A stretch of DNA of 50,216 nucleotides from contig JAOARL010000006.1 in assembly GCA_025210555.1 (NCBI GenBank), positions 1-50,216 on the forward strand, written 5' to 3'. The stretch is from Clostridia bacterium. Lineage in GTDB: Bacteria > Bacillota > Clostridia > Lachnospirales > JAOARL01. The notes beneath the pieces were generated by a model, which saw nothing but the letters and a program-made list of their open reading frames with translations, was not told the origin of the DNA and searched no databases. A program made the position numbers and the translations under genes. Below are positions 1-50,216 of this stretch, piece after piece. Each line of letters starts with the position of its first letter. The first letter of the stretch is position 1.

Positions 1-2214
1 ATCAAAACTTGTTGCTTTTCCAAGATTTATAATTCTATAAGCTCCTCCATCATATATCCAAAGTCTATATGTATCTGCTCCATCTACTGGATTCCAGTTT
101 ATTCTCAGTCTTGTTTTCCCAGTATTTAGACCTTTGCTTGTGTACTCTTCAAGAGTTGTTATTGGAGTTTCTAGTGTATCTCCTATAACTACTGGTGTGT
201 AAGATGTATAGCTTCCATCTTTAGCATATACTCTTACTCTATAATGCTTTGTTACTCCTGGACTTGGCGCTGTTCCTGTATCATTTGTTAGTCCTGTATG
301 ATTAAAGATCAAGTTACTTCCTGTATATACATTTGTCCATCCTGAAGTTCCATTATCACTTACTTCAAGCTCATATGTAGTATCTCCTGCATTTGCATTT
401 GAGTTCCAGTTAGTTACTATTCTCATTGACTTAGATGTAGCATCTTTTGTTGCTACTAATCCTGTAGGTGCATTGGCATGTGTATATTTATTTGTCATAG
501 GCTTTATAGTTTCATTTCCTAAGTTATCTCTAACCTTTACTGCATAAGTATATCTTGTATTTGGCGTAAGCCCTGTTACTACTCTTGTTTTACTTGATGT
601 CCATGGCTCCCAAGAACCATTTACATAATAGCTGTAAACATTTGTAGGTACTCCACATCCGCTATCAGTTACATCTCCTGCTGAAAGTGTTATTTGAGTA
701 CTACTGTCTGTAGTTATGTTAAATGTAAAATCATTTGGTCCTTCTGCATCTGTTCTATCTGGTAATGTAGGCATATATGCTGATGAATATGCCATTTGCC
801 CACTAGAATTATATGCAGATACTCTAAAGAAGTAATTCTTATTTGTATTGTATGATGCACTATTTGATTTTAAATATAACCTGCTTGGATCATCTCTAAG
901 GTCTAATCCTGCTTTACTATGATTAAATATATCTACTGATCTAGTATTGTCTGCATCTTGATTTATTCTTGTTTCTGTTGGATATACTTTCCATACACTT
1001 GTATCAAAACTAGTTACGTTTCCAACATCCCAAGCTCTATAATAACTACCGTCCCAAATATATATAACATATCCTGTTGCTCCTGTTTGTGCTTGCCAGT
1101 TAAGAACAACTCTTCCTCTACCTTCTGTCTTATGCCAGCTAAGTCCTGTTACTGTTCCTGTTGGAGCAGATGGAGTTGACGGTTTTGTCCATACTTCTTT
1201 AAAATTATATGCTCCCCAGTTAGATGCCTTATCATAATATCTTGCTGCTATAAATCTATATTTAGTTCCTGGCATAAGTCCTGTTACGTTATAACTTTTT
1301 CTATTAATATCAGAAAAACTAATATTATATTCTACAGAACCAGAATTATCTATATTTACATCTCTAACCCAGCTACTACCATTCCATCGCTCAGCATATA
1401 TATACGTTCTATTATAGCCTGACGAAGGAGTTGAATCACTAAAAGCTCCCCAGTTAAGTGTTATTGATGTATCTGATATGTTTGTAAACGTTCCGCTTAT
1501 TGCCGGATTATTAGGTACAACAGTATCTATTGTAATATCATTAAGATATGACCATGATGATACTCCACCTTTATTATCCCATGTTCTAATTGCAAAACGC
1601 CATGCTCCATCTGCTAAAGCACTCGTTGTATGAGTTTTAGCCGCACTTGTTATTTCCCCAGAATTGTATTGCCAATTTGAAAAATTATTAGTACTTCCTA
1701 CCACTTGATATTTTGTTTGTGGGTCTCCATCTGGATCACTATAATTCCAGTTAAAAGTTTGCGTATTATCATTACTCTTTAATCCAGTAGCTGGTGCTGT
1801 TATAACTGGATTATTAGGCTTTCTATTTCCTAATTTTATAAAATATAAATTTGTATTAACATAATTACTCATTAATTTATTTTCATAATCGCTTATATAT
1901 TCAACTCTATACCTTATAGTATAAGTTATATCTTCTTGATAACTTGCTGCGTTTCCAAAATTTATTTTCAAAGTATTACTTGGATTTAGTGTCAGCGTCT
2001 TAGCTGTAACACTTCCAGATACTTTCATTAGATCTACATAAACTTTATTTGCAACATAATTTGAATCATATGTTATATTTAAATTCATACCACTAATTGG
2101 CGTGAAGTTTGTAACAACTCCACTACTATTAGATCTGGTTATATCTGTAGCGGCATTAATTCTAATAAATGTAATTAAGAAGAGAATACATACAATAAAT
2201 TTTCTTTTAAACAT
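1..2214 (-). CDS. Secreted fibronectin type III repeat protein (partial, C-terminus beyond window)
   Basis: The frame is open from an ATG at 2214 to the left edge: 738 codons with no stop. The N-terminus is a signal peptide (basic MFKRKF, then a hydrophobic stretch to about residue 20). The rest is a chain of Fn3-like beta repeats with recurring Pro-x-x-Pro and Trp-Asn/Gly linkers. Two late repeats share an aromatic pattern, YxxxIWDGxxYR followed by TSFD, so the repeats are at least partly homologous. No LPxTG motif, S-layer or catalytic domain lies in the visible part. A strong RBS (AAGGAGG) overlaps the stop of the gene at 2227-3324, so the two are probably co-transcribed. The likely role is extracellular, in surface adhesion or carbohydrate contact; that is inference from domain type. 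Confidence 0.8.
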   Translation of the reverse strand, partial: MFKRKFIVCILFLITFIRINAATDITRSNSSGVVTNFTPISGMNLNITYDSNYVANKVYVDLMKVSGSVTAKTLTLNPSNTLKINFGNAASYQEDITYTIRYRVEYISDYENKLMSNYVNTNLYFIKLGNRKPNNPVITAPATGLKSNDNTQTFNWNYSDPDGDPQTKYQVVGSTNNFSNWQYNSGEITSAAKTHTTSALADGAWRFAIRTWDNKGGVSSWSYLNDITIDTVVPNNPAISGTFTNISDTSITLNWGAFSDSTPSSGYNRTYIYAERWNGSSWVRDVNIDNSGSVEYNISFSDINRKSYNVTGLMPGTKYRFIAARYYDKASNWGAYNFKEVWTKPSTPSAPTGTVTGLSWHKTEGRGRVVLNWQAQTGATGYVIYIWDGSYYRAWDVGNVTSFDTSVWKVYPTETRINQDADNTRSVDIFNHSKAGLDLRDDPSRLYLKSNSASYNTNKNYFFRVSAYNSSGQMAYSSAYMPTLPDRTDAEGPNDFTFNITTDSSTQITLSAGDVTDSGCGVPTNVYSYYVNGSWEPWTSSKTRVVTGLTPNTRYTYAVKVRDNLGNETIKPMTNKYTHANAPTGLVATKDATSKSMRIVTNWNSNANAGDTTYELEVSDNGTSGWTNVYTGSNLIFNHTGLTNDTGTAPSPGVTKHYRVRVYAKDGSYTSYTPVVIGDTLETPITTLEEYTSKGLNTGKTRLRINWNPVDGADTYRLWIYDGGAYRIINLGKATSFD

Positions 2215-2226
2215 TTTATTCCCTCC

Positions 2227-3324
2227 TTAATAAAAACTATATGTCCCACTTGCTGTTGGTGCAGTTATTGATTTAAATTTAATTACATGGTTACCTAATA
2301 TAACCTCTAAAACATTTCCTACACTTATATTTTTAAGTGTTCCTGATACATTTACAACACTTCCACTTCTTGAACCTGTAACACTACCATATGTTCCGTT
2401 ACTATAGCTACCTTCTATAGTGTCAGTTGTTTCTATTTTAAAATTAAATGCTCTATTGTTAATAATGTTTATTACTGGCTTAATCTTAGCAGGCAATGCT
2501 ATTGTCACTTCTGAACTTTCTCTATACCCAGAGTATCCTGAAAAAGTATCTCCATCATAAGCTCTCACCCTAAATTGAACTTTAGTATTTTTAGGATCTG
2601 TTCCTATAGTCATTGTTCTACTTCTACCTGATACAGTTGTTTCACCACTCCAACTTGACCATGTAGCTTTAGCTCCATCATAATACCTAGAAGATATTCT
2701 ATATGTTAATGAATCTCCATCTCCATCACTTGAAGCTCCCCAGCTTACAGTTATATTTTCACCAGGTCTTGCTTTACTTTGATTAAAACTTATTGCACCT
2801 GGTACTGTTGGTGTATTATTTGGTGCTATAGTTGATTGATAAATACGTGCATAACCAGATGCACCTCTACTCCAACTAACTCTACTCATTAATCTACTAT
2901 TAAACGGTCCTGTTATTCTTAAATATTTATACACAGTTCCTGCACTTTGATATATTATAGTAGGTTTGCTTGGTCTTGGATCTCCATTCCAATTATCTTC
3001 CTCTTCTTCACTTAAAAATCCTATTTGGTGCCAGTCATCTGAACCACTATTATATGCTTTTATATAGTATTGTTTTGTCTGTCCACTTGGAACATAAATA
3101 CTGACATTACCAGGCCATCCATGTCCAGTAGATGAATAAGAATAATCAAAATGATTATAACTTGGCCCAGAATTATCTATTCTGTTTTGCCCTATAATTC
3201 CTGCATTATATTTTCCTTCTGTTATAGTTTCTTGATAAATCCCTGCAAATGATTTAACATTCGCAATCACAAAAATCATTATTGCTATCATTAAAATACA
3301 TTTATTTTTAAAAATATTTTTCAT
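2227..3324 (-). CDS. Secreted protein with one fibronectin type III-like domain
   Basis: This 365-aa protein starts with a clear signal peptide (MKNIFKNK, a hydrophobic core to about residue 25, then AFAG-like cleavage context). The N-terminal half (about 30-165) is Gly/Ser/Tyr/Trp-rich and resembles an extracellular beta-sandwich, but I cannot name the family. An Fn3-like domain follows at about 172-277 (start PTVPGAISF, with a WGASSDGDGDSLTY strand pattern typical of Fn3). The C-terminal 85 residues are another small beta-rich module. The start is supported by AAGGAGAG nine bases upstream. The downstream Fn3 repeat gene begins 12 bp after its stop, so they probably act together outside the cell. 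Confidence 0.75.
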   Translation of the reverse strand: MKNIFKNKCILMIAIMIFVIANVKSFAGIYQETITEGKYNAGIIGQNRIDNSGPSYNHFDYSYSSTGHGWPGNVSIYVPSGQTKQYYIKAYNSGSDDWHQIGFLSEEEEDNWNGDPRPSKPTIIYQSAGTVYKYLRITGPFNSRLMSRVSWSRGASGYARIYQSTIAPNNTPTVPGAISFNQSKARPGENITVSWGASSDGDGDSLTYRISSRYYDGAKATWSSWSGETTVSGRSRTMTIGTDPKNTKVQFRVRAYDGDTFSGYSGYRESSEVTIALPAKIKPVINIINNRAFNFKIETTDTIEGSYSNGTYGSVTGSRSGSVVNVSGTLKNISVGNVLEVILGNHVIKFKSITAPTASGTYSFY

Positions 3325-3426
3325 TTCACACTCTCCTTAAATTATATTAATTATATTTTACCTTTCAATTAACATAATGTCTATAAATCTTACTGTTTTT
3401 AATTGTTATTTTAATTTTTAAAACTT

Positions 3427-3453
3427 CAAAAAAAGAACCCTTACGAGTCCTTT
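3427..3453 (-). terminator. Intrinsic terminator of ygiQ
   Basis: On the minus strand a 9-bp stem (AAAGGACUC with GGGUUCUUU, two G-U pairs) around a short GUA-type loop is followed by a U-run. The 5' arm contains the last codons and stop of ygiQ, so transcription ends right after the coding region. Confidence 0.75.
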
Positions 3454-5234
3454 ATTAAACACTTCTTACCTTTACCAATAAGATCGTATCTATCTTCTTT
3501 TATTAACGCTTTTTTAACAAGCTTATAATTCTCTCTTCTTCTATATTGCATAAGAGCTCTTTGCATGTTTTTCTCATCATAGCTCTTAGGTACATATATT
3601 TTTTCAAAATTATCTGGGTCAAGTTCAGTGTAGTACATACACGTTGAAAGTGTTCCAGGTGTTGGGTAAAAATCTTGTACCTGCTCAGGCGTATATCCTA
3701 AGTCTCTTATATACTCTGCAAGAGCTATTGCATCTTTTAGAGTAGAACCTGGATGTGATGATATAAAATAAGGAACTAAAAACTGTTCTTTACCTAATTT
3801 TTTATTAACCTTAAAATATGCATCTTTAAATCTATCAAATATCTTTGCACTAGGTTTACCCATATATTTAAGTACATTATCACTAATATGTTCTGGAGCA
3901 ACTTTAAGTTGTCCACTTATATGATGTTTTGAAAACTCATTTAAAAACTCACTAAAGTTTTTATCAAGCATTAAGTAGTCATATCTAAGTCCTGACCTTA
4001 CAAACACCTTTTTTATTCCCTCTAAACTTCTAAGTTTTCTAAGTAACTCCATATAATCTTTATGATCTACTATAAGGTTTTTACATGCACTTGGGAATAA
4101 ACAATCTTTCTTCTTACATACGCCATGTTCTTCTTGCTTCTTACATGCTTTGTGTCTAAAGTTAGCTGTTGGCCCTCCAACATCATGAATATATCCTTTA
4201 AAGTCTTTATCCTTAATAAGTTCTTTCGCTTCTCCTATTATTGATTCATGACTTCTTGCTTGTATTGTTCTCCCTTGATGGAATGTAATTGCGCAGAAGT
4301 TACAGTTTCCGTAACAGCCTCTATTACTTACTAAGCTATATTTAACTTCTTTTATAGCTGGTATTCCACCATCTTTTTCATATACTGGATGGTATGTTCT
4401 TGTAAATGGAAGCTTATATACATCATCCATTTCAAGTTCTGTTAAAGTTTCTGAAGGTAAATTTTGAACTACATAACCCTCATTATATTTTTCTACTAAT
4501 ACTTTAGCATTTAAATTATCCATGTTTTCTTTTTGGATTATAAATGATTCCATGAACTTTCTTTTATCTTCTTTTATAACATTAAAATCTGGTAATTCGA
4601 TGTAGTCATACACATTATCTAAGTTATTTGCTTTGTACATAGTTCCATTTATATAAGTTATATCTTTAATATCAATTCCAGCTTCTAAAGCTTCTGCTAT
4701 TTCTACAACAGTCTTTTCACCCATACCAAACATTAGTAAGTCTGCATTTGCATCATGAAGAATTGATCTTCTTACTTTATTACTCCAATAATCATAGTGT
4801 CCAAACCTTCTAAGTGAAGCTTCAAGTCCACCTATCATTATATTAGTATTCTTGTAAGCTTCTCTAATCTTATTTGAATATACCATTACAGCCCTATCAG
4901 GTCTAAGATCATTTCTTCCACCTGGAGAATAAGCATCTTTACTTCTTCTCTTTTTATTAGTTGTATAATGATTTACCATAGAATCAATATTTCCTGATGT
5001 AACTAAAAATCCATATTTAGGTTCTCCTAGTTTTTTAAAATCATCAACTGTTTTCCAATTAGGTTGAGCTATTATCCCAACCTTATACCCTCTTGATTCT
5101 AAAACTCTTGATATTATTGACACACCAAAAGATGGATGATCCACATATGCATCACCCGTCACCATTATAAAATCTAATTGATCCCAGTTTTTTTCTATCA
5201 TGTCATCTTTACTTATAGGTAAAAATTTATTCAT
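3441..5234 (-). CDS. ygiQ: YgiQ family radical SAM protein
   Basis: This 597-aa protein has the architecture of the YgiQ (UPF0313) family: an N-terminal cobalamin-binding-like Rossmann region, a radical SAM core, and a C-terminal extension. The radical SAM cysteines are visible at about residues 305-315 as CYGNCNFC (CxxxCxxC). A second Cys-rich block (about 370-390) reads as C followed by CxxxxC-like spacings typical of this family. The characteristic SGNIDSMV and [16 protein letters not shown] motifs are present. Length is slightly shorter than enteric YgiQ. The family's substrate is not established. It is the last gene of a three-gene run (5693-6481, 5249-5671, then this) with 14-21 bp gaps. 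Confidence 0.93.
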
Positions 5235-5248
5235 TAAGCTACCTCTTT

Positions 5249-5671
5249 CTAAAACTCTTGATTAAAACTACACTTTGGATAATTAAGGCAATACCAACCA
5301 TTAGACTTTTTTACTAATGATTTACCGCACAATGGGCATTTAGGTAACTTGTTAAAACTTTCTTCTAGCTTTAATTTATCCTTCTTCCCTTCATCTATAC
5401 ACAGTTCTTCTCTTAATCTTATATATTCTTTGTATTTTTTATTTTTTATCTTTAACTCTTTATTATTTAACCCTGTATTATATACTTTATTTGAAACTTT
5501 AGTCTTTTTACTTTTTCTTCCATTTGAAAACTTATAATGTATATAAAAAACTAATATATATACACCTATAAAAAAAGTTAATGCATTAAATGCATTTCTT
5601 GTTTCAATATAATACATTAAACACAATATTCCATGTGTTAAAAAAAATCCCACTCTAATAATTTCTAACAT
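5249..5671 (-). CDS. Small membrane-anchored protein with topoisomerase-type C4 zinc ribbon
   Basis: The protein is 140 aa. The first 50 residues contain two short hydrophobic segments ([14 protein letters not shown] and [14 protein letters not shown]), followed by a lysine-rich linker (about 50-105). The C-terminal 30 residues form a zinc ribbon, CPLCGK, then WYCLNYPKC, spacing C-x2-C-x11-C-x4-C, as in the zinc fingers at the C-terminus of topoisomerase I and in some membrane-linked nucleases. No catalytic domain is visible. GGAGGG upstream supports the ATG at 5671. It probably binds nucleic acid or a metal near the membrane; function unknown. Confidence 0.65.
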
Positions 5672-5692
5672 ATGTGCCCTCCAAGTATTTTT

Positions 5693-6481
5693 CTATATAA
5701 TAACATCTTTAGACTTTTTAAACAATAAAATCAAAACAGATTCCACTATTAGAACAAAAGACAAAGCGCATACATTTAATGTATACGCTTTATATCCTAT
5801 CTTGTGCTTTTTATGATATCTTGTGCTTTTTATGATATCAAATTTGTCCTTATTCCATTTCATTTTTATATCATATTTAAAGTCTATATTTTCAAATCTT
5901 TCATCCATCCATATATTAGGATGAACATCTATTAAATAATCTTCTGTAAAATAGTAATTAATTGTTACATTTTCAAAAACTTCATTTGAATACTCTTCCT
6001 CTAAAAAATCATTAATCGTTACCTTAGGTAGTATTTGATTAATACTATTTTCTGATAAAATATCAAATTCTTTTTCAGCTGCTTCTTTAAGATAAAAATT
6101 AATTTTATTTATTTTAGAATAGTTAATTTCATGAGCAATAATATTTTTGCTACCTTCACTATCAAACATTTTTATTTTATTTACTTCTCCAATCCCATTA
6201 GAAGCTCTGCTTATAATTTCAATTGAAGAATCAGTTATATTTTCTAAATCTATATCATATTTTATATCAGCATTATTCTTAACTATACTTCTATCAATTA
6301 ATAACATATCTTTGTCTTCTTTTGAAAGTAATTCTCCACCAGCAAAATCATAACTTATATCTAAAGACATAAAAACTTCTTTTATATCAAGATTTGATTC
6401 TGTTTCACTGTATTTATTAACCCCATATAAATATACTCCTATTGCTACTATAAATAATATTCCTAAAATTTTCTTATACAT
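5693..6481 (-). CDS. Membrane protein of unknown function with N- and C-terminal transmembrane segments
   Basis: The 262-aa protein begins with a hydrophobic segment (ILGILFIVAIGVYLYGV) and ends with another (about 238-255, ALSFVLIVESVLILLF). Between them is an acidic, Asn/Ile-rich extracytoplasmic domain that I do not recognise. AAGGAG lies nine bases before the ATG. Near the 3' end the gene carries an exact 19-bp tandem duplication (5801-5838). Since 19 is not a multiple of three, loss of one copy would place a stop right after the preceding Ile-Ile-Lys-Ser-Thr-Arg and remove the second membrane segment. It heads a probable operon with 5249-5671 and ygiQ. Confidence 0.6.
   Translation of the reverse strand: MYKKILGILFIVAIGVYLYGVNKYSETESNLDIKEVFMSLDISYDFAGGELLSKEDKDMLLIDRSIVKNNADIKYDIDLENITDSSIEIISRASNGIGEVNKIKMFDSEGSKNIIAHEINYSKINKINFYLKEAAEKEFDILSENSINQILPKVTINDFLEEEYSNEVFENVTINYYFTEDYLIDVHPNIWMDERFENIDFKYDIKMKWNKDKFDIIKSTRYHKKHKIGYKAYTLNVCALSFVLIVESVLILLFKKSKDVII
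5801..5838. repeat. Exact 19-bp tandem duplication inside a coding region
   Basis: Two identical 19-bp units (5801-5819 and 5820-5838, unit CTTGTGCTTTTTATGATAT) lie head to tail near the 3' end of the gene at 5693-6481. The unit length shifts the reading frame, so copy number decides whether the C-terminal membrane segment is made. Confidence 0.95.
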
Positions 6482-6579
6482 ATTTTTCTCCTTAATATTT
6501 AATATTACTTTTATATTTTAACAAAAAATTCTATCTATATATTTAAGACTTATTTACAAATTTTAATTTTTTTGCATTG

Positions 6580-6712
6580 AAATAGGAAGATACTTTGTTT
6601 TTTATTGGAGTGGATTATTTCACCAGGGGTGGCATATATACATTACTAATTACATGGAAGAAACATTAGTAATTATATAGCCAATGAACTAGCTCAAAGT
6701 ATCTTCCTACTT
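6580..6712 (-). ncRNA. Structured RNA with long closing stem, candidate small RNA (6S-like shape)
   Basis: The ends of this element (6580-6597 and 6695-6712) form an 18-bp closing stem with one G-U pair. Inside lies a second long stem of about 19 bp with two bulges, capped by a loop of about 14 nt. The two stems are separated by an asymmetric open region that has a short GUG/CAC hairpin on its 3' side. A closing stem, a large central bubble and a terminal stem is the layout of 6S RNA, although at about 130 nt it is shorter than usual and I recognise no conserved sequence. An extended -10 box at 6715-6723 would start transcription on the minus strand at about 6708, at the base of the stem. It could also be part of the aroF 3' UTR or the leader of the gene at 6481. 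No terminator U-run is seen. Confidence 0.45.
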
Positions 6713-6714
6713 AA

Positions 6715-6723
6715 ATTATATCA
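6715..6723 (-). promoter_or_regulatory. Extended -10 promoter element for the structured RNA
   Basis: On the minus strand the sequence reads TGATATAAT, a perfect extended -10 (TGnTATAAT). The expected start is about seven bases downstream, at the base of the closing stem at 6580-6712. No good -35 is seen, which is common with extended -10 promoters. Confidence 0.5.
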
Positions 6724-6751
6724 TGCATAAATTTAAAATGCATTTTCATCT

Positions 6752-7780
6752 CTACATATCAAGTTCATCAAGGCTTCTAACCATTTCACTAAACAGCTTA
6801 GAATCATTTACTATGCCACCAAGATCTTTGGGCTCAATTGATTGTCTACCATCACACATAGCTTCCTCTGGATTATTATGTGTTTCAATCATTAATCCAT
6901 CCGCACCACTTACAATAGCTGACCTAGATACAGCTTTTATATATTCTCTCTTACCACATGCATGTGAAGGGTCTATAATAATTGGTAAATGTGTTTCTTC
7001 TTTTAAAATTGGAACTGTAGACATATCTAAAGTGTTTCTTGGATCTAAAGCTCCATTTGCAAAAGTCCTTATACCTCTTTCACATAATATTACGTTACTA
7101 TTCCCAGCATACATTATATGTTCAGCAGCTAATAAAAACTCTTCTATATTAGCTGACATACCCCTTTTGAGAACTACTGGTTTGTTTGATTTACCTGCCG
7201 CTTTTAAAAGCGAAAAATTACTCATATTTCTTGCGCCTATTTGTATTATATCTGCATATTCTTCTACCATTGATAAACCTTCTTCATTCATAGCTTCTGT
7301 TATAGTAGGAATATTAAAAATTTCTCCTGCCTTTTTTAATAACTTAAGTCCTTCTTCCTCCATTCCTCTAAAACTATACGGACTAGTTCTTGGCTTAAAT
7401 GCTCCACCTCTAAGTATATTCGCTCCCTGCTCTTTTACAGCTTTAGCTATTGAATTCATAAAGTTATCTTCTGTAGGTTCAATTGCACATGGCCCTGCAA
7501 TAATTATTGGACTTCCATTACCTATCTCAACACCTTTTACATTTACTATTGTTTTATCCTTAAACATTTTGCTTGTCATGCCAACGTTTCCTTTTTCATC
7601 TAACTCATCATATCCACCCCTTAGTTCTTTAAGCACACTTTTATCAAACATATCACCTATTTTTTCAAAATTATCCCTTATAGCAACAATTCCATTATCT
7701 CCTTCAAAAAACTTACCACCAGCTTTCTCTAATATTTCCCTATTTTTATTTGTTAATCCTCTTCTAACCTTTATTATCAT
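6752..7780 (-). CDS. aroF: 3-deoxy-7-phosphoheptulonate synthase (DAHP synthase), type I-beta
   Basis: The enzyme condenses phosphoenolpyruvate with erythrose 4-phosphate, the first step of the shikimate pathway to Phe, Tyr, Trp. A small N-terminal ferredoxin-like regulatory domain (about 1-75), as in the Thermotoga-type enzyme, precedes the barrel. Visible motifs are AGPCAIE (about 98), GGAFKPRTSPYSF, IQIGARN, KPVVLKRGM, ILCERGIRTF, DPSHACGKR and the C-terminal metal-binding ETHNNPEEAMCDG. The ATG at 7780 is preferred because AGGAGG lies nine bases upstream; the ATG at 7786 would sit only 2-3 bases from it. An intrinsic terminator ends about 25 bp upstream and there is no room for a promoter after it, so expression must come by readthrough of two tandem leader-terminator units (7805-8178). 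Confidence 0.95.
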   Translation of the reverse strand: MIIKVRRGLTNKNREILEKAGGKFFEGDNGIVAIRDNFEKIGDMFDKSVLKELRGGYDELDEKGNVGMTSKMFKDKTIVNVKGVEIGNGSPIIIAGPCAIEPTEDNFMNSIAKAVKEQGANILRGGAFKPRTSPYSFRGMEEEGLKLLKKAGEIFNIPTITEAMNEEGLSMVEEYADIIQIGARNMSNFSLLKAAGKSNKPVVLKRGMSANIEEFLLAAEHIMYAGNSNVILCERGIRTFANGALDPRNTLDMSTVPILKEETHLPIIIDPSHACGKREYIKAVSRSAIVSGADGLMIETHNNPEEAMCDGRQSIEPKDLGGIVNDSKLFSEMVRSLDELDM

Positions 7781-7804
7781 TTTCATTTCCTCCTATTTTT
7801 TAAT

Positions 7805-7832
7805 AAAAAAAGAGTCCCTACACGGACTCTTT
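7805..7832 (-). terminator. Proximal attenuator terminator upstream of aroF
   Basis: On the minus strand a 9-bp stem (AAAGAGUCC with GGACUCUUU, loop GUGUAG) is followed by a run of U. It lies between the proximal leader ORF and the aroF RBS. The 5' arm can also pair with GGAUUUUU inside the leader ORF (codons Gly22-Phe23-Phe24), which would prevent the terminator forming. Confidence 0.9.
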
Positions 7833-7863
7833 AAATTCAAAGTTATAAATTTATAGTATTATA

Positions 7864-7971
7864 CTATCCCTGTATATGTGCAAATATTTTGTTGTATCCG
7901 AAAAATCCAGCGTAATAATAACCCCAGAAAAACATGCTAAAATATTTATTTGTTAAAACTTTATTTGCCAT
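7864..7971 (-). CDS. Aromatic-rich 35-aa leader peptide, proximal copy
   Basis: This short ORF has 35 codons, an ATG at 7971, a stop at 7864 and a good RBS (AAAGGAG, ten bases before the ATG). Twelve of the 35 residues are aromatic, and the core FFWGYYYAGFFGY contains Phe, Trp and Tyr, the three end products of the DAHP synthase pathway. The stop is followed by about 30 nt of AU-rich RNA and a terminator, then aroF. This matches a ribosome-sensed leader peptide for transcription attenuation (compare pheL or trpL of enteric bacteria), though no homologous leader is known to me. The peptide matches the distal copy at 28 of 35 positions. It could instead be a small functional membrane peptide; placement favours the leader. 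Confidence 0.8.
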   Translation of the reverse strand: MANKVLTNKYFSMFFWGYYYAGFFGYNKIFAHIQG

Positions 7972-8008
7972 ATACTTTTATCTCCTTTCTCAATATTTCA
8001 ATTTCTAT

Positions 8009-8038
8009 AAAAAAAGAGAGCCCCTACACGGACTCTCT
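8009..8038 (-). terminator. Distal attenuator terminator
   Basis: On the minus strand a 9-bp stem (AGAGAGUCC with GGGCUCUCU, one U-G pair, loop GUGUAG) is followed by a U-run. It follows the distal leader ORF and precedes the proximal one. It shares loop and arms with the terminator at 7805-7832. Compensating differences (extra G-C pairs at the base, matched in both arms) keep the stem intact. Confidence 0.9.
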
Positions 8039-8070
8039 AAATTTTAAAGTTATAAATTTATAGTATTATA

Positions 8071-8178
8071 CTATCCCTGTATATGTTGATATATTTTGTT
8101 GTATCCAAAAAATCCAGCGTAATAATAACCCCAGAAAAATACGTTAAAATATACAGTTGTTAAAACTTTATTCATCAT
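8071..8178 (-). CDS. Aromatic-rich 35-aa leader peptide, distal copy
   Basis: The ORF starts with two ATGs (8178) after AAGGAG and ends at 8071. It encodes 35 residues, 12 of them aromatic, with the 16-residue core FFWGYYYAGFFGYNKI (residues 14-29) identical to the proximal copy. The two cores differ by one silent change (TTC or TTT). It is the first gene after the promoter at 8214-8242 and is followed by its own terminator at 8009-8038. Its period to the proximal copy is 207 bp, and the 3' flanking sequence is also conserved, so the whole ORF-plus-terminator unit was duplicated. The likely role is ribosome-mediated attenuation of aroF. Confidence 0.8.
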   Translation of the reverse strand: MMNKVLTTVYFNVFFWGYYYAGFFGYNKIYQHIQG

Positions 8179-8213
8179 ATACTTTTGTAGCTCCTTTTTT
8201 ATAAATTTGATTC

Positions 8214-8242
8214 ATAATAACTCTATTAACATGTTTTGTCAA
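8214..8242 (-). promoter_or_regulatory. Sigma-A-type promoter of the leader-aroF operon
   Basis: On the minus strand TTGACA (8237-8242), a 17-bp spacer and TATTAT (8214-8219) form a near-consensus vegetative promoter about 36 bp before the distal leader ATG. No comparable promoter is seen between the two leader units or before aroF, so this one should drive the whole set. Confidence 0.8.
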
Positions 8243-8260
8243 CCTATTTCAAAAATATTT

Positions 8261-8665
8261 TTAACTATGTTGATACAAAACATTGTTATAAAACCCTTCA
8301 ACCTTTACATCTGTTTTATCAATACTTCTATCAATTTCACCATCAAACCTAAAATTTAAATTTGGTTCTTCCTTCAAAATATCATACGCTGTATCCTTTA
8401 ATAAATCATCATCAAAATATATTCTGTGTTCTTGTATTTCATATTTATCCCAATAATCATGTTTTTTACCTTTTTTAACATATATATATGCCTCAAAATT
8501 CCATACAAAAGTCATTTCATTTCTTCTACGCCTTTCGTCCTCTCTCCATTTAGAATCAGTCGCATGATGATATAATCTCCAAACAACTTCTGAAGGTTTC
8601 ATTATTACATCTAATATCTTATTCCCTGTATTAAAATCATTTTTATTCCACTTCATAAATCTCAT
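8261..8665 (-). CDS. Conserved-looking protein of unknown function
   Basis: This protein of about 134 aa has no motif I recognise. It is hydrophilic and rich in Trp, Tyr and charged residues, with the pattern WRLYHHATDSKWREDERRRR in its first third and no signal peptide or membrane segment. The ATG at 8665 is chosen because AGGTGAT lies just upstream; the GTG at 8674 would overlap that RBS. It follows the cysteine-synthase/DapF-like gene by about 22 bp and probably shares its transcript. Its 3' end lies beside the promoter of the leader-aroF operon. No terminator is seen between them. Confidence 0.6.
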   Translation of the reverse strand: MRFMKWNKNDFNTGNKILDVIMKPSEVVWRLYHHATDSKWREDERRRRNEMTFVWNFEAYIYVKKGKKHDYWDKYEIQEHRIYFDDDLLKDTAYDILKEEPNLNFRFDGEIDRSIDKTDVKVEGFYNNVLYQHS

Positions 8666-8687
8666 ATATATCACCTTTTATTATAAA

Positions 8688-10301
8688 TTAAAGCTCTCCC
8701 TCATAAACTTTATATACTTCTGCTTTTATACATATGATGTCTTCGTTTATTATATCTACATTACCACCTTGCATTTTAACTCTAAATGTTCCTTTTTCAC
8801 CTTTAGCTAAAACAGCTGCTAATGCACTAGTACCAGAAGCTACTGTATATCCAGCACCTCTTTCGTATGCTTCTATTTCTGATACTTTACCTTTGCTTTT
8901 CATTATTATAACATTTAAATCTTTATCTTTTAAGTGAATTTTTCTACCTAACTCTATTACTTTTTCTTTACTAAGTTCACTCTCTTCTATAACCAAATTT
9001 TTATTACCTATTTCTATGATTTTACCTTCTTCTGCTTCTAAAACATTATATCCATTTACAAATGTTTTTATAATTGTACTTTCTTTATCCTCTATTTCAA
9101 TTCTTATCTCTTTATCTTCTAAATAAATACTAAATTCACTAGATTTCTCAATATTTTTATCTCTTAAATACTTAGCAAATATCTTTGAAGCAAATATTGC
9201 CATATTTACTTTAGATCCATCTGGATTATAAACCTTAAAATCATATCTCCCTTTTTCTTTTATAGGACCATAAATAATTCCATCTGCCCCTACACCATAA
9301 TCTTTATTACATATTTCTTTTACCTTCTCTTCTGTAATATCCATATAGTTCTCATTTGGATCTATAACTATATACTTATTACCTAATACATGATATTTAT
9401 AAAATTTGTTTTCATTTATAAAGTTTGCATATGTCTCTAATCTATCACATGCTATAAATACTGCTTTTTTTCTTTCTGTAAGCTTTTCATCTATATCTTG
9501 CAAATATTTTATGCTAGCGGCAAAAGAGGCACCTGTAGATGGTCCTACTAGCACACCATTATCTCTACATAAAACTCTCATATAGTCTTTTGCATCTTTA
9601 GAACTAACATCTAATATATCATCATAATTCGAATACTTAAATATACCTACTTCTTCCATTTCTTCTGCTGTCCTTATTCCTGGTATATAATCATTATTCT
9701 TAGTAACTACTCCTATATTTATCAAATCACAATTTACTTCTTTTAGATATTTACTAGTACCTGTGCTTGAACCTGAAGTTCCAAGAACACTTATAAAGTA
9801 ATCTACCTTACCTATGTCATTAACTATTTCTTTTGCAGTTCCATTATAATGAGCATTTACATTATTCTCATTAGTATATTGTGTAGTATGATAATATTTA
9901 CCTGGATTTTCTTCTATCATCTTTTTAATCTCAGCCACTGTATTAATTCCTTTTGATACTTCTTTTACTTCTGCTCCTATAAACTTAAGTATATTTTTAG
10001 ACTCGGATAATTTAATTCTATTTGTAACAGTTAAAAATTTAATGTCATTTATAGCAGAAATACAGCAAAGACCTTTTGCAGTATTTCCACTTGAAGTTTC
10101 TATAACAGTTAAATTATTTTCTTTTATATACTCTAATTCATCTTTTATCATTCCATAAGCTGTTCTATCTTTTAATGATCCAAATGGATTAAGATATTCA
10201 AGCTTAGCATATAAATCTATATTTCTTAAACCTGTATATTTTGGATCAAGTTTTATTATTGGTGTATTGCCTACAAGTTCTGTCATTTTATTGATTAACA
10301 T
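8688..10301 (-). CDS. PLP-dependent cysteine synthase-like domain fused to a DapF-like domain without catalytic cysteines
   Basis: Residues 1 to about 295 are a fold type II PLP enzyme of the cysteine synthase/cystathionine beta-synthase family: Lys44 in NPFGSLKDRT for PLP, a TSSGNT substrate loop (69-74) and a GTSGSSTG phosphate loop (about 173-180). Residues from about 298 to 537 match diaminopimelate epimerase (GNKYIVID, YGVGADGI, NPDGS, ERGAGYTVASGTSA). Both epimerase cysteines appear lost: the CGNG motif after NPDGS is replaced by AIFAS (about 365), and ACGTGA is ASGTSA (about 490). So the second half may bind an amino acid without racemising it by the two-Cys mechanism. Substrate unknown; DAP-, lanthionine- or diaminopropionate-type chemistry is a guess. 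It has a structured leader upstream (10366-10487). Confidence 0.8.
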   Translation of the reverse strand: MLINKMTELVGNTPIIKLDPKYTGLRNIDLYAKLEYLNPFGSLKDRTAYGMIKDELEYIKENNLTVIETSSGNTAKGLCCISAINDIKFLTVTNRIKLSESKNILKFIGAEVKEVSKGINTVAEIKKMIEENPGKYYHTTQYTNENNVNAHYNGTAKEIVNDIGKVDYFISVLGTSGSSTGTSKYLKEVNCDLINIGVVTKNNDYIPGIRTAEEMEEVGIFKYSNYDDILDVSSKDAKDYMRVLCRDNGVLVGPSTGASFAASIKYLQDIDEKLTERKKAVFIACDRLETYANFINENKFYKYHVLGNKYIVIDPNENYMDITEEKVKEICNKDYGVGADGIIYGPIKEKGRYDFKVYNPDGSKVNMAIFASKIFAKYLRDKNIEKSSEFSIYLEDKEIRIEIEDKESTIIKTFVNGYNVLEAEEGKIIEIGNKNLVIEESELSKEKVIELGRKIHLKDKDLNVIIMKSKGKVSEIEAYERGAGYTVASGTSALAAVLAKGEKGTFRVKMQGGNVDIINEDIICIKAEVYKVYEGEL

Positions 10302-10365
10302 TTAAACCACATCCTTTTAATAATTATATCATTATAAAAATATAATTATTAACAATTTGGTAAAC

Positions 10366-10389
10366 AAAAAAAGAGCTATATTAAGCTCT
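10366..10389 (-). terminator. Intrinsic terminator in the leader of the fusion gene
   Basis: On the minus strand AGAGCU and AGCUCU form a 6-bp stem around a short AU loop, followed by seven U. It lies after the structured element at 10395-10480 and 65 bp before the ATG at 10301, the position of a riboswitch expression platform. Confidence 0.7.
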
Positions 10390-10394
10390 AATGT

Positions 10395-10480
10395 TAAAAG
10401 TTTGGTAGGTTGGCCCCCCTACATCTCTTTTAAGACCATTTATTGGCGTGGCAGCTACCTTTTCTGCCCTCAAACTTTTA
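10395..10480 (-). promoter_or_regulatory. Structured leader RNA, candidate riboswitch of unknown class
   Basis: The ends form a 10-bp closing stem (UAAAAGUUUG with CAAACUUUUA). Inside are a GGCAG/CUGCC hairpin with loop AAAAGGUAG and a GUAGG/CCUAC hairpin. The GGUAG in the first loop could also pair with CUACC near the 3' end, giving a pseudoknot, and UGGUC can pair with GGCCA. A promoter with a start at about 10487 lies just upstream and a terminator just downstream, then the cysteine-synthase/DapF-like gene. I compared it with the common riboswitch classes from memory and found no match; T-box signatures are absent. Confidence 0.55.
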
Positions 10481-10493
10481 TTTCTTAAATTAT

Positions 10494-10522
10494 ATTATAC
10501 TTAAATACATTAGTCTAGTCAA
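10494..10522 (-). promoter_or_regulatory. Sigma-A-type promoter of the fusion gene leader
   Basis: On the minus strand TTGACT (10517-10522), a 17-bp spacer and a perfect TATAAT (10494-10499) form a strong vegetative promoter. The expected start at about 10487 lies seven bases before the closing stem at 10395-10480. Confidence 0.8.
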
Positions 10523-10527
10523 TTACT

Positions 10528-10932
10528 TTAACTATATTTCATCCACCTTCCCGATTTAATCCTGTTAGCTAATTTACTTTTTGATATTGGATATAAACTT
10601 CTAAAAAACAATTCATTTTTATTATTAACTCTTACCGCAACCATTGATATTTCATCTATTTTTTTAATAAACTCTATCCCATTTCCGTTTTTACTTTTTC
10701 CTATATAATCAGGTTCTGAAATTATATCTGGTATCATATTTATATGTAATTCATACTGATTAACTGATATATATTCTAACTTATGCTTCTCTATATGACT
10801 TAATCTATCTTTCCACATTATAATATTTTTATACTCTATATCCATATTTAACATTTTAGCTGTTTTTATACTTATAGCTCCTATGTTAACTCTTTTTTTA
10901 CCACTATGAAACTCTTCTAATATACTCTTCAA
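10528..10932 (-). CDS. PBECR-type (Barnase-EndoU-ColicinE5/D-RelE-like) putative nuclease, orphan
   Basis: The protein is 134 aa. From about residue 38 it reads MWKDRLSHIEKHK, then NMIPDIISEPDYIG, IEFIKKID, AVRVNN and a C-terminal SKLANRIKSGRW. This pattern resembles the phage-associated BECR-fold ribonuclease domains called PBECR, in which the H-x2-KH and terminal Arg/Trp region forms the active site. Here the domain stands alone, not fused to a phage portal or MuF protein. The start is TTG at 10932 with GGAGAG six bases upstream. It follows the HigBA-type pair at 11081-11738, but a long inverted repeat (10982-11014) separates them. No immunity gene follows directly; the next downstream gene is metabolic. 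Family assignment is from pattern memory only. Confidence 0.5.
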   Translation of the reverse strand: MKSILEEFHSGKKRVNIGAISIKTAKMLNMDIEYKNIIMWKDRLSHIEKHKLEYISVNQYELHINMIPDIISEPDYIGKSKNGNGIEFIKKIDEISMVAVRVNNKNELFFRSLYPISKSKLANRIKSGRWMKYS

Positions 10933-10981
10933 CTAAGCTCTCCATATCTCCAATATAGTAACATCTTATTATATACAGCAA

Positions 10982-11014
10982 AAAATACAATATAATTTAT
11001 ATATATTGTATTTT
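10982..11014. repeat. Perfect 13-bp inverted repeat
   Basis: AAAATACAATATA (10982-10994) and its exact complement (11002-11014) flank a 7-bp spacer between the antitoxin gene and the orphan nuclease gene. On the minus strand it is followed by T residues, so it may be a weak AT-rich terminator; it could also be an operator. Confidence 0.85.
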
Positions 11015-11080
11015 AATCATAAAAATCTATTTGAAAATTACAGTTAATAACAAAAATCTCAGCCTTTGTAATAAAAAAAT

Positions 11081-11404
11081 TTAATTTTCTTTAAAAGTAA
11101 TTATTCCATACTCTTCAAAAAAATTTTCATTATTATCAATTATACCTAATATTCTTTGGGCAACTCCTGATGGAGTATTTGTTCCTGCCTCCCATGCTTC
11201 TACTGCTTTTACTGATACTCCCATAGCTTTTGCAAAAGTTAATTGACTTAGTCCTTTGTCCATCCTTATTTTTCTTATTTCTTTCCCTTTATATTTAGGC
11301 AAATTTGCAATATATACAACTCTTTTCTTTGCTCTAGTCTTATTACCTTTTTCATATTCAATTGCATCCTTAAGACCTCTTATTATGCCATCAGCTACAT
11401 TCAT
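11081..11404 (-). CDS. HigA-type helix-turn-helix antitoxin
   Basis: This 107-aa protein carries a C-terminal XRE-type HTH at about residues 42-95 (EIRKIRMDKGLSQLTFAKAM, then VSVKAVEAWEAGTNTP and SGVAQRIL), after a lysine/arginine-rich N-terminal segment. This is the layout of HigA-like antitoxins encoded after their toxin. It starts five bases after the toxin stop, and its RBS (AAAGGAGTAG) contains that stop codon, so translation is coupled. It should neutralise the RelE/HigB-like partner and repress the shared promoter at 11750-11778. Confidence 0.85.
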   Translation of the reverse strand: MNVADGIIRGLKDAIEYEKGNKTRAKKRVVYIANLPKYKGKEIRKIRMDKGLSQLTFAKAMGVSVKAVEAWEAGTNTPSGVAQRILGIIDNNENFFEEYGIITFKEN

Positions 11405-11408
11405 AAAA

Positions 11409-11738
11409 CTACTCCTTTCTCAACATTTTTACTAAACACTTCATTTCTTTGCGTTCTTTGGAACTTATATTAACTTTGTCCTTTTTGCTGTACACAAATA
11501 TTAAATATAATTTCCTCTGTATCTTAAAATCAATATATATAATGCGTATACTTTTTGCCTTACTTCTACCTTCTAATTTCCATCTTAGCTTTCTTAACCC
11601 ACCAGAATCTTTTATTATGTTGCCGTTACAAGGGTATAGACACAAAAAACTTTCAACATCTCTTATTTCAAACTCGTTTATACTTAATTCTCTGCAACGC
11701 TTATCAAATTCATTAGTTCTAATAAACTCTCTTGTCAT
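11409..11738 (-). CDS. RelE/HigB-type toxin
   Basis: The 109-aa protein begins MTREFIRTNEFDKRC and has the compact HigB/RelE layout: two N-terminal helices, then SGGLRKLRWKLEGRSKAKSIRIIYIDF, a basic beta-sheet with the conserved R-W and R-(I/V)-I-Y pattern, and LIFVYSKKDKVNIS. These features match ribosome-dependent mRNA interferases of the HigB type, where the toxin gene precedes the antitoxin gene. The gene order toxin then antitoxin agrees. Target specificity cannot be read from the sequence. Confidence 0.85.
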   Translation of the reverse strand: MTREFIRTNEFDKRCRELSINEFEIRDVESFLCLYPCNGNIIKDSGGLRKLRWKLEGRSKAKSIRIIYIDFKIQRKLYLIFVYSKKDKVNISSKERKEMKCLVKMLRKE

Positions 11739-11749
11739 AACTACTCCTA

Positions 11750-11778
11750 ACTTTACCCTATTATATATGGTTTGTCAA
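11750..11778 (-). promoter_or_regulatory. Promoter of the toxin-antitoxin operon
   Basis: On the minus strand TTGACA (11773-11778), a 17-bp spacer and TAAAGT (11750-11755) lie just before the toxin ATG. The spacer is almost entirely AT and would be the natural place for HigA binding, but no clear palindrome is visible. Confidence 0.6.
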
Positions 11779-11808
11779 TTTCATTCTTAGTTTATATTTA
11801 GAACTATT

Positions 11809-11836
11809 AAAAAACAAGATAGTTGACCTATCTTGT
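11809..11836 (-). terminator. Intrinsic terminator after the EamA transporter gene
   Basis: On the minus strand ACAAGAUAG and CUAUCUUGU form a perfect 9-bp stem with a 5-nt loop, followed by a U-run. Confidence 0.85.
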
Positions 11837-11870
11837 CTATTTATCATAATTATTTAATTTACCACTACTA

Positions 11871-12761
11871 TTACTGATTAACTTCACTCACTTTATTTTT
11901 CTTAAATTTAAAATCAATATTTGATATAAATACTGATAAAAGAATCATACCCGTTCCTATTCCACCAAAATATGTTAATCTATCTCCAAGAAGCACCATA
12001 GCTATTATAAGACCAAAAACTGGCATTAAAGCTATTATTATTCCTGTTTCTGAAGCAGTTATCTTCTTTTGTGCTAAAGTTTGAAGCACATATGAAATTG
12101 CATTAGCAAGTATACCAGTTACTATTAATGCAACAATACTTTTTGTATCTGCTGTAAAGTTTAATCCACCTTCTGAATAAAAACTTAATACTCCAGAATA
12201 TAAAGCAATAAAATATGATTGAATTATTATAAGAAGTACTCCATCTTGATCTTGAACAAATTTTTCTGTAAATACTATATGCATAGCATATCCAGCAGCT
12301 GCAAGAATTGCTATATAAACTCCTATATTCATATTCATTTCACTTCCAGTATAATTAAATACTGCCGTACCAAGTGCTGCTAATATAGCACATAAAACAC
12401 TTTTAGTTGTTAACTTTTCTCTTATAAACAAAAATGCTAAGATCGGTATCATTGGTATTTGTAGTGCTGTATATGTATTAACTTCTGCTGCGCTTAAATA
12501 ATCAAGCGAAACTGTAAGCGCTGCATTACCTACAAATAATGCCATACTAAGTAATACTCCACTTATAAACGTACTCTTTTTTATATTTTTAAGTCTTCCT
12601 TTAAATATTATTGTTAAAAGTACTGCTCCTAATAAAAATCTATAGAACAAAAAATTATAACTTGAAAACCCTTCTAGTCCTATCTTTGTTAATGTTGTAT
12701 TAAGTGCCCATATAAAACACGTTATTGTCATTAAAGCTTTTCCACTCACATTAATCTCCAT
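11871..12761 (-). CDS. DMT superfamily EamA-type transporter
   Basis: This 296-aa protein has about ten hydrophobic segments arranged as two EamA repeats (about 8-140 and 150-280), with conserved ALNTTLTKIGL in helix 1 and TASETGIIIALMPVFG in the second repeat. This is the drug/metabolite exporter family; the cargo is unknown and may be an amino acid or other metabolite. The start overlaps the last codons of the RsmF-like gene by 16 bp, so translation is probably coupled, and a terminator follows at 11809. Confidence 0.88.
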   Translation of the reverse strand: MEINVSGKALMTITCFIWALNTTLTKIGLEGFSSYNFLFYRFLLGAVLLTIIFKGRLKNIKKSTFISGVLLSMALFVGNAALTVSLDYLSAAEVNTYTALQIPMIPILAFLFIREKLTTKSVLCAILAALGTAVFNYTGSEMNMNIGVYIAILAAAGYAMHIVFTEKFVQDQDGVLLIIIQSYFIALYSGVLSFYSEGGLNFTADTKSIVALIVTGILANAISYVLQTLAQKKITASETGIIIALMPVFGLIIAMVLLGDRLTYFGGIGTGMILLSVFISNIDFKFKKNKVSEVNQ

Positions 12762-14089
12762 CCTTTATCATAGTTATTTTTTAGTTTCCCTCTACTAGCT
12801 TTTCCAAAACCTAAAGGATATCCTTCTGCACATATAAGTACTAACCCCTCAATATCATTTCCAATTTGTAAAGTTTCACCTTTTAAATATTTTATAACAT
12901 TTATATCATCTTTTCCATAATTAATTACATTTTTAAAATCTTCCATTTTTAAATACATAGCTAGTGCTTGAGAAGGTTTAAATCTATCTTTTTTTATTTC
13001 ACCTAATTTTAATCCTTTTCTAACAACTCTAAGTTTTTTAGTATCAGGAGTTTCAAATGGTATATAAAAAAGATTATCCTTCCTATATTCAAAACTTCCT
13101 TCAAGCTTTATCTTTAAGTTTTCTTTTTCAAATTTTCTATATACATCTATAGCATTTCTATCTTCTTTTATTTCTAAAGATTTTACCTCATCTACATCTT
13201 TAGTTATATCTTTCTGTATTAAAGCAACAAAGTGACCTTCTCCTTTTACTTTGTGTGGAAGAAGTCTTGCAGCTTCCTTTAGTTCATAGCCTTCACTATA
13301 TCCCTTTTCTTTAGGTATTTCTAAAGCTTTAAATTCTTTGTTTTCATTCAGAAACTCTAGTATTATATCTTCATTTTCTTCCTTTGAGAAAGTACATGTA
13401 GAATATAATATTAATCCTCCTGGTTTAAGCATCTCTGCACAGCTTCTTAATATGCTTCTTTGAAGTGGAATACAATATTCACTTCCTCTATCTTCATAAG
13501 CAGGTATAGCATTTTTATCTTTTCTAAACATCCCTTCACCTGAACATGGTGCATCTATTATAATCTTATCAAAATATCCTTTTAATACATCCTTCATATT
13601 TTCAGGATCTTCAGACATTACTATACTATTAGCAATTCCGTACTTTTCAACATTTTTTACTAGTGGTAATGTTCTTGAAAAACTAATATCATTACTTATA
13701 ATGATTCCTGTTCCTCTAAGTTTAGCCGCTAGTTGTGTTGTTTTACCACCCGGCGCTGCACATACATCTAAAACTCTATCGCCTTCATTAATAGGGATAA
13801 TAGATGCTGATGACATAGCACTAGGTTCTTGAACATAATAAAGCCCTGCATAGTATAATGGACTTTTAGTTATGTTCTCTTTCCCATCATAATAGTATCC
13901 ATTACTACACCATTTTACTTCATCATATTCATTTTCCATTAATTCTATTAACTTTTCAGGTTCTATTTTTAGAGTATTACTTCTAAATCCGTATACTCTT
14001 TCTTCTTCTAGTGATTTAAGATATAAATCATATTCTTCTCCAAATAGTTCTTTAGCTTTTATTTCAAAGCTCTCTGGCAACTTTTTCAT
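12746..14089 (-). CDS. rsmF: RsmF/RsmB-type 5-methylcytosine rRNA methyltransferase
   Basis: The 447-aa protein has the NOL1/NOP2/Sun catalytic domain: SAM motif DVCAAPGGKTTQ (about 107), DAPCSGEGMFRKD with the motif IV Cys (about 181) and YSTCTFSKEEN with the catalytic Cys of motif VI (about 232). The C-terminal 150 residues (from about 290) match the extension of YebU/RsmF enzymes, including GLKLGEIKKDRFKPSQALAM and a final GFGKASRGKLKN PUA-like tail. It should methylate a cytosine in 16S rRNA (C1407 in Escherichia coli); the exact base here is inferred. A terminator at 14106-14137 separates it from the PilZ gene. Confidence 0.88.
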   Translation of the reverse strand: MKKLPESFEIKAKELFGEEYDLYLKSLEEERVYGFRSNTLKIEPEKLIELMENEYDEVKWCSNGYYYDGKENITKSPLYYAGLYYVQEPSAMSSASIIPINEGDRVLDVCAAPGGKTTQLAAKLRGTGIIISNDISFSRTLPLVKNVEKYGIANSIVMSEDPENMKDVLKGYFDKIIIDAPCSGEGMFRKDKNAIPAYEDRGSEYCIPLQRSILRSCAEMLKPGGLILYSTCTFSKEENEDIILEFLNENKEFKALEIPKEKGYSEGYELKEAARLLPHKVKGEGHFVALIQKDITKDVDEVKSLEIKEDRNAIDVYRKFEKENLKIKLEGSFEYRKDNLFYIPFETPDTKKLRVVRKGLKLGEIKKDRFKPSQALAMYLKMEDFKNVINYGKDDINVIKYLKGETLQIGNDIEGLVLICAEGYPLGFGKASRGKLKNNYDKGWRLM

Positions 14090-14105
14090 TAATCCTCCTT
14101 AATAA

Positions 14106-14137
14106 CAAAAAATAACCTTGCTAACAAGCAAGGCTAT
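14106..14137 (-). terminator. Intrinsic terminator of the PilZ gene
   Basis: On the minus strand AUAGCCUUGC and GCAAGGUUAU form a 10-bp stem (one G-U) around UUGUUA, followed by a U-run. Confidence 0.85.
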
Positions 14138-14142
14138 AACTT

Positions 14143-14430
14143 TTATATTCCACTATGTTCTATTCCACCGATTACATTTACTATTTTAAATCCGATTCCT
14201 GCATGAACATCTTCCCACATAACTTCTGCCTCTACATGTAGTTTATCATCACCGTAGAAAAGAGTCGTTTCTATTTTGTCCCCAATAACAAAATCTTCTA
14301 CATAATCTATTCTAAATCCTGTTTCAGAAATATCCTTAAGTTTACATACTCTAACTAATCCATCTTTAGCTATTTCTGCCATTGATCCATAAGGTATCCT
14401 GTCACTTCTTCTTAATTCGCTATTATCCAC
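14143..14430 (-). CDS. PilZ domain protein, probable c-di-GMP receptor
   Basis: The 95-aa protein is a single PilZ domain. The c-di-GMP binding residues are present: RRSDR near the N-terminus (RxxxR) and DISETG at about residue 33 (DxSxxG). The rest is a short beta barrel ending in GIGFKIV. The start is GTG at 14430 with AAGGTGG ten bases upstream; the nearby ATG is out of frame. It stands alone between the Nudix and RsmF-like genes with its own terminator. Single PilZ proteins usually transmit c-di-GMP levels to motility or surface functions; the partner is not evident here. Confidence 0.85.
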   Translation of the reverse strand: MDNSELRRSDRIPYGSMAEIAKDGLVRVCKLKDISETGFRIDYVEDFVIGDKIETTLFYGDDKLHVEAEVMWEDVHAGIGFKIVNVIGGIEHSGI

Positions 14431-14516
14431 GAGTCATTTCCACCTTTCATATATGCTTACAAATATCTTAGCATATTTTGGGTAGTGCTACAAGATTTAT
14501 TGACGTTTTTTATTCA

Positions 14517-15104
14517 TTATTTATCCAAGCCTAATAATCTTACTTTATCTATTAGTTTTTGATAAACTGGCTTCATATGTTCTTCTTTTACCATAGACAT
14601 TAATTCTTCTACTGGTAACCATTTAACACCCGAATTTTCATCCTCTTTCATTTGTATCATGTCATTTTCACTACCTTCTAAAAGATAAGTGAAATTTAGA
14701 TGATAATGCTCCTTTACAAGCTTTCCTCTTTTCATATGTTCTTTTACAGGTAATCCAATTTCAATTGAAATCATATCATCTAAAACTGGTGTGATTTTAC
14801 TTATTGATGTTTCTTCATAAACTTCTTTCATAGCAACATGAAGTAAGTCCTTATCACCATCTGCATGGCCTCCAAGCCAACACCATGAATCATAAATATT
14901 GTGATAGCACATAAGAACTTTAAGTCCATTTTCTTTTCTTTCTTTATTGATTACCCATGATGAAACTGTCATATGAGCTTCTTCATTATCTCTAGTCCAT
15001 ACATCACCATTATACTTATTATATAACTCTATAAATTTTTCTTTGTCAGATCTTTCATCATCATCAAACGGTTTATAATTAATTACTTTTTCTAATATAT
15101 CCAT
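14517..15104 (-). CDS. Nudix hydrolase
   Basis: This 195-aa protein contains a Nudix box at about residues 78-101, GGHADGDKDLLHVAMKEVYEETSI. It keeps the KEVYEE metal-binding core but has Lys where the consensus first Glu lies, and Thr-Ser in place of Gly near its end. The N-terminus (RSDKEKFIELYNKYNGDVWTRDN) resembles Nudix proteins that remodel nucleotide or isoprenoid-type pyrophosphates; the substrate cannot be set from sequence. It follows the ParB-like gene by about 18 bp, so the two probably form an operon. Confidence 0.8.
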   Translation of the reverse strand: MDILEKVINYKPFDDDERSDKEKFIELYNKYNGDVWTRDNEEAHMTVSSWVINKERKENGLKVLMCYHNIYDSWCWLGGHADGDKDLLHVAMKEVYEETSISKITPVLDDMISIEIGLPVKEHMKRGKLVKEHYHLNFTYLLEGSENDMIQMKEDENSGVKWLPVEELMSMVKEEHMKPVYQKLIDKVRLLGLDK

Positions 15105-15122
15105 ATTTCCACTTCCTTTTTA

Positions 15123-16280
15123 TTAACTAGCTGTATCTTCTACACCGAAGACTTTAACACTCGCTTCAATTTCTTCATCTTGAGCTTCTCTTTTTATCAT
15201 ACTCTCAATATTACCTTCAGATATTCTATCTTTAATTATACCTATTACATCTACTGTTTCTGATTCCCCTGATATTATCTTTAATATATCATCTCTAAGT
15301 GGTGTATCATAATATGCAAAATCATTTACAATAGTTTCTGCTTTTGCATAATCCTCTGCTAACCTTCCAAGCTTATCTTTTGTCATATTCATATCATTAA
15401 AATATTCTTCTGCATTTTTATTATACTTTGCAACATTTTTTCCTTTTTTAAAGTGATTCTTTATTTTAGCAACTGTCTCAACATACATAACTGCTTCTTC
15501 AGATTCCATTTTTTCTTCACCTAACATTGCAAAAAAGCTCATATCTTGTTCTTGCTGAATTTCCACTTTGAGATCATTATTAGTTAACATTTTACAAAGA
15601 CCTTTTACTGCATCATTATTAAGATTTTTCTTTTTATTAAGCATATTATGAACTATTACTTGTTTATCTCTATCATCTATATTTTTACCTATTATTATAG
15701 CCTTAGCTAAACTTAAGTTTCCATTTAAATATGACTCAAATACGTCTTTATGCAGATTAGCCACAGCCATACCCGCATCAGCTATTGATTTGTTTAGTGA
15801 TATTCCTTTATCTTTTAAATCTTCTTTTGTCGCTTCAACCGTTCTAAAAATCATAGCAGCGTCTACTACTCTACCATTACCATCAGCTATATTAACACAT
15901 GCTCCTAAAACCTTAGCGATTTTTATCTCTGCTTCTTCTTTTTCAGATTCATCTAAATCCGAATATTTATTTGGTAAAACTTTTTCTATATCAATACTTA
16001 CTTCATCAACAAAAACCTCTGTGTCTAATTCCTCACATGCTAGAGCTTTTGCATATCTATGATGTCCATTAATTATATAAAGTTTATCTTTTTTTCTATG
16101 TGCCATAAAAGATCCCAAATACAAAGAATTAAATTTAGCATCTGTTAAATCATCAACCACTCCATTTTCATCGCATCCATCTTTATATTGATAATCTTCT
16201 GCGGAGCATTCAAGTTCAGATAAGTTTCTTACGCTTTTTGTAATATCAATTTTGCCTAATCTTATATCTTTTAATCTCAT
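15123..16280 (-). CDS. ParB/Spo0J-type nuclease-domain protein, stand-alone
   Basis: The 385-aa protein begins with a ParB N-terminal domain: an IRLGKIDITKSVRN strand start, then YIINGHHRYAKAL at about residues 68-80, the GHHR version of the ParB/sulfiredoxin phosphate-binding motif. The middle (about 110-250) is helical and includes SIADAGMAVANLHKDVFESY, which may be an HTH. The C-terminus is acidic and helical with no family I know. No parA lies nearby, so chromosome partition is unlikely; related domains occur in phage and plasmid proteins and DNA-modification loci. It precedes a Nudix gene in a likely operon. Confidence 0.7.
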   Translation of the reverse strand: MRLKDIRLGKIDITKSVRNLSELECSAEDYQYKDGCDENGVVDDLTDAKFNSLYLGSFMAHRKKDKLYIINGHHRYAKALACEELDTEVFVDEVSIDIEKVLPNKYSDLDESEKEEAEIKIAKVLGACVNIADGNGRVVDAAMIFRTVEATKEDLKDKGISLNKSIADAGMAVANLHKDVFESYLNGNLSLAKAIIIGKNIDDRDKQVIVHNMLNKKKNLNNDAVKGLCKMLTNNDLKVEIQQEQDMSFFAMLGEEKMESEEAVMYVETVAKIKNHFKKGKNVAKYNKNAEEYFNDMNMTKDKLGRLAEDYAKAETIVNDFAYYDTPLRDDILKIISGESETVDVIGIIKDRISEGNIESMIKREAQDEEIEASVKVFGVEDTAS

Positions 16281-16380
16281 CTTATACCTCCTATCATTTT
16301 ATGTACACTATCTATATTTTAACAAACTAATCATTATTTTACAATTAAATATTTGAATTTTCAGATTTTTTTGTGTTTCT

Positions 16381-16409
16381 TTGCCTATTTCCTTATTCTA
16401 TGGTAAAAT
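16381..16409 (+). promoter_or_regulatory. Promoter of the small membrane peptide-ychF operon
   Basis: TTGCCT (16381-16386), a 17-bp spacer and TAAAAT (16404-16409) preceded by TGG (extended -10) lie about 28 bp before the 51-aa ORF. Confidence 0.6.
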
Positions 16410-16436
16410 ATCTTAGTTGAATTGGAGGAGATTTAT

Positions 16437-16592
16437 ATGAAAAACAAAAAATTTGTTCGTAGAAATGCCCAAAAAGAAAATACAGTGAAAATGACTGAAA
16501 AAAAGAAAAATCTTTTTATAGGTCTTAGTGTATTTGCTGTAATAATATCTTTTGTTAAAGGATTTATAATAGGAAGAATAACTAAAAAATAA
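16437..16592 (+). CDS. 51-aa single-pass membrane peptide
   Basis: The ORF starts at ATG 16437 with a strong RBS (GGAGGAG six bases upstream) and ends 11 bp before ychF, whose RBS (AAAGGAG) overlaps its stop. The first 26 residues are highly basic (MKNKKFVRR and EKKKN), followed by one hydrophobic segment, LFIGLSVFAVIISFVKGFII. The tail is basic (GRITKK). It is likely a small inner-membrane protein with its N-terminus in the cytoplasm. I do not recognise a family. Its position between a good promoter and ychF argues that it is real. Confidence 0.7.
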   Translation: MKNKKFVRRNAQKENTVKMTEKKKNLFIGLSVFAVIISFVKGFIIGRITKK

Positions 16593-16603
16593 AGGAGTAC
16601 AAA

Positions 16604-17695
16604 ATGAAATTAGGAATTGTTGGTTTGCCAAATGTTGGTAAAAGTACGTTATTCAATTGTTTAACTAATGCTAAGGGAGCAGAAGCTGCTAACTACCCTT
16701 TCTGTACGATTGAACCTAACGTTGGTATAGTTACTGTACCAGATGAAAGAGAAGAAAAATTAAGAGATATGTATGATTCTCAGAAAATAGTACCTGCTGT
16801 AATTGAGTTTGTTGATATTGCAGGATTAGTTAAAGGTGCTAGTAAAGGTGAAGGTCTTGGAAACAAGTTCTTATCACACATTAGAGAAGTAGATGCTATT
16901 GTTCACGTTGTTAGATGTTTTGAAGATCCTAACGTAGTTCATGTTGATGGTTCTATTGACCCTATTAGAGATATAGAAACAATTAACTTAGAACTTATTT
17001 TTGCAGATCTTGAAACAACTGATAAGAGACTTCAAAAAGCAGTTAAAGAAGCTCGTGGAGATAAGAAAATGAATGTAGTTGTAGATGCTCTTACAGGACT
17101 TAAAGCTCACTTAGAATCTAATAAAGCTGCTAGAGGATATGAAATGCCTGAGCAAGCTGCTGATTTATTAACTGACTTTAATCTTCTTACTTCTAAACCT
17201 ATTCTTTATGCAGCAAACGTTGCTGAAGATGAAGTTTCTGAAGAAGACAATGAATTTGTTAAGAAAGTTAGAGGATATGCAACTGAAGAAAACAATGAAG
17301 TATTCAAAGTTTCAGCTAAACTTGAAGAAGAGTTAGCAGATCTTGATGGTGATGAGAAGACTATGTTCCTTGAAGATTTAGGAATTAAATACACTGGTCT
17401 TGATTTAATAATAGCTGCTAGTTACAGATTATTAGGACTTATAAGCTACTTTACAGCTGGTCCAAAAGAAATTCATAGCTGGACTATTAAAGATGGTACA
17501 AAAGGGCCTGGTGCTGCTGGTAGAATTCATACGGACTTTGAAAAAGGTTTCATTAGAGCTGAGGTTGTGTCATATGCTGATTTAATGAACTCAGGATCTA
17601 TGGCTAAGGCTAAAGAAAGTGGACTTGTAAGAATGGAAGGAAAAGACTACGTTGTTAAAGATGGAGATGTTATCCTATTCCACTTTAGTTCATAA
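16604..17695 (+). CDS. ychF: YchF family redox-regulated ATPase (Obg-like)
   Basis: This 363-aa protein is full length for YchF. The G1 loop is GLPNVGKST (7-15), G2/G3 region [20 protein letters not shown], and the G4 position reads ANVAED in place of NKxD, the change that makes YchF prefer ATP over GTP. A helical coiled-coil insert (about 125-190) and a C-terminal TGS domain (about 280-363, ending [10 protein letters not shown]) follow. It binds ribosomes and is linked to oxidative and translational stress. The gene ends at a bidirectional terminator (17706-17744). Confidence 0.96.
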
Positions 17696-17705
17696 TATAT
17701 AAGTA

Positions 17706-17744
17706 ATAAAAAAAGGACGATTCAATATTGAATCGTCCTTTTTA
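17706..17744. terminator. Bidirectional intrinsic terminator between ychF and the gene at 17742
   Basis: AAGGACGATTCAA and its exact complement flank a short centre and carry A-runs on one side and T-runs on the other, so it can end ychF (plus) and the unknown gene (minus). Confidence 0.9.
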
Positions 17745-19043
17745 AAATGCCATTTGTTTACCACTTATTTGTACTTTCTGGCAACCCAAATTATCATCAT
17801 ATATTCCTTCGCTTTCAAATCTATCTTCAACTCTTTTTGATAAAAATTCAAAACCTTCTATTGAAAGTTCTCTAGCTTTATCTACAAAATTTAAATAGTC
17901 TTGATATTCTTCATCACTTTTTGCAACTTTTATAATCAAACCACTTTGCTTAGCATTGTCTACTTGACCTTCTTCTGGCAAGCTATGCACAAAACTTAAT
18001 AATTCATTAGGTGTTACTTCATCCGACCAAACATTTTTAAATAAAGCTATATTTTCGGAATAAACATTAAACAATGAATCTTCAACTTCTATAACCTCAA
18101 GTATATTATCATTAACTATCAAATTTAAGTTATTAGAAAGTTCCGGTATTGCTATAAATTTTTGATTAATATTTCTAAAACTAGAATCTAAAAATATCTT
18201 AATGTTATCATCTAACATCTCCATTGCTTCTGAATTTTGAATAAGCTCTATATATTCTTTTAAATTATTTATTCCACTTAAGTACATTTTATTATTTTTA
18301 AATGATTCTCTTATATCTTTAAAAAGAATTTGCTCATCTATTCCTTTTCCATCAAATTTAAGCGCTCTTTTAACTTCTAAATCTCTCTCTCTTAATTTTG
18401 TGTTTCTTCTTTCTCTCTGTTCCTTTGCTCCTTCTATTGATTTTATCCTATGTTCATTAGCTTGAACTAATGAATTATATATTTTTTCACCTTTTAATTC
18501 GCCATTATAATATTTAAGAATTCTTAACTTAACTTCTTTATCTATTGATTCATCATTAAAAAAACTTTTAATATTTAGAGTACAGTACTCTCTATAATAT
18601 TCTTCCAAAGCTCTTTCATTTAAATCATCTACACTAAAATTACTTACTACCCTCATTCGCACATATTTAGCTGCTACTTTCCCTCTTATTATATCTCTTG
18701 TCTCATCACTAGTAATTTTATCTACTGATTCAATCATCTCATCTAGCTTTCTTCCTTTTTTCAATTCATGTTCCATACTTGAAACCATAGATTTTATAAC
18801 TTTTTTTGTTACATTTTGAGGACAATTCTCTTCAACATCATTAACAAAATGTCCTATATCGAATTTTCCTTCCTTACAATACCTTTGTTTAATAAATCCA
18901 CTTACCGTCTGTATAACTCTTTTTTTATCTTTTCTCATTGTTTTCTTTGAAAACTCAAGTCCAAATATTCCTTTCGCAATCTGTATAGACAAATTTTCAT
19001 TAAATTTTCCCATTTGTCTTACATTGTTTTTATTCTGATCCAT
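17742..19043 (-). CDS. Unrecognised 433-aa soluble protein
   Basis: The protein is long, hydrophilic and mostly helical, with heptad-like charged stretches (for example AKEQRERRNTKLRERDLEVK at about residue 210). It has no signal peptide, membrane segment, P-loop, HTH or catalytic motif I can name. Its promoter is strong (19077-19104) and separate from the upstream pair, from which it is split by a terminator. The RBS is GGAGGA. It shares orientation and a similar Lys/Asn/Asp-rich composition with the genes at 19132-20696, which suggests a functional group, but that is inference. Confidence 0.6.
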   Translation of the reverse strand: MDQNKNNVRQMGKFNENLSIQIAKGIFGLEFSKKTMRKDKKRVIQTVSGFIKQRYCKEGKFDIGHFVNDVEENCPQNVTKKVIKSMVSSMEHELKKGRKLDEMIESVDKITSDETRDIIRGKVAAKYVRMRVVSNFSVDDLNERALEEYYREYCTLNIKSFFNDESIDKEVKLRILKYYNGELKGEKIYNSLVQANEHRIKSIEGAKEQRERRNTKLRERDLEVKRALKFDGKGIDEQILFKDIRESFKNNKMYLSGINNLKEYIELIQNSEAMEMLDDNIKIFLDSSFRNINQKFIAIPELSNNLNLIVNDNILEVIEVEDSLFNVYSENIALFKNVWSDEVTPNELLSFVHSLPEEGQVDNAKQSGLIIKVAKSDEEYQDYLNFVDKARELSIEGFEFLSKRVEDRFESEGIYDDNLGCQKVQISGKQMAF

Positions 19044-19076
19044 AATCGTCCTCCTTTTTTTATAATATTAGGAGTT

Positions 19077-19104
19077 ATTATACTACGATTTTTAATATTG
19101 TCAA
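19077..19104 (-). promoter_or_regulatory. Consensus sigma-A promoter of the 433-aa protein gene
   Basis: On the minus strand TTGACA (19099-19104), a 16-bp spacer and TATAAT (19077-19082) are both perfect hexamers, a strength unusual in this window. Confidence 0.85.
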
Positions 19105-19115
19105 TATATTTCGAC

Positions 19116-19141
19116 AAAAAAAGAATGCTTTTTAAGCATTC
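19116..19141 (-). terminator. Intrinsic terminator after the 215-aa protein gene
   Basis: On the minus strand GAAUGCUU and AAGCAUUC form an 8-bp stem containing the stop codon, followed by a U-run. Confidence 0.85.
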
Positions 19142-19779
19142 ATCTCTCTAAGTGTTACAGCATTTTCTTCTATTTCTAAAATCTCTTTAAATGATTTTAC
19201 TATTTCAAGCCTTCCTTCACCAAATTCAAAAGTCTCTGATAGTTTTCCAACTTTTTCAAGTTCTGTAATTATAGCCAGTTTTTCTTCTTTAAATGATACT
19301 ATATCTTTAACGCCTGGTGATTGATTTGAATAAAAATAATTCTTACCTAAAAACCCTAACTTTCTTGAACTCTCTAACATATATGGAAATCTATCGGCAT
19401 ATTCACTATAATCAAGTCTCTTAAACTCAACTTCATCAAAAACTTCACCTATTTCATCCCTTATTTTCCTAACTCTATGTGTAGTAATATCATCTATATA
19501 ATCTAGCCCAATTTGAGCAACCTCATTCATTTGATTACATACCTTTTTATTAATTTTTTCTTCTTTATATTGATGTTTAGCATATTCTATTCTTATTTCT
19601 TCAATCTGTCTTATATAAATATCTATATCTCTATCTACATTAATACCATCTAAGAACTTAAGCTCTACATCAAACCCTTTGAGTAGTTTCAATAACTTAT
19701 ATTTATAAAATATATGTGTATCTTTTTCCATTGAACTTAAAGCACCCATATCACTTTCTAATTCATTAAATCTTATCAT
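19132..19779 (-). CDS. Unrecognised 215-aa soluble protein
   Basis: The protein is helical and charged with no recognisable motif, signal peptide or membrane segment. Its start overlaps the stop of the gene at 19776-20696 by four bases (ATGA type), so the two are translationally coupled. The terminator at 19116-19141 includes its stop codon. No function can be assigned. Confidence 0.6.
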   Translation of the reverse strand: MIRFNELESDMGALSSMEKDTHIFYKYKLLKLLKGFDVELKFLDGINVDRDIDIYIRQIEEIRIEYAKHQYKEEKINKKVCNQMNEVAQIGLDYIDDITTHRVRKIRDEIGEVFDEVEFKRLDYSEYADRFPYMLESSRKLGFLGKNYFYSNQSPGVKDIVSFKEEKLAIITELEKVGKLSETFEFGEGRLEIVKSFKEILEIEENAVTLREMNA

Positions 19780-20696
19780 TCTAATTCGCCCTCTTCTTCT
19801 ATCTCTTTAAACATATCTACAGCTTTGTCTTTATTAAATTTATCTTTAATTTTTTGTCCATATAACTCTTCTAACTTTTCTTTCATAATATATGGCATTT
19901 CAAACTTCTCTTCATCATCAACAACATGTTTTAGTGCATTTATTTCATTAGTATTTTTATTCCTATCAAAATTATGAATAATATCTTTTATTTTGGTTTT
20001 GTCTAATCCAAACATTTCATAAGTACCATTATATTCATCAACATGGCTATCAACTGTCTCATTAAATTTATCAACTCTTGCATCTTCCAGCACTTTATAA
20101 AAGTTTTTACCAAAACTTATTTGCGAATATCTAGATCTAAGTCTCTTATCATCGATGTATAAATATTTACCTGATGCATCATCATATTCTATATCTGAAT
20201 TGTATCTTACCAATTTTTTTAGCAACATCCTCTTAACTACTATATCATTTTCAATACTATCTCCGTAATTTCTTACAATAGTCATACAACCTTGCTTAGT
20301 TGCTCTTTTTACAATCGTTTCCAAATCTAGTTCTTTTACTACGAATGTTCCTTCTATCTTATCATTTAGTCCTATGTTTTTTCTTACTACTTCTGCTTCT
20401 TCTGGCAAAAATCCACCAGTATTATTTTGAAATGATGTATATACTGATATCATTCTTGATATATTCTTATGGCCAGCTATCTCATTTATAGCACTAGGGT
20501 TAGCGCTACTAACAAATTCAATAAGGCTGCTTAAGTCTGTAACATTTTCACTAATGTAAAAACCTTTATCTCTTAAGAACTTATCAAACATTTCGTATAC
20601 CTTTTCTTTGTGCATTCTAGTTATTATTTTGTCTCCATATTCAATTTTTAAAATTTTTTTAATTGTAGTAATTCCAAATCTGACATCTCTATTCAT
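19776..20696 (-). CDS. Unrecognised 306-aa soluble protein
   Basis: The protein is hydrophilic with a basic N-terminus (MNRDVRFGITTIKKILKIEY) and an acidic C-terminus (EIEEEGELE). I see no P-loop, HTH, nuclease or membrane signature. The segment GHKNISRMISVYTSFQNNTG and several Tyr/Asp-rich stretches do not match a family I know. It is the first gene of a coupled pair with 19132-19779 and lies downstream of nothing obvious; thiI ends at a terminator on the other side. Function unknown. Confidence 0.6.
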   Translation of the reverse strand: MNRDVRFGITTIKKILKIEYGDKIITRMHKEKVYEMFDKFLRDKGFYISENVTDLSSLIEFVSSANPSAINEIAGHKNISRMISVYTSFQNNTGGFLPEEAEVVRKNIGLNDKIEGTFVVKELDLETIVKRATKQGCMTIVRNYGDSIENDIVVKRMLLKKLVRYNSDIEYDDASGKYLYIDDKRLRSRYSQISFGKNFYKVLEDARVDKFNETVDSHVDEYNGTYEMFGLDKTKIKDIIHNFDRNKNTNEINALKHVVDDEEKFEMPYIMKEKLEELYGQKIKDKFNKDKAVDMFKEIEEEGELE

Positions 20697-20756
20697 ACTC
20701 CACCTCTATATTTGAATATATTCTATTTTCGTGGAATTGTCAAACTTTTCAAACAA

Positions 20757-20782
20757 ATAGAGATGGTAATTACCATCTCTAT
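20757..20782 (-). terminator. Terminator at the end of thiI
   Basis: A perfect 26-bp palindrome (ATAGAGATGGTAA and its complement) overlaps the thiI stop; on the minus strand it is followed by TTGTTTG, a modest U-tract. Confidence 0.7.
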
Positions 20783-21951
20783 ACTTTAAACACTTCAATT
20801 CCTTCTATAGCCTTTTCAATAAGATCATCTAGATTTTCAATGTTTGCTTCATCTTCAATTACTTTTTCTGCATTACCTTTTATTTCAGGATGTTTAGCTA
20901 AAAACACTGTACAGCAATCTTCATATGGAAGTATTGATGTTTCAAAAGTATCAATCTTATTAGCTATATCAATTATCTCTGTTTTATCCATACCAATAAG
21001 CGGTCTAAAGATTGGTAATGTTGTTGCTGAGTTAGTTACAACTAAGTTATCCATAGTTTGACTAGCAACTTGCCCTATACTTTCTCCTGTTACAAGTGCT
21101 TGAGCTTTATTATTTATAGCTACTTTTTCAGCTATTTTGTACATTATTCTTCTCATTATAAGTGTATAATATCTATCTTTACACTTTCCAACCATTTCTT
21201 GTTGTATTTCAGTAAATGGAACAACATGAAGTTTAAAATGTCCCGTGTATTTAGCAACTTTTCTTCCAAGTTCTACAACTTTTTCTTTTGCTCTATCACT
21301 TGTATATGGGTAGCTATGGAAATATATTCCTTCAACTTCTACCCCTCTTTTAGCAACCATCCAAGATGCTACTGGAGAATCAATCCCTCCTGATAAAAGT
21401 GATAATGCTTTACCGTTAGTTCCCATTGGCATTCCACCTGGTCCAACATATTCTTTTGAATAAATATATGCATTTTCTCTTATTTCTATTCTTACTCTTA
21501 CTTCTGGCTTTTTAACATCTACTGTTAAGTTATCCATTCCTTCTAATATATGAGCACCTGCCTCAACGGCAATCTGCATAGAATCTAAATGATACTTCTT
21601 ATCTGATCTCTTTGCCTCAACTTTAAAAGTATAAGCTTTATCACTATATAATTCCTTAACGTGATTGAGCGCTACTTCTTTTACATTATCAAAGCTCTTA
21701 TCTTCTATCATAATAACTGGCGCTACATATATAATTCCAAATATACTTGTAAGTATATCTACAATTTTTTCATCACTAAAGTTATCATCGTTAGGAATGA
21801 CTGTAAGTCTTCCTTGAATTTTCTCTACTGTAAAATCTCCATGCTTCTTTAAAGCACCTCTAATTGTTTTAACTAGTCTGTTTTCAAATATGTATCTGTT
21901 CTTACCTTTTATAGCAAGCTCTCCATATTTAATTAAATATATTTTTTTCAT
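20779..21951 (-). CDS. thiI: tRNA 4-thiouridine synthase ThiI
   Basis: This 390-aa enzyme transfers sulfur to U8 of tRNA. It shows an N-terminal ferredoxin-like/THUMP region (about 1-165) and a PP-loop ATPase domain with SGGIDSPVASW at about 183. It lacks the C-terminal rhodanese domain found in enteric ThiI, as is usual in Firmicutes, so sulfur must arrive from a partner desulfurase. The partner is encoded five bases upstream (21956-23101), which fits. Conserved YTLIMRRIMYKIAE and TGESIGQVASQT motifs are present. Confidence 0.95.
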   Translation of the reverse strand: MKKIYLIKYGELAIKGKNRYIFENRLVKTIRGALKKHGDFTVEKIQGRLTVIPNDDNFSDEKIVDILTSIFGIIYVAPVIMIEDKSFDNVKEVALNHVKELYSDKAYTFKVEAKRSDKKYHLDSMQIAVEAGAHILEGMDNLTVDVKKPEVRVRIEIRENAYIYSKEYVGPGGMPMGTNGKALSLLSGGIDSPVASWMVAKRGVEVEGIYFHSYPYTSDRAKEKVVELGRKVAKYTGHFKLHVVPFTEIQQEMVGKCKDRYYTLIMRRIMYKIAEKVAINNKAQALVTGESIGQVASQTMDNLVVTNSATTLPIFRPLIGMDKTEIIDIANKIDTFETSILPYEDCCTVFLAKHPEIKGNAEKVIEDEANIENLDDLIEKAIEGIEVFKV

Positions 21952-21955
21952 CTAT

Positions 21956-23101
21956 TTACCTCATTATCTTTCTAAACATATCTATATGTTTCTTTAATTT
22001 TTCTACTACGTAGTCCATATCTTCAGTGCTATTATATTTAGAAAAACTAAATCTTAAAGATGAATCAATATCTTTAGCATCTATTCCTATGGCCTTTAAT
22101 ACCCCACTCATTGATGGTTTGTTTGATGAACATGCAGATCCTGATGATACGTATATACCATCACTCTCAAGCGCATGAAGAAGAACTTCTGATCTTACTC
22201 CTTTAAATACCATATCAGCTACATGGTATGCACTCTTTTCTACATCTTCTCCTATTAAATATGAATCCTTTATTTCTGCTTCTACCTTACTTACAAAATA
22301 CTCTTTCACTTTTTTTATATCTTCTCTACCGATTTCCATTTCTTTTGTAGCAAGTCCTAAAGCAGCAATATAAGGAACATTCTCAGTTCCAGATCTAAAA
22401 TCATTTTGCTGATGTCCACCTATTAAAAGTGGTCTTACTTTTAGTCCTTTTTTAACATATAAAGCACCAATACCTTTTGGTGCGTGTATTTTATGTCCTG
22501 ATATAGATAACATATCTATTTTAGACTTTCTAGCATCTATATCATACTTTCCATATGACTGTACCCCATCAACATGGAAAAGTGTATCTTTATTTTTATT
22601 TTTTATTATATTACCTATTTTTTCTAAATCTTGAATTGTTCCTATTTCGTTATTTATATGCATTATACTAACTAATACTGTATCTTCAGTAATTAAATTT
22701 TCTAACTCATCCAAATCTACATATCCTTTACTATCTACATTCAAATAATCTACTTTTGCCCCTTCATCCTCTAAAAATCTAAATGACTCAAGAACTGATG
22801 GGTGCTCTATTCTAGTAGTTATATAATGATTGCCTTCTCTTTTATATCCTTTATATGTTCCTAAAATAGCAGTATTATTTGATTCTGTACCACAAGAAGT
22901 AAAATATACTTCTCCTTCATTTACATTAAGTTTATTACTTATTATCTCTTTTGCTTCTTTTATGTATTTCTCAGCATCCATACCTTTTCTATGAAGTGAT
23001 GATGGATTACCATAATCTTCTCCTAATACTTTAGAGATTAACTCTATAACTGAACTAGATACTCTAGTAGTTGATGCATTATCTAAATATATCTCTTTCA
23101 C
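21956..23101 (-). CDS. Cysteine desulfurase (NifS/IscS family)
   Basis: The 381-aa PLP enzyme begins with the typical YLDNASTTRVS. It has NNEIGTIQD, the PLP lysine in SGHKIHAPKGIGAL (about 200) and the catalytic Cys in SSGSACSS (about 325), with a long-loop (group I) shape. Its start overlaps the stop of the MATE gene (ATGA), and thiI follows at once, so its main product is probably persulfide sulfur for tRNA thiolation. A role in Fe-S assembly cannot be excluded. Confidence 0.95.
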   Translation of the reverse strand: MKEIYLDNASTTRVSSSVIELISKVLGEDYGNPSSLHRKGMDAEKYIKEAKEIISNKLNVNEGEVYFTSCGTESNNTAILGTYKGYKREGNHYITTRIEHPSVLESFRFLEDEGAKVDYLNVDSKGYVDLDELENLITEDTVLVSIMHINNEIGTIQDLEKIGNIIKNKNKDTLFHVDGVQSYGKYDIDARKSKIDMLSISGHKIHAPKGIGALYVKKGLKVRPLLIGGHQQNDFRSGTENVPYIAALGLATKEMEIGREDIKKVKEYFVSKVEAEIKDSYLIGEDVEKSAYHVADMVFKGVRSEVLLHALESDGIYVSSGSACSSNKPSMSGVLKAIGIDAKDIDSSLRFSFSKYNSTEDMDYVVEKLKKHIDMFRKIMR

Positions 23102-24495
23102 TGCGCAGCCATCTCCTTTCTTAAAAGTCTTACTTCATAATAAAGCATTATAGCAGTTATTATTGCTGCTATAAAATCTGATATTGGAAATGCTGCTGCA
23201 AGTCCTGTTATACCATAAAACTTTGATAATATTAGTACTAGTGGAAGCAATAATATCATCTGTCTTAGAGCTGCTAAAACCATAGCTGCCCTTGCTTTTC
23301 CTATTGCTTGATATAGACTTGATACAACCATTTGGAATCCAACTATTGGTGTCATAATTATAACGACTCTCATAGCTAGAGCTCCCGTTTTAACAAGTTC
23401 TAAATCATCTTTTATAAATAATGCTGTTATAGGCTCTGCAAATCCCATTACAAGAATAAATCCAGCGATACATATATATGTATTAGCTTTAATTGCTTCA
23501 TGAGTTGCTTTTAACACTCTTTTTATATTATTTGCTCCGTAATTAAATCCAGCTATTGGTGCAAAACCTTGTAATACACCATATAGTGGCATAAGTATTA
23601 GCATATACACTCTAACTATTACACTAAATATAGCTAACATATCATCTTCATATGCTCCACTATTATGTTTTACTGCCCAGTTAATTGCAAATATAACTGT
23701 TATCATAGCTGCCTGCATTAAAAAATGTGAAATCCCTATTGCAAATATCTCTTTCATTTTTTCAAACTTAAGTTTAATATGAGTAAGATTTATTCTTGCA
23801 ACACCTTTGTTATGATAAAAGTAGTATAAAATATATAAGCAAGTAACACCTTCAGCTAAAATTGTAGCAAGTGCTGCTCCTGTCATTCCCATTCCTAATC
23901 CATTTATCTCTAATCCTAATATATTTAACTTATCAAATATGAAAAATGGATCTAATACTAAATTTGTTACTGATGCTAATAGCATAAGTCTCATTACCAT
24001 ATTTGCATGACCTTCTGCTCTAATAATCTCAGTTCCGACTATCTCGAAAAAGAAACACCCTAATCCCAGAGTAAGCACTACCATATATTCTCTTGCATAT
24101 GGCATCATTGCATCAGAAGCTCCAAAAAACCTTAATATAGGGTCAATATATATGTACCCAAGTGTGCTTATTATTATCGTTGCTATAAGTGTTAGAAAAA
24201 ACATATTTCCAACAGTATCATTTAGATCTTCTATCTTGCATGCACCAAAGCACCTAGATACTAAAGATCCTCCCCCAATACTAATAGTTTGAGCTACTGC
24301 CATTCCAAGCATCTGTATCATAAGTATTATAGCCATACTAGCTACAGCTATTTTACCTATACCTTGCCCTATAAATATTGTATCTATTACATTATGCATA
24401 GCTCTAACTAACATTCCGATTATCGCTGGCATAGATAAACTATATAAAAGTACTTGTATCTTTTCATTCTCTAACATCTGCTTACGTTTTTCCAT
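23098..24495 (-). CDS. MATE family multidrug/Na+ exporter
   Basis: This 465-aa protein has 12 hydrophobic segments in two homologous halves, with conserved AMHNVIDTIFIGQGIG (first half) and PIAGFNYGANN (second half) typical of MATE proteins. It should expel cationic drugs or toxic metabolites with a Na+ or H+ gradient. It starts a run with the desulfurase and thiI, overlapping by four bases; this linkage may be only transcriptional. Confidence 0.93.
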   Translation of the reverse strand: MEKRKQMLENEKIQVLLYSLSMPAIIGMLVRAMHNVIDTIFIGQGIGKIAVASMAIILMIQMLGMAVAQTISIGGGSLVSRCFGACKIEDLNDTVGNMFFLTLIATIIISTLGYIYIDPILRFFGASDAMMPYAREYMVVLTLGLGCFFFEIVGTEIIRAEGHANMVMRLMLLASVTNLVLDPFFIFDKLNILGLEINGLGMGMTGAALATILAEGVTCLYILYYFYHNKGVARINLTHIKLKFEKMKEIFAIGISHFLMQAAMITVIFAINWAVKHNSGAYEDDMLAIFSVIVRVYMLILMPLYGVLQGFAPIAGFNYGANNIKRVLKATHEAIKANTYICIAGFILVMGFAEPITALFIKDDLELVKTGALAMRVVIIMTPIVGFQMVVSSLYQAIGKARAAMVLAALRQMILLLPLVLILSKFYGITGLAAAFPISDFIAAIITAIMLYYEVRLLRKEMAAQ

Positions 24496-24561
24496 TTTGC
24501 ACCTCTTTTTCTAAATTTTCCTAACTAAACAATTATATTACATACCTTACTTATTTTCAAA

Positions 24562-27500
24562 CTATGAATTGTAGAAATATATAAGACATTCCTTAACTTC
24601 TCTTCCCGTTAATTTTTCTAATGCATATTTATATAATTCTAACTGCTTTTTATATACCCTATATAGATCTTCTTCTGTTTTATTTTCCATATTATCAGTC
24701 TTGTAGTCAACTACAACAAGCTTTCCATCTTCTTCAAAGAACATATCAATTACCCCTTGAACAAGTATTTTATCTTCTTTAGTATACTCTTCACTTATAA
24801 TATCTCCATCAATATTTAAGACAAAAGCTTGTTCTTTATATACTTTAGCACTATTTTTCATTCTTAAGTATATATCTGACCTTGTAAACTTTTTAAGCTT
24901 ATTTACATCGATAATTTTAAGATCTTCTTGACTTATCATCTTCTTTCTTAATAGGTCACCTAAACTATCCTCCACATTTTCAAAATCTAAATTTTGGAAA
25001 ACTTTATGTATTACAATACCCTTATTTAAGCTATCTGTCTTTCCTTCATCTGTAAAGTTTGGCTTTTTAAGTTCAATTAAGTCACCTTCATCTTGATCCA
25101 TATCAGCTAGCCTTTTAATCTCAGTTACGCTCATCTTAATTGGCAATTCTGAAGCTTTATAATCAAAGACATACTCTTCTTTATCTACAGTTTCATACTC
25201 TATATCTTCGTACTTATTTAAATGCATAACTCTCTTTGAGTCTATTTCTTCATCATTCAAATAGTTAATTTCAAATAGCTCATTATATTTTATAAATACC
25301 GGCATTAATATGTCTATAAAGCTTTTAGCTTTTATGAGATAATCTCTTGATACTAAGTTGCCATCAAAAGCTACATTTTCCCAACTTTCCATATTTTTTT
25401 CAACATCGCTTATTATAGAACTCAAATATATTTTTTCTTTAGCTCTAGTAAGCGCAACATACATAACCCTAAGTTCTTCTGAAAGCATTTCTTTCTTAGC
25501 TTTCTTATTAATTAAATTTTTTCCAATAGTGTCTATTGTATATTTGTTTTTAGTATCTACATATTTTATACCAATTCCCATGTCCTTGTTATATACTATA
25601 TCTGCTTTTAAATCTTGCTCATTCATATTTTTATTTAAGTTTGCAACAAAGACAACTTTAAACTCTAATCCTTTAGATTTATGAATACTCATCATTCTTA
25701 CTACATCTTCATTTTCTGATATAACCTTTGCCTGATTTTCTTCTTTCGTATATGCACCTAATTCATTTATATAGTTAACAAAGTTAAATAATCCTTTTAA
25801 ATTAGTTTTCTCAAAGTCAATAGCTTTTCTAACTAATAACCTTAAGTTTGATTCTCTCTTTTGTCCAAAAGGCATAGCTACTATATAATTATAGTAATTA
25901 GTATCGTCATATATATGTTCTATAAATTCATATAAACTTAATCTTCCAGATAATTCTCTATATCTTTTTATGTCAGATAAAAACTTTTTAGTTTTGCTTA
26001 CTAATTCATCATCAAAAACACTATCTCCATAAAACTGTAGTGCATCATAAAAGTTACCATATTTAAATTCATTCCTAATTTTATAGAGCTCATTAGATGT
26101 AAAATTAAACATTGGTGACTTCATTATAGCTACAAGTGGTATATCTTGTCTTGGATTATCTATAACCTCTAAAAAACTAATTATAGTCTTTACTTCTACT
26201 GTATCAAAATATCCTTTGTCCTTATCACTATAAACAGGTATTCCTTTAGATGTTAATGTTTCCTCAAACACTTCAACATTAGTTAATGATCTAAATAATA
26301 TAACTATATCTTTATAATTATATTCTTCTTCTTTTACTAACTTCTTTATTCTATTTGCTATATCTGTAGCTTCTAAGATTACAGCATCCGTTCCTTTTTT
26401 TTCTGTTTCTATAATATTAACATTTACTTTTTCAAATTTATCGTTATCTACCCCTTTATATAACTTAGCTCTATCATCATAATCGATTTCTCCAATTTCT
26501 TTGTTAAGTAAACTTTCAAAAATAATATTAGTTGCATCTATTATCCCTTTATTACATCTAAAGTTTTTTGATAGATTAATAAGCGTTCCTTTTTCTTCAT
26601 CTTCATTATATCCTTCATATTTACCTATAAATATTTCTGGACTCGCTAATCTAAATCTATATATACTTTGTTTTATATCTCCTACCATAAAAATATTATC
26701 TTTTGATATTTTATTTATCATTGTTTCTTGTATCATACTACTATCTTGGTACTCATCAACAAGAATCTCTCTAAATTTTTCTTTGTATCTATTACTTATC
26801 TCTTTATTTTCTAATACTTCCAATGTCTTATGTTCTATGTCTGAGAAATCTAGTATTCCTTTTTCATCTTTAAGTCTTGAATATACTTCATCGTACATCT
26901 TTGTTATTTGACTCAAAACATTTATATACTCCAGTGTTTTTGAGTTTATTTCATCTATATATTTAGGCGCTATGTTAAAATATTTTTTTGTTATTTTAGA
27001 AAAATTATTTTTAACCTTTTCTCTAATAAGTTTAAAATATAATGTTTCTTCTTCATCAGCATCTTTGACTGTTGCCATTCTTGAAAATTTAACTGTTTTT
27101 AAAAAATCATACATTTCTTCATATGTATTTATAAGCTTTAATTCTTTTATAAACATATTACATTCATCTAATAATTTAATATATTTTTCTTCAAATACCT
27201 TTCCATTTATCTCATCATAATCAAACCAACTTATATCGTCTTTTGCATGATTTAACGAAGCTATTGGATTAAAAGCTCTAACTTCTTCTTGAGATTCTTT
27301 AAGCCACTCCCAAGGTTTTGGATTACTTCTAACAAAGTCATAGAACTTAAATATTAAACCTTCAAATCTTGTTCCGTCCTTTATGTTATAGTAAGCATCA
27401 AAAAAATCTATCATATGTTTATTTTCTTCACTAAAACACGCTTCTAAAACTTCATCTAAAGCTGCCTTTTTAAGCATTTTTATTTCAAGATTATCACCTA

Positions 27501-27867
27501 TTTTGAAATTAGGATCTAATCCAAGTTTTTCAAAATTATTTCTAATTACTTCCAAGCAAAATGAGTGCATAGTCATTATACTTGCACTGTTTATTAAAAT
27601 CATTTGTCTTTGTAAATGCTCATTTTCTGGATTAAGTTCAAGTTCTAAAGATATAGCTTTAATTAATCTTTCTTTCATCTCAGCAGCTGCTGCATTTGTA
27701 TAAGTGACAACTAAAAGCTCACTTACATCTATCTCTTTTATTTTCCTAATTATACGCTCAACTAAAACAGCAGTTTTACCTGAACCTGCTGCTGCTGAAA
27801 CTAATATATTTCCGCCCTCTTTATTTATAGCTTTAAGCTGATCTTCTGACCATCTAATATCTCCCAT
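24562..27867 (-). CDS. addA: AddA-type helicase-nuclease (ATP-dependent)
   Basis: The 1101-aa protein is a UvrD-like SF1A helicase with a C-terminal nuclease. Walker A is AAAGSGKTAVL (about 23), Walker B VDEYQDSS (about 370), other helicase motifs LSKNFRC, MSIHKSKGLEFKVVFV and VALTRAKEKIYLSS. The nuclease motif is GVIDMFFEEDGKLVVVDYKTD (about 1040), the PD-(D/E)XK form. It processes double-strand DNA ends for recombination. It is about 130 residues shorter than Bacillus AddA. addB, usually directly upstream, is absent here; the upstream gene encodes a small membrane protein. Confidence 0.9.
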   Translation of the reverse strand: MGDIRWSEDQLKAINKEGGNILVSAAAGSGKTAVLVERIIRKIKEIDVSELLVVTYTNAAAAEMKERLIKAISLELELNPENEHLQRQMILINSASIMTMHSFCLEVIRNNFEKLGLDPNFKIGDNLEIKMLKKAALDEVLEACFSEENKHMIDFFDAYYNIKDGTRFEGLIFKFYDFVRSNPKPWEWLKESQEEVRAFNPIASLNHAKDDISWFDYDEINGKVFEEKYIKLLDECNMFIKELKLINTYEEMYDFLKTVKFSRMATVKDADEEETLYFKLIREKVKNNFSKITKKYFNIAPKYIDEINSKTLEYINVLSQITKMYDEVYSRLKDEKGILDFSDIEHKTLEVLENKEISNRYKEKFREILVDEYQDSSMIQETMINKISKDNIFMVGDIKQSIYRFRLASPEIFIGKYEGYNEDEEKGTLINLSKNFRCNKGIIDATNIIFESLLNKEIGEIDYDDRAKLYKGVDNDKFEKVNVNIIETEKKGTDAVILEATDIANRIKKLVKEEEYNYKDIVILFRSLTNVEVFEETLTSKGIPVYSDKDKGYFDTVEVKTIISFLEVIDNPRQDIPLVAIMKSPMFNFTSNELYKIRNEFKYGNFYDALQFYGDSVFDDELVSKTKKFLSDIKRYRELSGRLSLYEFIEHIYDDTNYYNYIVAMPFGQKRESNLRLLVRKAIDFEKTNLKGLFNFVNYINELGAYTKEENQAKVISENEDVVRMMSIHKSKGLEFKVVFVANLNKNMNEQDLKADIVYNKDMGIGIKYVDTKNKYTIDTIGKNLINKKAKKEMLSEELRVMYVALTRAKEKIYLSSIISDVEKNMESWENVAFDGNLVSRDYLIKAKSFIDILMPVFIKYNELFEINYLNDEEIDSKRVMHLNKYEDIEYETVDKEEYVFDYKASELPIKMSVTEIKRLADMDQDEGDLIELKKPNFTDEGKTDSLNKGIVIHKVFQNLDFENVEDSLGDLLRKKMISQEDLKIIDVNKLKKFTRSDIYLRMKNSAKVYKEQAFVLNIDGDIISEEYTKEDKILVQGVIDMFFEEDGKLVVVDYKTDNMENKTEEDLYRVYKKQLELYKYALEKLTGREVKECLIYFYNS

Positions 27868-27876
27868 ATATTTCTC

Positions 27877-28398
27877 CTAATTTCCCATATTAATTAAATC
27901 TTCAAGTTCATACTTATCATTTTCTGTTATATTTTTTCTTTCTTCTCTAGCTATAATTTCATGAGTGACTCTTGAATCAAAATCTCTATACATATGTTCA
28001 TCATATTTAAATACTGCAAAGAAACCTGTAAATAAACATATTATTATTTGATTAACAACTGGTTGAAAATAACTAACATTGTTAATAATTATAAATGCTA
28101 AAATTGCTAAAGCTAGAAATACTTTAGATATTTTACTCGCTCTATTTGCTCTTTTATCAGCTTCATTATTTAATATAAGCAATTTTTTTTCGCTAAGCGC
28201 TGATATTTTTATATAGTTATCAATTTTATAATCATTACCAAGCATTCTATTGTTTATTATAATTGCTAATCCTAACCAAAGCGCTATATATTCTGTATAT
28301 AGTCTTATTATAGGAAGCGTTACCACACCTGCTATTAAAACTACCTTTTTAAGCATTTGATACTTCTTATATTCTTCCGCTTTAACCAATTTAATCAC
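27877..28398 (-). CDS. Membrane protein of unknown function
   Basis: This 173-aa protein has two pairs of hydrophobic segments: LKKVVLIAGVVTLPIIRLY with IALWLGLAIIINN, and KVFLALAILAFIIINNV with IIICLFTGFFAVF, joined by a charged loop. The C-terminus is a charged tail rich in Glu and Asp. No family recognised. It ends ten bases before addA and probably shares its mRNA. RBS is AAGGAGT. Confidence 0.6.
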   Translation of the reverse strand: MIKLVKAEEYKKYQMLKKVVLIAGVVTLPIIRLYTEYIALWLGLAIIINNRMLGNDYKIDNYIKISALSEKKLLILNNEADKRANRASKISKVFLALAILAFIIINNVSYFQPVVNQIIICLFTGFFAVFKYDEHMYRDFDSRVTHEIIAREERKNITENDKYELEDLINMGN

Positions 28399-28447
28399 TC
28401 CTTTACACTAAGAATATTATATCATTTATATACCTTATTAAAAAGAC

Positions 28448-28486
28448 AAAAAAATAAAACGCCACTCTTATGTAGCGCTTTATTTT
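28448..28486 (-). terminator. Intrinsic terminator of spoVG
   Basis: On the minus strand AAAAUAAAGCGCUAC and its partner (GUGGCGUUUUAUUUU) form a 15-bp stem with two G-U pairs and a 6-nt loop, followed by U residues. Confidence 0.85.
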
Positions 28487-28492
28487 ATATTT

Positions 28493-28759
28493 TTATTCTT
28501 CTTCGTTTAAAGATTCTTCATATTTTTCTAAAATTGCATCTTGGAGTTCAGTTCTAGTATCCGTGTTAATTGGATGAGCTATATCTCTGAATTCACCATC
28601 TGCAGTTTTTCTACTTGGCATTGCAATAAATAATCCCTTAGCTCCATCAATAACTTTAATATCATGAATTACGAATTCATCTCCGAACGTTACAGATACT
28701 ACTGCCTTCATTTTACCCTCTTTAGTAATTTTTCTTACTCTCACGTCTGTAATTTGCAT
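28493..28759 (-). CDS. spoVG: SpoVG RNA/DNA-binding regulator
   Basis: The 88-aa protein is a typical Spo[24 protein letters not shown]-like strand, [23 protein letters not shown] and an acidic helix at the C-terminus. SpoVG binds nucleic acid and tunes septation, sporulation and virulence genes in Firmicutes. The gene is divergent from murC, with a vegetative promoter at 28804-28832. Confidence 0.97.
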
Positions 28760-28803
28760 AATCTAGTAACTCCTCTCGTTTTTTTAGAACCTTTGGTATT
28801 TAA

Positions 28804-28832
28804 ATTATAAAACAACCATTTATATAATTCAA
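28804..28832 (-). promoter_or_regulatory. Promoter of spoVG
   Basis: On the minus strand TTGAAT (28827-28832), a 17-bp spacer and a perfect TATAAT (28804-28809) lie about 45 bp before the ATG. No clear sigma-H box was identified. Confidence 0.7.
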
Positions 28833-28949
28833 TACATTTTTCAAAAAATTTCAAATAATATCCCTTTTTGCAATTGTTATATTTTTGCGAATAGATAAAA
28901 TGCTTATTTTCCATAACAAATGGTGTATAATATATTTGAGGTGAATAAA

Positions 28950-30296
28950 ATGAAATTTGAAAATTTAATGAACGCAAATAAAATATTTTTCATTGGTATC
29001 GGTGGTATAAGTATGAGTGGCCTTGCCAAGTTACTTAAAAGCTATAATATAAATATTTTAGGGTCTGATAGTAGAGAAAGCAATAATACTATTGATCTTA
29101 TTAATCATAATATAGATGTAATCTATGGGCAAAAATCCGAAAACATAACCAAGGATATAGATTATATAGTTTACACATCTGCTATTAAAGATGATAATCC
29201 CGAACTAGTAAGAGCTCGTGAACTTGGAATAACAATTCTTAAGAGAATTGAACTTATTGCCCTTTTAACTAATGGCCATAAGTACTCTGTTGCAATTTCT
29301 GGCACTCATGGGAAAACATCAACTACTTCATTTGTAAGTCATATAATGGAAGAGCTAGATCCTACTATATCAATAGGTGGTATTCTAGAATCAATTGGTG
29401 GAAATGTAAGAGTTGGTAAATCAGATTATTTTGTTACAGAAGCTTGTGAATATATGGATAACTTTTTATACCTAAATCCATATGCTTCTATAATTTTAAA
29501 TATTGAAGAGGACCACTTAGATTATTTTAAAGACTTAAGTCATATTCAAGATTCTTTTAAAAAATTCAGTACTCAAACAAGTGAAATATTAATAGTAAAT
29601 GAAAACATAAAGCACCTATTTAATCATAAAAATTTAATAACATTTGGATTTGATAACGCTGATTATATAGCTGAAAATATAAAATTTAAAAATGGTTATA
29701 CATCTTTTGATATTATAAGTTCTAATAGAAAACTATTTAATATATCAATTAAAACATTTGGTAACCACAACGTTCTTAATGCTTTAGCTTCTATAGCTCT
29801 AGCTTTAGAGCTAGGAATTGAGGTAACTACTATAAAAGAAGGTCTTAGCTCATTTAAATGCGCAAATAGAAGACTTGAGTATAAAGGAACTTATAAAGAT
29901 GCAATTATATATGATGACTATGCTCATCACCCTACTGAAATAAGAACCAGCTTAAATGCATATAAAGCATTTGAAAGAAAAGTAATATGTATTTTTCAGC
30001 CACATACATATTCTAGAACAAAGTCTTTTATGAAAGATTTTGCTAAATCATTGTGTCACTGTGATGAAGTAATAATTCCAAAAATATACGCAGCAAGAGA
30101 AACAGACACTCTTGGCATATCATCAAAAGATTTAGTAAAAGAAATTGAAAAACTTAACGGAAATGTTAGGTATATTCCTGAGTTTGATGATATAATAGAA
30201 CATCTGACTGAGGAAAATTTAACAGACACTCTAATCATAACTATGGGTGCTGGAGATATTTTTAAAGTTGGTGAAAAATTAGTTAATATGCTATAA
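28950..30296 (+). CDS. murC: UDP-N-acetylmuramate-L-alanine ligase MurC
   Basis: MurC adds the first amino acid (L-Ala) to UDP-MurNAc in the cytoplasm. The protein has an N-terminal Rossmann domain (FFIGIGGISMSGLAKLL), the Mur ligase P-loop GTHGKTST (about 118) and the C-terminal YDDYAHHPTEIR and FQPHTYSRT motifs. The ATG at 28950 is chosen for its GAGGTG RBS; an upstream in-frame start at 28920 would cover the -10 box (TATAAT, 28926-28931). It heads murC-dnaD-dnaI; murC is often isolated like this in Clostridia. Confidence 0.96.
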   Translation: MKFENLMNANKIFFIGIGGISMSGLAKLLKSYNINILGSDSRESNNTIDLINHNIDVIYGQKSENITKDIDYIVYTSAIKDDNPELVRARELGITILKRIELIALLTNGHKYSVAISGTHGKTSTTSFVSHIMEELDPTISIGGILESIGGNVRVGKSDYFVTEACEYMDNFLYLNPYASIILNIEEDHLDYFKDLSHIQDSFKKFSTQTSEILIVNENIKHLFNHKNLITFGFDNADYIAENIKFKNGYTSFDIISSNRKLFNISIKTFGNHNVLNALASIALALELGIEVTTIKEGLSSFKCANRRLEYKGTYKDAIIYDDYAHHPTEIRTSLNAYKAFERKVICIFQPHTYSRTKSFMKDFAKSLCHCDEVIIPKIYAARETDTLGISSKDLVKEIEKLNGNVRYIPEFDDIIEHLTEENLTDTLIITMGAGDIFKVGEKLVNML

Positions 30297-30316
30297 TTTA
30301 TCTAATGGAGGACACT

Positions 30317-31315
30317 ATGAAAATAGAAGAAATTAAAAATCAAACAACGCCTATATCTAATGCGTTTATAGACAAATACTTACCTTTAGCTAATGGAGCA
30401 TTTCTAAAGGTTTATATTTATGTATACAGATGTAGCTATTTTGGTGTTTGCAAAACTAGCTCAGAAATTGCTAAAGAACTTAACCTTTTAGAGTCTGATG
30501 TAATTACTGCTTTAAAATACTGGGAAGAAGAAAATATGCTTGCTTTAAATAATAATACTATTTCATTTAAAGAATCTAATATTGAAACTTCTAAACCTAC
30601 TATCAAAAAGCGTAAGTTAGTATTAGATGCAAGACCAAACTATAGCACTGAAGAAATGGCTATATATACAAGTTCTAACCCAGAAGTCAGAGAATTATTT
30701 ATGAATGCTCAAGAAATACTTGGACATTACCTTAAAAAGGCTGACTCTGAAATATTATTTGGACTTCACGATTGGCTAATGCTTCCATTTGATGTAATTG
30801 AGTTTCTACTTTCATATTGCGCTGCAAATGATAAAACAAACTTACGTTATATTGAGAAAGTTGCTATCGACTGGAGTAATAAAGGTATCGATACTTTAGA
30901 AAAGGCAAAATCTCATGTCGACTTAAATAATAATGTTTATAGAAAGATATTTAAAGAACTTAAAATTTCATCTATGACCCCTTCTGATGCTCAAATAGAG
31001 TTTATGAATAAGTGGTTAAATGATTTAAAGTTTGATCTTGAAATTATTTTACTAGCATGTAAAAAAACAGTTGATCAAACTGGTAAAGCTAACTTTAAAT
31101 ATATTGATAGCATTCTAAATGCATGGAAAAAAGAAAATGTTGTATCTATAGACGATATAATAAAACTTGATGAAGCACATGAAAGCTCAAAGGTTCTTGC
31201 AACCTCTTCGTCAGGCCAAACAAAACAAAAAAATAACAAATTCCTAAATTTCCCACAAAGGGATTGGAACTTTGATGAAATATCTAAAATAAAAAGAGAA
31301 CAACTTAAAAGGTAG
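30317..31315 (+). CDS. dnaD: DnaD-domain replication initiation protein
   Basis: The protein (332 aa from this start) has an N-terminal winged helix (about 20-80, YRCSYFGVCKTSSEIAKEL) and two DnaD-like C-terminal domains (about 125-190 and 205-280, the second with YIDSILNAWKKENV). This is the DnaB/DnaD family that remodels DnaA-opened origins and recruits the helicase loader, encoded next. The ATG at 30317 has GGAGGA seven bases upstream; an ATG at 30305 would overlap this RBS. Confidence 0.9.
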   Translation: MKIEEIKNQTTPISNAFIDKYLPLANGAFLKVYIYVYRCSYFGVCKTSSEIAKELNLLESDVITALKYWEEENMLALNNNTISFKESNIETSKPTIKKRKLVLDARPNYSTEEMAIYTSSNPEVRELFMNAQEILGHYLKKADSEILFGLHDWLMLPFDVIEFLLSYCAANDKTNLRYIEKVAIDWSNKGIDTLEKAKSHVDLNNNVYRKIFKELKISSMTPSDAQIEFMNKWLNDLKFDLEIILLACKKTVDQTGKANFKYIDSILNAWKKENVVSIDDIIKLDEAHESSKVLATSSSGQTKQKNNKFLNFPQRDWNFDEISKIKREQLKR

Positions 31316-31323
31316 GTTTATAT

Positions 31324-32307
31324 ATGAGTATACAAAAAGCTATATTAAAAGAATATGAGCGTAGCAGAACTAATGCAGAGATAAAATTAAAAGAGCTAAC
31401 TAAGCAAATTTATACGCAGTTTCCTGAAATAAAAACGCTAGATAGCGAAATTTCAAAGATTGGTATAGAGCTTGCTAAAGCTACTTTATCAAAGTCAGGA
31501 GATATTGAAGCTCTTATTACTGAAATCAATGAAAAAAATATGGATTTACAAATAAAAAAAGCTGAGATACTTCATGCTAATGGTTATCCTAAAGATTTTT
31601 TAACAATTAAATATAATTGCTCAAAGTGTAATGATACTGGATTTATAGGAAAAGATAGATGCTCATGCTACAAGCAAAAATTAATAAATTATGCTTATAA
31701 AGAAGCAAATTTATCAATGGTTACTAAGAATGAAAACTTTGATACTTTTGATTTCTCATATTATACAGATACTGCTCATCCAAACCTTAATATGTCAGGT
31801 AAGGAAATGGCTAAATTAGCTTATAATGCTGCTTTAGATTTCACAAGCAACTTTGATCTTAAGTTTAATAACTTGCTATTTACTGGTTCTACTGGCGTTG
31901 GAAAAACTTTTTTATGCAATGCTATTGCAAAAGAATTATTAGATAAAGGAAAAACAGTATTATACTTAACTGCTTTTGAACTATTTAAAAAGATTGAAGA
32001 CTATAGATTTAATAAGGGAGACAATGATTTCCCTGAGGATCCGCTTAATCATATTTTATCAGTAGATTTGCTAATAATAGATGATCTTGGATCAGAATTT
32101 TTAACATCTTTAACTACAGCTGAATTATTCAATTGTGTTAATGCAAGGTTGTTAAATAAGAAACATACAGTTATATCTACTAACTTACCACTTAGTGAGT
32201 TGAAAAATCACTACTCTGATAGAACTTTATCAAGAATAATTGGTAATTACTCTATCCTAGAAGTTTATGATCAAGATATTAGATTCAAAAAAATAAGCAA
32301 GGCTTAA
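31324..32307 (+). CDS. DnaI/DnaC-type helicase loader ATPase
   Basis: The 327-aa protein has an N-terminal helical region, a zinc site (CSKCNDTGFIGKDRCSCY, about 98-117), and an AAA+ domain with GSTGVGKTFL (about 190), LLIIDDLGSEF (Walker B) and a SRIIGNY sensor/arginine region. It loads the replicative helicase and works with the DnaD protein encoded just upstream (8 bp). Confidence 0.93.
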   Translation: MSIQKAILKEYERSRTNAEIKLKELTKQIYTQFPEIKTLDSEISKIGIELAKATLSKSGDIEALITEINEKNMDLQIKKAEILHANGYPKDFLTIKYNCSKCNDTGFIGKDRCSCYKQKLINYAYKEANLSMVTKNENFDTFDFSYYTDTAHPNLNMSGKEMAKLAYNAALDFTSNFDLKFNNLLFTGSTGVGKTFLCNAIAKELLDKGKTVLYLTAFELFKKIEDYRFNKGDNDFPEDPLNHILSVDLLIIDDLGSEFLTSLTTAELFNCVNARLLNKKHTVISTNLPLSELKNHYSDRTLSRIIGNYSILEVYDQDIRFKKISKA

Positions 32308-32321
32308 TGCCTTGCTTTTTC
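32287..32321. terminator. Bidirectional terminator between dnaI and tlpA-like genes
   Basis: AAGCAAGGC and GCCTTGCTT form a 9-bp stem with a 5-nt loop; a T-run follows on the plus strand and an A-run precedes it, giving a U-run on the minus strand. Confidence 0.88.
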
Positions 32322-32852
32322 TTATTCAAATACAATATTTTCTAAAGCTCCTATATGGCTTGCCATAATATATCCATCTTCATCTATGAATAGTGTTGTT
32401 GGTATACTATTTATATTATATATATCTGCAACCTTACCTTTTGCTCCATCATCAAATGTAATTTTAAACTTATATCCTTTTTCAATAATATAATTTTCAA
32501 CTTCTTCTTTTGATTTTTGCTCTGTTTCTATAAAATTTATAGTAAGAATCTCATACTCAAACTCTTTATCCTGCGATAGTTCAGATAAATAAGGCATCTC
32601 TTTATTACATGGTGGACACCACGTTGCCCAAAAGTTAACCATTACTTTTTTTCCTTTATAATCACTCAACTTAACTATATTTCCATTAACATCTAAAACC
32701 TCAAATGGTTTAGCTGCTACTCTTTCTTCCTTTTCTATTATAGTTATTTTTGTTACAACCTTATGTTCTTCATTATTCTCAGGTACAAGAACATAAAGAA
32801 TAGTTAAAAACAAAACACCTATAATTCCATAAATTGCGTATTTTTTAGACAT
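32322..32852 (-). CDS. TlpA/ResA-like membrane-anchored thioredoxin
   Basis: This 176-aa protein has an N-terminal signal anchor (YGIIGVLFLTILYVLV) and an extracytoplasmic thioredoxin fold. The active site is WATWCPPCNKEMPYL (about 80-94), and the cis-Pro is in INSIPTTLFID. Its electrons should come from CcdA, encoded two bases upstream. It probably reduces exported thiols or peroxide-damaged proteins. Confidence 0.93.
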   Translation of the reverse strand: MSKKYAIYGIIGVLFLTILYVLVPENNEEHKVVTKITIIEKEERVAAKPFEVLDVNGNIVKLSDYKGKKVMVNFWATWCPPCNKEMPYLSELSQDKEFEYEILTINFIETEQKSKEEVENYIIEKGYKFKITFDDGAKGKVADIYNINSIPTTLFIDEDGYIMASHIGALENIVFE

Positions 32853-32854
32853 TA

Positions 32855-33550
32855 TTACCCTCCTATAATAAATATTTTCAAATTATCATTTAAAACTATT
32901 ATTCCTAAAATTATAAGTATAACTCCCATAATAGGACCTGTATACTTAAGATATTTATTTGTCTTTTTCATAATATCCATTAACTTATCTACAAACACTA
33001 CTGATATTATAAATGGTATCATAAAACCTATAGAATAAACTAATAACATGAATATACCATACATATTATTAGTGCTACTTGATGTTAATACTAATATTCC
33101 GCCTAATATAGGACTAGCGCACGGTGTAAATCCTATGCTTACGGTTACTCCTAGCAAAACTGAATATACAAAATTAGGTTTTAAAATTTTTATATTGACA
33201 CTTTTTCCAACTAGCTTATCTTTAAATCCTAAGACTCCTAACAAGTATAATCCTATAATTATAAGTAATGCTCCTGATGAATAATTAAAATACGGAATTC
33301 TTTTAAGAATATTTCCTACTCCAAATCCAAATATTAGCATAAATATACTTGTAAACCCTAAAATAAATCCTAAAGCGTTTATATATAATCTTGTCTTGTT
33401 TTCTTTAATCTTGTCTACTTCACTAACTATATTAAAGCCAATCATATATGATAGATATACCGGAAGTATTGGCATTACGCAAGGTGAAAAGAATGAAACT
33501 ATCCCTGCAACTAGCGCCGCCCCATAATTTAAAATATCTATTTCAATCAC
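32855..33550 (-). CDS. ccdA: CcdA-type thiol-disulfide electron carrier
   Basis: The 231-aa protein has six hydrophobic segments with the redox cysteines in FFSPCVMPILPVYLS (segment 1) and GFTPCASPILG (segment 4), the DsbD/CcdA core. It moves electrons from cytoplasmic carriers across the membrane to the TlpA-like protein. Its start overlaps the oxidoreductase gene by four bases. Confidence 0.94.
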   Translation of the reverse strand: MIEIDILNYGAALVAGIVSFFSPCVMPILPVYLSYMIGFNIVSEVDKIKENKTRLYINALGFILGFTSIFMLIFGFGVGNILKRIPYFNYSSGALLIIIGLYLLGVLGFKDKLVGKSVNIKILKPNFVYSVLLGVTVSIGFTPCASPILGGILVLTSSSTNNMYGIFMLLVYSIGFMIPFIISVVFVDKLMDIMKKTNKYLKYTGPIMGVILIILGIIVLNDNLKIFIIGG

Positions 33551-34719
33551 CCTCTTCTATATTCTGAAAGTATATCCATAGCTTTATTGTTATCCGATAC
33601 AACTACTGCACCTATTATCTTACCTTCTTCTTTAACAATCTTATAATATTTATCACTTTCAGTCACTTCTTCGATGTCTCCTGTTTCTCTGTCAAAATCT
33701 CCTACGGAGAAAATGTCAATTCCTGCTACTTTTATTTTAGTTTGGAATTTGCTACCATTATATTCAAGTTCTTCTGAAACAGCTGACTCAGCTGCAAGTT
33801 CACCTTGTTCCATAGCAACTGACCATAGTCCATACATTTTACCTTCATACTCTGTACAATCCCCAGCTGCATAAACATCCTTAATATTAGTTTTCATTTG
33901 TGAATCTATTATGATTCCTCTATTAAATTCTAATTTGTCAACCGACTCAGTTCTTACACCCGTACAAACTATAACATAATCATAATCATTTAGATTAACA
34001 CTATTAAATATAACTTCTACATTTTTCTTCTTAAGATGTCTTATTAAAATATCGCTACCTTTTTTACTAAGTTGTCTTGGTATTATTCTATCTCCATTTG
34101 CAACAATGTCTACACTCATAACCTTATAAGTCATTGCAGCTGCTACTTCTATACCTAATACCCCAGCTCCTACAACGCAAACTTTAGCGTCATCCTTAAC
34201 AACTTTATTTAATTCTATTACATCTTTAATAGTTCTAACTGTTAATATTTTGTCTTTATCTACATCTAATTCCGGGACAAATGGTTTAGCACCTGTTGCC
34301 ATTATTAATTTATCATATTTAATATCATCTACCATTTTGTTTTCAAAATCAAAATTTTTGATTTCTTTATTATATATAACCTCTACATTAAGCGATTTTA
34401 AATAATCAGCTTTATAAAGTAATAGTTCACTCATACTAACACTTCCTGAAATAAGATCTATTAACCTTATTCTATTGTATATCGCACTTTCATTTGATAT
34501 AAGTTTAATAGAAACATTTTCATTAAGCTCTCTAGCTTTAATAGCAGCAGAAACCCCAGCTATTCCTCCACCTACAATTACTAAATCAAAGCTATATAAA
34601 TCAAACATTAATTTATCAGCACCACATACAGGGCATCTATATTCAGCATCTAAATCTTCAAAAGGAATATCTTCATTTTCATAAATATATTCACACATTC
34701 TACATTTATATTTTTTCAT
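33547..34719 (-). CDS. Rubredoxin-like domain fused to NAD(P)H-dependent FAD oxidoreductase
   Basis: The first 40 residues are a short rubredoxin: KCRMCEYIYE, then YRCPVCGADKLMF, all four iron cysteines present but the loop shorter than usual. The rest is a two-Rossmann FAD enzyme like NADH-rubredoxin reductase: LVIVGGGIAGVSAA (about 45), VCVVGAGVLGIEVA (about 183) and the VYAAGDCTEY FAD motif. It should pass electrons from NAD(P)H to rubredoxin-type acceptors in peroxide or oxygen removal. The ATG at 34719 follows AGGAGG; the upstream ATG at 34737 would contain the RBS. It sits after a PerR-type regulator, consistent with oxidative-stress control. Confidence 0.9.
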   Translation of the reverse strand: MKKYKCRMCEYIYENEDIPFEDLDAEYRCPVCGADKLMFDLYSFDLVIVGGGIAGVSAAIKARELNENVSIKLISNESAIYNRIRLIDLISGSVSMSELLLYKADYLKSLNVEVIYNKEIKNFDFENKMVDDIKYDKLIMATGAKPFVPELDVDKDKILTVRTIKDVIELNKVVKDDAKVCVVGAGVLGIEVAAAMTYKVMSVDIVANGDRIIPRQLSKKGSDILIRHLKKKNVEVIFNSVNLNDYDYVIVCTGVRTESVDKLEFNRGIIIDSQMKTNIKDVYAAGDCTEYEGKMYGLWSVAMEQGELAAESAVSEELEYNGSKFQTKIKVAGIDIFSVGDFDRETGDIEEVTESDKYYKIVKEEGKIIGAVVVSDNNKAMDILSEYRRG

Positions 34720-34727
34720 ACTTCCTC

Positions 34728-35123
34728 CTATAAACACTTATTGCATATACCATCAAAATATACATTTTTTGTATATACTTCAAAATCTTTTAAATCCATA
34801 CATTCCACACTTATCTCAAAATCATATATCTTTTTACACTTTCTACATCTAAAATGTCCATGAACACTTGTATCCGCATCATATCTTGTTTCATTCTCAT
34901 CTATTGTTATAAGTAAGACTATATTTTTTTCAACAAATAGATTAAGAGTATTATATACTGTAGTCTTTGAAAGCGTAGGTATTTCTACAACTAATGCTTT
35001 ATAGATTTCATCTACTGTTGGATGAGTTCTATTGTTTATTAAATACTCATATATTTTTAGCCTTTGATAAGATGGTTTAATATCATTTTCTTTTAGCATT
35101 TCAGAAATATTAATCCCTTTCAT
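34728..35123 (-). CDS. Fur family regulator, PerR-like
   Basis: The 131-aa protein has the Fur winged helix (about 15-80, PSYQRLKIYEYL and TVYNTLNLF) and a dimerisation domain with HGHFRCRKCKKIYDF and FDGICNKCL, giving two CxxC zinc pairs. The regulatory metal site and a palindrome in its own promoter fit the peroxide sensor PerR better than Fur, but the class cannot be fixed from sequence. It leads an operon of rubredoxin reductase, CcdA and TlpA genes. Confidence 0.85.
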   Translation of the reverse strand: MKGINISEMLKENDIKPSYQRLKIYEYLINNRTHPTVDEIYKALVVEIPTLSKTTVYNTLNLFVEKNIVLLITIDENETRYDADTSVHGHFRCRKCKKIYDFEISVECMDLKDFEVYTKNVYFDGICNKCL

Positions 35124-35145
35124 TTCAGCACCTCCGTTACATTAA

Positions 35146-35174
35146 AATATACATTGTAATCATTACAAAGTCAA
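35146..35174 (-). promoter_or_regulatory. PerR-type promoter with operator in the spacer
   Basis: On the minus strand TTGACT (35169-35174), a 17-bp spacer and TATATT (35146-35151) form a vegetative promoter. The spacer holds a perfect 7-1-7 palindrome, TTGTAATNATTACAA (35154-35168), a close match to the Per/Fur box, so the regulator at 34728-35123 likely represses itself and the operon. Confidence 0.85.
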
Positions 35175-35194
35175 GCTTGTATCAACTTTGTAAA

Positions 35195-35224
35195 CAAAAA
35201 TAGGAAGAGTTTTCTCTTCCTATT
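35195..35224 (-). terminator. Intrinsic terminator of leuS
   Basis: On the minus strand AAUAGGAAGAG and CUCUUCCUAUU form a perfect 11-bp stem with an AAAA loop, followed by U residues. Confidence 0.9.
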
Positions 35225-35226
35225 AA

Positions 35227-37629
35227 TTATTTTACAACTATATTTAAAATTCTTCCTGGTACATATATTTCTTTAACAATAGATTTACCTTCTAATTTAT
35301 CTTCAATAGCTTGTCTAGCTGATGCTAGAACTTCATCTTGTGATGCATCTTTTGACATCTCAATTTTAGCTCTAACCTTACCATTAACTTGAACAGGTAT
35401 TTCAATAACGTCATCTATCATTTTAGCTTCATCATATTTTGGCCATAAAGCTTTACTTACTTGACCTTCAAACCCTTGCATTTCCCAAAGTTCTTCTGTT
35501 ATATGAGGTGCAACTGGGTTAAGTAATGTTAATATAACTCTTAAATCAGCTTTGCTCATTTTCCCAACCTTATTAATTTCATTAATAAGACCCATTAGAG
35601 CAGCTATTGCTGTGTTATATTTCATAGCTTCATAATCATCTGTTACTTTCTTTATAGTTTTATGGATTAAGCTTTCAAATTCTTTAGTATATTCTTCAGA
35701 ATCATTAACTATATCATTTAATTTCCAAACTTTTTCTAAGAATCTCTTAGCCCCTCTTACACCATTCTCAGACCATGCAACAGATTTTTCAAAATCTCCA
35801 ATGAACATAATATATGTTCTTAAAGTATCTGATCCAAAATCTCTAACTATATCATCAGGGTTTACTACATTTCCTTTTGATTTAGACATTTTTTCACCAT
35901 TATCTCCAAGAATCATTCCATGAGCTGTACGAACATTAAATGGTTCTGCCGTTGGTAAAACTCCTATATCATAGAAGAATCTATGCCAAAATCTTGCATA
36001 AAGGAGATGTCTTGTAGCATGCTCCATACCACCATTATACCAATCTACTTTCCCCCAGTATTTCATAGCATCTTCACTTGCTAATTCTTCACTATTTTTT
36101 GGATCCATATATCTTATATAATACCATGATGATCCTGCCCAGTTAGGCATTGTATCAGTCTCTCTTTCAGCATATCCTCCACACTTAGGGCAAGTAGTTT
36201 CTACCCACTCTCTAATGTTTGCAAGTGGTGATTCACCATTATCAGTAGGCTCATAACTAGCTACATTAGGAAGCTCAACCGGAAGCTGACTTTCTGGAAC
36301 TGGTACATGTCCACACTTATCACAGTGCACAACTGGAATTGGCTCTCCCCAATATCTTTGTCTTGAGAATACCCAGTCTTGTAATTTATAATTTGTTTTC
36401 TCTTTACCTAAGTTATTTAATTTAATATATTCTAATATTGCTTCTTTACCTTCTTTAACTGATTTTCCATTTAGAATATCTGAATTAACATATGTTCCTT
36501 CAGCAGTATTAGTATAAGCTTCAGTTTCTATATCTCCACCACTTATAACCTCTACAATATCAATTCCAAATTTCTTAGCAAATTCGTAATCTCTAGTATC
36601 ATGAGCTGGAACTGCCATTATTGCTCCTGTTCCATATCCCATCATTACATAATCAGAAATCCATACTTCTATTTCTTTTCCATTAATTGGATTTATTGCT
36701 GTAAGACCATCTATTTTAACACCTGTTTTATCTTTAGCAAGTTCTACTCTTTCAAACTCTGACTTCTTATTAGCTTCAATTCTGTAATTTTCAATATCAC
36801 TAAAGTTTTTAATTATATCTTTATACTTATCAAGCATTGGATGTTCTGGAGCTAATACCATAAAAGTAACTCCATATAAAGTATCTGGTCTAGTAGTAAA
36901 TACTTCTAACTCTTCATTTACTTCTTTAACCTTAAAAGATACCTCTGCTCCCTTACTCTTTCCAATCCAATTTACCTGCGCAGTTTTAACTCTCTCAATA
37001 AAGTTTGTATCGTCTAATCCATCAATAAGTTTATCTGCATAACTTTTCATCTTAAGCATCCATTGTTCTTTTTCTTTCTTAACAACTGGACCACCACATC
37101 TATCGCAAACTCCACCTTCAGCATCTTCATTAGAAAGTCCTACCTTACAGCTATTACACCAGTTAATATTTGCTTTAGCTTTATATGCCATATCATGCTC
37201 TAAAAACTTAAGGAAACACCATTGTGTCCACTTATAATAATCTGGGTCTGTTGTTGAAAACTCTCTTGACCAATCAAAAGATATTCCTAAATTTTTAAGT
37301 TGCCCTTTAAATACTTTTATATTTTCCTCCACCGCTTGGCTTGGATGTATTTTATTTTTTATAGCATAGTTTTCTGCTGGAAGTCCAAATGCATCCCAAC
37401 CTATTGGATATAAAACATTATATCCTTCCATTCTTCTTTTTCTAGCAATAACATCAAGTGCTGTATAACCTCTTGGATGCCCTACATGTAGTCCTGCTCC
37501 TGATGGATACGGGAACTCTATAAGAGCATAGTATTTTTCCTTATCTGAATCATTTAGAGCTTTAAAAGTCTCTTCATCATCCCATTTTTTTTGCCATTTT
37601 TCTTCAATGTCTTTAAAATTGTATTCCAT
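35227..37629 (-). CDS. leuS: Leucyl-tRNA synthetase
   Basis: The enzyme charges tRNA-Leu. The class I HIGH motif is HVGH in [14 protein letters not shown] (about 40), with a zinc module CNSCK then CDRCGG (about 150-175), a CP1 editing domain ([21 protein letters not shown]), and KMSKS in [10 protein letters not shown] (about 570). The ATG at 37629 follows GAAGGAGG; upstream in-frame starts lie inside the T-box terminator. Expression is controlled by the T-box leader at 37650-37875. Confidence 0.97.
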
Positions 37630-37649
37630 AATTCCTCCTTCAAATAAAA

Positions 37650-37875
37650 AAACCACGGTATCACCTCATAATAGAGGCGAAAACCGCGGTACCACTCTAA
37701 TTTATTTACTATTGTAAATAATCTCTTAAGTCTTTAACGTAACAACACGAAACACCCTTATAAGATATTCAGCTCCAAGGCAAGTTCAAAAGTATACTAT
37801 GCTATTTTACACCATCCAATAGCTCTCTTAAAAAGTTTAAACTTTTTACTACTCCTCTTCAAAACTTTTAAGTTT
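37650..37875 (-). promoter_or_regulatory. T-box leader of leuS
   Basis: On the minus strand the RNA has a stem I with AGAGAGC and the distal GGUGUAAA motif, a candidate specifier CUU (37782-37784, after GAA) encoding Leu, the T-box AGUGGUACCGCGG (37684-37696) and a terminator whose 5' arm contains the antiterminator sequence (ACCGCGG...GAGGUGAUACCGUGG then U-run, about 37650-37692). Uncharged tRNA-Leu should stabilise the antiterminator. The specifier call is by motif position, not a fold. Confidence 0.92.
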
Positions 37876-37880
37876 TAGTT

Positions 37881-37909
37881 ATATTAACACATATATATAA
37901 TAAAATCAA
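37881..37909 (-). promoter_or_regulatory. Promoter of the leuS T-box transcript
   Basis: On the minus strand TTGATT (37904-37909), a 17-bp spacer and TAATAT (37881-37886) lie just before the T-box, at the end of the neighbouring gene. Confidence 0.55.
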
Positions 37910-38311
37910 TTATATTCTATCACTTTTTCCTCTATGCATTTTAGGTCCTTCTGGTCTTGGATCTCCTATTCTATTTCCATCAGTATCTATACCAAATCCT
38001 TTTCCTAAAGCTTTCATACAGTTTTGGCAAAATCTACCTGTAGAAATAGCAGCTCCACACTTTTCACAAGTTAATAATGGACTACCACCTTGAATAAACT
38101 CAAGTCTGCCTTCTTTTAGATATCTTGTTATTCTTCTAATAGAAACTTCTGTTTCATCACTTATTTCTTGCACTGTTGTGCTAGGATTATCATCAAGATA
38201 ATCTTTTACTTTTTCAAAATCCTCTTCATCTTGTCTTTCACAGTCTGGACAAATTGGTTTACCATTGTACTCATACATTTTTCCACACATTTTACAGTTT
38301 TTCAAATTCAT
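37910..38311 (-). CDS. YvyF/FlhF-operon-type zinc-binding regulator
   Basis: This 133-aa protein has an N-terminal zinc ribbon (CKMCGKMYE, ICPDCE), a helix-turn-helix middle (VQEISDETEVSIRRITRYLKEGRLEF) and a C-terminal zinc ribbon (CEKCGA, RFCQNC). This order is that of the YvyF flagellar-operon protein family of Bacillus. The start touches the stop of the giant protein at 38311, so translation is coupled. No flagellar genes are in the window, so the role is inferred from family only. Confidence 0.75.
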   Translation of the reverse strand: MNLKNCKMCGKMYEYNGKPICPDCERQDEEDFEKVKDYLDDNPSTTVQEISDETEVSIRRITRYLKEGRLEFIQGGSPLLTCEKCGAAISTGRFCQNCMKALGKGFGIDTDGNRIGDPRPEGPKMHRGKSDRI

Positions 38312-41300
38312 TACTTTACCTCCATAGCGTTTCCTAACTTAATCTTTAAAACATTTATTTTATCTTTTGCAATTATGTTTAATCTGCCTTCATGTAGATT
38401 TATTTTAGCAATTGGCTTATCTAATTTCAATACTTCTTTTACAATTAAGTCAACATACTCTATCTCTGCTGTATTCTTACTATTACTTACAAGAATAGCA
38501 CCTTTATATTTTTCATCAAACTTAAAGCAATTAGCTAAAATGTATTTAGCTTCACTTATTAATTGACTCTTTAAGTACTTATCAATATTTTCAAAGCATT
38601 TATATTCATCATACTTCTTAACACCAAATATTTCTTTCAAGTACTCACTTTCTTTATCCTTAAAGAATAAATGTGCATAATCTTTAATTTTGTTATTAAT
38701 ATCTTTTTCTTTTCTCATGTTTCCTTTTACATAATCAAAGAATTTAAGCTGTTCATGTACATTAACTACATCATAGGTTAATGATTCTGACTTTAATCTA
38801 TTTTTCAAGTCATCCATAAAAAACTCATTTTTAACTAGTAAGCTTTCGCCTAGTATTAAAATATCTGCCGACTTATTAAATTCAATATCTATGCTATTTA
38901 CATACTCTTTAAGTTTAGTAAGAATATCCATTCCATGCTCTTTTTCAAGTATATTGCTTACTTCATTTAAAACTTCATCAACATCATAATCGTCTGATAT
39001 TCTCTCTATGTATTCTGCTATCATAGTAGACATAAACATTTTCTTACTAAAATCATAGCCTGTTTCTAAATCCATCTCCTCTAATGAAATCTTTATTAAA
39101 TTCATATCTTCATTATAACTCTTTAGTATCGAATTTATTACGCTACTAGTTCTTGCAACTTTAAGCTCATTATATACATATGGTATATGAAACTTTTTCT
39201 TTGATTTATCAAGCTTATTATTATTTATTATATTTCCTACAATTTTTTGCTCTAACAATAATTCTTGTTGTGAAATATGATTTTTACCTTCATCTAGATC
39301 TTTGTTTCCAAAATCTCTAACGATTTCAACATCAAATCCATAACTTCTAAGGGTTGCTGCATATAATGTATCAATATATTTATTTATTACTGGTATATAT
39401 ACCTTACCTGTTTCACTTCTACTTAACTTCGAATCAATTACTATTTCAAGTTGCTCTCCCTCTGCGTCTTCAGAGCTTTTATAATAATGCTTAACATTAT
39501 CAATAAAGTTTCTAATATTGTTTTCCCTATTATTGTTTACCATCGCATCTGTCTTAAATGCATATGATGGTTTATCTTTCATAATATCTTTGAAGTATTC
39601 TATTAAAGTTGCATCTTCTTTACACGACGCACTTCCTATATAAATACCATACAACTTATTTTTTCTTTTAACGTATTCCATAACATTTAAAAGTTCATCT
39701 GATCTTTCAATATATGTTTCTATATTTCTACTTATGTTATTTATTAAAAAGTCATATGGAACAACTTTATATCCTCTTGTTATAAGGCTATGTATGAGTC
39801 CTGCATTTGCTTCTTCATCATATATATTATATTTTTTACCAAACACAACAAACATGATTTCTTTTTTATGTCTATCTACACTTTGAAGAATTTTATTTGT
39901 ATATTCTCTTATTTCATCTTCATATGCTCTTTGCATTTTAAGTGCATACTCATATGCAACCTCAAACTCTTCTTCTTCTAAATCTTTAATAGCTATTTTT
40001 TCAAAGATCTCTTTCTTATAAAAATTATTATTTTCTATAAATGCAACTATATGCTTATTATCAGGTTTGTTTGAAAGATTTCTATGATAATCAAGTTCAC
40101 CTTGTTTAACTGAACTTATAACATTTTTTCTATCTTTTCTTAAAGCTTTGAAATAGTAATCATATTCATTATCCATTTCTTTAATTGGAGCATAAATTTT
40201 ATTTGCTGCCCTACAAGAAAAATGGTTCATTTCTACGTTTGCATCTTCTTTTATATCAACAACATACCCTAGCTTTGTAAAAAAGTTATAGAATATTGGT
40301 GAATAATCATAGTAATCAAAAGATCTATTCATATATATTTTACCTTTTGGAACTCTTACTTCGTTGTCCAAATATTTATCAATTATCTTTTCTCTAATTG
40401 CAATAAAATTATTTTTCTCAAAATCTAACTCTACATTATCTGTAAGTAAGTTTATAAACTTATTACAATTTCCACCATATGGATATACTCTCTCATTTAT
40501 CATTACCTGCTTTATAACACATTCTTCTTTACATTTCTCTAGACCACCATTACAAATGAATGAAGGCATATTTACAACTTGCTTACTTAATATTTTGTCT
40601 ATATATATATGCTTTTCTTCAAGCGTTCCCTTTTTGATTTTATCAACTGCATCTAAAGCTGTACCATATGCATCAAAAAACATTGGATTCTCGTATAAGT
40701 TAATATCTTTACCTATTAGTCCCGCAAATGCCATAGCAAATGAATTTATTTTTGCTAATCCACCTTTTAAAGTAACAGTATCTCCAATTTTATCTTCCAC
40801 TTCCAGCTTTTCCAAATAATATTTAGCAATGCTATATATTACTCCAGTTAAAATATCTTCTTTTTTTACATTGTTACTCATTGCCATATTAATTTCATCC
40901 AACAAATCTCTAATATTATATGTATTGAATTTAATTGGCCTTGTTCCTTTAATTATATAATCATCTATTTCATCAAAAGCTATTCCTAAAACATCTTCCG
41001 AAACATGCTTTAAAAATAATGATGCAATAATATTTTCGTTTTTATATTCTTTATAATATTTAATATCGCCATCTTTAATTGAGACAAATCTAAAGCTTTT
41101 TCCACCTAAATCGATAATGCTATCCACACTTTTATCAATTTGATCCATAGCAGCCTTTATAGCTCTATCTTCATTAGTTAGATTTGCATCTTCTAAGTAT
41201 TTAGACACTATTTCTCTATCTTTACCAACTACACTAAAAGATATAACATTATACTTTTTCCCAAGTCTTATTTTAAGTTTTCCTAATAATTCAGCTACTG

Positions 41301-42279
41301 TATCCAGCGTTTCAATGTTATTCTCTACGTGGAATTTATCAACAATCTTACTATTGTATTTTTCAATTACCACACATTTTGTTAATACATCCCCAACATC
41401 TAAACCAACAACTACATCTTGACTGTATTCTTCTTCATTGTGAAGTTCTTCATACTTGTGTTTAACTTTATTAATATAAGTATTTAGAGGTTCATAATAT
41501 TCAAATTCACTCTTATCAATTTTAAGCACATCATTAATATCTTCAATATCTTCGTATTCATTAAAATTCAAAAATGTCATATTATAAAGTTCAAAATAGT
41601 CACTGCTATATGGAACTATAGCATTTTTAACCTTATTTCTTATAGTATTAATTAATATATCATTATCCGTACTCTTACCTACTATAAATAAATTATCATA
41701 CTCTAAATTTTTAATCATTTTAGCTATTTTATTTGCTATTACATCAGAAACAGAAACTAGTATATTTTCTAGTTTCTCACCTTTACCAATCATTTGGTCC
41801 CATATTGTTTTACATTCTAAAAAGCACTTCTCTTCAGAGACACAAATTGTTTCTCCAATATCATACTTATGTACTCCTTCAGAAGAACCTTCTAATATTT
41901 TTTGAAAATAAGAATTTACCCAAACATCTAAGACATTTTCTCTTATTATGCTAGTAAACTTATTTCCATCTTCAAAGTTATAAATTCTAAGATGATCATC
42001 ATCTAAATTAATAACTAAGTTTTGGCCACTGAAATCTTTTAAAGCCTTCTCGTATATAACAAATTTCTGAGTATGATTTTTCTTTATTATAGTTTTTGCA
42101 TATTCACCAGTAAAAATAATTTTTTCAAACTTTTTTATAAACTTATTATTTAATACTTCTTTAATTTTGCTGACATTTCCTTCTTCAATTCTAATATATT
42201 TCTTATCTACAACAATATTGTTTTCTAGTACCATGTAACTTAAAAAATCTTTTTCAATATTAACCCCTAATATTCTCAT
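38311..42279 (-). CDS. Giant 2-hydroxyacyl-CoA dehydratase activase-like protein (BadF/BcrA ATPases plus DUF2229)
   Basis: This 1322-aa protein has two ASKHA-type ATPase halves: an N-terminal half starting MRILGVNIEKDFLSYMVLE, which is divergent, and a second at about residue 290, VVGLDVGDVLTKCVV, with IIDLGGKSFRFV and a glycine-rich GDTVTLKGGLAKI. A cysteine cluster follows (CNGGLEKCKEEC, then GGNCNKF at about 575-610). The rest resembles DUF2229/dehydratase-like activase proteins of Clostridia, with paired subunit-like repeats. Such proteins are thought to be ATP-driven activators of radical dehydratases, but the orphan giant forms have no known target. No dehydratase genes lie nearby. Confidence 0.75.
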   Translation of the reverse strand: MRILGVNIEKDFLSYMVLENNIVVDKKYIRIEEGNVSKIKEVLNNKFIKKFEKIIFTGEYAKTIIKKNHTQKFVIYEKALKDFSGQNLVINLDDDHLRIYNFEDGNKFTSIIRENVLDVWVNSYFQKILEGSSEGVHKYDIGETICVSEEKCFLECKTIWDQMIGKGEKLENILVSVSDVIANKIAKMIKNLEYDNLFIVGKSTDNDILINTIRNKVKNAIVPYSSDYFELYNMTFLNFNEYEDIEDINDVLKIDKSEFEYYEPLNTYINKVKHKYEELHNEEEYSQDVVVGLDVGDVLTKCVVIEKYNSKIVDKFHVENNIETLDTVAELLGKLKIRLGKKYNVISFSVVGKDREIVSKYLEDANLTNEDRAIKAAMDQIDKSVDSIIDLGGKSFRFVSIKDGDIKYYKEYKNENIIASLFLKHVSEDVLGIAFDEIDDYIIKGTRPIKFNTYNIRDLLDEINMAMSNNVKKEDILTGVIYSIAKYYLEKLEVEDKIGDTVTLKGGLAKINSFAMAFAGLIGKDINLYENPMFFDAYGTALDAVDKIKKGTLEEKHIYIDKILSKQVVNMPSFICNGGLEKCKEECVIKQVMINERVYPYGGNCNKFINLLTDNVELDFEKNNFIAIREKIIDKYLDNEVRVPKGKIYMNRSFDYYDYSPIFYNFFTKLGYVVDIKEDANVEMNHFSCRAANKIYAPIKEMDNEYDYYFKALRKDRKNVISSVKQGELDYHRNLSNKPDNKHIVAFIENNNFYKKEIFEKIAIKDLEEEEFEVAYEYALKMQRAYEDEIREYTNKILQSVDRHKKEIMFVVFGKKYNIYDEEANAGLIHSLITRGYKVVPYDFLINNISRNIETYIERSDELLNVMEYVKRKNKLYGIYIGSASCKEDATLIEYFKDIMKDKPSYAFKTDAMVNNNRENNIRNFIDNVKHYYKSSEDAEGEQLEIVIDSKLSRSETGKVYIPVINKYIDTLYAATLRSYGFDVEIVRDFGNKDLDEGKNHISQQELLLEQKIVGNIINNNKLDKSKKKFHIPYVYNELKVARTSSVINSILKSYNEDMNLIKISLEEMDLETGYDFSKKMFMSTMIAEYIERISDDYDVDEVLNEVSNILEKEHGMDILTKLKEYVNSIDIEFNKSADILILGESLLVKNEFFMDDLKNRLKSESLTYDVVNVHEQLKFFDYVKGNMRKEKDINNKIKDYAHLFFKDKESEYLKEIFGVKKYDEYKCFENIDKYLKSQLISEAKYILANCFKFDEKYKGAILVSNSKNTAEIEYVDLIVKEVLKLDKPIAKINLHEGRLNIIAKDKINVLKIKLGNAMEVK

Positions 42280-42294
42280 TTTTCCCCCTTTTAG

Positions 42295-43164
42295 CTACTT
42301 ACTTGAAATAACTCTCTTTGTTGGATATGCAAAATCTATATCTGGTTCATTATTAAATAAATCTAAAATCTCTTCTGTTAACATTTGTTCTGTTGTTCTT
42401 CTATATCTTGGCTTTGTTAAATATCTAATAGTTAGCATTACACCCGACTCCTTAAGAGATGTATATACTATCGGTGTTAAGTTTGGATAAAATATCATAT
42501 ATTTTTTAGCATTTTGCTTCATCTTTGCTTTTGCATTTTCTGATAAATTCCCAAACTTCTTATCAACTAACTCTGTTAGAAGTTCTTTGGCTTTTTTCCA
42601 ATCACTTTCAAATGTGACAAGTATTGGAAGTTCATGCCATACATGCTGAAGTCCCTTATTATAATTTGATAATTCATTTTTTAATACTCTACCATTAGGT
42701 ACATGTATTATTCTTCCTGTACTTTGCTCTGCATCAACCCAGTTTCCTACTTCTAAAAGTGAAAACTCAAATATTCTTATATCTATTACATCACCTTTAA
42801 ATTCACCAATTTGAATTCTATCTTCAAGCTCAAATGGCTTTCTTGAAACAATAAATAACCATCCTGCAAAGTTTAATACTAAATCTTGAAGTGCAATTGC
42901 AAGTCCGGCTGTAAAAAGTCCTAGGAATGTTGCAAGAGATGTATAATATTTAGCCCAAAGTATGGCAAATATAATACAATATAGGAACATTGATATTTTT
43001 GAAACTTTTTTTCGATATGAGTATTGTAATTTAATATCATCATACTTCTTATCAACCTTTTTAATAACAAGCTTCTTTATTAAAGACGTTACTAAAAATA
43101 TTAATATTACTGTGACCATTACTCCATAATCTTCATTATTCTTCAGAAATTCTATTATCTGCAT
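42295..43164 (-). CDS. Small-conductance mechanosensitive channel family protein (MscS)
   Basis: The 289-aa protein has three hydrophobic helices at the N-terminus (about 15-90) ending in the pore helix TAGLAIALQDLVLNFAGWLFI, then the MscS beta domain with KPFELEDRIQIG and an alpha-beta C-terminal domain. It opens under membrane tension to release solutes. It follows clpC by seven bases and precedes the giant activase gene, so it may be in one transcript with the clp operon. Confidence 0.9.
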   Translation of the reverse strand: MQIIEFLKNNEDYGVMVTVILIFLVTSLIKKLVIKKVDKKYDDIKLQYSYRKKVSKISMFLYCIIFAILWAKYYTSLATFLGLFTAGLAIALQDLVLNFAGWLFIVSRKPFELEDRIQIGEFKGDVIDIRIFEFSLLEVGNWVDAEQSTGRIIHVPNGRVLKNELSNYNKGLQHVWHELPILVTFESDWKKAKELLTELVDKKFGNLSENAKAKMKQNAKKYMIFYPNLTPIVYTSLKESGVMLTIRYLTKPRYRRTTEQMLTEEILDLFNNEPDIDFAYPTKRVISSK

Positions 43165-43170
43165 TTATTA

Positions 43171-45600
43171 TCATTCCTTTATTTCTACTTCAATTTTTTC
43201 ATCTATGTTTGTTATATGTAATACTCTCTTATCTTTTATTTTACCTTCTAAAACTTTCTCAGCTAATATATTTTCGATATTATCTTGTATAGCTCTTTTT
43301 AAAGGTCTTGCTCCATAATTTTCATCATATGATTTTTCAACTATGAACTCTAATACGCTTTCATCAACTTCAACGTCTAAAAGCATATTTTCTTTAATTC
43401 TTTCTCTAAGTTCATTTATAAGTATTCTTGATATTTCCTTAGTATTATCTTTACTAAGTCTTCTAAATACAACTAAATCATCGATTCTATTTATAAATTC
43501 TGGTTTAAGTCTATCTTTTACTATCTTAAGTATCTTATCTTTAATCGCCTCATAATCAGTTTCACTATTTTCTTCTGATTTAAATCCTAACTTTTTATTA
43601 GCTACAATTTCTTTAGCACCCATGTTAGAAGTCATTATTATAACAGTATTTTTAAAGTCTATCTTTCTCCCCTGCGCATCTGTTATATGACCATCGTCTA
43701 ACACTTGTAAAAGTATATTAAATACATCTGGATGAGCTTTTTCAATCTCATCAAAAAGAACTACTGAATAAGGTTTTCTTCTTATTTGTTCACTTAATTG
43801 TCCACCTTCTTCGTAACCAACATAACCTGGTGGTGAACCTATAAGTTTAGATACATTGTGTTTTTCCATATACTCTGACATATCTACTCTTATAAGTGAT
43901 TCTTTTGTTCCAAATAGTGTTTCTGATAAAACTTTCGTAAGTTCTGTCTTACCAACACCTGTTGGACCTAAGAATAAGAATGAACCAATAGGTCTTTTAG
44001 GATCTTTTAATCCTACTCTTCCTCTTCTTATTGCTTTTGACAGACTCTTTATGGCATCATCTTGACCTATTATTTTCTCCATAAGTATCTTTTCAAGATC
44101 TTTAAGCTTCTTACTTTCTTCTTCTTCAATCTTTTTAACTGGAATTCCTGTCCATGTTGAAATTACTTCTGCAATTTCCTCTTCATCTACTGTTTGGCTA
44201 ATACCTTGATTTGAATCATTCCAATTAAGTAATGCATTATCAAGCTTAGCTTTAAGATCAGTTTGCTTCTTTTTAATTATTCCAGCCTTCTCATATTCTT
44301 CTGATTTTATAGCTTCTTCTTTGTCAACTTCAAGTTTCTCTAACTCTTTTTCTATATCTTTTACTTCTGGTGGAGCTGTAAAAATTTTAAGTCTTACTTT
44401 AGAAGCAGCCTCATCAATTAAATCAATAGCCTTATCTGGTAAAAATCTATCTGTTATAAATCTATTTGATAACTTAACTGAAGCTTTTATAGCCTCATCC
44501 GTTATCTTAACACTATGATGTGTTTCATATTTCTCTCTTAGTCCATCCAATATTTTAAGAGCTTGTGCTTCTGTAGGCTCTTCTACTAATATTGATTGGA
44601 AACGTCTCTCAAGCGCTGCATCCTTTTCTATATGCTTTCTATACTCATCTATAGTAGTAGCACCTACTACTTGAACTTCTCCTCTTGCAAGAGAAGGTTT
44701 TAATATATTTGATGCATCTATAGCACCATCTGCTGCTCCTGCTCCTACGATTGTATGAAGCTCGTCAATAAAAAGTATTACATCTCTAGCATTTATAACT
44801 TCTTCTATAGCTTTTTTTATTCTTCCTTCAAACTCCCCACGGTATTTAGCTCCTGCTACCATTGATGATAAATCAAGGCTCACTACTCTTTTTCCTTTTA
44901 ATAGTTCAGGTATATTTCCCTCAACAATTTTTTGAGCTAACCCTTCAATAATTGCAGTTTTACCAACACCTGGTTCTCCAATTAAAACTGGATTGTTTTT
45001 TGTTCTTCTACTTAATATTTGTATTACTCTTTCAATCTCTTCTTTTCTTCCTATAATTGGATCAAACTTTTGCATCTTAGCAAGCTCTGTGAAATCTCTA
45101 CTGAACTTATCTAGAGTTGGCGTATTACTGTCCTTTTTCTCATATGATGTGTTAATTTCTCTATTAGTAGATACTACATTTAATATTTCATCATATATTC
45201 TAGGTATGTTAATTTTATAACTAACTAATACCTTAACTGCAACACTATCTCTTTCTTTCATAAGAGCTATTAAGAGATGCTCTGTCCCCACATAACCTGC
45301 CCCTAATCTAACAGCCTCATGTAGTGCATCTTCAAATATTCTCTTAACTCTTGGTGTATATTCTATATTCTTACTGTGATTTAAATCATCTTCTTTACCC
45401 ACAAAAAACTCAATTTTCTCGTATATTTTTTTACTATCTAATTCTTGGTTTAATAGAGCCTTGGCAGCAATTGAATCTTTCACTTTTGATAGTCCGTATA
45501 ATATATGTTCTGATGCTATATATAAGTGTCCAAATTCTTTTGCTACTTTCTCTGCATTATCAATTGCCATTTGTGCTTTCTTAGTGAATTTTTCAAACAT
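43171..45600 (-). CDS. clpC: ClpC AAA+ unfoldase
   Basis: The 809-aa protein has the Clp N-domain (about 1-145, two repeats), AAA1 with GEPGVGKT (about 208), a middle domain with an UVR-like helix (EYEKAGIIKKKQTDL) and AAA2 with GPTGVGKTELTK (about 543). It unfolds phosphoarginine-marked proteins for ClpP. It is translated right after mcsB (two bases), with mcsA upstream. Confidence 0.97.
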   Translation of the reverse strand: MFEKFTKKAQMAIDNAEKVAKEFGHLYIASEHILYGLSKVKDSIAAKALLNQELDSKKIYEKIEFFVGKEDDLNHSKNIEYTPRVKRIFEDALHEAVRLGAGYVGTEHLLIALMKERDSVAVKVLVSYKINIPRIYDEILNVVSTNREINTSYEKKDSNTPTLDKFSRDFTELAKMQKFDPIIGRKEEIERVIQILSRRTKNNPVLIGEPGVGKTAIIEGLAQKIVEGNIPELLKGKRVVSLDLSSMVAGAKYRGEFEGRIKKAIEEVINARDVILFIDELHTIVGAGAADGAIDASNILKPSLARGEVQVVGATTIDEYRKHIEKDAALERRFQSILVEEPTEAQALKILDGLREKYETHHSVKITDEAIKASVKLSNRFITDRFLPDKAIDLIDEAASKVRLKIFTAPPEVKDIEKELEKLEVDKEEAIKSEEYEKAGIIKKKQTDLKAKLDNALLNWNDSNQGISQTVDEEEIAEVISTWTGIPVKKIEEEESKKLKDLEKILMEKIIGQDDAIKSLSKAIRRGRVGLKDPKRPIGSFLFLGPTGVGKTELTKVLSETLFGTKESLIRVDMSEYMEKHNVSKLIGSPPGYVGYEEGGQLSEQIRRKPYSVVLFDEIEKAHPDVFNILLQVLDDGHITDAQGRKIDFKNTVIIMTSNMGAKEIVANKKLGFKSEENSETDYEAIKDKILKIVKDRLKPEFINRIDDLVVFRRLSKDNTKEISRILINELRERIKENMLLDVEVDESVLEFIVEKSYDENYGARPLKRAIQDNIENILAEKVLEGKIKDKRVLHITNIDEKIEVEIKE

Positions 45601-45602
45601 TG

Positions 45603-46634
45603 CTATTCCTCCTTACCAAATTGTTCTCTAATATATGTTGCTCTTTTTATGTCTCTTTCTTTTAATGTCAATTTTCTACCTTCCATTTCTTGGAGTCTTG
45701 ATGGCCCCATCATAAGCATAATCTTATATATATTTTCCTTGAGCTTAGGTTCTTTTAAAATTCCAGTTTCAAATCCAAGTTTTACATCTGATAATAATAT
45801 CATTGCTTCAAGTGGATTCATTATTCTAGAATATTTAAGATTTGCATATGATTTATATATTTTATCTTCAAACTCTAATGAGTCAGCATCTAATATTTCT
45901 GATCTCATTTTAATCTCTTGATTAATTATTTTATTCTTTATATCTTTAAGTTCATCTATTATTGCTTCTTCTTTTTTTCCCATTGTATATTGGTTACAGA
46001 TATAATACATACTTCCAAATGAGTCTACTCTATCTCCATACATACCCTTTATCTGCATTCCCAATTTATGTAACGCTGAACTTATTTCTTTTATTTGACC
46101 TATAAGCTCAAGTATAGGTATATGAACCATATATGAAGCTTTAAGTCCTGTTCCAGTATTACCTGGTGAAGCTGTTAAATATCCATATTTATCATGAAAT
46201 GCATATTCTAAATGTTTTTCTAAAATAGCATCTGTTTCTTGAGCTATCTTATAAGCTTCATCAACTGAATCACCTGGACATATAACTTGTATTCTTATAT
46301 GATCATCTTCATTTATCATAATACTAATTTCTTCATCCGTTTTAACAAGAACTGCTGAACCTGTTGCATCATCTTCAGTAAGCCTTCTAGTTATAACATG
46401 CTTCTCTACCATTTTCCTCTTTGTATATTTATCCACATCCGTGAGTTCAATAAAGTCAAATTCTTTTTCAAGATTAATTGCAGCTTTTCTAACCTTTGTA
46501 ATTACCTCTTCCTTTTGCTTTTCAGTCATTTTTGCAGGAAATGGATAATCCTTAAGGTTTCTCGCAAGCCTAACCCTTGTAGAGATAATTATATTCTCAT
46601 CACTACCTCTTTTTTCATACCACTTAGTTACCAT
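45603..46634 (-). CDS. mcsB: Protein arginine kinase McsB
   Basis: The protein has the phosphagen-kinase fold with STRVRLARNLKDYPFP (N-terminal), a regulatory arginine region and SPGNTGTGLKASYMVHIP near the active site. It phosphorylates arginines to target proteins to ClpCP. The ATG at 46634 overlaps the last bases of mcsA; the GTG at 46643 has a poorer RBS. Length and motif order match Firmicutes McsB. Confidence 0.95.
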   Translation of the reverse strand: MVTKWYEKRGSDENIIISTRVRLARNLKDYPFPAKMTEKQKEEVITKVRKAAINLEKEFDFIELTDVDKYTKRKMVEKHVITRRLTEDDATGSAVLVKTDEEISIMINEDDHIRIQVICPGDSVDEAYKIAQETDAILEKHLEYAFHDKYGYLTASPGNTGTGLKASYMVHIPILELIGQIKEISSALHKLGMQIKGMYGDRVDSFGSMYYICNQYTMGKKEEAIIDELKDIKNKIINQEIKMRSEILDADSLEFEDKIYKSYANLKYSRIMNPLEAMILLSDVKLGFETGILKEPKLKENIYKIMLMMGPSRLQEMEGRKLTLKERDIKRATYIREQFGKEE

Positions 46635-47124
46635 CAGAAACACTTCCCTGCTCTAATAGCTTTATTTCATCTCTTAACCTTGCTGCTTTTTCATATTCTT
46701 CTAATTCAATATACTCCTGAAGTTTTCCTTTTAAGTTCTGTAGCTTTCTCTCAACTTTAACTTCATCTTTAGCAATTTCTGGAACATTCCCAACATGTAT
46801 ACTTTTACCATGTATTTTCATAAATAAATCATCTAAATATTTATTAAAAACATCATAGCAACAAGGGCACCCAAATTTCTCGAGTTCCCTTAATTCTTCT
46901 AATTCCATGCCACAGCAATCACATTTCAGTTCAATAGTGTTTTCTATCTTACTTGTTACTATCTGCTTTAAAAAAGCATTAAAAGATAGTTCATCACTAT
47001 ATCTTATTTTGTTAACGTCATTAGCACATTTATTACATAAATGTAATTTTACTTTCTTATTCTGTTCATTAATTTGTGTAAGATTTACTGTAGCTTCCTT
47101 TATATTGCATTTATCACATAGCAT
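46624..47124 (-). CDS. mcsA: McsA zinc-binding activator of McsB
   Basis: The 166-aa protein has four zinc pairs: CDKC, CNKC, CDCC and CPCC, followed by a C-terminal UVR motif (about 130-165, EYIELEEYEKAARLRDEI). It activates McsB. In most Firmicutes ctsR precedes it; here a coiled-coil protein gene does. Confidence 0.95.
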   Translation of the reverse strand: MLCDKCNIKEATVNLTQINEQNKKVKLHLCNKCANDVNKIRYSDELSFNAFLKQIVTSKIENTIELKCDCCGMELEELRELEKFGCPCCYDVFNKYLDDLFMKIHGKSIHVGNVPEIAKDEVKVERKLQNLKGKLQEYIELEEYEKAARLRDEIKLLEQGSVSDGN

Positions 47125-47152
47125 ATAAATCCCTACTCTCTCCTCTTAAACT

Positions 47153-47527
47153 TTATTTTTCAGTTTTGTCTTCATCATCTTGATCTTCTGAATTTATAAA
47201 AGATGGTAATTCTTCCGTATCTTTTAGTTCTTCCATTTTTTCCGCTTTCTTTGCTTCTTCTAACTCTTTTTCTAAAACAACAATCTCTTCTTCTTTTTTA
47301 ATTATAGCTGCTATTTTTTCTTGTCTTTCATCTTCAGCATCTCTTTCTTCTAAATAAGCTGTGTAAACTAATTCACCTAACTCTGTAAATAATTTTTTAA
47401 TTTCAATTTTCTGTTTTTGTATCTCTATCTCTATTTTTGCAATACCTGCAAATTCAGTAGCTTTTTCACCTACAAATTCAGCTGCATCAGCAACTTGTTT
47501 CTTAAATCTTCCCCAAAATTTTTCCAT
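47153..47527 (-). CDS. Coiled-coil protein at the head of the mcsA-mcsB-clpC operon
   Basis: The 124-aa protein has an amphipathic N-terminus (MEKFWGRFKKQVADAAEFVG) then a long coiled coil (about 30-100) rich in Glu and Lys, with an acidic tail (SEDQDDEDKTEK). It has no HTH and so is not CtsR. It lies 28 bp before mcsA with RBS AGGAGG, and its promoter is at 47566-47594. It may be a phasin-like or stress-response scaffold; function unknown. Confidence 0.65.
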   Translation of the reverse strand: MEKFWGRFKKQVADAAEFVGEKATEFAGIAKIEIEIQKQKIEIKKLFTELGELVYTAYLEERDAEDERQEKIAAIIKKEEEIVVLEKELEEAKKAEKMEELKDTEELPSFINSEDQDDEDKTEK

Positions 47528-47565
47528 TTTATTTCCTCCTAATATTTATAATTTGCTTACCTATA

Positions 47566-47594
47566 ATTTTACCATAACAGATATTTTAAGTAAA
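47566..47594 (-). promoter_or_regulatory. Promoter of the coiled-coil-mcsA-mcsB-clpC operon
   Basis: On the minus strand TTTACT (47589-47594), a 17-bp spacer and TAAAAT preceded by TGG (47566-47571) form an extended -10 promoter. No tandem CtsR heptamer is visible. An imperfect inverted repeat lies just upstream (about 47594-47613). Confidence 0.65.
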
Positions 47595-47618
47595 CCACTA
47601 TAAATAGTAGTTAGGCAC

Positions 47619-47644
47619 AAAAAAAGAACCACTGAATGTGGTTC
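47619..47644 (-). terminator. Intrinsic terminator of the DUF975 gene
   Basis: On the minus strand GAACCAC and GUGGUUC form a 7-bp stem with loop AUUCA, followed by seven U. Confidence 0.88.
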
Positions 47645-47648
47645 ACTT

Positions 47649-48341
47649 TTATTCTTTATAATTAACTTTTAAATCTTCATAAAAATATGCTATTGCTAGA
47701 TACATTTTAAATCCTATGTACGCAGAGAAAATATAATAACCAATTACACTAGCTAGTAAAATAGCATTACTTAACCCTTCAGTAATTGCAAATCCATATA
47801 TAGCAACATTTACTGCTGATAATAAGATTACTAACAAGAATATTTGTAATAAATAGCTTAATACTAATTTGAATAATTTCATTTTATTTCCATCCATCAT
47901 TTTTCTACTTCTAGTAATTAAATTATTAGCTGTTTCTTCTTCCCCATCAGCTAATAAGAAAAACGTCATAGAATATGAAAACGCCTTAATAAATATAGGT
48001 ATATACAACACACACATCCATAATGTTAAATATACACAGTATAACCAATAAGTAGCTGTTGACAATCCTTTCTTATCTACGAAATGATCGAACATAGTAT
48101 CTATATCTGTTTCCTTATCCCTTGTAAGCTGAAGAAGAAACTTCACAAATCCCATGCATAAAGTTGGAATTCCTACTATTAACCAGATTATATTTATAAC
48201 CGGTATAAACATAGGCAGTATTGCTGCTACTGTATAAACTAGTAGACCTAATGCTATTTTAATTATTACAGACTTGTCTTTTACTAATTCATTAACTTGC
48301 TCTCTTATCTCCTCATTATCTTTTAAATTTTCAAAATTCAT
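47649..48341 (-). CDS. DUF975 family integral membrane protein
   Basis: This 230-aa protein has five to six hydrophobic segments and the DUF975 signature: PIFIKAFSYSMTFFLLADGEEETANNLITRSRKMMDGNKMKLFKL, seen here across about residues 115-160. The family is widespread in Firmicutes without a known role. It is divergent from nfo and ends at its own terminator. Confidence 0.8.
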   Translation of the reverse strand: MNFENLKDNEEIREQVNELVKDKSVIIKIALGLLVYTVAAILPMFIPVINIIWLIVGIPTLCMGFVKFLLQLTRDKETDIDTMFDHFVDKKGLSTATYWLYCVYLTLWMCVLYIPIFIKAFSYSMTFFLLADGEEETANNLITRSRKMMDGNKMKLFKLVLSYLLQIFLLVILLSAVNVAIYGFAITEGLSNAILLASVIGYYIFSAYIGFKMYLAIAYFYEDLKVNYKE

Positions 48342-48438
48342 TTTTCCCCTCCTAAATTTTAATAACTCTATTTTACTCTAATATGTTTTTGATGTAAATA
48401 TACTCTAATTCTTTTACTAGTATCTATCACACTTTATA

Positions 48439-48447
48439 TGTTATAAT
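48439..48447 (+). promoter_or_regulatory. Extended -10 of the nfo promoter
   Basis: TGTTATAAT (TGnTATAAT) lies about 30 bp before the nfo ATG; a weak or absent -35 is typical of this type. Confidence 0.5.
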
Positions 48448-48475
48448 TCACACATATTATTTTAGGAGGTTTTAT

Positions 48476-49354
48476 ATGTTACTTGGATCACATGTTTCAA
48501 TGTCAAAAGGCTTAGTTGGCGCAGCCAAAGAAGCCCACTCATATGGAGCTAATACATTTATGTTATACACAGGAGCACCACAAAACACGAAAAGAAAACC
48601 AATAGAAGAATTAAAGGTTAAAGAAGGTTTTGAATATATGAAAGAAAATAATCTAGATAGTTTTGTAGTTCATGCACCTTACATAATAAATCTTGCATCT
48701 TACAAAGAGCATATCTTTGATCTAGCAGTAAGTTTTTTAGAGGAAGAAATAAAAAGAACAGAAGCTATGGGTTCAAAATACCTCGTACTTCATCCTGGAG
48801 CTTTTACTGATAAAGATATGGAATATGGAATAAATAGAATCGCTGAAGGTTTAAATATGGTTCTAAAAGAAGAACAAAATGTTATCGTTTGTCTTGAAAC
48901 TATGGCTGGAAAAGGTTCCGAAGTTGGAAGTAAGTTCGAAGAACTAAAAGCTATTATAGACAAAGTAGAATTAAAAGAAAAAATTGCAGTATGTTTTGAT
49001 ACTTGCCACACTCATGATGCAGGCTATAATATAACGACTGACTTTGAAGGTGTTTTAGATGAGTTTGATGAATTGCTTGGTTTAGATCTAATTAAGGTAT
49101 TACACATAAATGGATCTTTAAATCCTCAAGGTGCAAAAAAAGACAGACATGCTAATATTTCAGCAACTGATGAAAACAACGAACGCGGAAAAGACTATAT
49201 AGGCTCAGAAGTAATTTACTCTATTGTTCATAACAAACGTTTAGAAGGAAAATATTTTATACTTGAGACTCCATGGCTTGATAAAAAGACTAATTTATAT
49301 AAAGTGGAAATAGAAATGTTAAGGAGTGAGAAAGCTTATGATATTAAAAGATAA
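48476..49354 (+). CDS. nfo: Deoxyribonuclease IV / AP endonuclease (Nfo family)
   Basis: This 292-aa TIM-barrel enzyme begins LLGSHVSMSKGL and has the zinc-site residues in FVVHAPYIINLAS, VLHPGAFTD, VCLETMAGKG, VCFDTCHTHDAGY and the HINGSLNPQGAKKDRHANI block (usually HLNDS; here Gly-Ser). It cuts abasic sites in base excision repair. An SDR gene begins within its last codons. Confidence 0.95.
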   Translation: MLLGSHVSMSKGLVGAAKEAHSYGANTFMLYTGAPQNTKRKPIEELKVKEGFEYMKENNLDSFVVHAPYIINLASYKEHIFDLAVSFLEEEIKRTEAMGSKYLVLHPGAFTDKDMEYGINRIAEGLNMVLKEEQNVIVCLETMAGKGSEVGSKFEELKAIIDKVELKEKIAVCFDTCHTHDAGYNITTDFEGVLDEFDELLGLDLIKVLHINGSLNPQGAKKDRHANISATDENNERGKDYIGSEVIYSIVHNKRLEGKYFILETPWLDKKTNLYKVEIEMLRSEKAYDIKR

Positions 49355-50069
49355 AGTAGTAGTAGTTACTGGTTCTAGTAGAGGTATAGGATATGCAATA
49401 GCAAAAAAATTTCTTTCCGAAGGAGCTATTGTTATAATCAACAACTCAACCGATAGTGAAATATTAGAAGATGTAACTAGAGATTTAGGGCCAAACTGTT
49501 ATGGTGTTACTGCTGATGTTTCAAACTTTGAAGAAACCAAAAGAATGTTTGAAGAAATTTATAATGATTTTGGAAATATTGATGTGCTTGTTAATAACGC
49601 TGGAATATCTCATATAGGACTATTCCAAGATATGGATTTAGAGGATTGGAATAAAATCATAAATACTAACCTCTCTTCTATGTTCAACACAACAAAACAA
49701 GTTATACCAAATATGGTTAATAATAAAACTGGTAAAATAATAAATATTTCTTCTATATGGGGAAATGTTGGCGCATCTTGCGAAGTAGCATATTCTGCTA
49801 GCAAAGGTGGTGTTAATAGTTTTACCAAGGCTTTAGCAAAAGAAATTGCACCATCTGGTATATATGTTAACGCTATAGCCTGTGGTGTTATAAATACAGA
49901 AATGAATAATCATTTAAGTGAAAAAGATAAATTAGATCTTGCTGGTGATATTCCAATGTCAAGATTTGGAGAAGCTACTGAAGTTGCAAATCTTTGTATT
50001 TACTTAGCATCTAGTGATTCTAGTTATTTAACAGGTCAAGTTATAACACTTGATGGTGGAATATTGTAA
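49338..50069 (+). CDS. Short-chain dehydrogenase/reductase (FabG-like)
   Basis: The 243-aa protein has the NAD(P) motif TGSSRGIGYA, the NNAG motif and the catalytic YSASK with an upstream Ser (INISSIWG). It ends with the ITLDGG tail typical of 3-oxoacyl-ACP reductases. The ATG at 49338 overlaps the end of nfo by 17 bp and follows AAGGAG; the GTG at 49326 is too close to that RBS. FabG function is likely but not certain, because no other fab gene is in the window. Confidence 0.85.
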   Translation: MILKDKVVVVTGSSRGIGYAIAKKFLSEGAIVIINNSTDSEILEDVTRDLGPNCYGVTADVSNFEETKRMFEEIYNDFGNIDVLVNNAGISHIGLFQDMDLEDWNKIINTNLSSMFNTTKQVIPNMVNNKTGKIINISSIWGNVGASCEVAYSASKGGVNSFTKALAKEIAPSGIYVNAIACGVINTEMNNHLSEKDKLDLAGDIPMSRFGEATEVANLCIYLASSDSSYLTGQVITLDGGIL

Positions 50070-50099
50070 CAAAAAAATAAGTCTATTGATACTAATACC

Positions 50100-50117
50100 T
50101 GTCAAGTTCCGATTAAA
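50100..50117. repeat. Candidate terminal inverted repeat of an IS3-family element
   Basis: TGTCAAGTTCCGATTAAA, starting with TG as in IS3 ends, lies just outside the transposase stop and marks the likely edge of the element. The opposite end is beyond the window, so the repeat cannot be confirmed. Confidence 0.45.
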
Positions 50118-50124
50118 TAAAAAA

Positions 50125-50216
50125 TTAAATCGCAGTCTTGAATTCGTTAGGTGATAGATATCCAAGACACTTTTGAATACGTTCATTGTTATACCAATGG
50201 ACGTATTTTTTTATGC
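50125..50216 (-). mobile_element. IS3-family transposase (partial, C-terminal end)
   Basis: From the right edge, the minus strand encodes the end of the OrfB integrase: KKYVHWYNNERIQKCLGYLS followed by PNEFKTAI and a stop at 50125. The W-Y-N-x2-R-x-Q/H-x3-G-Y-x-S-P pattern is the classic C-terminus of IS3/IS150-type transposases. The rest lies beyond the window, so completeness is unknown. The insertion is about 30 bp after the SDR gene, between genes. Confidence 0.88.

Follow-up and report, generated by a model that had tools for sequence, protein, structure and literature searches.

The window analysed here, a 50,216-nt stretch of a genome from a Clostridia bacterium, carries on its minus strand two 35-codon leader ORFs, each followed by an intrinsic terminator and placed in series between a single predicted promoter and a DAHP synthase gene, aroF (Table 1). 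The best PDB matches of the aroF product are the DAHP synthases 1vs1 and 1rzm/3pg9. Since an AGGAGG sequence lies only 2 nt ahead of the ATG at 7786, the true aroF start is probably the ATG at 7780. The two leader units form a 147-nt direct repeat with 90% identity, 207 nt apart, and residues 14–29 of the two peptides are identical. A sequence-only reading had described this layout as two 35-codon ORFs, each with an RBS and a terminator, 12 of 35 residues aromatic and an identical 16-residue core, lying between one promoter and aroF, and every element was found in place. Exactly two terminator-like sites were present (8038–8015 and 7832–7809; 0.1 expected from shuffles), and the count of promoter-like sites in the leader region equalled the shuffle mean. 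A dozen other short ORFs in the 29% GC window are equally aromatic, so aromatic richness by itself is weak evidence; the significance of the leader ORFs comes from conservation and covariation.

Table 1 Features of the tandem leader region and aroF. Segments 1, 2 and 3 are named by the pairings (1:2 and 2:3) in which they take part.
Feature	Position	Strand	Sequence or basis
Promoter for whole leader and aroF (predicted)	8214..8242	-	TTGACA-17-TATTAT; best match, 11/12; position only
RBS-like, leader ORF 1	8191..8196	-	AAGGAG; sequence; 12 nt spacing to ORF
Copy 1 segment 1 of 1:2 helix	8172..8182	-	GUAUAUG.UGA; includes start codon
Leader ORF 1, 35 codons	8071..8178	-	MMNKVLTTVYFNVFFWGYYYAGFFGYNKIYQHIQG; member of leader family in 24 bacterial families
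Copy 1 core hairpin, left arm	8126..8135	-	FWG codons
Copy 1 core hairpin, right arm	8113..8122	-	YAG codons
Copy 1 segment 2 as paired in 1:2	8079..8089	-	UCA.CAUAUAC
Copy 1 segment 2 as paired in 2:3 antiterminator	8073..8081	-	UACAGGGAU; ends in stop codon
Copy 1 segment 3	8025..8033	-	GUCCGUGUA; within terminator 5' arm and loop
Terminator 1	8009..8038	-	AGAGAGUCC GUGUAG GGGCUCUCU and U-run
RBS-like, leader ORF 2	7982..7987	-	AAGGAG; sequence; 10 nt spacing to ORF
Copy 2 segment 1 of 1:2 helix	7962..7975	-	GUAUAUGGCAAAUA; includes start codon; z −4.7, 0/200 shuffles
Leader ORF 2, 35 codons	7864..7971	-	MANKVLTNKYFSMFFWGYYYAGFFGYNKIFAHIQG; member of leader family in 24 bacterial families
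Copy 2 core hairpin, left arm	7919..7928	-	
Copy 2 core hairpin, right arm	7906..7915	-	
Copy 2 segment 2 as paired in 1:2	7872..7886	-	UAUUUGC.CAUAUAC
Copy 2 segment 2 as paired in 2:3 antiterminator	7866..7874	-	UACAGGGAU; ends in stop codon
Copy 2 segment 3	7819..7827	-	GUCCGUGUA
Terminator 2	7803..7832	-	AAAGAGUCC GUGUAG GGACUCUUU and U-run
DAHP synthase (aroF)	6752..7786	-	DAHP_synth_1 family, E 4e-73; profile match

Similar ORFs were already evident upstream of DAHP synthase genes in the order to which the source genome belongs, and a profile was built from the leader cores found there. At the level of the order it matched in 32 genomes out of 392, at that of the class in 38 out of 391, and at that of the phylum in 16 out of 398. 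After weak matches without a suitable gene or terminator were dropped, 50 order and class leaders outside the window and 10 from the phylum were kept; the former, with the two window copies, make up the 52 leaders analysed below. The weak matches L073, L075–L078, L108, L109, L134, L136, L137, L139 and L140 were inspected and judged to be chance. By these profile searches the leader occurs in about 60 other genomes and, counting the window's own, in 24 families. The window's bacterial family is represented by the source genome only, and comparison was therefore made without close relatives. The comparison of regions upstream of DAHP synthase genes that had been proposed with the original observation bears it out: the aromatic-rich ORF recurs in 24 families.

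The consensus of the leader is FYFxFSWG[YF][YF][YF]SAGYF[AC]CKK. Every member keeps the start codon and the Phe and Tyr codons, and an RBS-like sequence is usually present, while C-termini and lengths vary widely, with the stop codon 33 to 102 nt past SAG. Downstream of the leader, DAHP synthase is found almost without exception, in many cases with tyrA or aroB after it; where another gene takes its place, reading of translations identified it as pheA (L068, L069, L074 and L092), tyrA (L090) and aroB (L098). No Rfam family matched the leader in the window or at the other loci, the peptide matched no known protein family above cut-off in NCBIfam or Pfam, and a contig scan with the DAHP synthase gave only distant, non-clostridial matches. 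The leader is a widespread and apparently undescribed family in Clostridia and their relatives.

A terminator-like hairpin with a U-run follows all 52 leaders, the window copies included. Each ORF has an end that can base-pair with the 5' arm and loop of the terminator that follows it, and the sequences involved differ from genome to genome, for example CUAAUGAG with CUCAUUAG, CUUUCUAAGG with CCUUAGAAAG and CAUGAGUCU with AGACUCAUAG. The mean energy of this 2:3 pairing was −9.7 kcal/mol for own partners and −6.9 kcal/mol for partners swapped between genomes, and none of 20,000 permutations reached the observed value; window copy 1, the copy entered in this test, beat all 37 exchanges in both directions. 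The permutation tests on 2:3 and 1:2 treat loci as independent of kinship. In 30 of 37 non-redundant leaders, against 8.7 expected, the 2:3 helix starts 39–54 nt downstream of the SAG codon; its distance from SAG has an SD of 6.7 nt, compared with 13.8 nt for its distance from the stop codon, as expected if a core-bound ribosome sets the register. In nine further phylum loci, previously unused, z was −2.6 for 2:3 and −3.2 for 1:2. A further candidate pairing, possible at z −4.3, joins the WGG region to the 5' arm of the terminator.

The 1:2 pairing emerged from a test designed as a control, in which the start of the ORF was found to pair with segment 2 more strongly than the 2:3 pairing: its energy was −19.2 with the own partner and −12.5 with exchanged partners (z −12.7), and the helix reaches 22 almost perfect pairs in L103. 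Compared with dinucleotide shuffles, the 51 leaders had a mean z of −2.4, with −2.5 for copy 1 and −4.7 for copy 2 of the window. In several leaders, among them L054, L060, L066, L070, L071, L088, L091 and L093, the 1:2 or 2:3 pairing stands hardly, if at all, above the shuffles. In the window the two helices share just 3 nt (8079–8081 and 7872–7874), less than in relatives.

Inside the regulatory codons lies a further conserved element, a core hairpin in which UAGCUGGGGCUA pairs with UAGCGCUGGUUA through 11 pairs and a G.G mismatch. Several of its pairs are kept in 48 of 48 leaders although both partners vary (C-G to U-A; U-G to C-G or U-A), and in the window the partners have changed together in two of these always-kept pairs; only 2 of 2000 shuffles paired as well. 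Both arms are strongly conserved in sequence, the G.G mismatch is present in 44 of 48, and the hairpin loop is variable. Core codons are far more fixed than background usage (AGC, GGC and GCT): Ser is AGC in 36 of 41 cases in the core against a background of 0.16, and Gly is GGC in 41 of 43 at W-G but GGU in 31 of 43 at S-A-G (Fisher p 5e-12). The core hairpin accounts for the conservation of the non-aromatic S-W-G and S-A-G residues and of their exact codons, so the conservation of the non-aromatic core residues stems largely from the RNA. A separate small hairpin for each motif was ruled out, as GGC persists in leaders that have lost its partner AGC. An RNA polymerase pause consensus gave no consistent match by eye, and the core hairpin replaces it as the cause of codon conservation. 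Read in frame +1 as a second ORF, the core lacks stops in 40 of 52 leaders; this is meaningless, since its codon choice leaves little room for stops in that frame. The core showed no pairing signal with segment 1, with segment 2 or with the 3' arm of the terminator.

The region is very probably a ribosome-mediated transcription attenuator, present twice in series, as judged from sequence comparison. It combines a short ORF with an RBS and end-product codons, a terminator before the gene, a 2:3 pairing and a 1:2 pairing, the last two with a short overlap in the window. This interpretation rests on the ORF family, the terminators, the covarying pairings and the linkage to aromatic genes; the stalling, the tRNAs sensed, the function of the hairpin and the effect of two units we infer. 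The proposal that duplicated leader-peptide attenuators control DAHP synthase is accordingly supported at the level of sequence, by conservation across 24 families and covarying 1:2, 2:3 and 3:4 pairings. In the proposed mechanism, a ribosome would translate the Phe/Tyr-rich leader behind an RNA polymerase that is still transcribing. When charged Phe- and Tyr-tRNA are ample, the ribosome would reach the stop codon and cover segment 2, so that the antiterminator is blocked, the terminator forms and transcription stops before aroF. When they are scarce, the ribosome would stall in the aromatic core. Because the regulatory codons sit between segments 1 and 2, stalling on the first aromatic codons should leave segment 1 occupied and segment 2 free: the stalled ribosome, with a following or initiating one, would hold segment 1 unpaired, and segment 2 would pair with the terminator 5' arm and loop, allowing transcription to go on. 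If the leader is not translated, 1:2 would form and the terminator would win. The core hairpin, which joins the S-W-G and S-A-G codons, probably shortens the 1:2 loop, and it may also act as a pause signal coordinating polymerase with ribosome. Transcription would have to get past both terminators before it reaches aroF.

Energy folding with a masked ribosome footprint reproduced this switch only partly. For copy 2, the predicted fold contained 2:3 when segment 1 was masked, 1:2 when the RNA was free, and neither when segment 2 was covered. For copy 1 with segment 1 masked, a different antiterminator-like pairing was predicted, between the YAGFF codons and the terminator arm, and over 51 loci masking of segment 1 lifted the number with 2:3 just from 27 to 32.

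Other readings of the leader were weighed against ribosome-mediated attenuation. A TnaC-like arrest peptide, in which the peptide FxFSWGxxxSAGYF itself stalls the ribosome when an aromatic metabolite is present in free form and the stall is read out by the same RNA switch, would account for the conservation of the non-aromatic G, S, A, G and K across 24 families. All of these residues except K, however, are encoded by the core-hairpin arms with fixed codons and are explained by RNA pairing, which weakens the nascent-peptide explanation; substitutions of W by L or Q, S by N or G and A by T or V leave most of the pairing intact, and a stall under high aromatic supply would turn a biosynthetic gene on when it is unneeded. 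We regard this reading as very improbable. Still more improbable is direct sensing by the RNA, with the G.G-containing hairpin binding a protein or small ligand and the ORF being secondary: the strong conservation of both arms, mismatch included, agrees with it, but the hairpin loop is variable and matches no Rfam family, and the start codon and Phe/Tyr codons of the ORF are retained in all members, most of which also have an RBS-like sequence. That the ORFs encode small functional proteins, such as membrane peptides, with terminators that merely end their mRNAs and aroF expressed by readthrough or from its own promoter, is scarcely credible. The peptides are indeed short and hydrophobic, with their own RBS and terminators, yet they adjoin aromatic genes, the alternative pairings between ORF ends and terminator covary, and the C-termini and lengths are highly variable.

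A separate question, compatible with attenuation by one unit, is whether the doubling itself is a recent neutral duplication of which a single unit is regulatory. Two units occur in just the source genome among about 60, and their high nucleotide identity would fit this; no second unit was found in any other genome with the leader, and a search of the source genome at E 10 yielded just the two window copies. Drift, however, would break both the 1:2 helix and the terminator stem, whereas the differences between the copies preserve each copy's own. Codon 2 and codons 30–31 have changed together between the copies, the terminator stems differ by one compensated G-C/A-U pair, and the 1:2 energies are −10.1 and −16.0 within copies, whereas pairing one copy with the other gives −8.3 and −8.1. 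On this evidence both units look selected at the sequence level, these preserved pairings being the sole evidence that both act, and we consider neutral duplication unlikely, while allowing it an appreciable chance. Unlikely too, and offered tentatively, is a more elaborate form of the attenuation model, in which two homologous ribosome-sensing attenuators act as a serial multiplicative gate on one gene, while the G.G-containing core hairpin works as a pause or binding element in its own right, a second input beyond classical attenuators. The proposal in the sequence-only reading that serial copies would multiply repression draws its support solely from each copy's retention of its own matched 1:2 pairing.

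The sequence-only reading had the leader sensing all three aromatic tRNAs, which is doubtful. Phe and Tyr codons dominate, with means of 5.7 and 4.1 per 21-codon core, and 13 of 52 leaders have no Trp in the core. Profile searches of the source genome (PF01761, PF01264, PF04715 and PF00800) gave no match for AroB (3-dehydroquinate synthase), AroC (chorismate synthase) or TrpE (anthranilate synthase), each of which matched in at least 11 of 14 control genomes. DAHP synthase and a stand-alone 180-aa prephenate dehydratase are present in this 99.6% complete draft. The shikimate pathway appears to be broken, yet the gene for its first step retains its double attenuator intact; either the draft misses an operon or the pathway is incomplete, and in both cases a Trp response is unsupported.

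A T-box likewise couples tRNA charging to termination, but the sensor at aroF would be the translating ribosome, and the T-box model RF00230 (stem I, specifier, antiterminator) had no match at the aroF leader. The source genome contains 15 T-box matches, and those read sit, by translations, mostly on tRNA-synthetase genes including pheS and tyrS; one leader lies upstream of leuS in the window (37670–37871, minus strand). Two others (L111 and L113) precede non-synthetase-like genes whose translations resemble a small cysteine-rich protein and a methyltransferase-like protein. In another genome, a leader-peptide attenuator has a T-box upstream of it in divergent orientation (L095, 1014–1274, minus strand).

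T-boxes are regarded as the main means by which Clostridia control amino-acid genes, and tandem T-boxes and riboswitches are known. In classical attenuation, exemplified by trpL, pheL and hisL of enteric bacteria, alternative 1:2, 2:3 and 3:4 pairings decide between termination and readthrough. The clostridial leader shares with these systems an ORF rich in end-product codons, the three pairings, an intrinsic terminator and a biosynthetic gene downstream, and the pheL-pheA arrangement was observed in the comparison. Unlike them, it has another peptide, regulatory codons between segments 1 and 2 instead of in segment 1, an extra conserved hairpin inside those codons and DAHP synthase as its target; it occurs in Clostridia and relatives, with two serial units in the window.

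The nearest published element, compared by its text description alone, is uORFC-13-1 of Acholeplasma aroF, known from 24 examples in Acholeplasma and environmental sequences only, for which Phe-dependent attenuation was proposed (Brewer et al. 2021, PMC8632094); it too has a uORF with Phe codon(s) and an intrinsic terminator upstream of aroF. Leader-peptide attenuation is also described for the his leaders of bacilli and Clostridium difficile hisZ (PMC2965389, PMC4833913) and, with a leucine-rich peptide, for the Staphylococcus aureus ilv operon (PMC5794164). These Firmicutes leaders share ribosome-mediated attenuation but differ in amino acids and peptides, and are not known to have a core hairpin. 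The earlier statement that no such system had been described holds for Clostridia in the open-access literature, where we found none, and needs qualification in view of the Acholeplasma motif and the Firmicutes leader peptides. Salmonella mgtCBR likewise has two regulatory units per leader, tandem attenuators answering different signals, ATP and proline (PMC3641672), whereas the window has near-identical leader peptides with one terminator each.

The putative attenuator, found in 24 families and outside Rfam, NCBIfam and Pfam, stands at the entry to aromatic amino-acid synthesis, and as an alignable RNA family it could be annotated in many genomes. It would represent a second control by tRNA charging beside T-boxes in the same organisms, with T-boxes on pheS and tyrS and a leader peptide on aroF, and the source genome offers a natural experiment on two near-identical serial attenuators.

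Elsewhere on the minus strand of the window, positions 8688–10301 encode a 537-aa protein fusing a PLP-dependent enzyme domain (PF00291) with a diaminopimelate epimerase-like domain (PF01678). Directly upstream of this fused PLP/DapF gene lies a skipping-rope RNA (10397–10478; RF02924, 71.5 bits), and positions 10528–10932 encode a 134-aa protein with a PBECR-type (phage-associated Barnase/EndoU/ColicinE5/RelE-like) nuclease domain.
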